Source: Progne subis subis (taxonomy: Eukaryota; Chordata; Aves; Passeriformes; Hirundinidae). Taken from it: 64,000 bases of DNA. Positions 1 to 64,000 of this stretch are shown one piece after another (position 1 is the first letter of the stretch; every line of letters starts with the position of its first letter). Below the pieces are notes generated by a model. It worked only from the letters and a program-made list of their open reading frames with translations, made no database searches and was not told where the DNA came from. The stretch spans positions 4,207,872 to 4,271,871 of the forward strand of contig JAKJHU010000056.1 of the NCBI GenBank assembly GCA_022316685.1. Reading direction: 5' to 3'. The translations under genes and the position numbers were made by a program.

Positions 1-4
1 TCCT

Positions 5-6
<2 letters not shown>

Positions 7-36
<30 letters not shown>
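7..36. repeat. Poly-T tract
   Basis: A near-pure run of about 28 T at the left edge of the window, preceded by CT-rich sequence. It could be the reverse tail of a retroposed element extending beyond the window. Confidence 0.8.
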
Positions 37-739
37 CATTCGTACCAGCAGTAGTATCATTATTATCATGATTGTTTCAATTGTTAAACTGTTCTTATCT
101 CAATCCATGAGGTCCACTTTTTTTCCCCACTTGGGAGGGGAGCAAGTGGCTTCATGGGATGATGGTCATTCAGTTGGTGGCTTCCTAAAAGAAAGTTTAC
201 ATGCCCTAAACTGGATTAGACCTGCCTGAGGAATAGTTTTCCAGTCATACAAATAAAAGGCAACAGAATTTCAACTTGTTTTAATTTCTTTCCCAAGACA
301 GAAAGACTTTTCAAAGTTCTTCATAAATACCCAAACCAAGAGAACCCAATTTGGTAAATAGGTCACTCAGTGGGACACTCTGGGGGTGTGGGGCACTCAG
401 GTCCCCCTTGTTGTCCCTCCAAGATACTCCCACAATCCCACTGAGTCTCCTAGTAACACGCAACAGGATTAATCTCTGCTTCTCAGTCAGAGAATTGTTC
501 CACTTTGGAGTAGGTAATTACATGTTACTGGGAGAGAAAGGCTGACTTCAACTGTGGCCCTTGGCTGGCATGTGAGAAAACCTCAAGTCCAAGCTCCAGC
601 AAATATGTGACTATTAACCAGAAACCTGAGAGAGAGCCACCCAGAGCAGCCAGCTGCTTGGCTGTGGAAATGCTTACACGAGCTATGAAGCATCATGAGC
701 CAAGCTGGTCACCTGAGCTTTGATGCTTTGAACCTTGGT

Positions 740-804
740 TGCCTTGGTTGCAACTAGATGACCTTTAATGTCTCTTCCACCCAAACCATTCTATGATTCT
801 ATGA
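740..804 (+). mobile_element. CR1 LINE fragment, 3' end
   Basis: A short 3' terminus of CR1 in sense orientation: an ACTAGATGACCTTTAATG-type segment, then TCTTCCACCCAAACC and two copies of the ATTCTATG octamer that ends CR1 elements. Divergent and 5' truncated. Confidence 0.75.
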
Positions 805-1792
805 CCTTGGTTTCAGAAGACTAGAGTGACATCAGAAATGAGGATGGTCTCTGAGGGTATGAGAACCTCACAGTCTGCGCATTTTCACTGTGGTCGTGTT
901 TGACCGCTTTGCAGTAGGAGAGGAGTGTGTGGTCTGCAAGTGTGGTCAAAAAGCATGGCTGGATGTGGTGTGGAGCTGGACTGAGGCTGGTTGAAAGTTA
1001 AATGAAATTCAAGTGATGAATACCTGAGGTTTAGAAATTGCTGTGACAGGATGCACACTTACTGAGCAGTCTGGCTGGCAACTGAGCACAGCTTTCAGTA
1101 GTGGAGTATATACACAGTGAGAATACGTGTTCCTTTAATCCTTGTATAACCTAGCAGCTCCACCTCCCCTGGAGACTGAAATTCTCATTGATTCATTGAG
1201 CATGCCCAGCAAAAACCTCCTGAGCCTTCTCGTCTCCCTTTTCTGCCAGTTATAAAGGCAGAGGTTCAAAAGATCTCCATAGAGATTAACAATATAAATC
1301 CATTCACCCTTTTCCCAGGAGTAGATAATACCTGGATGCACATTTAGGCAGTGGCACTGATTACATTGTGAATTCCTTCATAACTTCCAGCCATCTGATA
1401 CATATTTTGAATTGGAAGATACCTCCAGTAAATGGCATTTAGTAGCAAGAATTATTTAATGTCTTTACTGGAGGGGATGCTGCTAAACCCAGAGAAGTCC
1501 TGTCACTTTTAATTCCCCTGGCTCCATCAGCGAAGATATGAGATAATCCTGACATTGTAACATAGATCTTTTCCTCAGAGACTTTCACAGATGTGATCAT
1601 TCCACAAGCATTACCCACTCACTAAAGATCCCAGCCTTCTGCTTGCTTAATATCAACAGTTCTGAGAAAATTAATGATCTTACTAATCTGTGTAAAGTAA
1701 TTTTGTCCTTAAAAATAACAATATTTAGTCACCTCCAGAATCTGGTGCATTCAGCCAATGCACCTAAAGAGTGAAGAAACAGAACTGGAATG

Positions 1793-1980
1793 TGGAATGA
1801 TGCAGGTTGGAAGGGACCTCTTGAGATCACCTGGTCTAATCCCCATTGAAGAGGGGATAACTTCAAAGTCAGATCAGGTTATTCCCACTGAATATTAGAC
1901 ATCACTAAGGATGGAGATTTCACAGCCACTTTAACTGATTTCAGACCACTCTCCAGGTGAATATTTATTTCTTAATTTCT
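1793..1980 (-). mobile_element. CR1 LINE fragment, antisense, divergent
   Basis: The segment containing GGTTGGAAGGGACCTCTTGAG and the following GATCACCTGGTCTAATCCCC is the reverse complement of a CR1 3' region. It is more diverged than the CR1 copy that starts just after it, so the two are probably separate insertions. Confidence 0.65.
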
Positions 1981-1989
1981 AATTGGAAT

Positions 1990-3062
1990 GTAGAACCATA
2001 GAGTGGTTTCATCAGAAAGGAACCTGAGATTTCATCTAGTTCCAACCACTCTGCCATGGGCAGGGACACTTTCCACTAGACCAGAGCCCCATCCATCCTG
2101 TGCTTGAACACTTTCAGGGATGGGGAATTCACAACTACTCTGAGCAACCTGTTCCAGTGTCTCACCACCCTCACAGGAGAGAATTTCTTCCAATTCAATG
2201 CTAGCCTAATCCAACCTAAACCTACCCTCCACCATCCTAATTCTCTTACCTCTTGTTCTATCATTCCGTGCCCTTTTAAAAAGTTCATCTCCAGCTCTCT
2301 TGTAGCCTCTTTAGGTACTGCAAGTTGCTATAAGGTTGCCCCAGAGCTTTCTCTTCTCTAGGTTGAACAACCCTAACTCTCTCAGCCTGTCAGAGGTTCT
2401 CCAGTGCCTGGATCATCCTCATGACCCTCCTCTGGACTCTTCCAACAGCTCCATGTCCTTTTTTTGTTGGGGGATCCAGAGCTGGATGCAGCACTGCAGG
2501 TGGGGTTTCACACAAGTGGAGCAGAGGGCAGAATTCCCTCCCTCCAGCTCCTGGTCACGCTGCTTGTGGTGCAGCCCAGTGGTGTTCTGGGCTGCCCGTG
2601 CATGTTGCCAGCTCATGTTGAGCTCCCCATCAACCAACACCCCCAAGTCAGCACCTGATGCTGTGACTGTCACTTGTTGCATCCCATCCAACTGCTGTGC
2701 ACTTCTAAGGAGAGTTTGCTTTTACCCTTTCTACGCCCACCCCAGAGGTAACTGGAGGCAACAGTAAGATTTTCCCCTTAAAATTCTCTTTTCAGGAGTG
2801 ATAAACTCCTGTCCAGTCTTTACATCATGTGCAAGTCTGCTCATCACTTTGATTACCTTTGATTGGACTTGCCCCAGTGAGGAACCCCAAAGCGGATATA
2901 AAACTCTGAGGTTTGTTGGATCCCCAAACCTGATGGACACAATCCAGGATGTGTCCAAGAGATTCATCAGGTCCTCCTCTCAATAAGGCTGTCTGCTCAG
3001 TCAATCCCCAACCTGTACTCTTGTATAGGTCTATTCCATCCCAGGTGCAGACCTTTGCATTT
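1990..3062 (-). mobile_element. CR1 LINE, antisense, about 1 kb with an internal interruption
   Basis: This is the reverse complement of the CR1 ORF2 C-terminus and 3' UTR. On the minus strand 2419-2691 translates to a diverged reverse-transcriptase C-terminal region (DLGVLVDGELNMSWQ, with PHLQCCIQLW further on). Similarity is continuous from 1990 to about 2655 and resumes about 2985-3062. The intervening ~330 bp does not resemble CR1 to my reading and may be an insertion. The copy is broken by frameshifts. Confidence 0.85.
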
Positions 3063-3129
3063 CCATATATGTTTATATATACACACACATATATACATAT
3101 ATGCACACACATAAATATGTATATATTTG
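3063..3129. repeat. TA/CA-rich simple repeat
   Basis: Imperfect alternation of TATA and CACA blocks directly abutting the 5' end of the antisense CR1 copy. Confidence 0.7.
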
Positions 3130-4094
3130 GCTACATTCTCTATTTCCCTTTACTTCTCAATTGACCCATTCAGCTCCAGCATCTGCCAATATATATATTT
3201 TAAAGTTGAGTAAGTAAGATAATGAAAGTATTAATGATTTTCCATGAAAACATAATCTAGTCTTACTTCTTTAGATTTAATACATTTTAGTTTCATTTCC
3301 CTTTAAACGCAATTTTTTTCTATTTGTTCCTGAAGCAAAAAAATAATAGTCTATTTTCAGGAGCACATATTTTATAATTTGTGTTTGATTCTCTTAATTC
3401 TGGATCGTAGGTTTTTCTGGGAAGAGCCCATGCAACAGAAAGCTCTCAGCCTTGGAACTGCAAAGTGTTTTGATCAATATAATGACAGTCAAGGATGTTT
3501 TGCAACTTTCAAACCAGGAATTTTAAATCAAGAGGCTTTATGAAAGGCTGCAAATCCCATTTGTTCTTTGAGTTGTAAGTAAAAAACCTACTCATTCCAA
3601 AATTGTCAGTATTCTTGTTTATAAAAGATAAAATAATAATTTCTCCCCCCAAAAGCTGGCAATTTCCAAAAGGATGGTATAGTCTCTAAGGATACATTTG
3701 TTCCAGTACCACAATAGGACCCCTGGCTCTGAGAATGACTAGCACAGCACTGAATGAATTCATACAGGGAAGATCCCATCCCACCAAAACAAAGTCCTGG
3801 ACCTGTTTTGGATATGCTGCTCTGCATTTCCCTCGGTAGCACCGAGGAACAAGCAGCAGCAATGGAAAACATCTTGTTCATTACCCTTGTTATTGTTACT
3901 TGCTGTTTTCATTAAAAATCCCAGAGAGATTCGGGAGAGGCAGGAGGAGGAGTCAGTTTGGCTTCACCCTCTGTATACCACGAGCGTGGAATGCATGGGG
4001 TACTCCCTGAACATCCCTGTTTGTGTCTTCTCCCCAACTCTCTCAAACTGCAGTTCACCAGCAAATGTCATTGTCACCTGATCTGAACACAGAT
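3130..4094. other. No gene seen upstream of HTR5A
   Basis: AT-rich unique sequence. Short open frames exist on both strands, but none has splice context or recognisable protein sequence. The same applies to 37-739 and 805-1790. Confidence 0.6.
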
Positions 4095-4133
4095 ACCCTT
4101 CCTTTCCTTCCTTCCTTCCTTTCCTTCCTTCTC
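4095..4133. repeat. (CTTC)n microsatellite
   Basis: CCTTCCTTTCCTTCC-type tetranucleotide repeat with small irregularities. Confidence 0.85.
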
Positions 4134-4394
4134 CCCCAAGAGATGCAAACTGTGAGCCCCACGTTAGTGCCTGCTGGCTTCTCATCTCCCGTGCCTGACC
4201 CAAAGGCTCTTTGGACCTGTTATCCCAGGACTGTCTGGAGAAGCAGAGTGCCAGCATCAGCACAGCCCTGCCTGGATGCCATCCAAGGCTTGTGGGCTGG
4301 AGCTGGCTGGCATCCCTGCATGGAGCTGGGGTACAGGGAATCCTGCTCCGTGGGGTTAGACTCTGACTTCTGCTATAAAGCCCAGAATCCCACT

Positions 4395-4525
4395 GCTCAT
4401 GCCAATTAGTGTGCTAAAAAACGGGGGAAATGCTCGAGCATTTCATTAATGGCTAATGTTATTAAACAGACAATTAATAAAAACAGTCAAGTGAATGAAT
4501 ATTTCTAATAAATGGCCCGACGATT
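4395..4525. promoter_or_regulatory. AATTA-rich block with 18 bp palindrome upstream of HTR5A
   Basis: This AT-rich block contains several ATTA/AATTA homeodomain cores (near 4404, 4445-4450, 4460, 4470-4475). It also holds a perfect 18 bp palindrome, GAAATGCTCGAGCATTTC, at 4427-4444. It sits between ordinary sequence and the CpG island. The density of homeodomain cores suggests a possible conserved enhancer, but conservation could not be tested here. Confidence 0.35.
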
Positions 4526-4805
4526 GCTAACAAGTTAGGAAATGCCAGCACAGAAGTTCTCAAAGAAATAATCCCCTGCCACATTGTCCCTACACAGAAT
4601 AGCCGGGGTTACTAACAGGTTTCCCGGGTGTAGACTGTAGCCTATCTGGGAGCAAGGAAATTCCCGTGGCGCCTCACTAACACATTTATAGAGGAGCCCA
4701 GGGACAATTTCACAGGGATGCTAACTTTCTGCGGCTGGCGCCGAATACGCCCCGAGGTGGCGAAGCCACGCCGAGACAAAGCCGGGGCTGACTCCCGCAC
4801 GGTGC

Positions 4806-4855
4806 GGGGACCGGGCGGGCAGGGGATGGGCAGCGGGCTGGGGTAGGGGCCGGGG
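4806..4855 (+). promoter_or_regulatory. Clustered G-runs with G-quadruplex potential in the HTR5A island
   Basis: Nine runs of three to four G are separated by loops of one to four bases within 50 bp on the + (coding) strand, about 550 bp before the HTR5A ATG. This far exceeds the usual four-run, loop-of-seven rule for intramolecular G-quadruplexes. Whether the run is transcribed depends on the unknown start site. Confidence 0.7.
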
Positions 4856-5206
4856 CCGGTCAGGTGCGGCACGTACCGGGCAGGGAGCGGCGGCTCTGCC
4901 CTCCCGCTCGGCCCGGCGCCGGTTCCGACCCGCGCACGGACATGACTAAGCAGCACCTCTCCCTCCGCGGCCGCCCCGCAGCCGCGCACGGCGGGGACTC
5001 ACCTGCCCGCCCCGGCCCCGCCGGCCCGCGGCGCGGCTCCTCCGCAGGGGCCGCCGCTCCTCCGCCCCGCTCCGGCCGCTCCTCCGCCGCCAGCGCCGCC
5101 CCGCTCCGGCCGCTCCGCGCCGCCCCGCAGCCGCCCCGCTCCAGCCGCGCGTCCCCCGCGCCCGCGGAGCCGCCGCCTCTCGCCGCCGGGGCGGGCCGGG
5201 GGCCGC

Positions 5207-5224
5207 CGTCAGCCGCGGCTGACG
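5207..5224. promoter_or_regulatory. 18 bp perfect palindrome with inverted CRE half-sites
   Basis: The sequence CGTCAGCCGCGGCTGACG equals its own reverse complement. It places two TGACG (ATF/CREB half-site) motifs in inverted orientation around a CCGCGG core. The inner GCTGAC also resembles a Maf half-site. It lies about 180 bp upstream of the HTR5A ATG inside the CpG island. Function is inferred from motif only. Confidence 0.5.
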
Positions 5225-5403
5225 CAGGGCTCTTCCCGCCGGAGATGAAGCCCCCGCGCCCGGCGACGCTCGGGGCGGCCGGGGACCCCCCGCGCCCGCG
5301 GTAGGGCGGCGCTTCCCCCGTTCCCGGCGCGGGCGGCGCAGCGCCTCCCGCCGCCGCCGCGCCCGCAGCAGCCCGCAGCAGCCCCGCGCCCCGCAGCCCC
5401 GGC

Positions 5404-6141
5404 ATGGAGCGCCCGCTCAACCTCAGCTGCCTCGCCGATACGACGCCGGTCGGCGGCAACGGGAGCGGGTCCGAGGGCGGCCCCGAGGGCGGCCGGGCCC
5501 ATCTCTCCGTCTTCGGCGTGTTGGTCCTCGCCCTATTGGCCATGCTGGTGGTGGCCACGTTCCTCTGGAACGGGCTGGTCCTGGCCACCATCCTCCGCGT
5601 GCGCAGTTTCCACCGTGTGCCGCACAACCTGGTGGCCTCCATGGCCGTCTCCGACGTGATGGTGGCGGCCCTCGTCATGCCCCTCAGCTTGGTGCACGAG
5701 TTGTCCGGGCGGCGGTGGCGTCTGGGCCGGTCGCTCTGCCAGGTGTGGATCTCCTTCGATGTGCTGTGCTGCACTGCCAGCATCTGGAACGTCACGGCCA
5801 TTGCCCTCGACCGCTACTGGTCCATCACCCGCCACCTGGAGTACACGCTCCGCACCCGGCGCCGCATCTCCAACATCATGATCGCTCTCACCTGGGCGCT
5901 CTCTGCCTTTATCTCTCTGGCCCCGCTGCTCTTTGGCTGGGGAGAGACTTACTCGGAGGACAGTGAAGAGTGCCAAGTCAGCCGGGAGCCTTCCTACACC
6001 ATCTTCTCCACTTTTGGGGCCTTCTACTTGCCCCTCTGCGTGGTGCTCTTTGTGTACTGGAAGATCTACAAGGCTGCCAAGTTTCGAATTGGGTCTCACA
6101 AGAGCAACTCCATCACGCCCATCACACCAGAAGCATTGGAG
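5404..6141 (+). CDS. HTR5A: HTR5A coding exon 1: serotonin receptor 5A, residues 1-246
   Basis: This exon encodes the N-terminal part of a Gi/o-type serotonin receptor of the plasma membrane, from the extracellular N-terminus through TM5 into the third intracellular loop. The start ATG has G at -3 and G at +4. Two N-glycosylation sequons lie in the N-terminus (N6, N19). Visible class A landmarks are N56 (TM1), D84 (TM2), C112 (TM3, disulfide partner), D119 (the amine-binding aspartate), D136-R137-Y138 (DRY motif), W164 (TM4), C190 (ECL2 cysteine) and P210 (TM5). The stretch from [11 protein letters not shown] to KIYKAAKF matches the 5A subtype. The ECL2 sequence with [15 protein letters not shown] favours 5A over 5B. 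The exon is 738 nt, phase 0, and ends GAG|GTAGGT, a good donor. Reading on past this donor soon gives a stop, as expected of intron. Confidence 0.97.
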
Positions 6142-7091
6142 GTAGGTCAGCTTGGTTGTGTTTTGCTCGGGTCAAGCACTTGGCGGCAGGCAAGCCTTTG
6201 TAGAAGTGGGGGAAACTTAAACCAAAAGTGTGCGAGTAAACAGTGATCCACCAAAGCCCTGTGGATCCTGGATGCTTCCAAGGGTAGGCCGACTGCAAAG
6301 CTTGCAAACCCAGTCTGATGGCTCCTTCCGAGCCCCCCGCTGTGAGCACTCAAGGTGTAGCTAAAACAACTCTGGGACGCGTTGCGAGCCTGAGCTCCAC
6401 GTGGGCGAGCGGTGACTCACAGATGTCCCCCCATGGAATGCTGAATCAGTGCTCGCCAGCATGAGTAAGGGGTCACCGTGCTTCCCCTGAGGAGGCAAGG
6501 GGACAGTGGATGGATGGGCTGCTGTGTCTGCTGGGGACGATACCCTGGCAACCAGCTGTGGCTTTGGGGACACTGTGAATTTACCCAGACAGAAAACACA
6601 CGTGCAGAATGTCCTTGGAAATCTTTCCTAATCATGACTGCGTCGTGTCAGTTCATCCCAGGCATAGTGACTCTGCACTGTAAAGATTTCTTGCAGGGAG
6701 GAAGCAAATGTGTGCTGATTTTCTTCCCTCTCCTACCAGGAACTCCTCAGCTCAGTGGGTTTAGAGAAAGTAAGCAGACTTCTGTGCACAGCATGTGGGT
6801 ATGTGCCTGTTCTGCTGATCAGATTACAAGTGGGGAAGTAACCTTATTGTGCTGCTGTGCGAGCAACCCCACGTACCCTCAGTACTGTCTATAATTTCTA
6901 ATCTCACATAAAATAGTCTCCATCAGCCAGAAGAGGTCATACAGCCACCTTCCCCTCGGTTAGAGTGTGACGTGGATGGGCTGTGTTTCCCCTGGAGCCT
7001 TGGCCCTCGCTCGATTGTTGGGCTCTGTACCTGCTGTGTGGGATCACCTGACTGGGGTACACATGGTGCAACTTGTGTTTGTGTTTGGCAG
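6142..7091 (+). other. HTR5A: HTR5A intron 1 (phase 0, 950 bp)
   Basis: The intron runs from GTAGGT to a T/G-rich tract followed by GGCAG. It separates TM5 from TM6 within the third intracellular loop. At 950 bp it is compact. No repeat or additional exon was recognised inside. The frame upstream of exon 2 is open back to about 6972, but this does not look like receptor sequence. Confidence 0.9.
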
Positions 7092-7424
7092 GCAAAGGAA
7101 GCTGCCCAGCAGCCACAGATGGTCTTCACTGTCCGTCATGCCACTGTTACGTTCCAGACGGATGGAGACACGTGGAGAGAGCAGAAGGAAAAGAAAGCTG
7201 CCCTCATGGTGGGCATCCTTATCGGGGTCTTCGTGCTCTGCTGGATCCCCTTCTTCATCACAGAGCTCATCAACCCACTCTGCTCATGTGACATCCCACC
7301 CATTTGGAAGAGCATTTTTCTATGGTTGGGCTATTCAAATTCCTTTTTTAATCCACTCATCTACACTGCTTTCAACAAAAACTACAACAATGCCTTCAGG
7401 AACATGTTCTTTAGGCAGCAGTGA
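7092..7424 (+). CDS. HTR5A: HTR5A coding exon 2: serotonin receptor 5A, residues 247-356 and stop
   Basis: This exon completes the receptor: the end of the third intracellular loop, TM6, TM7 and a short C-terminal tail. The acceptor is the TTGGCAG at 7085-7091, giving phase 0 with the first exon. Landmarks are C296-W297-I298-P299 (the TM6 CWxP switch), ECL3 with the CSC motif, and N333-P334-L335-I336-Y337 (NPxxY). The tail ends a few residues after the TM7-helix 8 region. With exon 1 the protein is 356 residues, about the length of mammalian HTR5A (357). The single split within the third intracellular loop is the arrangement known for HTR5 genes. No frameshift or missing key residue was seen. 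Confidence 0.97.
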
Positions 7425-7936
7425 GCAGAAAAAGCTTTCCTGCTGCCCCAGGAAGCTGATTTTGAGTGTCAATGATTCTGACTGAATTCCTGAAGAAGTT
7501 CAAAGCCACTGATGCTGAGGTGATGCTCAAAATGCATCGCCATGGGTCGTATGTCCCAGAAACAGTCCCAGTCCCTAGGCAGCCTCTCCATCCCAGTCTC
7601 TTAGCTGCTATTTTTCCTGCAAGTAGCATGTAAGGGCTTCTCCTACCAGCAGCCTGGCACCCTCGCTCCAGTGCCCTGCCGTGTTCCACCTGCCTCCCCA
7701 GTGACGCTCTGTTTGGTGGCACCAAAGGTGCAGAGGAGTCCACTGGCAAAGAAGCGTTGGTTTGGCCACTGCTGGTGTCTCCCAGCATAAACCAGCTTTG
7801 TCCCATGTGCAAAGCTGTGACCCTGTAACATCAGGTTTTGTGATTACTTATGAGAGTATGTATTTATGGCTTGGCTGAAAACATGGGTTGTCTTGTCTTT
7901 CACTGGTAAAGACTGCAAAGTGTTCGGTTTTTGGGG

Positions 7937-7942
7937 AATAAA
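7937..7942 (+). terminator. Polyadenylation signal AATAAA, first after the HTR5A stop
   Basis: A canonical AATAAA lies 513 bp after the stop codon on the sense strand. The sequence downstream is not strongly GT-rich. Confidence 0.4.
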
Positions 7943-8838
7943 ACCCTTGATAAGGGTTAAGTGCAGACTGCAAGTACCAAGCTTTTTCTCACATACTTTT
8001 GGAAGCAGCAAATTGTGTCTGTTTGCTTTTGGATTCTATGTAGCAGTTTTGTTATTTTTAAAAAGAAAACTTATTGTGAAAGCTTAATGCATGGTGCACC
8101 CTTGAATGAGAGAGAATGCATGGGAAACTCACCTCTCATTCCCCGACTGCTACGTGTGAGCATCTGCCTCAGACCTTTATGTTCAGAAATACCAGCTGTA
8201 AATGCTAATCTTCATGTCTGTTGTTTCCCATTTTAAAACATAAATGTATTTTGAGCAGCTGTGGGCAGATTTACCCTGTAGTTTCAGGGGATGCAAGGGG
8301 TGTATTTTGAATTGCCTTTCAATGAGGAGCTGTGTTTTACTATTTGAGTGCAATTCAGAACTCGAAACTGAAGCAAAAACCCCACTTTGTTTTCATGAGC
8401 ACTGGTTTGCAGGCAAAAGGCCCTTAATGACACGTAATGTTTCTTTCTGGAAGCATAATCAAGCCATGGAGCTTCTGTTCTGCAAGGACCAGACTTGAAC
8501 ATTCCTTTTTTTGCCCAGCTGTCCTCCTCTTCCTGCCCCTCTAAGGCTCCGTCCCACGTGGTTGTTACTGCTCTGTTTCCTCCCTGCCTTTCCATATTGC
8601 CAACTTAATTATAGTAGTTGGCATTTCACTCCTAGAATTAGAGTTACACACTTTATACTGCACTGCTGAAAGACTGACGGGTCTGCAGATAAAGGAAAGC
8701 ATTAGTTTTTACTTGGTTCTGGGGCAGCCACTGAAATCAGACCACAACTAAAACGGTGGAAAAAAAGTACAAGATGGAAATCAGAATGACCTGATTTCAT
8801 GTCAGATATCTCAAGAAGCGATAAAGGGGTAAGATGTC

Positions 8839-8844
8839 AATAAA
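8839..8844 (+). terminator. Polyadenylation signal AATAAA downstream of HTR5A
   Basis: A canonical hexamer about 1.4 kb after the stop codon. It is followed by a G/T-rich stretch (TGGGGTGGGGTGG) within about 40 bp, which is a plausible downstream element. Confidence 0.4.
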
Positions 8845-8965
8845 TGATGGTAAAGCTCCCTGGGGTGGGGTGGTATTAATTTTTATCTGTAGTAGATCGT
8901 GAGACATCAGATGTTAAAATTGTCACTGGTCCTTTGAACGAGTCAAAAATCCTGGCGGAGCTGGC

Positions 8966-8971
8966 AATAAA
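8966..8971 (+). terminator. Polyadenylation signal AATAAA downstream of HTR5A
   Basis: A canonical hexamer about 1.5 kb after the stop codon, followed by a T/G-rich stretch (CTGTTTCTTTTGCTGTCTC). Confidence 0.4.
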
Positions 8972-9467
8972 AGCCCTGTTTCTTTTGCTGTCTCTGGACA
9001 GGTGAAAATGGAAGCAGAGGTCAAGGTGGTATTAAAGTGTTGCAGCCCTTTCAGGACAAGTTAGACAAACATCCATCAGCACTAACATGGGCATAACTGA
9101 TCCTTACTTTGGCAAGAAGAGAAATAGGATAGCCCTTGAGATCATCCTTAACACCATCTTATAAAAGCCTGGTAGAAATAATGGGTAAAATGCTGCCCTC
9201 ATTGAAGGCAATGGGCAATTTTTTCAGTGATTTCAAATGAATCAGATTTTTATGTGGCATGTCTTGTCTCGTAAAAGCATAGTTTTAATGTTAATTAATT
9301 CAAGGAGAAGATGGATGGGATGGGAGTAATTTTCTAACTCCCGTGAAAGAGGCTCTGACCTGTTCCCTAACCGTGGGCCAATCTTTACAACTAGTAAAGA
9401 GCATTTTCTTGCTTTGTTACATATTTTAAAATATTATTGGTGACATCTCTGATGTATCAAAAATTGT

Positions 9468-9473
9468 AATAAA
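9468..9473 (+). terminator. Distal polyadenylation signal AATAAA downstream of HTR5A
   Basis: A canonical hexamer about 2.0 kb after the stop codon. A run of eight T follows within 20 bp, then TGTGCTGCTTTCTC, a good U/GU-rich downstream element. It is the best candidate for the distal 3' end if the 3' UTR is about 2 kb. Confidence 0.45.
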
Positions 9474-9480
9474 CTCTTGA

Positions 9481-11690
9481 GCTGCTTTTTTTTACTGAGT
9501 ATATAAAGTCTGTGCTGCTTTCTCTGGACAGTTCATCACTGATGCTGAGTTGTTCCATTTGGGAATTGCTGCTTTTGTTGTGCCAAGGGTTGTTGAGCCA
9601 AAAATGACTTGGAAAAAATGCTTCCTTGTTCAAGCCAAGCTTGTTCTTAGCCCTGTTTAGCTAAGCTTGGTGGCTCCTGAAAGTAGGAGACTATATCTTA
9701 GGCCTCCAAAGTGACATTTTAAACACTTTAAAGCATGGATTACCTGGGAAGTTGGACCTTAGTTCCCTATTTCCACACCTAACACCAGGTCTGTTCAACC
9801 CCACATCAGTCCCAGCTGTGTCCATGCCATTTTTATTTGCTCATAGATGAGTGTTGCAGATTCTCTTGTCTCTGTTGTGTGGGGTCATTGTGCAGGCTGT
9901 GGAATCAGCTGCAAACTCAAATTAATACCTGCTGCAAGCAGACAAAAGTTAGACTGAAATCAGTGGGAAATTCCCCACTTTTGTTGCAGTTTGGTGTTGG
10001 GGTGAAGCTCCCGTTCATTACAGCTTCTGTTTATGTATGCTGTGCCTTAAACAGTGACAGGGAGACAGGAGATAATTTTAAAGTGACACTAGATAATTCT
10101 AATTTGCCTGTAGGCATGAGTATTCCACCATCCTGATGTAAATTACACTCACATTTATTTGACAGGCCACATCTGATACAATCATTTTCCACAAAAAAAA
10201 TCTTCCAGTTGGTCGTAAGATTTGTTCCTCTAAATCTTGACAAAATTAACAGCTTTTGTATTGGCCAATTCCTGCAGCTCATATTTGAGACCTAACACCG
10301 TGGGATTTTCTTCTGAAGATCATTCCTGCAAGGCAATATGACCAGGCAGAGAAATTGTTGTTTTTCGGGAGGTTGCACTGCAGAATCGTACTGAAACATG
10401 CCACAATGATCTCAGCACAGGGAAGTGGCACAAAGAGACCTGGACATCTGATCCAGGCTCCCAGGCTTTTTACAAACCTCTCATTATTCAAACACAGATG
10501 CTGAGTGGGCTCCCAGAGATGCAAATCATGTTTGAAGACATAGGCGACCACAGCTTCAAAGGAGGCATCTTGTACCTTCTTGTTCCCATTTATACACAGA
10601 ATCAGTGGTGTGAAGAGATCTGCCTCACCGAGGCTTTGTGAGGATTAATTACTAAATGTTTATCACGTACCAGGAAGGTGGAACACTCTGGTTTGAATGC
10701 CGAGCAGCGGTGTAAATTGCGCTTCTATTTAATTCCTAGGAAGAACGTTATTACCCATTATTATTGAGTTTTGTACTCAATTTAATGGCTATATAATACT
10801 TCCAGAATAGATTTAACTAACCTGCACTAACCACTTACAATTAATTTAGTTGCCTCTCAATGCCCTGGCAATCCAATGAACATCTGTATGGGAGCTCGGT
10901 AGCGAGGGCAGCGTGTGCTGAATTCCAGCTGCTGCTGAGCGTCTCCTCATGATGCTGAGCTCGTGCTGTCAAGGTTCAAGGAGCAGCAGCTCTCCAGGCA
11001 GTCTGCTCTGGGTTTCTATTACTTTTTAGGGAAGAAAGAAAAGGTCATTGAAGAATGCCCGTGGATTACATGACAGGTTGGCTAACCACCTTCCTCCTCC
11101 ACCGCCAACCTGTTGGGTTCTCTTCTCATCGCAGGCAGCCAGGCAGGTGACTCCAGGACATGCACAGGCCCTTCACAGCCAGAGGTGAGCCACACATGAC
11201 TTCATCCCCTGGTAATTTTTGAGGCCTTTTCATAAAAATTAATTCTAGGAGATTTGTCCTTTGGACTTCCAGCAGCAGCTGAAAGTGGGAGTTTCCTGGA
11301 AGTAGAGTTGCAGGCAATTAAAGAAATTTCACCTGAAAAAGGCAATTAATGACTATTCCTTTCTGTGATCGCAGTGGTGAGGTACTGCTGACCAAGTGTC
11401 AAAGTGATTTTTGCAAGGCAGTGGTTTGAGATCCTTTGTTCATTGTGTTTTACTCTTGGAGCCCTTATTTTACTACCACCGGTAGAGCATCCCCCTTGGA
11501 TGCCAGCAAAGTCATGGTGAACATGATACAGGCAACATGAGTACTCCATATAACAACAGTGGGCTGAAACAGCCATGACAAAATTAGCATCCTCACTGCA
11601 ATACAGCCTGGCATGAAAATCATGACATTTCCAGCACTTCATTGAGTTTAAGACATGGCCAAAGAGCTCTTTAAATCCTCATTATTTTTA
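9481..11690. other. Gene-free unique sequence 3' of HTR5A
   Basis: No coding region or clear repeat was recognised. The stretch about 10630-10870 is rich in AATTA cores and compositionally even (for example AGGATTAATTACTAAATG near 10641). It resembles the kind of sequence that proves to be conserved noncoding, but this is only an impression. Confidence 0.5.
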
Positions 11691-11694
11691 GCTA

Positions 11695-11790
11695 CACCGA
11701 GGTGCTGAGGAAGTTGCAGAAGACTGGAAGAGAGCTGGAGCTGTGCCAGTTTTTTAAAAAGGCAAATTTGGAGAGCCAAGTAATCTCTAA
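11695..11790 (+). mobile_element. Possible very old CR1/L3-like reverse transcriptase remnant
   Basis: The short segment GTTGCAGAAGACTGGAAG followed by CAGTTTTTTAAAAAGGC resembles the CR1-clade reverse transcriptase region that encodes a DW...FKKG-like segment. It is highly decayed, and sequence to about 11985 gives no further match. Confidence 0.35.
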
Positions 11791-14390
11791 GACAAATGCT
11801 GTTACCGATTTACAGCTTGAAATTGATCCTTGGCAAAAAAAAAGTGGAAGAGTTGATAAAGGACTTGGTGAATAAAAAATTCCAGGAAATAAATATAATT
11901 AAAATAAATCACATTGATGTCTTTGATTGCAGCACATGGCTCATTACTGATGGTGAAATAAAGTATTCACTCAATAATGAATGAATAATGACAACATTCA
12001 ATGCCTCCATTAAAAATTGAAGAGGAAACCAATATGAGGTTCAAACTGTCCAATCATTGCTAATGACTTATGAACTGGGAAAGGTGTAAATACAGAAAAT
12101 AAGGTCACTTCTACAGAGAAGTGAGGATGAAAACTGGTTGTGAGCATTTCGGTCTGGCGTGAGGGAAAGGCACGAGTCCAGGAGCAGCGGGATGGGGCCC
12201 TGGTTGCAGGAGGAGAGACAAGGCTGTGATGGGGCACATCAGGAGCTGAACTTAGGGGATTTTTCAGCATTTCAGGAACAAGCAGGCTTATTTCTTACCC
12301 ATGCATAGGCTGTGTCCAGCTGTGGGTTTTATTCCGGTACTGGAGGAGAGGCTGTGACTTCAGTTCCTCGTCTTTTTGCTCCTCCCTCCTCCTTGCCACT
12401 GCCAGGCAGCCACTACCATGGATCTGGTCATCTCTGCAGGAAGGAAAAAGAAAAGGGTAAAAAACCTTCCACTGCAGCTCTGATTGCAGGAAAAAAAGTT
12501 CCCCAGCCCTGACTGCTCTCCTGGGAGAGGACACAAAGTCCACGTGGCTGAGATATCCACCGTGCCCAGTTCAGTCCCTTCCCACTGTAGCTGCAGAGGC
12601 CTGCTGCTCACCATGTCCTGAGTCTGTGCAAGTGTTGGACTGAAACATTGCATTTTTTATCAGTTCAGGGCTGCAGCCTGAGCTCAGTGCTTCTTCCTTG
12701 TGCCTTCCCATCCCCAAATCGTGGTTAAGCACAGGTCCCATCAGTGTCTGTTCCTGGTACAGAGGAGGGCAGCCTTTCAAAATTAGCATCTCTGTTGGTG
12801 AAGAAAGCCTCCTTGTCTCTGGGCTCAAGATGCCAAACCAGTAGCTGAGGTGCCACAAAACCCTAAGATCTGCTTCTTCTTGCCTGATTCAATGTTTGGA
12901 TCACCTGGTTCTTCACAAGACAGGTGAAGTGGGCAGTCCCAAAGCTCAAACCATGCCCAGTCATGTTCACCTTGCTAAGGTCTATCACATGTCCCACCTT
13001 TTTACTGCTCCCTTGTGGAGCTGTTCTGGAACTCTGGCTATCATGAAACCGCCCACACATCAGTCAGGGTGCTGCCTCTGCAACATCACCCTGGCATGGC
13101 ACAGGTGGCCCAAACAGGGCTGTTTCCAACCCCAAAGAGCCTGTGTCACGCAGACCATGGCGAAAATTAATGTGATCACCTTCTAGGTGTGCTAACAGCC
13201 TGATATCCTGCCCCACAAGCTGCCTGTGCTGCTGTCAGGCAGACTTTAGAGGGGAAAAGCAGAGCCCATGGTCACGTATTTTCACACTTTGAGTGGAGAC
13301 CTGCCTTTGAGGAGGGGGGTGGAATAATTCTGATGCGTTGCCAAATGGCTCTTTCGGTGGGCACCGCAGCATATGGAGCCTCTCACGCAATTGCCCGGGA
13401 GCTGCAGTCCTGTGATGTTTTTTTCTCTCCTCAGCTGCTCACCTGATGCCAAAGTTTCCAGGTGCATTAAGGCAGGATGCTCCTGCCGCGCGCCTTGGAC
13501 CTTCCACCTGCCCATCACGGCGCTGGGGTGAATATTAAACAGACAGCAGATGCAAAGTGCAAGCACACTTGCTGGCCCAAGGGGTTACTCAATATCAGGA
13601 GTTTGAATGGGAAAAGAAACGGAGAACTCATGGTATTAAGCAATTAAGCTTTTCTGAGACTTTTAAAAAGGAGGGAGGTAGATGCTGAGGAGAAGTGATG
13701 CAGCAGGGAGCCACGCTCCTCTGCTTCCCGCAGCTTTGCAGCACAAACCTCAGCCTTACGGGGGATTTCAGAGCACGTTAGTCTGACTAAAGCCCTCGGG
13801 CTACTTTATAAACTGTTAAGAGTTGCCAACCAAAATGAGCGTCAGGGCTGTTTCTTATTAAAATGAGCATTTAGGGCACCTGGAGAACACTGTAAGTAGC
13901 ATAAACGCTATAAATTCTTTTTGAAACCATCAAATTGGCCAGTGCTTGCATGCAGAACATAGCGAAAAACTTATCAATTATATTTATTTGACAGCAAATC
14001 TGCTGCTGCTCATCAGATCAGCTTCTCCACCGCTGTTACTCACACATCTCCAAGACACCACCTACCCACCCACTGTCTGTGCAGTGCAGCACCTTCCCCT
14101 GATGATTCTGCAGGTGCAGGGATTGTGTCCTGGATTCCCCAGGATGAGGTGCAAAGCAGCACCTCCTGCCCTTCCCTGGTCATCTGGCCTTCATGGTACG
14201 CTGGACGTGGGCATGGAATGTCCGGGCGTGGAGCAGCTGGGCTGTTTTTTCAGATCCCTGTTCTTCATCCTTCTGCCTGGCAGCCCCAGCTGTGCAGCAG
14301 CTCCCTTCTTGCTCCACACGGCTTCTCTCCGCTCCCTTCTTGCTCTTGGAGATGCCCCGAGGAGTTCTTCCATGGCTTAGTGGAGCCTAT
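11791..14390. other. Gene-free sequence
   Basis: No supported coding exon. The stretch about 13760-13960 is repeat-free, evenly composed and AT-rich (GTTAGTCTGACTAAAGCCC near 13777). It is a candidate conserved noncoding element to test by alignment. Confidence 0.5.
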
Positions 14391-15110
14391 TTCCTTCCGT
14401 AGAGCCGTGGTGATGCTCCCAGAGCCAGGGCTGCTCCTCAAGAAGGAGAAGGTAATCACCTGGGAAACCGAACGAGTCATGAGGTCCCAAATCGAACGGG
14501 GTGATAAAACTCTGGTGGGCTGCGCTGCTATTCCCCTGAAACTGCAGCGGGCTTGGGCGCTTCAAAACCATAAAGTAGGCGTGATCCTCACCGGGGGTGA
14601 TGCTGAGGGAAAAAGGGAATTGTCTCAGCCCAGTCTCCATCGCTGTTAACGGCAGAGGCGGTGATTTCTTCCAGGACCCCCACTCTTTGGGAGGGGCTGG
14701 CGCACCCCGCGCAGGACCCGCGGCCGCCGAGGGGATGGAGAGGGCTGAGCTTCCACCCAGCTCGTACCTGACCATGGCACAATCCCGGAGCCTGCCGGAG
14801 AGACCCGAGGTGGCTCTGGGGGCACAGCAGAAGGGTGAGGTGAGAGCCAGCGGCTCTGTCCCGCACGAAGGCAGCCGGGGCAGCCGGAGCCGGCGCGCTC
14901 TGCCCTCCGCCAGCCTCGGCAGCAGGACAGCCCGGTGACTGCTCCTCACAGCACGGAGGACACGCAAAAAGCACCATCTGGCCCGCAAGATCAGTGTGTG
15001 CGGCAGGACGTCAGCTGAGTGCGCTCGGATCTGCTCGAGGGTGGCAGCGCAGGGCAGGAGGAGACTGATTGCTGCTCACTTCCCTCTGCCAGCTGCCGTG
15101 CAGCGGGGAC
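14390..15110. promoter_or_regulatory. Second CpG-rich patch, unassigned
   Basis: CpG dinucleotides reappear at raised density around 14460-14600 and 14700-15060, including GGACCCGCGGCCGCCGAG near 14715 and AGCCGGAGCCGGCGCGC near 14882. Open frames span it on both strands (14125-14649 +, 14377-14988 -), but I recognise no protein. It may be the promoter of an unannotated transcript or an orphan CpG island. A coding role cannot be supported. Confidence 0.4.
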
Positions 15111-15444
15111 ACGGAGCAACAGCCTTTTTGTTGTCCTCAGATGCCGTCCTGAGAGATGACGGGATGCTTAGAGGCGCTTTTTTTAATTGTTATTTGAATG
15201 GTAATGAAGCACCTAAATAACCTGGATAACGCAAACCTTGGTGCTGACAGTGGAAGGAAAGGAAAAATGCACTCTACGGCTGGGCAGGTCCCCTCCAGCT
15301 TTGTGAGATGGCTCAATACTGTGCAAAATGAGCAGCGTGTTCACGTTGTTCAGCGTTTGGCTGCTCAGCCTCATACAGACTCTGGTAAGAGGAAAGCATT
15401 TTTCCTGCTTACAACGGGCAGCTGCTGTGACAGCTCTCTAAACC

Positions 15445-15592
15445 ACACCTGTGGTCACAAGCCTGACAGAGTTCAAGGAGTGTTTGGACAATACTCCCAG
15501 GCATGTGGTGTGAGTCTTGAGGTTGGTTCTTTGTGAGGCCGCAGCAGGACTCGATCCCTTCCAACTCAGCATATTCTGTGATTCTGTGAAAT
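15445..15592 (+). mobile_element. CR1 LINE fragment, 3' end
   Basis: Sense-strand CR1 3' end: GCCTGACAGAGTTCAAGGAG, then GTTTGGACAATACTCCCAGG, then CCCTTCCAACTCAGCATATT and two ATTCTGTG octamers at 15572-15587. Confidence 0.85.
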
Positions 15593-16361
15593 CCACTGGC
15601 CTCCTTCCTCTGCCTCTTCTCATTGCCCTGAATTTTGAGATGCCTCAGAGCAGAATTGCACTGCACATTTCCAGACCTCTTTCTTTATCCAACTTTGCAC
15701 CCTCTAACCCTCCTACTCCTCTCAAAGACACAGCCACCCAGCCTGGCTCTGGCTGCTGGAGTCCCAAGTGGGGTGTGTCTTCAGCAAAAAGACATGAAAA
15801 CCAGAATTACCCACACTGTGGGGTGAGTATGTTATTTCTGAAGAAGGACTGGTTTATTTTATGGGGTCAGGATGCAACTTTTTTATGCACAAATGTCCTT
15901 TGTGTCAATGGACAATCCAGCCTGGCTTTGAAAACCTCAGGGGATGGGGAAGTGGTCACACTGCAGCCACAATTTTAGCTTGTTTTTGGTTATTTTGCTC
16001 TTGACTAGAAATACTGAAGGAATGTGTGAAGGACAAAAAATCTGTCTCAGCAAAATGTTGATTACTAAAGCCTCTCTCTGATCAAGGGTAAAAGGAAAGG
16101 TGAGTCAAAGGTAAACTGATTTTCACCAAGGAAAATTCTGATAGCTTGTTGAATTTTTCTATTGCTTCAATTGTATGTGATTTGAGGAGATAAAACATTT
16201 CCTGAGCTCTTCCTGGAGGAGATTAGCAGAATGTTTTGGTAATCCCTCTGATCCTTCAGGAATGAGTGCTATTTTATTAATCATTGTGCATGAAGGGTTG
16301 ATGTTCTAGACAGAGACTGCTACAAAGTTAAGGAACGGGACAAGAGTTTACAGAGTGGCTG

Positions 16362-16640
16362 AGGTTGGGTGGAAGTCACCTCCTTCACCCCCCTGCTCCA
16401 GCAGGGCCACCTAGAGCTGCTTGCCCAGGACCATGTCCAGATGGCTTTTGGGTGTCTTCAAGGATGGAGACTCCACACCTGTCCTGGGCAAACTGTGCAG
16501 GTGCTTGGGCATCCTCAACAAAAACACTTTTCCTGATGTTCAGAGGGAACCCCCTGTGTTTTCATTTGCCCCCATGGCCTCTGACCCTGTCACTGGGCAC
16601 CACTGGACCTTTAAAATGGTCTTTAGCTTTGGACTAATAG
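16362..16640 (-). mobile_element. CR1 LINE fragment, antisense
   Basis: Reverse complement of a CR1 C-terminal/3' region: CATGTCCAGATGGCTTTTGG, AAGGATGGAGACTCCACACC, CTGATGTTCAGAGGGAACCC and CCTGTCACTGGGCACCACTG are all characteristic. No intact reading frame. Confidence 0.8.
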
Positions 16641-19600
16641 GACAGAAAAGCTTGCAGGGGCTTCATTAATTTAGATTGCAATGTGACAGATAGCTTTATC
16701 TCTTCACATTCATACCCTCTCCTGCGATTAAATGAAGTGTATTGTTCCTGTGTCTGATTGCATGTGGGAGGCAGGGATGTAGTCTCTACTCTGACTTACA
16801 GTGTTCTAGGAATTAATGAAAAAAATTTCTGTATTTCTTTTCAAATAGAGAAAAAAATGTTATTGTCTCCTTTTTCTTACTGCCTTGAGGGATCACCAGA
16901 AGAATTCTTGCAGCTATGTGTCTCACAAGTATTTAAAGTAGTAAAACACGTAATAGCTTATTTTTCCTTCTTTTCTTCCTTTAGGAAAAAAAGCAAAACA
17001 AAAAACAACCTGTGAGTAGCGTGGAAGTTGCTTGGTGATGTGTGGGTGGTTTATGTGTGTGTCTAACTTGCCGGGGGGGAAGCTAATGAAGAATGAGGAG
17101 ATTTGCCTACAACTTAAACATCTCCAATCCCTCCTTTGACTGCATTTCGGGGGGAAGGCAATATTTTGAGGATTAGAGAGAAGTCAGGAGCATGGAGGTG
17201 ACAGACAGTGACTTTCAGCTGTGGCTGATGTGGCAGCACATCTCTGCATTTCAAGGCTCATCTGTCTGGGGAGGTGACAAGCTGCCAGTTGACTGCTCTG
17301 TGCTCAGACTCCTCTTCCCCCACATGCCTTGTGGGGATCAGAAATGCCCCACCACCCCCATGCACTGCCAAGAAGGCAGCTCCATGTTCCTGGCAGCTGT
17401 GGGGCACCTTCACTCGCAGCTGTGTGGGTCTCCTGCTGGCTCCTGGAAGCGAGGGAAGATCTGGTCAGACAGGAAGAGTTTTTGGCAACCCTTTGCTGTT
17501 CTCGTTACTTGGTGCTTCTACTTGAGATAGTTAAAATGGGCCTTGTAAAGAGGCAGAGCCCAGGGGTGTGAACAGGGGTTATCACTTGAGGATAATCCAG
17601 CACATCACGGGTGTGAAAAAGCACTCCACAAACCTGTTAGCGAGAGGGTCTGGGACATACAAGCATCTCTTCATTTAAGATGAGATTTAGATGATATAAA
17701 CCACGGTTCTGAGAAAAGCTCTGGATTTAATTATGTGGGTTTCTTTTTTTTGTAAAATGAGCGGGAGTGTACAGTGGGACTTTCTTCTTTAGCCTGATAT
17801 CTTGTTACCCAAATACCTCCTTGGAGCTGGTTTGTAAAATCCATGCACAATAGCAGATCTACTACAGCTACATTTCCAGAAAATGAGGAAATGTGTGGTT
17901 TTTTAACAGGCTGAAACACTGTTTTTCTGACTACTGGCCATTCTTTGCAAATAAGCACATGAATGTCCAAAGGAAAAATATTGATTCATTTCAAGTGCTG
18001 GCTCCTGTGGTCTCCACAGGAAATCACTCTCTTGCAGTGGGGTGTTACACAGCAGCTTTACCACTGCCAACTGCAAGTGTTACATGTATTTTTAATCCTG
18101 TAGACAAAGCATCAGGCTGAACTTCTAACACAGAGTTTCATGTCAAAGCACTCACCTTAAAGATGCCAGAGCCACTGCTTTATTGCCCTTCAATATTTAA
18201 TGGAAATGGACGTTGGATTTGCCAGCTGGATTTTTGAGAATGAGCTCAAGAAGTGAACCATGGATGCATCTGGCTCATGGGTAGGAACAACCCTTCAAAA
18301 CACGCCTGTTATTGATGGGTTTTAAACAGCTTCCATGTGGCTCTTATTTGGTTTTTCAAAATCCTTCGGGCAAATGGCAAGAAGTCACCACTCAGATAAG
18401 TGTTGTTCTGTTGGTAACACTTTGCATTTCTTAATAATTGTCAGGTTATTCCCAAGCAATTCTGCACTGTGAGAAGGTAGAAGATGCCTGACTTGAGCAA
18501 GGACCATCTTATTGCCCATACTGTGTTCTGAAGGCACGACACTGTCCTTTGGGTTGGTGCTGTTCTCGTGGTGCTGCCCTGCCCTGTCTGTCCACGGGCT
18601 CCTCTTGGGTCCCCACCCCAACCCTGACCCTCCTGGCCTCGGCTCATCCCTGTCCCCATTCCCACCACAGAGGTGCCCAACGTCACCGAGCTGCTGCTGA
18701 AGGCGCTTGCTTGGGAATGCTGTTGAAAGAGGGGAGAGGTTGTTTCTCACTCCCCATGAGGTTAATACAGAAAATATTTATATGTAGCTTCAAATGCCAG
18801 GTTTCTGGCCACGACTTGCTCTTCAGAAGGTTCCTGGAGGCTCTGCTGTTCCTCTCTGGCCGTTGATGTGGGCTGCTCCCCTGAGGTCCCTTCCACTGCT
18901 GCTGGACCAGACACAGATACCCTAGAAATTCCTAGGCACCAGCCCGTGTTTAAGCACTACAGATAGGTGCCCAAGGCACGCAGACAGGCAGCGTGGATCT
19001 TGCCTTTGATCTGTGCACACACAGCCCATCCCCTTTATATTTTACTCCCTGTTGTAAAATCCTTCCCTTCAAAGGGCTATGATCCCAGCTCGGGTTTTTT
19101 GCTGCTCCCCTGCTGCAGATTCCAAAAGGATTTATGGGAGGTGCAAGATGAAAGAAAGGCTGAGAGGAAGAGCTCTCAGTGCAGAGAGATTCTGGTGAGC
19201 GGGCTGGGACTGGCAGTGCCGGAGAACAAAACACTCCTGGCGTTTCCAGCTTGGGTTTCCATCAAGGGAGAGCCGGGAGCTCCTGTGCCAGCGCTCACTA
19301 ACCTCGCCTGGGTGCTGCTCAGACCTGTCCCTGAGCCAGACCAGCAGGGAAGGGCCACAGCAACACCACACAGTAATGGAAGTGGTGAGTTCCTGCTGCC
19401 CAGAGGTCACAGCTGCACTCTGTTCCTCTCCGGAGCACACGCTGACATTAAGCAGTGACATCTCGGTACAGGGCAGGGTCACTCTTGCAGGATATTTTCT
19501 GCCTTGCGCTTTGGAAGCTGGAAGTGATGCTCCAGCAAGCTCTGCAGTCTTATAGAATCTGAATTGTCCTCTTTTGACCCACTTATCAGATGACCTTTTT

Positions 19601-22271
19601 AGTTTCTGAAGGCAATTTTTGCACATTAGCTGTGTTGCTCATCTGCATAGGGATCACAGCTGAAACAAAGCATCGAAACAAGGTCTCTGAGCATGGCTGG
19701 TCCCACACTCCTACTCCATGGGCTGCTCTGGGGACATCGTTTCACATTTTATTATACATATTCTTCTGGAGCCCACTCATCCCCAAAGCTTTTGAAAGTG
19801 AGGGGAAATGGCAAAAGGTGGCAGTGGGCAGAAGAAAGAGGTGAGCTGTAAGGGTGGATATGATTGGCCCCTTGAAACACAGAGGAGGACAGTGAATCCA
19901 TGCCAGGGAGGGAAGTGGTGGCTTTGTGGGATGGAAATAACCTGTCAGTGAATGATCCCAGCTTGGACTCTCACCCTGGTGGAGCCTGGTCCTGCTCACA
20001 ATCCAGAAAGAAAGAGCAGACACAGAGTGAGTCTGAATGCGAGGGCACCTTAATGCTTAGAGACATATGAGCCCCTCATCCAGCCTTTGAAACATTTATT
20101 TTAGACCTAGATATACATTGAGAGGGGGCACAGCTCTGTGGGAAGCCCTGCAACATGGTCATGGTGAATGGTGGAGGAGAGGTGAGAGCCTTGGTCAGGT
20201 GCTGTGCCACCTTGGTCAGGCTCCCTTGAAATCAGCACTTGGCTGCACGCCACAACAAGCTCTGCTGTGAAAAGTCAGAGAAATGTAGCCAGAGCTCCTG
20301 GAGTGATCTTCTGGTTCCTGGGGCTATATCAGCAGAAAAGAAATATTGGCAACAGTGAAAGGAGCACTAGAAAGTTGCTCTGAGGTCAATATTTACATTT
20401 TCAAAAAGCAGCAAAGGACAGAATTTAGAGGGACCTGAACACTTGGGCTCATATTTCCAAAGCATCTTAGAATGTAAATGTCCAATTCAATTTCTGTAAT
20501 TTCTCTGACATCTCAAAACATTCTCCAGATGTCAGAGATATGGGTGCAAAAAAACATCTCCTGCCATTTTATAAGTCCAACTGGAAAAGTTCTGGGACAA
20601 GAAAAGAGCCCTTTGTGGGCAGTCAGAGCAGAGCAGCTGTGCAGCAGGTAAGACAACTGTGGACATTGCTTGTGCAAGAACAACCAGGACATCACCTTTG
20701 GGCTGAATGGAAAAGAAAGTCACCATAACTGAGCAGGGTCACGAAAAGAGATTTTCTTAGGAAAGATTTTTGAGAGGCTGAGTGAATTTGCAGCAGTTTT
20801 AGCTAATGTTCTGAGTTCAGAGTTCAGTGATGAGTTTATCTTTGTTGCTGCTCTGGGCTGGTGCTGGGTTTCAGTGGGAATCAAGCTGAAGTCTTGGTAT
20901 GGAGACAAATCACAGAACGCGTGGTGTTGGGGCAGCGTTGGATTGTTTGCATCTCGCAGATTATACCAAGTGGAATCACTAAACTCACAATTCCATCCCA
21001 GCAAGTAATGCTCAAGTGTAGCACCATGGAGCAGCACATTCCCTGCCTCCTGAGTATTGCCCTCCCTGGTGTGGCTCCCACAACTGTTTGCAAGCCACAG
21101 GGTCTGGGTTTGAATGGATGAGGAAAAAAATCACCCTGAGGAACACTGTGGAGCTTCATGAGACTGTTGTCATCACTCTCCTGTAGGAAACCATGAATCA
21201 GAGCTTCTCCCACTGCCTGCTTTCCATCCTCCTGTTTCCTCTCTCACATGGACACTTTGACAATAGGGACCCTCCTCAGCAGGGACCAAAGTGAAATTCA
21301 GCCACATACAACAAAGCTAATTTTTTTTCAAAGCTGTTAAATGTGGGAAGAACTGACTGAGCAGCTTACCATTACTTGGAATAATACAAAATCTGTGTTT
21401 TTTTGTTTTCCCTGAGGGATTCTGACCAGAAGAAGCAGAAGGCCTGAGGCTGATGAACAAAACCAGCGTGGAAATCTACAGAAACAATAATGAGAGGGCA
21501 CCTTGTGGTATGGTGCCAGTAGTCACTCGGAGATCTGGGATTATTTCTCCAGCTTCCGCCTGAATTCTGAATTTAGCTGCCTCAAATACTTGGATCCTCC
21601 CTCTTCCTCATGTTTAAAAATTACTGCCCTGAATCCAAAATCTCAGGTGCTGACATTAACATTAATGCAGTCTCAGACTCCCAGCCTGCTAATCCAAAAA
21701 AACCCCACAGTAAACCACTCTCTTGATCCAAATGGTTGATGATAGGCACTGAGAAAGCTGCAGTGAGTGCCAAAAGTCCCCACGTTAATGGCAGGAGGAA
21801 AAAATCCACATTACACCAATATTTGGATTTGGGCAGCACTCGAGCCTGGTATTAAAGACCTGAAGACTGCCAGGATCTCACCCACCCTTGGAACATCACT
21901 TCAAAGTCTAGAGCAAACCCTCCTTGGTCCACAAACTGTTCCTCATCCTGGTAGGAAAGTTACAGAAGTGATACTAATCTAAATCCAGATGTCAGAATGC
22001 AGATTGCTGCCAAAATTTAGCTGTGGTTAAGAAAATTACCAGAAAAAAAATCAAACTCAAGGATTTGGGGATGCTCATTGCGGAGCAGGAGCCAAGGAAA
22101 CTCGTTTACAGCTTGCTTGTCATTTAGAACAATTAATCACTGAGCCTTGGCTTCACTTCCCACAGATTACTCAAAGGATGCCTGCCTGGTTGGATTAAGC
22201 CAAAGTGCCTTGATAGAGTCAGTAACTACCTGGGATATGGATGAAAACTGGCAGGTCAACTCACTGATCTA
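16641..22271. other. Gene-free sequence
   Basis: No coding exon or clear interspersed repeat was recognised. Open frames up to about 160 codons (for example 18967-19458 + and 19132-19626 - over the same DNA) overlap on opposite strands and show no domain. Confidence 0.5.
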
Positions 22272-22272
22272 G

Positions 22273-22312
<40 letters not shown>
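22273..22312. repeat. Poly-A tract, about 40 nt
   Basis: A pure A run of about 40 bases. No retroposed gene or SINE could be recognised upstream and no target-site duplication was found. Pure runs this long are prone to length variation. Confidence 0.9.
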
Positions 22313-22318
<6 letters not shown>

Positions 22319-24055
22319 TTATTTATTGAGATAATAAGGACCACCTCTTTTCCCCCTTAACCTCTTCCTGATAGCAGGACTGAATTCATAACCAAGGAGG
22401 TTATGAATATCTCAGATGCTCCTGGACTTCCCCAGTTGTGGGGTCTTTCTGGTCGTGAAGTCATAAAGGGCATTAAGAAATGTGCTAAAGATTAGCTAAT
22501 AAGAGAGGCAAAATGAAGTTTTGGAAAAAGTAACAATTCCTTCCACTATTCTTTGGAAGATCCACTCTCCTGAGGAAGCAGTAGCAGGTGTGACCCCAAC
22601 AATAGACACAAAATTGGACAACACCAGAAATATGAGGTTTTGTGGGCGACACATCCCTGAGGTGAGTCTGCATTTGGGAACCCTCAGCTTTTCCCTGGCC
22701 AGGGTCTCGGTGAGGGACACAGGATCTGCAGCTTCCTCTCCAACCACAGCTATTATCCCAGGCTGACCCTCACCTTACCATGGCTTGGTCCTGGACCTGC
22801 CTGGACACTGGGAACGTGCCTGCAGATCTGGCTGGTGGCCATAATTCTATCTGCATGCAGGGTCAGCGTGGCTGGTTCAGACTGCCAGAAGTTGTCACCA
22901 GTTAGAAAAGAGACAAAAATTATAAATATCCCATTCGTCAGATGTTAGGTGTTATACACACACAATAAAGGAACCAGAAGCTGAATTTTATGTGAAAGCA
23001 GGAAAGTATCTTCATCTGAAATAAGTTTTTCTGTTTAAATGAGGGAAAAAGTCAAGATGGATGTGTGCTGTGTTCCCAGACCGTCCCTGAGAGGCATGAA
23101 CTTTACAGATTCATAGACCTATCTGGAAATATTCAGCATCATTCACTTAGGTCATTATCAGACCTAAATCAAAGCAAGTATAGATTTCTAATTACTTTTA
23201 CAAATAATAAAGTAGCTAGAACATAACTTCCTGACATTTTCAATTGTATTTTTCCTCCATACTGCAGCTATAAAGTGATCACTGATGCCTAAGAAGCACC
23301 AATGAAAACAGAGACACCAGATATTAGGAAGTCTCTTATTTATGCACTGTATCTACAAAAAGGATGCTTTTCTTCAGTTAAGCAGTGAATGGCTGCTTTA
23401 GTCTGGGTCTCCAGCTCTCCTTTCCTGTTCCAATATAAAATCTTCATCAAGAAGGGTTTTCCATTTAGGAGATCCTGTCTACACCATCTTTCTCAATACA
23501 CTCGCAATTATTTTGTCTCCAAGTGAACTCATTTGCATTTTGTAATGCATTCTAATTCCACAACATATTTCAGAAAAATTAAACACCAAAGAGATATTCC
23601 AGAGTACATTTCAGCTGACTTTTCCTTAAAGTAGTAGTTATTTATGATAAAAGTTTATTCTGTCTTGAATTATCCTGCCCTAAAATTAACTGCAATAAGC
23701 AACAGTTTGAGGTGTAGAATGCTGCTAATCAGACTGAAATTAAAGCACCAAATTATTTCGTTGAATAGTCAGGGAAGTCTGGGCCACCCACAGGCAGCTG
23801 GGTTGATGCTGGTTACAGACCTGCTCCTCAGCACTCTGAGCCAGTAGTGGAGCAGTACTGGAGCTAAGGAACATTTCAAAAAATCTCAATTTCTTCTTCT
23901 TTCTTTCTTAATCTGAACTTTCAGACCACCACTGTAATGTTTTAGACAAGGCTATCTCCAGGTCCCTGTGAGGACACCAGCAACCTTGGAGTTATGCAAG
24001 TGCATTAATTCTGCAGAGGATGAGGAAGATGAAGAGGATGAGAAGAGGAACGATG
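22313..24055. other. Gene-free sequence
   Basis: AT-rich sequence without supported exons or recognised repeats. Confidence 0.5.
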
Positions 24056-24059
24056 GGCA

Positions 24060-24317
24060 GAGTATCTCTGGTGCAGAACAGAGGACACTGGTTCATAACT
24101 TACTCATGAAAGGTGTGATCTTTAGCTGTGGGTCCTGAGAAGTGCAATAGACTTGATGTTAGGAAGCATTTCTGTGCTGAGAGGGTGGTTGAACAGTGGA
24201 ACAGGCTGTTAAAGAGATGGCCAGTTCCCTCAGCCTGTCAGTTTGGACACTGGAGGAATTTGGACAATGCCTTTAACAATTTCCTTCAAACTGGTGAGCC
24301 CTGAAAGGGTCTGGCAA
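24060..24317 (+). mobile_element. CR1 LINE, left part, split by an LTR insertion
   Basis: Sense-strand CR1: TTGATGTTAGGAAGCATTTC, then ACAGTGGAACAGGCTGTTAA, then GAATTTGGACAATGCC and CCCTGAAAGGGTCTGGCA. It stops at the LTR start (24318) and resumes at 24738 with TGGCACTGGATGATCTGTGG, so the LTR landed inside it. Confidence 0.7.
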
Positions 24318-24737
24318 TGATGCCTTAAGTTTAGCTTTCATATTTTCCAGATTCTGTACTGCATTGCTATAAAATTCTGAACTTCATATAAAGGGTTAGC
24401 AAATTCTCTTTACAGTTCAGTTCCTTTTCCAGCCAAGAAAACCTGAGAACCAAGGACAGTGTTGCAGCTTCAGGCCCAAAAATTATGAACAACAGCAAAT
24501 CGAGGGGAGCAATCTGGAAGAATGGGACTTCACAACCTGAAGCTGTAATTGGAGAATTAACCCCAATAAGTAAACGGACCAAAACTTACAAAAGTGTGAA
24601 AACGTGCGACCCGCTGTCCACCTTGCCATGCTTTTGTACTGCTTAAGGTGCATCCTTTGAGGGCCTTTAAATAAATATCTATTTTATTCCTTTAACACTG
24701 TTCTAGCCTCTGTTCCAGGCAGCCTCTCAAGGCATCA
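24318..24737 (+). mobile_element. Solo LTR, TGATGCCTT/AAGGCATCA family, copy 1
   Basis: A 420 bp LTR bounded by perfect 9 bp terminal inverted repeats, TGATGCCTT and AAGGCATCA. It has an ATAAA-type poly(A) site near 24670 and shares long blocks with the LTR at 34513, including CACAACCTGAAGCTGTAATT and GGACCAAAACTTACAAAA. No internal retroviral sequence adjoins it. The flanks are GCAA and GCAG, consistent with a 4 bp duplication carrying one later change. It interrupts a CR1 copy. Confidence 0.8.
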
Positions 24738-24790
24738 GCAGTGGCACTGGATGATCTGTGGGTCCCATGTCCTAGGTGCTGTCCTCAGGA
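24738..24790 (+). mobile_element. CR1 LINE, right part, after the nested LTR
   Basis: GCAGTGGCACTGGATGATCT and GTGGGTCCC continue the CR1 3' end interrupted at 24317. The end is diverged and lacks a clear octamer. Confidence 0.55.
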
Positions 24791-25803
24791 CCAACACACT
24801 GGCAGAACGTAGCCCATGTTTTGTTCTCAACCAGCCTGTTCCTTACAGGACTGCCTGGGAAATGGGATTCCTGCTGCTTGGAAAGTGTCCTGAGATCCAC
24901 ACTCTGCTGCTTTGCCTTTTCATAGCAGCAATTCCCAGCGCACACCAGCAGTTCTGGGGCCATAACATTTACTGGGATTTTACCCGATTCATGTGAAAAA
25001 TGTTGGTTTTTTAAAAAAGAGAAATGGGCTAACAAATTGGTTTTAACACAAACATGACCAAGCAGTGCAAACTGGAGCAGAGCAGCTCGTCAGTGCTGGG
25101 GTTTTCAGTCCAAATCCCAGTGCTGGCAGAGGTAGGAAAGGCCCTGAGGAGACACCGCTTGCCTTTCAAGTTGTTTGGTGTTTCTCAGCTGCACTCTGCC
25201 TTTGCAAAGCGGCTTCCTCACAGCAACAATCAAATTTGTTGCCTGAGGAGGGATAGAAGCAATTCTCACTACCCATTCTCCTAAAGAGTAATCTTTTTTT
25301 TTTTTTTTTTTTCCCCCCTAAACACGTTCATGGCATCTCTTTCCATGGTGAGAAATGTGCGGAGTAAGAACAGCACAAAGCTGTTCACGGTGCCTTGGCT
25401 GAGCTCTCAGGGGAGGGCAGCAGCATGTTCCTCTGTCCCCATCCCACAAGGAAAACTGGATCCTGTGTCCCCTCTGGGAAAAAAAAAAACAAAAACAACT
25501 GACCACAGAGGTGCACAACACGTGTCTGTGTGTCACAAACACCATCGGGGCCAGGGGGGCTGTTCACACGTCAACAGATGTGCCAGGCAGCTTTGCCTCC
25601 TGCTCTGCACTCTCCAGGGAAACCCTGGGATACAGCAGCTCCTGCTGCAGCAGCAGGAAGGCAGCAGCAGGGCTGGATCAGCTGGAAAGAGCCTTGTGGA
25701 CTGAGGTTGTGGCCCTGTGTGTGTATTGCCTGGCTCTGTGGGCAAGGAAATCTGCACACACTTACAACTGAGTTTTCATACTGGCTTGCTTGTGTATTTT
25801 CAG
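24791..25803. other. Gene-free sequence with a poly-T tract
   Basis: No supported exon. A T run occupies about 25290-25312. Overlapping open frames on both strands around 25330-25820 lack splice context and recognisable domains. Confidence 0.5.
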
Positions 25804-26002
25804 TCCACATACACAAGCTCTAGGCAAATGGAGCATTTTTTCCCTTTTTTCCCTCTCATCTAAGGTATTCCTGTTTACAAATGGCACATCACACTGCAAG
25901 GGTCCACATACACAAGCTCTAGGCAAATGGAGCATTTTTTTCCCCTTTTTTCCCTCTCATCTAAGGTATTCCTGTTTACAAATGGCACATCACACTGCAA
26001 GG
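25804..26002. repeat. 99 bp tandem duplication
   Basis: Two near-identical copies, 25804-25902 and 25903-26002, both starting TCCACATACACAAGCTCTAG. They differ mainly in the length of the T/C tract. The near identity marks it as a recent duplication. Confidence 0.93.
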
Positions 26003-27095
26003 TTCCATATTGCTCACTCTCCTCTAGCCCACCTGGTGAACGAGAGGCATCACTGCAGGAGGGGACATGAAATAGCCCCTGTATACCAGGGCAGCCCCTT
26101 TAACAGGTTCAGTCAGTCCCCACGAAACATTTTGGCGAGGTTGGATAGATGTCACAAAGTGAGATCACTCCACACATTACACTCAACTTGTCCTGGTATC
26201 CCACTGCTTGCTTCAGGGCTGTGATTTCTTGTCCAGAACTGCTCATAGTAGTAGTTATCTTCTGACAGAAAAGGCAGGAAATCCTCTGTAGTAAGGAATG
26301 TGTGGGTTTTCACATGCTGTCTCCGCTTTGTTCACAGTTTGCAGGCAATTTAAAAGCAGCTATTGAAGATACCAAGGCAGGCTCTGCCTGTTATGTGAAA
26401 AGCTTTTATGAAAACAAAACCTTGGATAAGATTGGCAGGGGGGTATTTCACAGTGCTGAACATCCATAATTTTAACCAACTATACTTTAAATAATACCTT
26501 TTTTTAACCTGTCATACGAAGCAGTGCCTGAGAATATTCCCAGCACTTCAGAAACCCGGTGCAGCATTTAACTCCTCTCTTCCGAACGGCTCTTTCCGCA
26601 CAGATTGATTCCCCAAATCTGCTTTTTGACAGGAGGGAGGGCTGCCTTGAAAACAGTGCAAAGTACATAAACCTCAGAGCAAGATGTATGTGCCCATTCC
26701 AGCACTGCCCAGCTGCTGTGGGACCTCTTCACTTTGTGATTTAGAAAGCACTTCCATGCTATCGACACTTGCAGATAACAGAAATCAGCTGTATGTTTGC
26801 AGCCTGGTGGTGTGCAGACAGGTTTTTGTCTGGACTTTGGGTTTCCAAATTCAACTGTTTTTGGAGAAGTGAGGAGCCATTAAAAAGCAGCAAAGTTTAA
26901 TTTGGGAAGACAAGCCAAATCTCACGCTTACAGCCAGTGAAGGGGTGGAGGATGCTTCTGGTTGTGAATGCTTGAAACTGTCCTAGTGCAAGAATCAAAC
27001 CCACCCAAGAGAGCATGGACACGTGGCCTTTCAAGAACAGGGAGCACAATATATGACTTGAGAAGGATAAAAAAATGCTAATTACAGGTGAAAAT
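26003..27095. other. Gene-free sequence
   Basis: No supported exon and no repeat recognised. Confidence 0.5.
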
Positions 27096-27097
27096 GT

Positions 27098-27385
27098 GGA
27101 ATCACAGAATGGCTTGGGTTGGAAGGAAATTTAGACCATCTATTTCCACCACCTCTGCCGTGGGCAGTGACACCTTCCACTATCCCAGGTTGTTCAAAGC
27201 CCCATCCAGCCTGGTCTTGAGCACTGCCAGGGATGAGGCAGCCACAGCTTCTCTGGGCAACCTGTGCCAGGGCCTCACCACCCTATGACTGAAGAATTTC
27301 TTCCAAACATCTAATCTAAATCTCGCCTCTTTTGTTTTAAAACCATCCCCCCTTGTCCTATCACTCTCTGCCCGTGTAAAATCAA
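27098..27385 (-). mobile_element. CR1 LINE fragment, antisense
   Basis: Reverse complement of a CR1 3' end: AATCACAGAATGGCTTGGGT, CCGTGGGCAGTGACACCTTC, CAAAGCCCCATCCAGCC and CTTGTCCTATCACTCTCTG. The minus-strand reading gives the diverged C-terminus of CR1 ORF2. Confidence 0.9.
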
Positions 27386-28935
27386 TGAAGGGAATAAAAG
27401 TCTCCTTTGTTAAACGAAGCAGACAGCGATCATTTAGAAAATACCCACCATTTAAGCTCAAATCTCCACTTTGGGGAATATTTTTGAATTATATCCATTG
27501 TATCTGTGACTGCCTCAGTGTCAGTGTTATCTCTCTATTGAAATTTATATTTGTGTTGCCTCTCAGTTGATCCTCTCAGGTATATCTGTGCTGGTTTTGC
27601 ATGTTGAGACACTTATTCAATCCCCTCCAAAGCACTCAAATCCTGCACATCAAAGCATCCAGCAGGCAAATCCAGTTACTTCCAACTAGAGTTTCTATAA
27701 CTAGGTTTTGTAGAGGGCTCAATATGCAGAAAAGGTAGAAGATATTTTCAATCAATAAATTGAGAAGGATTTGGGTGCTTTATATTTATTTGAAATTCAA
27801 TAGGCATGCTGTGTTATGCTTTCTCCAAGAGCTCCCCAAATGTGCCAGGAACAATGCACAGGCTCAAAACCATCATTTCAAGGCGCTGCAGGCTTTTTTC
27901 TGCTCCAAAGACAGTTTCCCCTCATCCTCTGGATTTACTTCTACTTGCAATGATTAAAATTTAATACAGAAAAGCCAAACCCCAACCTTCTACACTCTCC
28001 AGGGAGTTATATGTCTGTGCTAATGGATAAGAATCTTAAAAGTGACTTAATTTTGTATGCTGCCATCTGCTTCCCCCAGTATCATATTTTTTCAGCTGAA
28101 CCAGCGCTGTACAACTTGTATTGAACAAAGCTGTATCCGTGTCAAACAGCATCTCCCAAATTCTGATCAAAATGTGTCGTGGACCTGAGGATCCTCAGCA
28201 AGTGCTGGACAACATTTCAAGTGTTCAGTGGTAACAGTGGGAGCTCAGCTTCATCCTTCCCAACCTGATTTCACCCACAATCAACCCTGAGCTGATGATC
28301 TCTGCCCTGCCTCACATACAGACAGATCCAAACACGTCTTCTCTTCCCAAAACGCTGCTGCTTCAGGCTGTTGCATCTTCTTCTGCAAAAATCTTCCCTG
28401 CAGACCAGCCAGGCCATCTCAAAATGCAAATGCCACAGGCAAACCTTCAGGGCACCTCTCAAATCTCCCACATTGGCCTGAATGAAATAATGAAATCCCC
28501 GGAGAAGACTTGCCCAACCATTTTGCAGAGCCAGGTCCTTGTTGAATCCCCACATCTTTTGGGGTGGCAGAGCCATCGCTCGTATCACCTGTGGGCATCG
28601 CAGAGGTGCCCACTGGATCTGTTCACTGACCTCCACAGCTCATCTCATCTCATCTCAGAGATGGCTCACCTGGGATCCACCACACATCTGATTGTGAAAG
28701 GAACCAAATTCCTGTTGCTGTTAAGCCACACAGATGGAAATGAGGTGTGCAGAGGTGATATTTCTACCACCACCATCAACCCCTTCAGTTCAGTGTCCAT
28801 CTTTCAGAGAGCAGAGGAGTAATTTCAGTTTTTAATTAACTTTTTAATTTATCCTAGGCAGCCTTACATTTCTGGTAGCCCTTTTTCTTGCCAGTTTTTC
28901 TACTGTGCCTGCATTTAATTCACCTGCCTCCCTCT
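27386..28935. other. Gene-free sequence
   Basis: No supported exon. The 175-codon open frame at 28295-28822 (+) overlaps a 121-codon frame on the other strand and resembles no known protein. Confidence 0.5.
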
Positions 28936-28970
28936 TTTTCTTTTTTTTTTCTTTTTTTTTTTTTTTTTTC
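28936..28970. repeat. Poly-T tract
   Basis: T run interrupted by single C bases. Confidence 0.85.
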
Positions 28971-29494
28971 CCCATAATCACTTATTTCCCTCATCTTGCA
29001 GGTTGGATTTATGACTTTTACTGAGAATCCCATAATGTCATGAGGCAGCTGAGGATCAATTTTTTCCTCATGCATATTAAACCCAGCAGCACAGGGAGCT
29101 CACGCTCTACCAACCTCTTGCTTTCTAACAAAGGTCAGAGCAAGAAAATGGAAAGAAACACCTCCTGCTGTGCTTCCTCCAAACTCTTGGAGACCCTGTG
29201 TTATACAAATGGAAGTTGAAGGAAACCTGACCTGATTTCCAATTGCTGGGGCTCTTTTCCAACCCAAAATTTCCTCCAGCCCCACAGAACTGCTGTGAAT
29301 CTCACACCTCTGCCAGTTACACCAACTGCATCCACTGCATTGCCCAGACCTTGGCCCACACTGAGTCTTTTTCTGATGATGGGTTTTTGCCTTCTGTGCT
29401 GCCTTGCACATCTGCCAGTAAGTCCCATGTTAGCCAATATTTCCATGCTTTCTTGTGTTTTATGAGAAAATCTCTATAGCAGGATGTGTGGGTT

Positions 29495-29690
29495 TTGGTG
29501 GGGTTTTTTTGGGTTTTTTTTTTTTTTTTGTGGTTTTTTTTTTTGGTTGTGTTTTTTTTTTTGTTTTGTTTTGGGTTTTTTTTTGTTTTGTTTTGGTTTT
29601 GTTTTTGTTTTGTTTTGGTTTGGTTTTTTATTATTATTTTTTGTTTTGTTTTTGTTTGTTTTGGGGGGTTTTTTTTGAGGTGGTTTGTTG
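29495..29690. repeat. (TTTTG)n-like low-complexity tract, about 190 bp
   Basis: Alternating T runs and single or double G. The long phenylalanine-rich frames on + and lysine-rich frames on - in this interval are artefacts of the repeat. Confidence 0.9.
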
Positions 29691-30790
29691 TTCCAAAAGG
29701 TGACATTTGCTGGTGGGCTCCCAACACGTGCAGATGCTCAGCATTCGCTGTTCATGGAAAGATACTTTGTGTTTCAAGGAAAACTGACTCCTCTAAACAG
29801 AGACCTGGTTTTATCTCTTTTGGCAAAGTCTCTGGGCTTTAAATCCTTTTTAGCCACGTCCAAGTTTGTGACCTTTTCTATTTCATGCCCTGCCGTGGCT
29901 AGCTCATGATTCTCCTTAAAAAGCTGGCTACTTCTGGCGTCTCACCCATCTGACTCTTTATTTAAGTGATTTATAACTGAGGGATTCTGCATGGGGGAGA
30001 AGGAGAAGCAGAGGCACAGCCCCTGATGTCACCACATTTATGCACAGAGACATCCAGGCCATGGCTTTGCTGAGTGTAGGAGTGAGCCAGCAGCCACAAA
30101 GAGCATCACTGCTTCCTGTTCAGCCAGCACTTGGTCCCAAACCGCAGTCTCAGAGGCCCACAGGATGGCAGGGGACATTAAAGCTTCCTTTAGTACCTGA
30201 ATTATCTCCCATCACCCACTCACGCTCCCTCCCGTACCACCTGCTTAATCACCTGTAACATTGCCTCACATTGAAGGTGATGATTAAACATCTCCCTTCC
30301 AAAGAGGTCTAATCCACCTCAGAGAAAATCAGCCCCCAGCCTGTGCTGTACCACTGGTACGGTCAGTGCACAGCCCTGGCAGCCTTGGCTTTCCTACCCA
30401 GAGGAGTCCATCCTATCTGTAACAACCTGCCTGGAGTTATTCCTTTATTGAGCAGCCTTCTTCCACTGAATCCCTTCAGCCACTCTGACACCGGGAGAAA
30501 AATGCCAACGACGTGAGCAGAAATCAGCAAGGGACAGAGCTTGTGGTAAAGTTCCAGAATTTTATGGTGTAGCGCATGTAACAGCTGTAGCAACTCGAAA
30601 TTCTCGTGGTGATCCTTTTGATATTGAGTCCTACAAGGGAATATGTAGAAAAAATGCATTACTTGGGCAAAGTCTGACTGCTTTTCTCCTCACAAAAGTC
30701 ATGGACATAGCAGTGAAGTGCCCAACTCCCTCTGCAGTGATTCTTCCCAACTCACCTCCACAGCAAAGGAGATGTTTGCCATCTTACACT
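29691..30790. other. Gene-free sequence
   Basis: No supported exon and no repeat recognised. Confidence 0.5.
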
Positions 30791-30796
30791 GCTCAC

Positions 30797-31083
30797 GGGA
30801 TGCCCAAAGTAACAAGTGACAGGATGAGAGAAAATGGTCTCAAGTCACGTCAGGGGAGGTTTAGGTTGGATGCTAGGGAAAATTTCTTCACCAAGAAGGT
30901 TGTCAAGCATTGGAACAGGGTGCTCAGGGCAGTGGTGGAGTCACCAACCCTGGAAGTGTTCCAAAAACATGAACGTGTCTCACTTAGAGACATGGTTTGG
31001 TGGTGGACATGGCAATGCTGAGTTAGAGGTTGGACTCCATGATCTTAAAGGTGTTTCCCAACCCAAACAATTCTATGACTGTA
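30797..31083 (+). mobile_element. CR1 LINE fragment with complete 3' end
   Basis: Sense-strand CR1: CAAGTGACAGGATGAGAGAA, GGAGGTTTAGGTTGGATGCT, GGAGTCACCAACCCTGGAAG, then GTTGGACTCCATGATCTTAA and CCCAACCCAAACAATTCTATG. The + strand still reads a run of the ORF2 C-terminus ([15 protein letters not shown]) before decay. 5' truncated. Confidence 0.9.
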
Positions 31084-33473
31084 AGTTTGACTTCACTTTC
31101 TCCTACAATCCAATTCACAATACTTGGATCGCTTCTGCCAGGAGTTTTCTGTCCTGCCCTGGCTGAGGCTGAAAGCACTATTGCCACACTAAATACAGAG
31201 TTTGGGAGCCTCAAAGCCATCATATCACACCACTTTTCTGTCATGGTTACTCCCTTACATCTCACCTCACTGACAGAAGTCTAACAAAACAGAGGGTCAA
31301 AGGATAAGATATTTAATTTCCTGCCCTTCACAAAAAATCTTTCCACTTACAGTTGTGAAAAAATTGACCAGATAGAATTGCTAAGTCTTATTTTTCCCTC
31401 TGTCTGGTTGCCTGGTACCATCAACTCTTGTTGAAGTGTTTGAGCAGCTGACTTCCCACACTGCTGTGATGGAGGAGAACATTTCCCTTCCTGGCAGCCT
31501 CTGATCACACAAGCCCAAGACAGGTTTTTTATGCCTGGGTTGCTTTTAAATGGTTTCCTTCTCTTTCTTTTATGTTGGAAGAGCAGCTCCACCCACCTGT
31601 TGTGCTGATAAGGGAAGCAAGGTCTGGACAGTGAACAGGGAAAAGAAATTTCTGGAGGAAAGAGTTGGAGAAATGATTTGGCTGGCATTATACTAGGCAA
31701 CCCCAAATGAATCCTAAGCCATCAATACTTCCTGTGAAGGTCGGTGTGCTTCAGGGAAGGCTGAGGGTGGCTCCTCAGAAAGGGCAGTGCCACTGCTGCT
31801 GCCACCTGAAGCTGTCACCTCCTGCCCGCTCACAGGGCAGGGGGATTTTGCACACGAGGGGCCACGGGGGAGGCCAGACAATGGTCAGGATTCTGTTTCG
31901 TGTGGCCACGCTGAGGATCCTCTCCTCTGTGAGCAGGACTGTAAATCACCTCCACAGCCCACACCAGCAGGACTGGCCCAGGGTCGGGGTTGGAGGGGGT
32001 GGCAATGCTTTGTGATCAGCTGATGAGGCTGGAGAGTGAATTGGCAGGGAAAATATCCATTTTGCAAAGCAGAGAGACAAATTTCTTTGCTCTGCAGTGC
32101 TCAAAATGTCACTTTTGTGTTTTGTCATTCTAAATGGCATTTCTATATTTTACTTCAACTTCATTACAAAAGCCCCAAGAAATTAATGGAGCTGTTATTT
32201 GTCTCCTCTCTGTAGACATTTTTCAGTACTTCCACTCAACATTAAATGTTTTTTCCTCCAAACTCTCGGTGCATCTGATGAACTAGCACACCAAATAGAG
32301 GTTTGAAGCTGTTCACCACCCAGTCTCTGGGCTTTCGTCATGGTAGATCTCAGCATGAGACCTCAGGATATCGAGCTCAGCAACAGCCCAGTTCCCCTCT
32401 GGGTACAAGAATCACCTTTCATAACTACCTCAATAAGCCAAAAATCATAGCACCAACTTAAAATAAGTTTTAAAATAAAAACCAGTATAAGATGTTTTGA
32501 ATCAAGGACCGTGTTTATACTCTGCACATGATGGGACACTTAAGCCCAGTGTAATGCTACACACAGGCACTGCACTTTACAGAACTGCAACAGGTATTCA
32601 CCAGCTTTTATCAGTTTTGGCTCTAGGTAGTTTCTCCTTTTTGAATTTTAGGCTGTATTTTGACCTATGAAGCTTTCCTCTGTGTCCATTAAGATGAGAT
32701 TTTTCCAGCTGGGAGAGAGTACACTGCCACTACTCCAAAATCTGGCACTTAAGAAGCACTAAATCATATGGGACTTGTAGAAAAAAATGCCAGCTCTGGA
32801 CACTGGCTGGGATCTCCTCTCAGAGATTGCTAACACTGTATCTTTTGCAACCTTAATGATTCTTTGATGTCTGACTGAGAGCCAAGCACTCTGTGGCTCT
32901 GTCAGAAAGCACACAGTGTGTTCAGTTGTGCAGGAAACTCACTCAGCTGAAATATATCCAGCCATTAGTACAAATTTCATCAAGATGGGTTTTCTTAACC
33001 TTTTAAATCCCCTCTGGTATGCTTTAGGAAGCTAAAAAGATATTGTGACAAGGAGCTGTCTATATGGAGGTGATGCCTATATGCCTATGTGGAGACCACC
33101 TTGCAGAAAAAAGGGGCAAATCTCCAGCATCCAGACAGCCTGTGGAAGAACAAATAAATACAAACATCCACAGAAACTCATCAGGATCTGTCATTCTTGC
33201 ACTCACAGGTGGAAATCCAGCTCCCTGCAATCTCAGTGGGGAAATTCAGAATGATATGCCAGGCCAGCCTCCCTCTCTATAAACTATGGGAACCTTTTGT
33301 GACCACAATGTCCTAGAGAAGCTCCATAACTACACACATCTCATGGACTTGGTGATATGAGCTGCAACCCTGCAAAGCCCTGATGCAGCACAGACAATTC
33401 TGCAGAGAGGCAGCCACCCGAAAAGCTCTCAGAACTGTGGAAGTTGACTGGGTTACAGCACAAAAGCACACAA
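31084..33473. other. Gene-free sequence
   Basis: No supported exon and no clear interspersed repeat. Confidence 0.5.
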
Positions 33474-33562
33474 GTAAAAAAACAAAACAAAACGAAACAA
33501 AACAAAACAAAACAAAACAAAAAAAAAAAAAAAAAAAACAAAACAAAACAAAAAAAAAAAAG
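33474..33562. repeat. (CAAAA)n microsatellite with poly-A
   Basis: A CAAAA array, a pure A block, then further CAAAA units and a second A block. Confidence 0.92.
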
Positions 33563-34512
33563 TAGAAAAGAACTCACTGGGTCCAAAAGTTTACAGAACT
33601 GGGGAGAAATGGGGATCAAGTGCTAAAAACATGGGGTAAAAAAGCAGTGTTTCAGTTTCCTGCTGTGGAAACCAAGGAATGAGTGATGAGTCAAGCATCC
33701 TCCTGAGACATTCTCCTTCATTTGTTCCAGCAACACGGACAGTAAGTGCAAGGCTCTCCCATCCTTCATCCCCAGCTGTGGGACTCACTCAGCTGAGAGT
33801 GCTGCATTCCCCACTGACCCCTGCTGCTGCTGCTCCTGCTCCCTCCACCCAGCCAGGAAAAACCTCCCTGTGGGAGCTCCTAGGGAGCTAAGGCTGGTCC
33901 ACCCCAGCTCCCCAGAGACTTTTGTGCAGCCACCAAGAGGAATTGTGGATCAAGTGACCTGGAGCTTTCCTGCAGAGAGCTGCAGGGGGGTTGAGCTGTG
34001 TATGGAATGGGGGAAAACTGCACAAGCCTGGAAGACATCAAAACTGAATTCTCCTATGAATCAACACCTGCTATTCTACCAACACATAAAATGCAACTGA
34101 AAATAGTGTGAGAGCTTCTCCTCACAAAAACACCACAACCTGTCCACTGAACCATGGCTCCATGCCACGCTGGCATGTGCTGAATGCCCAGGGGTGGGAA
34201 AAAAAGACAATAATCTAAGTAAACCATTAAAACCCCTCCAATTTCTGAAGTGAATTCCCAAGGCAAAGCCTTGTCAAAGACTATAATTTGTGTATGTGCA
34301 TCTCTCAGTTTCCCACATCTCCGAGTTTCCAAACTATGAATTCCCTCTTCCTTAATTCAGACAGAAACAAACAAGAGACCTGAAAAGTTTTGTGTGAGTG
34401 AACTCCAGGCATGTGATAACGTGTGATAACATGAACAAAACCCCCTTGGGTTTTTTTGGAGTTTAGCTCTACATCATCCCAAATACACAGCAGTACTCCT
34501 TCCAGCTCCCAC
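33563..34512. other. Gene-free sequence
   Basis: No supported exon and no repeat recognised. Confidence 0.5.
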
Positions 34513-34959
34513 TGATGCCTTAAGTTTTAGCTTTCACGTTTTTCAGATTCTGTGTTACCCAGGGGTGTAGTTCTGAGCCTCATATTAAGTGCCAGTCAGC
34601 TCTCTTCACAGAGTAGGGAGACAAAACAAATCCTTTTCTTGCTGAGGACCAAGGACAACTTTCAGCCCAAAAGCACAAATAATCGTGGCTGAAGGGAGGA
34701 ACAAGAAGGTCGGGACCTCACAGCCTGAAGCTGTAATTGGACAATTAATATTCAATATGCAAATGGACCAAAACTTATAAAAATGTAAGATCTTGTGACC
34801 AGCCAGCCATTTTTTGTGACCATTCTTAATCCACCTTGGGTGTAGCCCTGGTCAGCCCTGTCCTGCCCAAGGTGGATCCTAGAGGCCTTTCAATAAATAC
34901 CTACTTCATTCTCTACCTCTGTCCAGTCTCTGTTTCAAGGCAGCTCTCCCAAGGCATCA
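34513..34959 (+). mobile_element. Solo LTR, TGATGCCTT/AAGGCATCA family, copy 2
   Basis: A 447 bp LTR with the same perfect 9 bp terminal inverted repeats as the copy at 24318. It has CTTATAAAAATG (TATA-like, about 34776), AATAAA near 34890 and an ATGCAAAT octamer at 34757. The flanks are CCAC and CCAT, again matching at three of four positions. No retroviral internal sequence adjoins it. Confidence 0.8.
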
Positions 34960-35177
34960 CCATCACTGTGGAGTTCAGGAATTCAGCAATGGAGAGTGAC
35001 AATCATGGTGGAAAGACCTCCTCTTCTGAGAGCTGCTTCTCATTCTAGAGAACACCCTTCTTGTTCCTCCTACCAGCCCCATCTGAAAGGAGCTGCAGGT
35101 CTGGAGGGTGAAGCTACAGCTACAGCCTCCAAAATGTCAGATAAAATCATGTGCCATTGGATGCCATGCTGACCCAA

Positions 35178-35837
35178 TGTCCTAGGGTAACTTTATGATG
35201 CTTGTATCCCCAATCGTCTGTTCTGTTTGGACTCTCTATATTGAGTCCTGTGCCTTTAAGACTGGTTCTAAGAGCAAGGAGAAGCGCGGAGTTTGTTTTG
35301 AGAAAACTGCCTGACTCCTCCACATTCTTCTGCGGACGGTGTTCGGCAGAGGCTTGGAGAGACTGCAGGACAGAGATCTTTTTGCTTTTAGTTAGTTTCA
35401 GCTAGCTAGGGCAGAGAAGTTCCCTGGACTGTTTTTTTTCTTTCTTTTTTCTTGGAACTGTTTAAACCTGCTCTGGACTGAAAACCCAGGGGAGCACTGG
35501 GGGCTGCACCTGCGGCCCACCGGGGCCTGGAGCTCGGCATTTTCCAGCAGCGCCGGAGGGACTGGGACTGAGGAGAGACTGAGAGAGAGCCGAGCTCCAC
35601 CCACGGCAAGGACTTTCTCAATTTACCATCTCACTCCAGAACGAGAGGTTTTATTGTTTCATATTATTCATTCTTTATACTTGTATGCACTTTATTTGTT
35701 TAGTAAAATAGCTTTTTCCACTTTTCTCCACAAAGGTTTTTTTTTTCGGACTGGTTGGAGGGAGGGGCCACTTGGGTTTGCTTCCCAGAGAGATCCTATA
35801 CAGGGGTTTTCCCCAAATTTGTCTCCAAACCAGGACA
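35178..35837 (+). mobile_element. 5' LTR of the endogenous retrovirus
   Basis: A 660 bp LTR beginning TGTCCTAGGG and ending CCAAACCAGGACA. The primer binding site follows ten bases later. It aligns over its whole length to 38390-39050. Its G-rich segments are intact, in contrast to the 3' LTR. It is preceded by CCCAA (35173-35177), the left copy of the target duplication. Confidence 0.95.
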
Positions 35838-35847
35838 TACCCTTAAT

Positions 35848-35865
35848 TGGCGCCCAACATGGGGC
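35848..35865 (+). promoter_or_regulatory. Retroviral primer binding site, lysine tRNA type
   Basis: TGGCGCCCAACATGGGGC matches the complement of a lysine tRNA (Lys1,2) 3' end at 17 of 18 positions as I know that sequence. The one difference is an A where G is expected. Confidence 0.8.
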
Positions 35866-36419
35866 AAAAGAGAGTAGAAAAAACTTGTATTACTATTAAC
35901 TGCATTTTTTATTGTTGTTGTTGTTGTTGTCGTTGGGTAGGGATTAAACAGACAGTGGCCATGTTGCTTCTTGAAGTCCTAACGTCTCTTAGAATAGAGT
36001 CTTTTCTGCATTTCTGTTCCCTAGGCTTTTTTGAAGTCTTAATACCTTTCTGGTCCCTAGGTTTGTTTTCCTACCCAGAAATAGCTCCAATATTGTCCTT
36101 AACATACAGCTTTTACACTAAGGATGCACAAATTAGAATAGTTATTTTGCTAAGTTCAGTGATTATGGCTTACAAGAAGCTTATAAAGATACTGGAGTTT
36201 GTTCTGGGTATGTTCAGTTTATGGTTTTTTCGTCCTACCCTGCGTCCTAGTTCCAGCAGCATGTTTTAGGGATTTATCAATAACTGCACCCAGTTTGTTA
36301 GAGAAGGAGTAGGGGATGAGGCTCTTCAGCCTCTTTTTTCCTTCTTCTCTTTTAAGTCAGTTACATCACTTTTAGAGAATGTTCAGGGTCTCCTGAATGT
36401 TAAAGACCCCACCTCTCTA
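35866..36419 (+). pseudogene. ERV leader and unassigned 5' internal region
   Basis: Leader of the provirus with a (GTT)n stretch at about 35913-35932. A 140-codon open frame (35847-36269) is rich in hydrophobic residues, and I do not recognise it as matrix, capsid or nucleocapsid. Confidence 0.5.
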
Positions 36420-36926
36420 GTGTTTCACCTGGTGACTTTCCTCTATATAGCTTATAGCTTTTCTAGAATGAGTCACACACTGCTAAACACTGTAAAGCAG
36501 CAGATAGAGGCAAGGGAGCAGGGAGATAAATCAGTCACTCAGGCTGCAGCCAACCCCACAGCTATTCAGGCTGCAGCTAAACCAGACAGTAAAGTTAAGA
36601 CACCGGCAGTTGCTGCAGTAAAGAAGGGAAAGAAGCACACGGACAAAACCGATCGACCAGTAGATGATGATTCAGGTGAAGAATCCTCAGTGCCTCCTGA
36701 CACCCAGTCAGGAGTCAAACCACCTGACACACAATCAGAAGCTGAAGCAACTGATGATACACAGTCAGAAGCTGAACCAACTGATACAAAATCAGAAGCC
36801 CAACCAACTAGTACAAGATCAAGAGTCCAACCAACTAGCACACGATCAGAAGCCCAACCAGCTGCTACAAGATCAGGAGCCCAACCAACTGCCAGCAGAA
36901 GAAACTTGCTACGCTCTTTTCACTGA
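36420..36926 (+). pseudogene. Gag-position ORF of the ERV, with nonapeptide repeats
   Basis: A 168-codon open frame in the place of gag. It has a hydrophobic start, an alanine/lysine-rich middle, an acidic patch (DDDSGEESS), then repeated nine-residue units of the form DTQSEAEPT that become arginine-rich towards the end. No zinc knuckle (CCHC) was seen, so it is at best a truncated or unusual gag product. It overlaps the pol frame, which is also open through the repeat. Confidence 0.5.
36699..36890 (+). repeat. 27 bp tandem array inside the ERV
   Basis: Seven units, six of 27 bp and one of 30 bp, with a shared core like ATCAGAAGCCCAACCAACT. Both the gag-position frame and the pol frame remain open across it because the unit length is a multiple of three. 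Confidence 0.9.
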
Positions 36927-38238
36927 CGGTTCCTGCCGCATCGTAGGAATGAAACGAAAGTAGAAAGCAGCCGTATAGAGCCCCACACGACAGGTTGCAC
37001 AAGCCACTGAAAGAGAAAGTAAGTCAAGCCAACTTGCTGAACTCAAAGCTGTTCAACTGGCCCTGGACATTGCTGAAAGAGAGAAGTAGCCAAAGCTCTA
37101 CCTCTACACTGATTCGTGGATAGTAGCTAATGCTCTGTGGGGATAGTTGGAGAAGTGGAAAAAGGCCAATTGGCAGCGCAGGAGAAAGCCAATCTGGGCT
37201 GCAGATGAGTGGAAGGACATTGCCACTCAGGTAGAGAAGCTACCTGTCAAAGTCCGTCATGTAGATGCCCATGTCCCCAAGAGTCGGGCTAATGAAGAGC
37301 ACCGAAACAACGAGCAGGTAGATCAAGCTGCAAAGATAGAGGTGTCAAAGATAGACTTAGATTGGCAACACAAGAGAGAGTTGTTCCTAGCTCGATAGGC
37401 CCATGATGGCTCAGGCCATCAGGGCAGAGATGCCACCTATAAGTGGGCCCGAGACCGAGGGGTGGATCTAACCATGGACAGTATTTCTCAGGTTATCCAT
37501 GACTGTGAGACGTGTGCTACCATCAAACAGGCCAAGCGGGTGAAGCCCCTATGGTATGGCGGGCGATGGTCCAAATATAAGTATGGAGAGGCCTGGCAGA
37601 TTGACTACATCACCCTTCCCCAAACCCGCCAAGGCAAGCGCTACGTGCTGACCATGGTAGAAGCCACAACTAGATAGCTAGAAACCTACCCTGTGCCTCA
37701 CGCTACTGCCCAGAACACCATCCTGGGCCTTGAAAAGCAAGTTCTTTGGAGGCATGGTACCCCTGAGAAGATTAAGTCAGACAATAGAACTCATTTCAAA
37801 AACAGCCTCATCAACAACTAGGCTAAAGAACATGGCATTGAGTGGGTGTACCATATCCCCTATCATGCACCAGCTTCAGGGAAGGTAGAAAGATACAATG
37901 GACTGCTAAAAACCACCCTGAAAGCACTAGGTAGGGAATCATTCAAAAATTGGGAACAGCATCTAGCAAAGGCCACCTAGTTAGTTAACACCCAAGGTTC
38001 CACCAACCGAGCAGGCCCTGCCCAATCTGAGCCCCTACATACAGTAGATGGAGAGAAAGTCCCAGTAGTACATGTAAGAGGTTTGTTAAGGAAGACAGTT
38101 TGGATCAATCCTGCTTCAAGTACAGAGGATCCCATCCGTGAGATTGTCTTTGCTCAGGGGCCAGGCTGCACATGGTGGGTAATGCAGAAAGATGGAACCA
38201 CACGATGTGTACCCCAGAGAGATTTGATTGTTGGGTGA
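36891..38238 (+). pseudogene. ERV pol remnant: RNase H and integrase, broken by eight TAG stops
   Basis: One continuous frame covers RNase H (FTDGS near 36920, the ELKAV segment about 37040, YTDSW about 37115 and VDAHV about 37263). Integrase follows, with the zinc-binding H-H-C-C residues (CETC at about 37504-37515), first catalytic D near 37605, second D near 37785 and catalytic E near 37890. It closes with a TGA at 38236. The frame is interrupted by stops at 36961, 36976, 37087, 37144, 37396, 37675, 37819 and 37978, all TAG. No frameshift was seen. Protease and reverse transcriptase are absent, since the frame passes directly from the repeat array to RNase H. It cannot encode a working enzyme as it stands. 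Confidence 0.9.
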
Positions 38239-38364
38239 GAACCGTGTGTAATTATCATTGTGTGCTGAATAGTACTGCCACTGTATGTAGTTGTATATTG
38301 CATATTGTTTTTATATAGATGTATGTGTGTGTAGAGCTAGAGTATATATAAGTTTTAGTAAATT

Positions 38365-38389
38365 GACAATATGGGGATAAGGGGTGAAA
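38365..38389 (+). promoter_or_regulatory. Polypurine tract of the ERV
   Basis: A purine-rich stretch with GGGGATAAGGGGTGAAA directly before the 3' LTR start, the expected plus-strand primer position. Two pyrimidines interrupt it. Confidence 0.65.
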
Positions 38390-39050
38390 TGTCCTAGGGT
38401 AACTTTATAATGCTTGTATCCCCAATCGTCTGTTCTGTTTGGACTCTGTATATTGAGTCCTGTGCCTTTAAGACTAGTTCTAAGAGCAAAGAGAAGCGCG
38501 GAGTTTGTTTTGAGAAAACTGCCCGACTCCTCCACATTCTTCTCCAGACAGTGTTCAGCAGAAGCTTAGAGAGACTGCAAGACAAAGATCTTTTTGCTTT
38601 TAGTTAGTTTCAGCTAGCTAAGGCAAAAAAATTCCCTGGACTGTTTTTTTTCTTTCTTTTTTCTTAGAACTGTTTAAACCTGCTCTGGACTGAAAACCCA
38701 AAAGAGCACTGGGGGCTGCACCTGCGGCCCACCGGGGCCTAGACCTCAACATTTTCCAGCAGCGCCAGAAGGACTAAGACTAAAGAGAAACTGAGAGAGA
38801 GCCGAGCTCCACCCACAGCAAAGACTTTCTCAATTTGCCATCTCACTCCAGAACGAGAAGTTTTATTGTTTCATATTATTCATTCTTTATACTTGTATGC
38901 ACTTTATTTGTTTAGTAAAATAGCTTTTTCCACTTTTCTCCACAAAGATTTTTTTTTTCAGACTAGTTAAAAAGAAAAGCCACTTAAGTTTGCTTCCCAG
39001 AGAGATCTTATACAGGAGTTTTCCCCCAAATTTGTCTCCAAACCAAGACA
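38390..39050 (+). mobile_element. 3' LTR of the endogenous retrovirus, heavily G-to-A changed
   Basis: A 661 bp LTR beginning TGTCCTAGGG and ending CCAAACCAAGACA. It is followed by CCCAA (39051-39055), the right copy of the 5 bp target duplication. Against the 5' LTR I count about 45 positions with G in the 5' and A in the 3' copy, and only about seven other changes including one A-to-G. The changes cluster in AGGGGAG-like and GGAGGGAGGGG-like segments, where all but the last G of a run become A. Confidence 0.95.
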
Positions 39051-39055
39051 CCCAA

Positions 39056-39862
39056 GCATGTCTTTACTAACTCTGCACAAGGAAAAGGCTGTGAAAAGCC
39101 TTGATAGCTTTAAAATGGAAAAAATGAGGAATCTCACCACAGAGGAAATGTTCTGATTCTCTTCTGCGTTCAGCAGGTGATACTGAAACTCTTCCAATGA
39201 CAACGGTCCTAAAGAAAAGGGAAAAGTCTCAGCCATCACATTATTCTGTTAATCCTCATCCACATTCTGCTGCAAACATGAAGGGGTACAAGGCCTGGGC
39301 TCAGAAATCTAGCTCCTGTTGCTAAATTCGTGCTGGTACCCAACGGGTTCCATAAATAATCACGTCTGGCAGCACCCAGCTGAGTTCAGATGCAGGGCTG
39401 GGATTTGCATTGCAGTTTTTACCAGTGGTTCCAAAGACTGCTTCACTCATTAGCTGAAGTTTTTGCCTGATAGTCACTGCACAGCTCTACCTGTTTGACA
39501 GGGATGCTGTCTGGTGGATGACAATGCAGAAAGCTCCCTGCTCAAAGAGCATAGGAGAGGTGGCATGTTTATTAATGCCCGGTGGCTACAGCGGGTGCTT
39601 CTGCAGACAATACCCACGTTTGCTCTGCAAGAATATAAAACTGCTGCATTTCTGGAAGGCATCTCGTGAAGCAGAAACTGTGAAGCCAAGAGCAGATGGG
39701 AACAAAACTTTGACTCACGGCTGCATTTTGAAATTAAGAATCATTTCTAAAATAGAACGCAAATGAACAAAGATATTGCAGAAGTAGAAATGCACAGTTT
39801 GTGGTTCTCCTGGTCATTAGTTTGGAACATCCAAGACTTCCCAGAATTGTATTTTATTTCAG
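39056..39862. other. Gene-free sequence
   Basis: No supported exon and no repeat recognised between the ERV and the AT microsatellite. Confidence 0.5.
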
Positions 39863-39863
39863 T

Positions 39864-39919
39864 GAGATATATATATATATATATATATATTTTATTTTTT
39901 TTTTTTTTTTTTTTTTTTT
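39864..39919. repeat. (AT)n followed by poly-T
   Basis: About twelve AT dinucleotides, then TTTATTT and a run of about 24 T. Confidence 0.92.
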
Positions 39920-41600
39920 AATGAAAAGTATGTAATTGTGAGAAAATAATCACGGTTAATGTGAAGTGCTCGGTGAACCTTCTGTGTATAATTAAATATG
40001 CTGAAGCAAAGTCTGGATTTTTATCAGTTATGAATGGGAGGAGTTTAGCCACAGTGAACCAGTACAGACAGCTCAAGGAGCAAGAAGAAGAAGGGTTTCC
40101 TCCTGGGAAGCAAGGAACATCTTTTCCACATCCTGTTAGGTTCAGCCAAGGAAGAATATGTTGAAAGGAAATTCATAACACACAAGAGAGAAGGTAAAGG
40201 TGGATAGAAGGGTTGACAAATAAACAGGGAAACAGTTCTGGAGAAATAATGAACAAGAAATAAGCAGGGTGGGAGGACAAAGGGAATGAGTTGTGAGTCT
40301 GATGAATCTGTAGAAAGCAGGCAGGCAAGGTTTTGTTTGTATTTTTTAACATTTGAGAAATAACTTCTGTGGTTAGATTAATTCCTCTCCCTCCTTGTGA
40401 ACTTTTCCTGCTTGTAGAACAAGAAGCAAAATTTAAAAAATAAAGTTCAAGCCTTGAATTTCACGCTACAGATGTGCCATGAGCATGATCAATGAGCAGC
40501 GGCTCACACAGCCCATTGTGTCCACGCACAGATGTCAGGGAAGAGATTGCCTTTGCACCAGCCTCTCCCCTGTGTGCTCCTTGGGGAGCATGAAAACACC
40601 CTGGAAGAGAAATAAAAAGCAAACCTAGGGCTGGAGCAAGTTGGAAGGATCAGCCTGCTGATAAGAAATACATCTTAAATTCCCATTTCTGATGGCTTAA
40701 GCAAAGAGAGGTTGAAAAATGCTGGTTCTGCCCTCCATGAAAAGAACGCTTTGGGCCTGCTCTGGGGGTAACCCTGACCTCAGGATGGACCATGGGGTCA
40801 CTCTGGCTTCTGCATGGGCAGTGCTGAGCTGCTGCTGAAACCACCAGCAAAGGAGAGGTAACCAGGAGTGGGAATGCTGGAGAATGTCCCAGTGATGGAA
40901 AATCACTGCCTGAGCGAGCAGGAGCCTGCTCCTTATGCAAACCTGGAGAGGAAAAGGCCATTTCAGTACATCTCATATGCACTACAGAGCAATAAAGCTG
41001 CCTGGGCTCTAAGAGGAGATAAGAGCTCATCGTCTGGCTGGCTATTGAATGATTGTGGGCTAATAGAGGGAAAATAATGGTAAAGGAATCAAAGAGAGTG
41101 TGGATGAAGTAGCCAGGTAACACATCTAATGGAGATAACAATGATGGAGACTAAAAGGGTTCATTGGCTCGGGGTTTTTATATGCTTGTTATTAAAAATA
41201 CAAGGATAAAAGACAGGCAGTACCTTTAAAAATCTATGGTTGAAGTGCAAGAAACACAAGTTACACAACACCTCCTCTAGAGAGAAGGGAAGGAACAGCC
41301 ATTTTCATCTTCCTGGCTCCTCTGAGGTCCTGGTTGCACCTCCAGACATCTCTCTTTGAGGCATCAGAAGCAGACTGAACCCTTTTGAACAGATTAAGGC
41401 CAGGTGCTTGGGTCTGTCTGTACCTGTAACTCTTCAGGAGTGTGCAGAAGCCTGTATTATCCTTTATTTCTGGTCTTTGAAGCTTCTTTTGTCTTTAGGA
41501 TCTTTTGAAGTTCCTGGGAACAGGTCTCTGGGCAACTCTTGTTCTGCTCCATCAGAAAATTCTGATCTCTCACAGACAGTGACCAAAACACCTTTTCCCT
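39920..41600. other. Gene-free sequence
   Basis: No supported exon. The 163-codon minus-strand frame at 40650-41141 overlaps plus-strand frames and shows no recognised domain. Confidence 0.5.
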
Positions 41601-41606
41601 GACATG

Positions 41607-41697
41607 GTTTAGAGGTGAATTGGCAGTGTTGGGTCAATATCTGGACCAAAGGATCTTGAAGGACTTTTCCAACCTAAACAATTCATGATTCTATGGA
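41607..41697 (+). mobile_element. CR1 LINE fragment, 3' end
   Basis: CAGTGTTGGGTCAATATCTG, AAGGATCTTGAAGGAC, TTTTCCAACCTAAACAATTC and a final ATTCTATG mark a sense-strand CR1 3' end. Confidence 0.8.
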
Positions 41698-42179
41698 AAG
41701 CAAGGAGATCCTGATGGTTGAAAGCTCAGCTCCAGCCTACTTCAGATCCACACACTTGTGCAGATATTTATCTAGTGCGCTCACAGTGGTACAAACTTCC
41801 CTCGACATCCAAATCTTTCATCCTGCACCATCAGGGAGAGGTTAAAGAGAGAACAGGGCCACAAGATGCTACAGGATGAACTGTTTTCTGTCACTTATCT
41901 TTCTTGTCAGAAGAGGGAATTGCAAATTCTGAATTAAAAAAAAACAAAAAAACATTGGACAAAGTGCACTGGAGAGGGATGCCATGAGCCCACTCGAGCT
42001 GCTCCACCAGCCCCCTCCTCAAATGGACAAGGAGGGAGAAAAATACAGCAAAGGAATGGAGGTAATTACCAGGAGCCATGGCTGTCATGGACAAAGCACA
42101 CTCTGCTTGGGGACATCAATTTAATTTGTGACAATTAATCAGAGTATGATAACAGGAAGTAAGGAAAAACCTAAAAGAA

Positions 42180-42865
42180 CCTTCCCTCCACCAGCCCTTT
42201 CTTCCTGGACTCAACTTCACTCCCCCCAAGCAGCACAGGGGAGCAGGGGTTGGGGGCTGTGTTCTGCTCACATCACTTCATCTCCACTGCTCCTTCCTGC
42301 TCTCACCATCCACCTGCTGGAGCACAGGGTCCCCCCATGGCAGACAGCCCTCCAGGAGCTCCAGTGTGAGTCCTTCCCACGGGCTGCAGCTCCCCATGGC
42401 CTCCCATGGGGTCAGTCCTTCAGGCACAGCCTGCCCCAGCCTGGGTCACCCACTGGGGCACAGAGTCCTGCCAGCAATCCTGCTCCACCCTCGGCTCCTC
42501 CCTCCACCCAGCCACAGGTCCTGCCAGGAGCCTGCTCCAGCGTGAGCTCCCCACAGAGTCCCAGCCTCCTTCCAGCGTCCCCCTGCTCAGGTTTGGGGCT
42601 CTCCAGGGGCTCCAGGTGGATCTCTGCTCTCCCATAGACCTCCATGGGCTGCAGGGGCACAGCTGCCTCACCGCAGGCTGCAGAGGTATCTGCTGCCTGT
42701 CCTTCTTCACTGACCTTGGGGTGTGCAGTGCTGTTCCTCTTGTTTATTCCCACTCCTTTCTCCCAGCTATTGTTGCACAGCAGTTTTTCCCCTTATTAAA
42801 TATCACAGAGGCACTGCCACCACTGCTGATGGCCTCAGCTTTGGCCAGTGGGGGTGAGAGGGGGT
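42180..42865 (+). mobile_element. GC-rich avian interspersed repeat, probably an LTR-type element
   Basis: A GC-rich block with internal subrepeats (CCTGCTCCA and GGTCCTGCCAGGAGCC patterns). A 3' part reads CTTCTTCACTGACCTTGGGG, then TCCTTTCTCCCAGCTATTG, then CACAGAGGCACTGCCACC. I recall this arrangement from dispersed avian retroviral repeats. Open frames on both strands here are repeat-derived. Family identity needs a repeat library search. Confidence 0.5.
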
Positions 42866-42869
42866 AGGT

Positions 42870-43320
42870 GTGAGAGAGGAGGGATGGAAAAGCAAAGGAC
42901 GATGAGAAGCGCTGGCTCAATGCAAATGAGGAGGGGAAAATACCCTTGATATGGAATAGCAGTCACAATATGAGGAGCGACAAAATATCACCTGTTACTG
43001 TAATTCGTGGATTTGTTTGCTTTCTGCTTTGCATTGATTTTGGATTGTGTGAATCCACTGACTTTAATGTAGTAACTATTGATTTGTTGTGCCGAAAGAG
43101 AGCGGACAATCTGACCACATCTGTCAGAAACAAACAAGGATCCTTTGGGGTTTGCAGAAAAGATTTTGCTTCAGCTTAATTATAAACAAAACTACAAGTT
43201 CCAGTCCAGGTTTGGAATGCAGAATTTCCTTTCAGGGGTTGACAAAGGTCGTTCAGCTACTGCACAGTAGCATCAAGGAAACTGGAAAGTCACACCCAAG
43301 ATGCAGAGGAGTTGGTTCAT
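42870..43320. other. Gene-free sequence
   Basis: No supported exon and no repeat recognised. Confidence 0.5.
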
Positions 43321-43321
43321 T

Positions 43322-43425
43322 GAATCATAGAATAGTTTGGGTTGGAAGGGACATTTAGAGCTCCTCTGGTCCACCCCCCTGCAATGAGCAGAGATATCTC
43401 TGGTGAGATCAGGTTGCTCAGCATG
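43322..43425 (-). mobile_element. CR1 LINE fragment, antisense
   Basis: AATCATAGAATAGTTTGGGT and TTGGAAGGGACATTTAGAGC, then CTGGTCCACCCCCCTGC and GATCAGGTTGCTCAGCATG: reverse complement of a CR1 3' terminus. Confidence 0.85.
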
Positions 43426-44565
43426 TTTGTTTGCAGCATGGCTGCACTTCTGTTCCTTGTGGTTGTAGCAGTGATCAGAAGACAACCTCCAAACGAGGCC
43501 CTTGAACTCTGTTTTGCCCCTCAAACCCACAAACTCACCTGCAGCACCCACACCCTGGTAGCTGCAGTGGCTCAGCCTCCACTGCCCTGTCCCTGCCCAC
43601 TCCTGATCCTGCCTGGACCCATTTCTGCCTCTCAGTGCCCTCCAGATCTCCAGTGCCCCACCTGGGAAGCACCATGGTCATTCCTGCAGGTGAGGGAAGG
43701 CAGATGTGCCCCCAGCCAGGAGCCAGCTGCACTCTGCTCTGCCCAGACAACACCAGCATCTAATATCTACCTCCAGACACTTCATTAACCTTCTCCATCT
43801 AATCCCAGCTAAGCGGATTTACCCGGACTCGCTGCCAATCAATCAGTAATTGGGTTTGTTGACAGCCATAAAGGCAGAGATGCCCAGCTCTGTGCTTCAG
43901 ACAACACATCTGATCATTCCTTCCTCCAGGGTGTTTTTCCTTTTGGTTTGTCCTGCTGCAATTTGGAGCTAGTGAAATATTCCCTGGGTAATAAGACCCA
44001 GGGCTGTCACCATCAAACCCAAGCTGATAAATTCCCCCCCGTGAGCAGGGGAATGTGAGTCATTTGGAGGTTTGAGGCTGTGAATCTGTCACGTACTAAG
44101 CTTCTCAATGAAGCCCACAGCAGCTCTTAGGAAGCCCATTGCCTTTCCATGATCCTCTATTCACTCGAAAACCAGCGAGCCTTGTGGAGCCAGGGAGCAT
44201 TAAAAACATCTGTGAGGATCTCTAACTGGAGCTGAGTTATCCTAAATAGCTGAAATACCCAAAATGATCCCCAGGAAAAGAGCAAGATCACAGTGTGACT
44301 CTCAATGTTGGAGAGAAGTCCAAGCAACCAGCAGCTGCCTGGGGTCTGCAGGCATCCCTCATTTAGGGATTTCTCCCAGGGCAAGACGATTCTCCTGTAA
44401 CTGAGCAGCTTGTGTGAGCCGACCTGAGCTATGGAACTGCACTGAACGTTTCAGGTGTGATGCCAAAAATAAAACCTGGCTGTGCCTCCGTGCCCATCCC
44501 TGCTGGCAGCTGTGTCAGCCCACGACTGAACCTCTGTGGCCCCACCAGCAGCGCTGGGTCGGGGA

Positions 44566-44592
44566 AAGGTGGTGGTGGTGGTGGTGGTGGAT
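44566..44592. repeat. (GGT)n microsatellite
   Basis: About eight GGT units following GGGGAAA. Confidence 0.92.
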
Positions 44593-47500
44593 GCATCATC
44601 CTGGCAGAACTCCTAGAGTGTGACTTCTCTCCCTGGTGAATGAAGCTTTTCCTGTGCCTGCATAAAACACATCCCTGTGAATGGTTGTGTGCCCTTTGCA
44701 GGCACAAAGCTGCACAAACCAGGCGAGGAAGGGTGTTTGGAGCAGCGTAGCCTCGGTGTCAAGCAGCAGGAGGGAGAATTTTCTGTACTGTGTGTAGCTG
44801 AGGTCATTTATCACATTGAAAGTGCCCCACAGGAGCAGATGAGGTGGCTGGTTCAGTCTCTCCTGGAAAGGAGGAGCCACTTCCAAACAAAGCAGCTGTG
44901 AAGATTTTTGGTGTCCAGAAAGCTCGTGGTGGGATGTAAATATCACTGTCAGTGTTGCTGCGGTGGGGGAGAATACAGAGTTCCTGCAAAATAAATTCTC
45001 AGGGAAAGCCTGAGGACAGAAGCTAAGCATGAGGGATGATTTGGGCCCTCACAGCAAAGAGGAAATAGTGGAATTGGTCTCTCAGCTGCCTTCTCAGGTG
45101 GATGGTGTAAAACAATGCCACTGCCTGCACACCCTGGAAGCTCAAGCTGATGTAGCAGAACAGACCTTTGCTTGGCTGTCCACGTGGGCGTTCCAGGGGA
45201 GATAAGCGATTATGGAAGAAGGAAATGGGTTTAATCTCAATTTAGGGTAGCTGAAATGTGCTTTAGTAAGACATTGACTCAGCTACATCCAGGAACACAT
45301 CTGTCAGCCCAAACCACTGAGCACTTGTGCTGCTGACCAGGAATTACCTGCTGTACTGATGCCTGGAAAACCTTTAGTCCATTTATGTCCCGTGGTGCTT
45401 GAGGACTTCTGATTGATTGAGTAAATCAAAGCTGGCTGGTTAACTCATTAAATAAATCATCTATTTGAAGAATTTCTCTCCTGTTTCATTTGCAGATTGG
45501 ATTGTGGCACAAACAGCATCACACTGATTTGACATTATTTCTCAGCTACTTCCTAGCCATAATTGTGTCTCAGTCAGCAGCGCTGACAGCTCATTTCCCA
45601 TGCTCAATAGCTGCAGTGCTGTCAGCAGGGAGCATTTCTGGCTGGTTCCTGACAGTCTCAGCCCCAGTGGAAGAGGAACTGATGTTTCACCCAGGCCAAG
45701 GTCAATATGGTGCCATAAGGAGCAGAGGCGAGGGATGAGTACAGGTTCCCCACTGTCTGCAGGGTAAAGAAACCCTGTGACAGCTCTGTCCTTTGAAGCA
45801 AAGTTTTTCAGGGTCTTGATTGCACCATGGAAATCCACCCTGGGCTTCTGAACCCAAATCAGCTGTTCACAGGCTGCAAAGCACAAACCCTTCATAAACC
45901 CCTTCTCCTGTGTCTGCACAGACCAGATTTATGGGTCACTCACTGCTGGAGAGCTGAGGACTAAAGCCAGTCCCTGCCCACTTCCCCTCCAGCCCTGACT
46001 CATTTCCAGGTGGAAAACCATCCTCCTTGCCATAATCCTCGAGGAGCAGTGAGCCACTCTTGGCATGGCCAAGGAGAAATTTGGTTTCTCATGGAAATCT
46101 TTGCACATATTCACTTAAACCAACTATTTCCAAATATTTATTCCGTTTATTCTTAAGTACTCCTGGCTCATGAGCATTCCTGTGAGCCGTCACTGCCTGA
46201 AATAACCATGCAAAAGGTAACAACACAACCTACTTTATAAAAATGCACATTTGTTCAAGTCTTTGACTCTACAGAATTTTTTCTAGATTTTTTTTTTTTT
46301 CCCATCTAGAATTAAGATGGGATGGGAACAAAGCAGGTGAAAATGGAAAAAGAAAACCCATCCCCAAATTCACATTGTCTCCTGACTGTCGGTCCCACAC
46401 GTTGCTTTGCTCCTTTGTGAAAAGAGTATAAAAAGGTGTCCACTTAAATAACATTTCTTTGCCCTTTCTATCTGAAAAGGACCGTGGTTTTTATATATGG
46501 GGCACATGTTGGGTAAATCTGCCATCATTTGTGTACCATCTCTTGGAGGTTTTATATCTTGGAGCATCCAAATTGCGCTGGAATAAAGGTCATGATCCTT
46601 TCAATTCCATGTTCCCAATGGCACAGGGCAAAGTCTTCAGCTTATCAGTGGTTTTAACTTCCTTTGTGTACTTGTTGTTATATATTGTTATTTTAAAAGA
46701 AGAAAAAGTCACTCATAAAAGAATATTTCAATATTGATAGAACCTCAGGCACAGCTTTGTTGAGTTGGCTTCCGCCTGAGAATATTCAGTGCATTTTTTC
46801 AAGAATTATCTTGATGGATATTTCCCCCCCTTGGCTTAGCAGTCCTGAAATCAATGGGATCACAGAAGTGGAAGGCAAAACTTCAAGAGAATGCAGAGTA
46901 TCTGGCACCTTTGTTATGAACAGAGACTTGCCAGCCACGAAAGACTCTTTCTGAAATTCAAAGCATGTGGGTTTGCTGGCTAGTGGTGGTAGGAATATTG
47001 GAATATTGACTCTGCACTTCAGGATAAAAGCACAGAAGATAGAAGGGGAGCTAGTCTCCAGAATTACCCAGATTCTCTTGAAAATCTATTTAGTCTCTCC
47101 CAATATGGAGTTTCTATGGGTGGGACTGAATTTTGACTTGTGGGAGCACAAGAAAGGTAAAATAGAATCCTATGTTTTTGTGAGGAAAAAACCCTTAGGC
47201 TGAGTGTAGATCTGTAGGAGCTGAAAGCCCATCCTAACAAAAGCTTCTTGGAATCCAGATATTTTCTATCAACTCGCTATAAACTAATTTACTCTTTTTT
47301 AGGAGCTGGGACATGCTACTGATACATTGCTTTCCTCTCAACACACAAAGCGAACATTCCCAGAAATCTGCCTAAGCATTAATCAATCATTCAGTGGGAC
47401 AGGTGTATTTTCTAGTAATAATAGTAATTACCTCTAAAAGTCCTTGAAAGTCGGGTTGCTGCTTACCAGGAATAAACAGAAATAGGAGTTTTTTCCAAGT

Positions 47501-48745
47501 TATGAAGCCGGGCTGCTGCTGTGCTCATAGAACCAGCCAAGTTCTGCAAAGGTCTTTTATTGGTCAGAGCTCCCAAAAAAAATTACTTAACTGAGGATAT
47601 TTCTACAAGACACAGGAAAGGAGAAAGATGGCAGGTGTAGAAATATAATCCAGCCTTTGAAAAGTGGATCAACTGACAAAGAACCACTGCTAAACAGCTC
47701 ATGGCTCTTTAGATTTTGTTACTTGGGTAGAGAAATAACTTAGACTCTCTCATTCCTGATGGTCTTGGGAAAAAAATTACCAGTGTATCCAGAAATTAAC
47801 CCCAGAATGAGTTATGCAGCAACACCATAACCATATTTTCCTCCCTCTCAGGCACAAACACACAAATGTGGTCTGACACCTCCATCCTCTCACCCACTAA
47901 CCTGGTGTATATAAATACAGAAAATGGGTGCTCCAGAGCAGGGTGCAAAACCAGTCTAAACCTCACTCATCACCAGAAATATGTACTAAGCTTTCTTTAA
48001 TTCAAATTAAAGAAGCAAAGGAATGTTTTCAGGGGAGCTGCAGATACACCATGCCAGGTCTTTCCAGTGCAAATCCACAGTGTGCCTGAACAGAGCACAG
48101 CTCAGATTTATAGCCAAAAAGGGTTTCTTACACTCCAGGCTCAGGAAAACTCTGTTGAAGAAAGCAAATCTCTGTTACATCTGTGCCATTCAGTTCCTCA
48201 GTCTTTAGGATTCCTAGGGCAAAATAGATATAAACTTCCTCAATCATCCTCAAACCTAGACCTGGTTCTATACAGGGTACACAGTGAAAATCCCTAAACC
48301 TTAAATCCCAAACCCACCCTTCTCTTTCTTCGTTATATTGCCTGGTTTTAGTCACTCTGGTCCCTCCAAGGAGCACCATCATCCATCCCAGACACCATCC
48401 TACCAAGTGCTTTATACACACACACAGGAATGGGGGAAAGAAATGTCACCTCGGGTAAAAAAAAAACCCAGACCCAGTAACAAAAGCAATTGTTAAGAAC
48501 TACCCAAAAAAATCAACTTGTGAATAGACAGTGTTAAGACCCACAATAAAAAGAAATGTATGGTCCAGTCTAGGCCACTGGAAACCAGGGGAATTTTTTT
48601 TCATTGGTGTGCACTGAATACAAAGGTTCTGTTTCTGGCATGGTTTTGCTGCCTTGAAGACAGTGATAAAATTTTCTTTAACCTTTTGCTGGGCTCTCAG
48701 TTGGGCTGTGGTCATTGCTGTAAATAATACGTCATATAGATGTTA

Positions 48746-48764
48746 AAAAAAAAAAAAAAAAAAA
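48746..48764. repeat. Poly-A tract
   Basis: A pure run of about 19 A. Confidence 0.85.
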
Positions 48765-51700
48765 GACCTTTTATTGTGTAAGTCTTTTGGACATCTGAAA
48801 GCTCTAATCAGTGTTTATAATCTCTGGAAATGGATGGCAGAGGTAAATTAAACACAAATCTGAGTTACAGCAGAGCATCTTCCTTGGCTGTTCCACCAAC
48901 AGACTAAGTCCATTCCCAGAAAGAAGGGCAGGAGAGAGAAGTGAAAATGAGGGCTCCAGACTGGGGCTGTGCAGCCCCTGGAGCTCAGCTCTGCTGGAAA
49001 GCTTGGCCCAGTTTGTTGTGCAAAACCTCCTCCTACTCCCCAGTTATTTTCCATTCCATTCCAGCAACACTGAATTGCGATAATCCTTTCCATGGGGAGA
49101 AGAGGGAAAACATAAGAATTTTAAAAATACAGCCCTTGTGCCTTGTCTTTGTCTGAAAACTCCTCTAACTGGGTGGTCCTTTGGCTGGGCAGTGCCACAG
49201 CTTTGTGCCTTTCCTGCCAAAGACAGCTCTGTTTAGGAGCGTCCTGATGTCAGGTTGGGGGATATTGAGCAGAGGTTTGCACGTCACCGTGAATTGGAGC
49301 TTTTCTGGGCTCGCAGGCACTTTCAGGTGGCTGTGGGAGGAAATTTTTTTCCAGTGAGAAGTAAACACAGAGGTGTTGGCCTCTCTGGGAGATGGAAAGC
49401 AGTTAACTTTGGAGCTAATTATGGAGAGGCTGACAAATGTTGACAGCTGCATTGTCCTGGTGAACGGCCTGCCGCTGGTTCTGCCACGAAACAGGGAGCA
49501 AAGCCTCTCTCCTCCTCTCAGCAGGCTCATGGCACCAGGGAGGAAGAAGACAAGGATGTCAGGACATCTAATTATACACCAGGAACCTGCAAAATTGGAG
49601 CATTAGAAGTGTTAGTTAAAAATGATGCCCCGAGGTGCTGAAGTGGAGCAGCAGGAGAAGGAAGAGCACAGTGGTGGGAATGAGGAGCTGGAGAGGAGAT
49701 CTCCTGCTCGTCCTCATGTGAGGGGGTCTGGAGGGGCTTCTTTCCAGGGATGCACAAAACACATGTGCAGTTATATATCCACCAAAACCCTGCCGACATT
49801 GTAATTTGAAGTGTGTTTCCAAAAGCAGTTTTAAACCCAGTGTAAAGCCACTTCTGTCGAAAATATTGCCATATGGTCTGTCAGTCAGTCATCCTCTAGC
49901 CTGGAGAAAGCTGCTTTCCTATAAAAATTGGAATGGACATTTTCTCAGTTCCCAGCTGTGCCACAGACAGCACAGGGGAAGACCCCTCTTGAGTTACATT
50001 TTATTGCAGATTCACTTAAAATCTTCTGCAGGGAAAAGGAACTTGGCATATTGAGCTTTAGTCTGAAAATCATCTGGCCCATTAGTAAAAGTCATTCACA
50101 CCGACTTGGAGGAGCGCTTACTGAAATTCTACCTGCACCCTCACTAAGGGCAGTTGTGACAGGTGATGAGATGCACCTTGTCCCTGGAACTGGTGGGCAG
50201 CTCAAGACCAGAGGGAATGCCCACCAGGATCCAGCTGTGGCTGCAGCACAGCTGGGCTGTGCCAGTGCCCTGTACAGCCAGAACTGGGGCAGAAACGGCC
50301 CCGTGCAGGGATGCCCTGAGGAGCTGAGGGCAACAGATGTAGCTGCATTTCGTGGCTTCTCTCATTCATCTGCAGCGTCAAATATTCATTGTTCTGGTGG
50401 CCTGCAAGGCGCACTCCCTGTAAATTATTGGATATTAACTGGACAAGGAGAGTTGTTGTGCTGGGGGATGAGCTAACCATCAGACTCATTCTGGTTCAAT
50501 GTACTGAGAGCATCTGACAGCAGTGGGAAGGACAGAGAAACCTCAAACCTACCAAAATGGTAGCCTGGGGTGGAACCCCATTTCCAGGCCATTATTCACC
50601 TCTCAAGCAGCCTTGGGTCCAACTGAGCATCTCTGTGCACACTGGACACCTTTCCTCACCATCATCTTCCATCACACCTTCCACCACTGCCACAGAGCTG
50701 ATGGTGAGGCAAAGTATCTGATGGAGTTCTGAACCCACTCTAGACCTGCCCAAACTGGACAATTTTACAAACTTGTGGGGCCATTGCTTTCTTCCTGGCA
50801 TGAGTGATTACCTTGCAAATTGGTGGCATCACAAAGGCTAAAATTTGCTGACCTGCCCATAGAAAAAGCACTTTTCTTAGAGCAGTAGTTCCCAAAATGA
50901 AAAAGGGCTGGTATCATATATCTGGCTCCTGATTTTTTATGTGTCCACAGCTCCTAAACAAAATTAAGTATTAGGAGGTAAAACACCTCCATGTATTTCT
51001 CACAGCCACGTAGGAAAATAAAACAATTTTAGGGAGGACCACAGGGAAATCCTCTCTCTCAGTGGAGGAATCCTTTTATCTCTTCTCATGCTGTAACATT
51101 GCTTATCAATATGAAATCAAATAAATAAGAGAATTGGGGTTAAAAAAAAATTCAGAAGCAGCCATTGGCCTCAGACAGCACAGCTCTGCCTTGATCCTGC
51201 AGCTCGTGCCACCTTTCACCTTTGAAGCAGCGTGCCTGTTGTCCCCATGGAGACACCAGCACAACTCACCTTGTCTGATAGATGTCGGGCATTTTAAAGA
51301 GAAGATAATAGAGAATTCCAATCTGTTTGTTTTCCTGAGGGATTTCACACATTTTAGCATCTTCCAAGGATGCGGCCCAAGGTGCGCAGACAAACCAACC
51401 TGCCACCCCCGAAGAACTGATGCATCGTCAGTTACTGAAGTCTCATCCTCTCTGGTTCCACTTCATCACTTGAAGGATCACAGAATTTGCCCCATGCATT
51501 TCCAGAGGCAACTTTGAAAAGGCCAGCTGGCAAGGAAGGAGAAGAGAGAATGATTTTGTTTGAGTATAAGTCCTTGGAGAGTGGGATCTCCTGGGAAAAG
51601 AAAATACCAACCTGGAACAGGAAATGCTGCCTTCAGTACTTCTGTGAAGTGACTCCAGACACCTTGATCATGGTGTGCATTGTGCCCATCATTTTGCAGG

Positions 51701-53559
51701 GAGACACTGAAAAGCATTAGCTGGAAAACTGTACAGAGCTGAAAACCTGTGCAAAACCAGAAAAAAAGTTTCTGTGTAAAACTTGACATGCCAAGAGAGG
51801 ACAATAATGGGCTCTCTGCGTCTCTGGAAGAACTAGCAAATGGCAACACCGAAGGGAAGTGTGTGCCTGGGGGCTGGGGAGCCTTACCCTTTGGATGGAT
51901 TTAGGGACAGCTGCCAGGATTTTCTGTGTGGTTGATCCATTTTCAGGGCAGTGGCATAAATTCTGTGCTCTCTCAAAGAGCTCTCAAGCCCTGTGACCCA
52001 CACCCCATATCACACACGGCCCTCACGTGGGTCACACCTCGAGTGGCTCTGTTCCTGTGCTTCCCAGGGAGGGATCGCTCTTCCCCACAGCAGAAGGACT
52101 CCAAGCATCAAGACTATTTTCAACAGACTCAGTCACTACTGTTTGAGAGTTATTGATACCGTTGCTCAAGTGATGTGCATCTCCCACAGGAGTTTTGCTG
52201 CTTACAGTCATTTGTTTCCCAACTCTGCACACACACTGCATCCACACACAGGCAAGAGCAGTCACCAGGATGTGCCAAGCTTCAGGAAGGTGAGACACAG
52301 CACATGCTCGTGCTCTGACCAGGTAGCAGAAGGACTCGTTCCAGCGATCTCAGAGTTCCAGAGTAAAAATAAAATTGCCATTATGCATGAAAGGACAGAG
52401 GATGAGAAATCGCAATAGAAATTGCCTATTCTAATGAGAAAAGGGTTGTATGGGGATGAGCAAGGAAAGGTATTTCAAAGGAAGGAAAACAATACCTTGT
52501 GCAAATTGCATGAGGCTGCTGTTTGCTTAGAGGGAGCAGAGGCCAAGGCCTCACAGTTTAATCAGAGAAATTGGTTAGGAAATGACCAGGGGAACATAAT
52601 TCATTGTTCAAATGTCAAGCTGCTGATATCTAGAGAGAGAAGAGTGTGCATTTAGCAGCAGCAGTAGTACACACCTCAAAAGAATATAAGAGAAACCAGA
52701 AAATTCATCACAGATCTGCCATGACTCAGATATCCCCTGTGCTCGGGCTGAAGGTGCACAGGAGAGGAAGATTCATATTACATTTCCCAGGAAAGTGGTG
52801 TGATGGGCAAATACTGAGTGTGATATAAGCCTGACAGAAGAGAAAACAAAGCTTTTCCCAGCCATTGTGCTGTGCATGATCTCAGCACAGCAATAAAAAA
52901 AAGAGATGCTTCTGTAGTAAAAGGAGATATTGAATTGGGGCAGCCATGGGCAGACAGGAGGATTCAATCTAAAGGGTCAGGGGAATACGGCTAAAGTAGT
53001 TTATTTTGCAGGCAACAATAGATTAAGACAGATTTGCAGGGGAAAAAAATGCTATTGAAAGCATCTTTTCTTTAAAAGAACAGCTTTTAGGTAGAAAACA
53101 AACACAGCTAAGGGAATAGTGGGAAAATGTGCTGTGTCAAAAATAAACGTGTTTGTTGTGATGTTTCTAGAGGAAAGTAGAAGAGAAGGGGAATTACTGC
53201 AGCAGAATTGCACACAAGGTTTGTTGGAACATTTTTGGGTAAGAAGAGACTTCTTGTATGTCCTTCTTCATGCCTTTTGGTACAAACTCCTCGTTTTATA
53301 TTACTGTCTAAAAGCCACATGTTGATCACTGGAATCTTGTTCACATCAGGGGGTGGTGAAGTCAAAGTACAAAACTAAAGTGTCAGAGGTGGGGTACAAA
53401 TCTTGGATTTGGAGGCTTTTAATTTTTCCTTTGAATCAGTGTTAAGTGGTGGACAAACCCATCTTTGTTCTGTTTTGTCAGACCTGCCACAGCCAGCCTA
53501 AATTGCTTTGAGTATTTATGACTTGAACCTCAGGAAGTCAATCCAGGTCAGTAACTAGG

Positions 53560-54085
53560 ATTACAAATTCAGGCCAGTAGACATGAGTTAACTGAAAAAT
53601 TGCAAAAGCACTGTGTGCCACTAGGTGTCCAAGCAATGAAATGGCACATGAAAGTGTGTGGAGATTAACATAAAGTAATGTACAAGAAAATAATCCTAGT
53701 TTTGCTTGTATAATGATGGGCTATGAGCCCAGGAGGAAAATCCTGGGTTTATAATATGAGGTCATGTGAGAATATCAGCTTGGTACAAAGAGCACATTGA
53801 TAAGAAAAGGTTAGAGAAGGAGCAAAGAACACAAACAAGCTATGCCAGTACATCAAAAACAGATCTGATCCTCTGGCACTACTGAAAATTAGTATCACAT
53901 AAATTTATTATTGTAGAAATAGAAGAATTAAAGGAAAGAGTGATGGGATGATCAAATATATAGTAAGATTCCTGTAGAAAAGGTTTTTTTAATAGAAAAG
54001 GACTCCTCAGTCAGGGTGAGAAATGACTGAGAGGGTTTAGGACCATCATCTCAAATATAATGAGCAATATTCATTAGGGTCATTA
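53560..54085 (+). mobile_element. Ancient CR1-clade LINE remnant
   Basis: Strongly decayed sense-strand similarity to the late ORF2 part of old CR1/L3-type elements. Examples are AAAGTAATGTACAAGAAAAT with AATCCTAGTTTTGCTTG and ATGATGGGCTATGAGC, then AGAGGGTTTAGGACCATCA further on. No reading frame survives. The age and subfamily assignment is approximate. Confidence 0.55.
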
Positions 54086-54612
54086 TCTCTGGTGCAGCAG
54101 TTCCACGAGGCACAAGTAACTGGAGTCTAGGACAGCATCCTGGGGGAGCCTCAGTGCAGTTCCTGAGGTGTTCACAATTGGCCTCTGCTGGAGCTAAATT
54201 TCTGGGCTGGGTGTTATAACCTAACTCAGCTTCCCTTACATCTTTAGGATCCTTAGGACATGAATAGATATTCTTATTTCACACAACATCAAGCAGCATT
54301 AACACTTATCTCCCCTAATGCCTTCTGCAGAAACCACACGGCTCCTCTCCCTCCTCTTTGTTATGACCAACAGTCTGAAGGGCTCCCAAATACCCTGATT
54401 TTTCTATTACTTCCAGGTGGAAGGTGATTACCTGGGTGTCACAATGTGAGCAAACTCCAGCAAATGCCTGTGGCACAGCAGATTCCAAGCACCTGTCTCC
54501 TTGCTCCTTCTCATATGCCACCCCCCAACTTTCTCTAGAAGGTTCATCCACACTGGGAAACACTGACATTCCAAACCCACCCTGGATGTGTCCCTGTGTC
54601 ACCTGCTCCAGG
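54086..54612. other. Gene-free sequence
   Basis: No supported exon. The 186-codon minus-strand frame at 54315-54875 crosses a CR1 fragment and looks fortuitous. Confidence 0.5.
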
Positions 54613-54614
54613 TG

Positions 54615-54702
54615 ACCCTGCCTTGGCAGGGGCGTCAGAGTGGGTGGTCTCCAGAGATCCTTTCCAACCTCAAAAATTCTCTGATTCTGTGATTCTGTGA
54701 CA
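54615..54702 (+). mobile_element. CR1 LINE fragment, 3' end with octamer tail
   Basis: GGTGGTCTCCAGAGATCC, then TTTCCAACCTCAAAAATTC and three ATTCTGTG-type octamers ending near 54701. Confidence 0.8.
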
Positions 54703-56485
54703 TAGCCCAGCCTGTTCTGTAATACAGATTTATACAGGGTACAGAACAACTGGTTGGACCCAAACAGCTCAGCACTGTGGTTTTGTTTGACCCAGAGGCT
54801 ACAAAAATGAGAGCTGCTCTGCTCGCTGACGATAATTTTGTTTGGATCCTGTAAACCAAGGCACATGGAGCTCACAGTTCAGCCTGCAGTGAAAAGGCAG
54901 CAGCTCTCCTCCTGCTACTCTCAGAATGTACTTGCATATTGTACACACTGCTCTGATCAGCCTTTTATTCATGCATACAAATATTCAATCATCTTTTCAC
55001 CCTTCAAGCTTTCAGGTCAATGGAGGAAAAAAGTCAGTCAGTAAATTCACGAATTAATTTAATTTATGCACCCTGAAGATGAAGAATAGAGGAATGTAGC
55101 AGGTTCTGAGCAGGAATGAAAATTCAGAGAGGAAGATGACAGCAAAGCATTTGAGATGTACACAGTTTTGTATTTATGGCCACCCAAGATGAAGATGTAG
55201 GTAAGTTCTGAATAGGAACTGCTGGAAGTTGCTCCATGCAGCTGCTGGGGGCTGATAAAATGGTGACATGAGTCACACCAGAAAACATTTCATACATAAA
55301 ACCCAGAGAACTTTCATTTCCCTTGTCTCTCAAAGGCCTCAGTGCCCTGCCTGAAATCCCCTCTGGAAGGGCACAGGACTCCTGTAGGACCTGTGTTCCA
55401 TCTGCCATTTCTGGCCTTGAGCACTTCCAGGGATGGGGATGCTCAATCAAGCTGGAAGGACACTGCAAACCTGTGCCTTAGCATTCAAAGCAAACAATTA
55501 GTGGCCTGTTTACTGGAAAGAGGACAATGTGCCCAAGAGTTCCTGTCTCCAACTGTAAACAAACAATTATTAAAATGTTCTCAAGGATTTGAATAGTAAT
55601 TAAAAGATGAGTGATTGTCACAAGCTGCAGCCCGGCTGCTTTCCAAATGTGTGTGGGGAAGCTCCTTGGCTGGGATGTGGCTGTGACTGCAAATTATCAT
55701 CTCTGAGGTTAAAGATACAACAGGATTCCCACACATTGCTCTCTGAGGCAGCTGCACCTTTCCATGCACGGGGAACGGAGCTGCCACGTGACAGACGCTG
55801 CACTTGGACTCGTGCAGAGGGGACAGCACCAGACTGTGAACAGTGTCTGGGTCCAGAGTGAAAAAGGGGTGTAGATGGACCTGCCAAACCAAGCATGGTG
55901 GGAATGGAGTGCCTTTTCCCATGTCCTTTCTTGCAGATCCTACTGATTAAATGCGTAATTCCACACTGAGAGAATGAATATAAAGTTTTCTTAGGGAGGA
56001 AAGAGTTGTGGGGAGTAGCAAGGTATGTGCAGTTCCAGAAGTTGTCCATTGACAACAGCCAAGTTAACAAGAAAGTCCATTTTTAAAACACTGGAAAAGT
56101 CCTCTGCTTTTTCTTAAATGGAATCTGTTGTGTCTTTAGTCAAGCAAATGCAAGCTAATCCCTCGGCTCATTTGTAAGGAAAATAGTGATATAAATGGAT
56201 AAAGCTCTCAAGATAGCTGCTAGCAATCATGTTCCAAGCCAGTTTTCTGCTTTATGAACACTCTGAAGCTAATCAGCATTTTTCTAAATGATCTCTGCAT
56301 ACCACTTGATTTTTCTGCCCCAAAATACTTACTCAGAAACATTTATGCTGGTCACACATCTTGTCACTTACTTATACTTAGCAATTAAAATGGTATTTTG
56401 TAGAAATAGCTTCATGAGCTGCAGCTCCCAAAGACGAGTGACCTTCTCCCTGACCAGGGGTTTCCCTTACATCCAAAGCTGAAGG
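54703..56485. other. Gene-free sequence
   Basis: No supported exon and no repeat recognised. Confidence 0.5.
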
Positions 56486-57251
56486 TGTCTGTGTGTGAGG
56501 CTGTCTTGTGTTCAATACAGGATGTATTCTACTTCCCATCTGTTGAAACCGGTTGGTGAGGTGTTTCCTTCCTCATGGCTCAGGAAGGGGGTGAGTGTCC
56601 TTCTGTTCATGGGCCACCTGTTAAACCAGGTGGGGCAGTGTTCTTTATCCCTTCCAGGACCCATCCTCCCTCCAGGGGATATCTGCTGTTAATGGGCCAT
56701 CGAGGCTCACTGCACGGCTGATACAATTACATCATCCCATGGGGAGATGCTCCACCCAGTGGGAGGAGCCCAGCATTCCTACCTGGATAACACCTGAGAT
56801 TGGGAACACCAGGACAGCCTGTGTGCACTGAATTCCCAGAGGAAGACCAGATCCATCGCACCACCACTGGACCTTCAGAGGAAAATGACACCCCTCTACA
56901 GGATCATTGCTCCAACAGAACCACGTCTGTCACTGCAGGAGGATTTGATTGGACTGCTCCCAACACCCTGACCAACAGGGTGTCAGGCTGTATTCTGACT
57001 CTGTCAGTGTTTCTAGGATTTTTTTGTTGTTGTTGTGTGCTTGGGTTTTTGGTTTTTGGTTTTTTTTTTTACTACATCTGTACATCTGTATTTTTAATAT
57101 TTTTAGTAAAAGAACTGTTATTCCTATTCCCATATCTTTGCCTGAAAGCCCCTTAATTACAAAGTTATAATAATTTGGAGGCAGGGGGTTTACATTCTCC
57201 ATTCCAAAGGAAGCTTTCCCTGGAAGACAACTGTCTTTACAAAAAAAGACA
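56486..57251 (+). mobile_element. Solo LTR of a songbird-type endogenous retrovirus
   Basis: A block of about 766 bp that I recognise as an avian LTR. It includes CAATACAGGATGTATTCTAC near the start and AGGGTGTCAGGCTGTATTC in the middle. Further on it has TAGTAAAAGAACTGTTATTC, then CCCATATCTTTGCCTGAAAG, and an AAAGACA end. The 5' boundary is uncertain by tens of bases and no clear target duplication was found. No internal retroviral sequence follows. Confidence 0.7.
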
Positions 57252-57821
57252 GAGGTGAAGGATGGAAGCAGGTTGGAAGATGGGTGCCAGGTCGATGCTG
57301 CTGCAGCGGGTGGAAGAGGGCAGCAGATGGCCAAGAGCTGAGCAGGTGGAGCTTCACAAAGACCCTGATATTGCAGACAAAATGAGGGGCTTGAGTTTGT
57401 TTTCCTGGAATCCAGAATAAGATCTGCAGGTGGCTCTGCAAAGATACACCGGTGATGTTCCTGCCCTTTGGGGCACATCAGGCATGGGCTGCCACAAACT
57501 GTGAGCTTCTATTAAATTTCACCAGGATTTAAACTTCCTGTTGCATTGCCTTCCCCAGCCATTTTTATAGAAGCCGGCAGTAAATTCAGCACCTCTCTGT
57601 TTCCTGACAATGAGCCATATTTAAGGAGGAAAACACAACACTGGTTGCTCAGTTGATTCTTCCTTGGCTTCACAATGATAAATAGCACCCAGCTTTCAGT
57701 GTAAGTCTTCATTTCCTAGACTTTTTCCATAAGCTGTTCCACCAGCACTTGGTTTTGGCATGAAGCTTCTTTTGAGTCCCAAGTCAAGATGCTCCCCAGG
57801 ACACACTGAAATGAACATTGA

Positions 57822-57850
57822 CAAAACAAACAAACAAACAAAAACAAACA
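57822..57850. repeat. (CAAA)n microsatellite
   Basis: Repeated CAAA units with one longer A run. Confidence 0.85.
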
Positions 57851-59213
57851 CTAAAAACCCCACCCTATTCCAGGTTTTTTTTTTTCCTATGACCTCATAC
57901 CTCATACCAGTCCTTCTATATCTCAGTCTTCTATGGGGCTTTTGGGCAAGCCTCTTATCCTGAAGTATTTTTTAAAACATTATCCTGTATTGTTATTTTG
58001 ATGCATTTTACAAGCTGTTCGCCAAACTCTTTTTAGCCATCTCTTATTTTTAAGCAAGCAGAGTTTCAACTGACCACCATGTAGAGAGAGGTAAGGCTTC
58101 CAGGTCCTTGTAGGGTGCCTACAGAAGTCACCTCTAAACATGCATCTACTGTTGCTTCCAGAATGGTCTGTGATCTCAGGAGAGCAAGACTGAGCCACAA
58201 AGACTACAGAAATAGTAGGTGGTTTCTGGAAAAACAACAACAACACAGAGACTGTTAAAGCTATGGGCCCTCTGCTTTATCAGAGATGTTGATAATTTTT
58301 AGTTGAATTTTAGTTTGAACAATATATTTTTTTTTCATACCTCCATGTGAAAAAAATAAATATTTAACCTATATCTGCACTCAGCACAGGACTATTGCTT
58401 ATCTGGAGTCTGTCTGAGGGCAATGACTCCATTAAATAGCACCTTTTGCTAATGAATTAAAATACTGAAAAGGGTTAGGGACATTTAAGCTATTTTCCAA
58501 GAAACTTGCAAGGAGGAAAATCATGTAGGCTGTGATAATTCCATAGGAATCAGACAGGAATGGATTCAAAAAGCTCTAGAATAGGCAAGATATGGAAATA
58601 AGATTGAAATTTGCTGTTAGCTCAATTTAAGAAAAGTGTTTGTGAATATAACTGAAGCATTTGCTATTTAAATCTTCCCGCTGACAGTAGAAGTTATAAT
58701 TTTCACAGAATTTGTTCAACCCCATTATTTCCCCATTTTTTCAGCTTCAATTCTGTTTCTCATCTGAATGAGATGCACCCCCACAAACTGAAATTAATGA
58801 AAGCCTGTATAACCCCCTGCAAATGACATCCATCAGAAGGTGCTTCCCACTGAGTTCACTTCAAGCAAATCCTTCCCAAGTATTTCTGTGACACCACAGA
58901 AGTCTCACAAGCTCTATGAGCCACAAAAATAACTGATTTAATTTATGCATTCAACTTATTTTCATTAAACTTATTATTATATTTTACTCACTGAAGCAGA
59001 GAAGGATCAAGTAGATGTATAAGAATAAGTGAAACAATTGGTTACTTATTTATGCTTACAGCCTATGACAGTTAAATATTGGACTTTTTTCCTGCATTAA
59101 AAAGTTGTAACTTCTGACAAAAAAAAAGCTGTAACTTCTTTTTTTTTTTAATTCATAAAGCAGATGAATTTTCAAATTTTCTATCTAGATAGAAAATACT
59201 AAAAAATTAGGTG

Positions 59214-59306
59214 CAAACAAACAGAAAACAACAACAACAACAACAAACCTCACAAAAACAAACAACCCCCCCAAAAACAATAACAACATAAAAAAAAAAA
59301 AAACCC
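59214..59306. repeat. (CAA)n and A-rich low-complexity tract
   Basis: CAA trinucleotides, CAAA units, a short C run and a terminal poly-A block. Confidence 0.85.
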
Positions 59307-60667
59307 AAGGAATGCCAGATCATTTTTACCATTACAAAGCAAAGAAACACCTTTGACCTGTAGACTCTCCAGACTGCCCTGTAGAACACAGATCTTACAA
59401 GCCCTGTGTGTCCTACTTTACAGAGACAATTTAGAGCCTTCCAACATCGTGAAGCTTTTTCACCCAGAGCCATGGCAACCTTGTCTTGAGATCGGTTTAC
59501 AAAACTAATCTCTCGCAAAAGCATTTGGTACTGTTCTGCTGGGGATGCTGTGGGAGCTTTACAATCCTGATAATTAGAAACTTCCAATTAATTTGCAGGT
59601 TAAAATGTACTTGTGGTCATTTGATACCCATTTGTTCTCCTGCCAGCCTTGCCTGTAACTTAGAGCTCCAGGAGGCAAGGCAGCAGCTCTGCTGCTGTTT
59701 TTCTCAGCTGCATTTCAGCCAAAGTGCACCAAAATCGACATGTGCCATAGAAACTGCCTCACTAGCTCCAGATGCAAGCATCTGCTGATCCACCACTAAT
59801 GCAAACCAAAGGGCTTCACATCTGGAGATTCAGCTGAGCAAGCATGCAGAGGGAATTCGGCTGTCCAGATGTGAGCATCTGCTGCCATTTCTGGCCCTTG
59901 TGAGGTCTGGATGGGGCAGGCAGAGTGGAGCAAGGTCTGAAAGGGTCTTGCTGCTCTCTGGAGGCCAGGCAGGGTGTGTAAGGGCACCCCAAAACCTTTA
60001 GACAACTCTGTGAGAAACCTGAATCCCAGCTGGGTGTCTAGCTGCTGTGAGCTCTTGAGGATCTGTTGATTCCATTTCCTACCACAGGATCTCAGCCATG
60101 GTGCTCACTAAGGAATACAGACATGTAGTCACCTGAGTATAGGTGCCTTAGCTTTTGATCTGAATCCCACTTGATCTTAAAATATTACCTGGAGAAATAC
60201 TGTTTTTCTGTGCATAAATGTTATTGATAATTTTCTGGACTCCGCATATTTGGGGCAGCATTAGAGAAATCAACATATTAATAGAAGATATTGTTAATAG
60301 GCAAAGGGGGCTAAACAGAAAATAAAGAATAGACGCATTTTCCTCTTGCTTTCCTCAAAGGGGTCACAGTGGTACCAGAGAACTCCTAAATTTATTGTGG
60401 ATATAGCAGAGCCTAGATTTTCAAAGTCAAACTCAGAGAATTCAACTTTTTATAGTTTTGATTTTATTCTTTCCTAAGGTGAAGAAATAAAAATCACAAG
60501 GAGTCTATTAGAAAACCTGGGCTGATCTAATTTGAATTATCCTTAGAAGATGTTTGTTAGAAAAGATGACACTGTAAGAAACACTTTGTAGTCTAGAACT
60601 GAGATTTCTTAATACTGTTACCTGGTATCCTGGAGTCAGAAAACGGGAAGTAGAGGAGAGCACTGCA

Positions 60668-60810
60668 ATGCTTTGTGCTGGTTTTGGCTAAGGTAGAGTT
60701 ACTTTTCTTCCCTGTGGCTGGTGTAGGGCTGAGTTTTGGGGTTGTGGAGAGCACAGGATTGATGATATTAAGATATTTTCGTTATTGCTGAGCAGGGCTT
60801 ACACAGAAGG
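60668..60810 (+). mobile_element. LTR fragment of an avian endogenous retrovirus
   Basis: TGTGCTGGTTTTGGCTAAGG, then GTAGGGCTGAGTTTTGGGG and TTTTCGTTATTGCTGAGCAG followed by GGCTTACACAGA. This order of motifs is familiar from an avian LTR whose remaining 3' part is missing here. Confidence 0.6.
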
Positions 60811-61254
60811 GTAAGGCAGAAGAAGACTGAAGCTGAATTTCATTATTTCAAGAAGACATGTCTAAAAAGTTATGATGGGTTGAAGTGAAAGGAGCGTCAA
60901 AGACAACTTTAATATGGTGAAGAGGATGGAGATGGAACCAAGAGGTGTCAGACTGACCCTAAGCTCCAGGAGTTTCACATGCACCGGTCTGAAGGATCAG
61001 CTTCCCCTCCTGAATCACTTGTGACACCTCTGGGCAGCAACCAGCATTTTAAGCTCATCTGTCTAGCCAAAAATGGCATCACATGGCTGAAAACAGCAAG
61101 TGTAAAGGGAAGAGAAGAAAGGAAAAGAGTAAAATCAGTCTCAAGTCTGACTCAAAGACATGCAAGATTTAAGATGAAATTTTTAAGAAAAGCATAATGG
61201 AGATAAATGATATAACAAGCAGTATGGACTAATCAAAGTTAGCTGAGGAACATA

Positions 61255-61690
61255 ATTTTTTCATAAGGCTTTCTAGATGCAGAGAGTGCAGTAGAGCTCA
61301 TCCACAGTGTCTGGGAGAAAGCACTTGATTAAAGAGCATCTGAGACATTTATTCAGATGGGAAGGGTGGAAATTAAATGAACTGCAAACGTGCTGCATCG
61401 TGAAGGGGAGAAAGAAACATGCACTGCTGTAAAGGTAGGGATCAGAAGGGAGGTAAATCATTACTAAAGTTCTTTAAGAGATAGTTTTGACACCAATATT
61501 TTTGTCAATTACTTGGGCACAGAAAATGCCTGACAAGATCTGCTAATGGCAAAATTTAGAGGCAATATCCATATGTAAGCCGAGAGGGAATAAACCAGAG
61601 GCTCACGATCCTGAGGACTGTGGTAAGCAGGGAGAGATAAAATTCACTGGTGTGAAATGCAAGGTAATGAATCTGGGAACCCATTAAAAA
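61255..61690 (+). mobile_element. Ancient CR1-clade LINE remnant
   Basis: Decayed reverse-transcriptase region in sense orientation: TTTTGACACCAATATTTTTG, then TCAATTACTTGGGCACAGAA, then CTAATGGCAAAATTTAGAGG and AATGCAAGGTAATGAATCTG. It corresponds to the segment around and after the catalytic motif of CR1-type ORF2. No open frame survives. Confidence 0.55.
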
Positions 61691-64000
61691 TGCAGATTTC
61701 TGATACTTGTGCCCCTCATCTCCTGGAAATGACTGAGGAGTGCCAACTGACTGCAGAATGGTCAGCACGATGGAGTTATGAAAATGAGAGCTGTGGTCAC
61801 AGTCTCAGGAGAGATTGGGTTGAACTTCCCCTGGCTGGGCTGGGGAGGGTGTCTGCAGCAGAGACAGGACAGAAAGCATTGGTACCCCCTCACCTGAGTG
61901 CTGCTCACCCCTGTAACACCCAGGGTGATGTGGCAGGCAGGGGCAACCATGAGTGGGGGTGGACAAGAAGATAACAAGAGCAACTGGGAGACAATCACAT
62001 AAAAAGAGACAATGTCTGCTGGTGTTGGGTGTCCCAGAAAGGGGTAATGCGTTGTGATCCCAGCCTCACAAGGCTTGGCCCTTCTGTCAGCCCCTCCCCT
62101 GGTGAGCCTGGCCATCCCTGCTCTGCCTCACCTCCTCCTGGGGCTCTTGGCAAGCAGCTCCTTCTGCTGCTGCTGAGCCAAGAGGGGCTCAGGAGGGTCC
62201 AAGTCGGCACAACATCACCCCCAGTTTTCCCTTCGGGCTGGGAAGGACAAGTTTCCCTCCTCTGAACAATGAGATCAGATTAGGACAGTGTCTTCCAGGG
62301 CCACAATTTCTGTTTGGTGGGATTTGCCCTCCAGAACCAGACACAGGTCTCTTTTTCTCCCCTCAGAGGGAAGAAGGAACCAAAGTCACAAGTCTGTGGA
62401 GGAGCCAGGAGCCAACCCAAGATCTCAAGAGAAGTACATAAATGCCTACTCTGCAAGACTCTCCTTCCTTAGGGGGAAAAAACCCCAAACAAACAAACAA
62501 AAACACAACCAAAAATCACACTCACAAGCATTTGTAACACTCATCATCCAGACTTTCTCAAAGCAACTGAAACATATCAAAATTCTGGATCTCATGTTGA
62601 AAACTGGGCAGGGATGTATTAAGAAAGGGGGAAAATGTTCGCCCTCTGCTTGGATGTACTGCCATATACCTCTGTCAGGTGTAATTTAGGCTCCCATTCT
62701 TCTTCTCTCCTACCACTATTTCTATATATTAAGTTCCATTCTAATTTAATCATCCTCACTGCAGCATTTCTTAATTCAAAACTCCTAGGCTCCTAGGAAG
62801 GGTGTTTTCAGGGGAACACAGTGGGCTGGGGAATTTTTTTTGGCACTGGCAATTGGCATTCGCAGTTAACATGGAGAAATCCCAATTCCCAATGCCTTGG
62901 GGAAGATAATGAAGTTTGCACAGTTCTGAGACATTCGTAGGGAACTTGGAGGTGTAAAACAACTTTTATGAAAGAAAAACAGGAAACGTGTTAGTTTATG
63001 TTACAGGCAGCAAATGGGAAGCTTGCAGACAAGCAAAACCCTTATAAGTTAATTAATTTTCTGTGTTAATGTTATTCATGGGCCACACAGCAGCAGCAGA
63101 AGACTCCATCCAAGCCTGGGACCCCCTTGCTCTAACACTGTCTAGCAGGGTACCGAAAATCATCCACACCATTACAAGAGCTCCAGGAAAATTGCCCCTA
63201 GAACCATATTTTTCTGATAGAAATTGAAACATCCATAAATCATTCTGGTTTAACCCAGCTCTGATTATTTCAGATGAGGGATGAGCCCAGATGGTCTGTG
63301 TCCTGTGCACACCTGCCCTCCAGCTGCTGGGGAATGCCCTCTGGTTTGGGTTTAAGGGCTCAGTGAATTTCCCTGGAGATTCTGAATGTGTTTGCTGTGC
63401 AAGGACAGCGTTTGATGCCTTTAAAACCTATTGGACCCGCTGCAGCCTTCAAAGAATCTGTCCACATGCATCCAAAACTCCTGTGTGCAGAGCTCCTGGG
63501 TGGAACATGGACAAAGACACTTAATTCCTACTAGGAAAAGCCAGGATGGCACATCTTGGGCAAAGCCCTTCTCAAGCCTTTTGCCCAAGTATGTTGAAAC
63601 ACAGAGCAAGTGATCCAGGAGTTTCCAAAATGGGACACGGATAAAATGTGCCTGAAGCACACCAGAAGTGATTAAATCAAGATTACAAATATGAGAACAA
63701 AACCAAGAGACATCTAACTGAAAGCTCAGCCTTGGCTTTTTTTCTTCTGTAAGGACTAAAATTTTTGCAGATTCTGTATATACTGTTAATTTTTGATCTA
63801 AAGAGGTATTGGATAACATGAGTAAACTGGGAGAAAAAGCTAAAGTACAGCATTCTTGGGAAACTTAAGCCCAAGCACATTTTGTTCTCAATCCTAAATT
63901 TAAAGCTACTAATTACTTAGGTGTTTCCCTTTTAGACATCCATGCAGATTATTGGTTAAAAGTTAATGCTTGCCACTTCTTGTCAAAACACTTCTAACAG
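61691..64000. other. Gene-free sequence to the window end
   Basis: No supported exon and no clear repeat. Opposed open frames around 61657-62265 lack domains. An A/C-rich stretch lies near 62480-62510. Confidence 0.5.

Follow-up and report, generated by a model that had tools for sequence, protein, structure and literature searches.

G-to-A hypermutation concentrated in the 3' LTR of endogenous proviruses of a songbird, Progne subis subis

Results

The window, that is, the whole stretch of 64,000 nucleotides of Progne subis subis DNA that was analysed, contains a provirus bordered by two copies of a target-site duplication (TSD; Table 1). Its LTRs have the termini TGTCC...ACA and measure 660 (5') and 661 bp (3'). 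The LTR spacing is 3212 in this provirus versus about 6000 in three pairs of the same family, and about 2.8 kb of the internal region is missing compared with longer family copies, the break lying near 36892-36899. The pol frame is interrupted by several stop codons of the type that G-to-A editing of the kind described below produces, and the top two named matches of the integrase piece are songbird sequences. Elsewhere in the window (25836-26010) there is a 74-nt direct repeat, whose two copies are 96% identical and separated by 101 nt.

Table 1 Features of the provirus, with the proportion of GG sites edited
Feature	Position in window	Strand	Remarks
Left target-site duplication CCCAA	35173..35177	+	5 bp, matches right copy
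5' LTR, essentially unedited	35178..35837	+	1/53 GG sites edited
Internal region, intermediate editing	35838..38389	+	42/179 GG sites edited
Primer binding site (PBS)	35848..35865	+	taken here to be of tRNA-Lys type
RNase H fragment of pol	37147..37395	+	PF00075, E 5.4e-5, under Pfam cut-off
Integrase fragments	37399..37977	+	separate stop-free pieces; PF17921, PF00665, PF13683, each under Pfam cut-off
Purine-rich tract preceding 3' LTR, presumed PPT	38373..38389	+	function inferred from position
3' LTR, hypermutated	38390..39050	+	45 G-to-A vs 5' LTR; 37/54 GG sites edited vs family
Unedited island of 3' LTR (LTR 322-350)	38711..38739	+	0/8 GG sites edited
Right target-site duplication CCCAA	39051..39055	+	

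From the 5' to the 3' LTR, the alignment gives 45 G-to-A changes, one A-to-G, one C-to-G, one T-to-C, two G-to-C, one C-to-T and one inserted C. The original prediction, which counted about 45 G-to-A, one A-to-G and about six other differences, agrees with this tally (45, 1, and 5 substitutions plus one indel), and the contexts that it gave for the edited sites (about 35 GG, seven GA, two GT and one GC) are reproduced exactly: by next base, the G-to-A rates are 35/54 for GG, 7/50 for GA, 2/28 for GT and 1/33 for GC. Overall, 45 of 165 G changed to A versus 1 of 147 C to T (Fisher p = 3.7e-13), and a Hypermut-style test of the LTR pair with the GRD context gave p = 5e-7. C-to-T changes, whose equal frequency had been named as grounds for rejecting editing, are thus nearly lacking. 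The excess of plus-strand G-to-A over both C-to-T and A-to-G (45 vs 1 and 1) and the dinucleotide preference for GG, then GA, with GT and GC rare, are those of a hypermutated provirus. The best reading of the LTR difference is a strand-specific C deamination of minus-strand cDNA, as originally claimed, which is supported by the 45 G-to-A against 1 C-to-T, by the GG context and by the G found at these sites in the family. The further claim that the last G of a run survives holds for the edited runs and fails for a block of G runs at LTR 322-348, which is untouched. Within the 3' LTR of the window, edited and unedited GG sites did not differ significantly in position (p = 0.10).

The direction of change was established from other members of the family. 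The assembly (1.17 Gb, 2896 contigs) was searched with the 5' LTR, and the best 40 of 2791 first-look candidates were scored, all with at least 98% identity. Thirty loci including the window were fetched, so that 29 of the 39 remaining scored matches make up the comparison set, among them the 5' LTR of the second haplotype of the locus. At 38 of the 45 edited sites all 29 LTRs have G; of the remaining seven, six have A in one to three copies and the seventh has T in three. The 5' LTR is consequently the unedited partner that it had been taken for. When the edited 3' LTR was the query, the second haplotype matched at 99% and the next sequence at 93% (best 40 of 2611 candidates), without any trace of the A-rich master subfamily that had been envisaged as a possible objection. 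The second haplotype corresponds to contig C2, which is 98-99.5% identical over the stretches read, flanks included, and whose 3' LTR has 45 of the 45 changes. Because the LTRs of the family have G and the pattern recurs elsewhere only in this second haplotype (among the best 40 of 2611), the 3' LTR is the changed member, most simply through one event that predated the divergence of the haplotypes. Sites 161, 171 and 277 of the 5' LTR differ between haplotypes; since 161 and 171 are preceded by C, CpG decay is a likelier source of these two polymorphisms than conversion.

The internal region was polarised with 10 family copies for each half and sites were counted only where both haplotypes agree, a filter that removed a change in the PBS seen in the window haplotype only. 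It has 55 G-to-A changes, 2 C-to-T and 1 A-to-G. The edited GG sites number 13/54 in the first part and 29/125 in the second, and there are sharp steps between the 5' LTR and the first internal part (p = 0.0009) and between the second internal part and the 3' LTR (p = 2e-8). Inside the internal region a 5'-to-3' gradient is absent (Spearman p = 0.26), and just 3 of 29 GG sites are edited in the final 400 internal bases, far under the level of the 3' LTR.

The block at LTR 322-347, whose 8 GG sites are all unedited in the window, is also spared elsewhere: in the 3' LTRs of 12 other edited proviruses (see below), 2 of its 96 GG sites are edited versus 205 of 572 other GG sites (p = 2e-14). It contains a GGCCC/GGGCC hairpin with a 5-bp stem and a 4-base loop, and may have been shielded either by this hairpin or by RNA that was still paired. 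Folding was rejected as a general reason why sites escape editing: the pairing predicted for the minus-strand LTR shows no correlation with the editing rate in the 12 other loci (Spearman 0.02), and in the window unedited GG sites are only marginally more paired than edited ones (p = 0.03 for folding at 37 C and 0.07 at 42 C). Robust sparing is limited to this block.

The original prediction, which gave no reason for the change being confined to one LTR, had treated the locus as a single case and called for a comparison with other LTRs of the family. Sixteen other LTR pairs, picked by their likeness to the unedited 5' LTR and thus leaning to unedited copies, served as control: their sum of 15 G-to-A, 19 C-to-T and 17 A-to-G is unbiased, some of these pairs being copies of one locus according to their flanks and 5 having unmatched or partly matched TSDs. 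Twelve of the 14 sequences ranking next in the search with the edited LTR were fetched, and 11 of them proved to be hypermutated (9 distinct loci by flanks), with 15-36 G-to-A and 0-2 C-to-T each; the twelfth, L062, has 5 G-to-A. After the addition of 13 more LTRs, two more pairs and the LTR partners, 14 pairs were scored; left out were C1268 (unmatched TSD), C2563 and C511 (partner LTR not found) and L017 (no partner).

Over the resulting 13 hypermutated proviruses, window included, 133 G-to-A changes are shared by both LTRs, 187 are found only in the 3' LTR and 9 only in the 5' LTR. Twelve loci lean toward the 3' LTR, one is tied and none leans toward the 5' LTR (Wilcoxon p = 0.0005), the 3'-only/5'-only counts per provirus being 45/1, 8/0, 6/0, 11/2, 11/0, 29/0, 4/0, 15/0, 1/1, 7/2, 13/0, 13/2 and 24/1. 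The edits of the 5' LTR are therefore nested in those of the 3' LTR over these 13 loci, as in the mouse Mtv proviruses discussed below. Eight of the 13 have an exact 5-bp TSD and together count 102 3'-only versus 6 5'-only edits; in the other five the TSD matches at 4 bases, or at 3 of 5 in C1446. Since C2823 and C1846, which were retrieved via the 5' LTR alone, are also 3'-heavy (5'-only/3'-only 0/11 and 2/13), the 3' excess was not made by the choice of the query. Departures from the pattern are C890a, which is tied (1/1), and L045/L019, which is opposite (10 5'-only and 0 3'-only edits), with 19 other differences and a 4-bp TSD match. C1268, whose TSD matches at 0 of 5 bases, is balanced (9 3'-only vs 8 5'-only), as expected if its LTRs were not born together. 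All 30 pairs, window and L045/L019 included, have 207 3'-only and 31 5'-only edits; the LTR asymmetry is general in this retrovirus family.

Shared and 3'-only edits have similar sequence contexts, and the shared ones lie somewhat closer to the 3' end of the LTR (p = 0.03; 14 pairs, C1268 included), a placement that is suggestive only. The editing level of the internal flanks differs among the other edited loci: on the PBS side, the edited GG sites are 0/14 in C2321, 0/16 in C224, 0/20 in C2699, 2/28 in C2798, 2/21 in C1224, 6/27 in C2090 and 17/24 in C1446, and on the PPT side 17/26 in C2823 and 6/27 in C1846.

Some other features of the family were observed along the way. Two PBS types coexist with nearly identical LTRs: a tRNA-Lys-like PBS in the window, L006, L046, L069, L070, L072, L074, L089 and L093, and another type (TGGCGCCTACTG...) in L064, L066 and L071 as well as in 16 out of the 18 other 5' LTRs examined, which suggests a primer switch. 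The pairs L015/L039, L030/L041, L012/L038 and L079/L090 have LTRs about 6 kb apart and flanks without TSD, and are probable recombinant proviruses. Three LTR pairs are free of substitutions (L006/L014, L047/L010 and L049/L022, of which the last two have the same flanks and possibly represent a single locus), so the family was recently active.

A search of the assembly with the APOBEC_N profile, in which 11 candidates were scored, gave seven matches above the cut-off and one below. They correspond to APOBEC2 (contig C2491), to four exon pieces on contig C1112 that we take to be AICDA, and to two single exons on the same contig (L096 and L097; 7.712-7.725 Mb), 10-22 kb from AICDA. L097 matches the APOBEC1 of Locustella ochotensis with 88% identity and 84% query coverage, and its named matches through rank 46 (among the best 120 of 146) are passerine; judging from its sequence, it is clearly an APOBEC1. 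L096 is more diverged (best profile SNAD4; 78 bits to APOBEC1) and would less certainly be a second APOBEC1-like exon. Both contain HAE and PCxxC, which make up the deaminase motif. No APOBEC3 locus was found by this search of 11 scored candidates in the assembly, in which a gap is possible. The hotspots of AID are WRC on the edited strand, i.e. plus-strand G before C or T, and the window LTR pair does not fit such targeting, with 3 of 61 GC/GT sites edited versus 42 of 104 GG/GA sites. Because no APOBEC3 was found and the context argues against AID, APOBEC1 is, by elimination, the leading candidate for the editor. PMC3880073 reports the A1 proteins of zebra finch and anole, of which that of anole mutates DNA.

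Discussion

The 5' LTR of a retrovirus is copied from plus-strand strong-stop DNA, itself templated by the minus-strand LTR, and the latter is displaced once the second strand transfer has occurred. It is highly probable that, in two phases of this process of reverse transcription, cytidines of the minus-strand cDNA were deaminated by a host enzyme acting on single-stranded DNA. During the first, the minus strand would be exposed after the action of RNase H and before plus-strand copying. This phase would be brief in the LTR, where plus-strand strong-stop DNA is soon being made, and the edits that precede this synthesis would be copied to both LTRs; at the window locus there are at most 2 shared edits, one of which is missing from the 5' LTR of the second haplotype. 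During the second phase, we infer that the transfer displaced the minus-strand LTR and left it bare again, so that later edits would reach the 3' LTR alone (45 in the window provirus), the 5' LTR being spared as it derives from the earlier strong-stop DNA. The nesting of 5' in 3' edits would follow because the strong-stop copy precedes displacement. As for the enzyme, we infer that it was most likely an APOBEC1-like protein.

Several observations speak against this two-phase mechanism: the lack of an internal gradient, the 3/29 GG sites edited just upstream of the 3' LTR, the reversed L045/L019, the tied C890a and the five of 13 proviruses without an exact 5-bp TSD. If editing depended simply on exposure time, it should be high before the 3' LTR, so that one has to assume additional plus-strand starts or some other form of protection. 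Discontinuous plus-strand synthesis is known for avian retroviruses and could have covered this low-edited stretch. In addition, some of the shared edits could have come from a parent element that had itself been edited before.

Other scenarios may be imagined for this asymmetry, which is strand-biased, context-dependent and polarised, occurs in both haplotypes and shows nested edits over 13 loci. Both LTRs could have been edited, with gene conversion or ectopic recombination later replacing the 5' LTR by the sequence of an unedited family copy. In favour, there are many family members (2611-2791 candidates at first look), the unmatched TSDs of some LTR pairs indicate that recombination occurs, and at LTR positions 59, 155 and 448 it is the 3' LTR that has the family majority while the 5' LTR deviates. 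Nevertheless, this scenario seems improbable, as the combination of variants of the 5' LTR occurs in 0 of 43 other copies compared, as does the pair 535C and 614A that both window LTRs have in common, and conversion would need to have affected only 5' LTRs in 12 of 13 loci while keeping the shared edits.

We consider marginally less probable still an intermolecular second transfer, in which the plus-strand strong-stop DNA would come from the cDNA of the co-packaged RNA and the 5' LTR would represent an unedited sister. PMC9278108 proposes such a route for HIV-1 proviruses whose 3' LTR is deleted and whose 5' LTR is intact, and the same route could account for the few variant differences at the window locus. 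Yet, an edited sister would at times give 5'-only edits, and these number 9 versus 187 3'-only ones, with the shared edits nested; moreover, differences other than editing are 0-3 in 10 of the 13 edited pairs, the exceptions being the window (5), C224 (9) and C1846 (17). Lastly, direction is unobtainable from two sequences alone, and a change from A to G in the 5' LTR (e.g. ADAR editing) or its neutral decay might have been considered; practically no weight can be given to either, as they are already refuted by the G at these sites in family copies, the 1/147 C-to-T and the balance of the 16 control pairs.

Both the phenomenon and its explanation are already known from mouse Mtv. The excerpts of PMC12548423 (J Virol 2025) describe a 3' LTR-specific Apobec3 hypermutation in Mtv17, 21, 61 and 62, weaker in a few MLV proviruses, for which the displaced minus-strand 3' LTR is given as the cause, and which was by then unreported for other retroviruses. 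The four Mtv proviruses have 13, 16, 2 and 9 differences, and their 3'-only changes are in U3 except two. According to these excerpts, both systems have G-to-A changes that the 5' LTR lacks, others common to both LTRs, runs of consecutive edits and the same proposed cause. Unlike the mouse proviruses, whose editing is ascribed to Apobec3, those studied here belong to a passerine, have a GG context, reach 45 edits in one LTR, involve 13 loci, and have edits across the LTR with a spared block. Apobec3 as editor is not borne out in the searched assembly, where the locus could have fallen in a gap.

In birds, APOBEC-edited LTR retrotransposons were reported by Knisbacher and Levanon 2016, cited here through passages of PMC6523648, PMC6497032 and PMC12548423. 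The strong G-to-A clusters in songbird ERVs are alike; the passages that cite this work do not speak of comparing the 5' and 3' LTRs of one provirus. Among the literature searched, in which Knisbacher and Levanon 2016 is represented by citing passages and PMC12548423 by excerpts, the latter alone describes 3'-LTR-specific G-to-A editing. Graded hypermutation is known from the polypurine tracts of HIV-1 (Suspene et al. 2006, via a passage of PMC7760323). There as here, the minus-strand position affects the editing level, which is attributed to exposure; unlike in HIV-1 as described in that passage, the LTRs here contrast with the internal region, within which there is no gradient. What is new is the songbird host, with no APOBEC3 locus found but an APOBEC1 and a second APOBEC1-like exon by AICDA, together with the larger number of loci and the spared LTR segment.

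Conclusions

We lean slightly toward the view of a passerine without APOBEC3 in which an APOBEC1-like deaminase would have an APOBEC3G-like role, with the displaced minus-strand 3' LTR as the late target of much of the LTR editing, a record of two time points (shared versus 3'-only edits) in each provirus and an LTR stretch that was physically shielded. Editing of the 3' LTR only is no mouse oddity, and it recurs with an editor that is probably other than APOBEC3. The timing of editing becomes measurable from genomes alone, shared edits having been made before and 3'-only edits after plus-strand strong-stop synthesis. The finding also carries a warning for LTR dating: 51 of the 660 aligned bases of the window pair differ, and 6 once the 45 edits are subtracted, so that the apparent age of this provirus is inflated about eight-fold. 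Since, as reported second-hand in PMC6497032, hypermutation signals are stronger in oscine passerines than in the other vertebrates surveyed, further songbird proviruses could be misdated.
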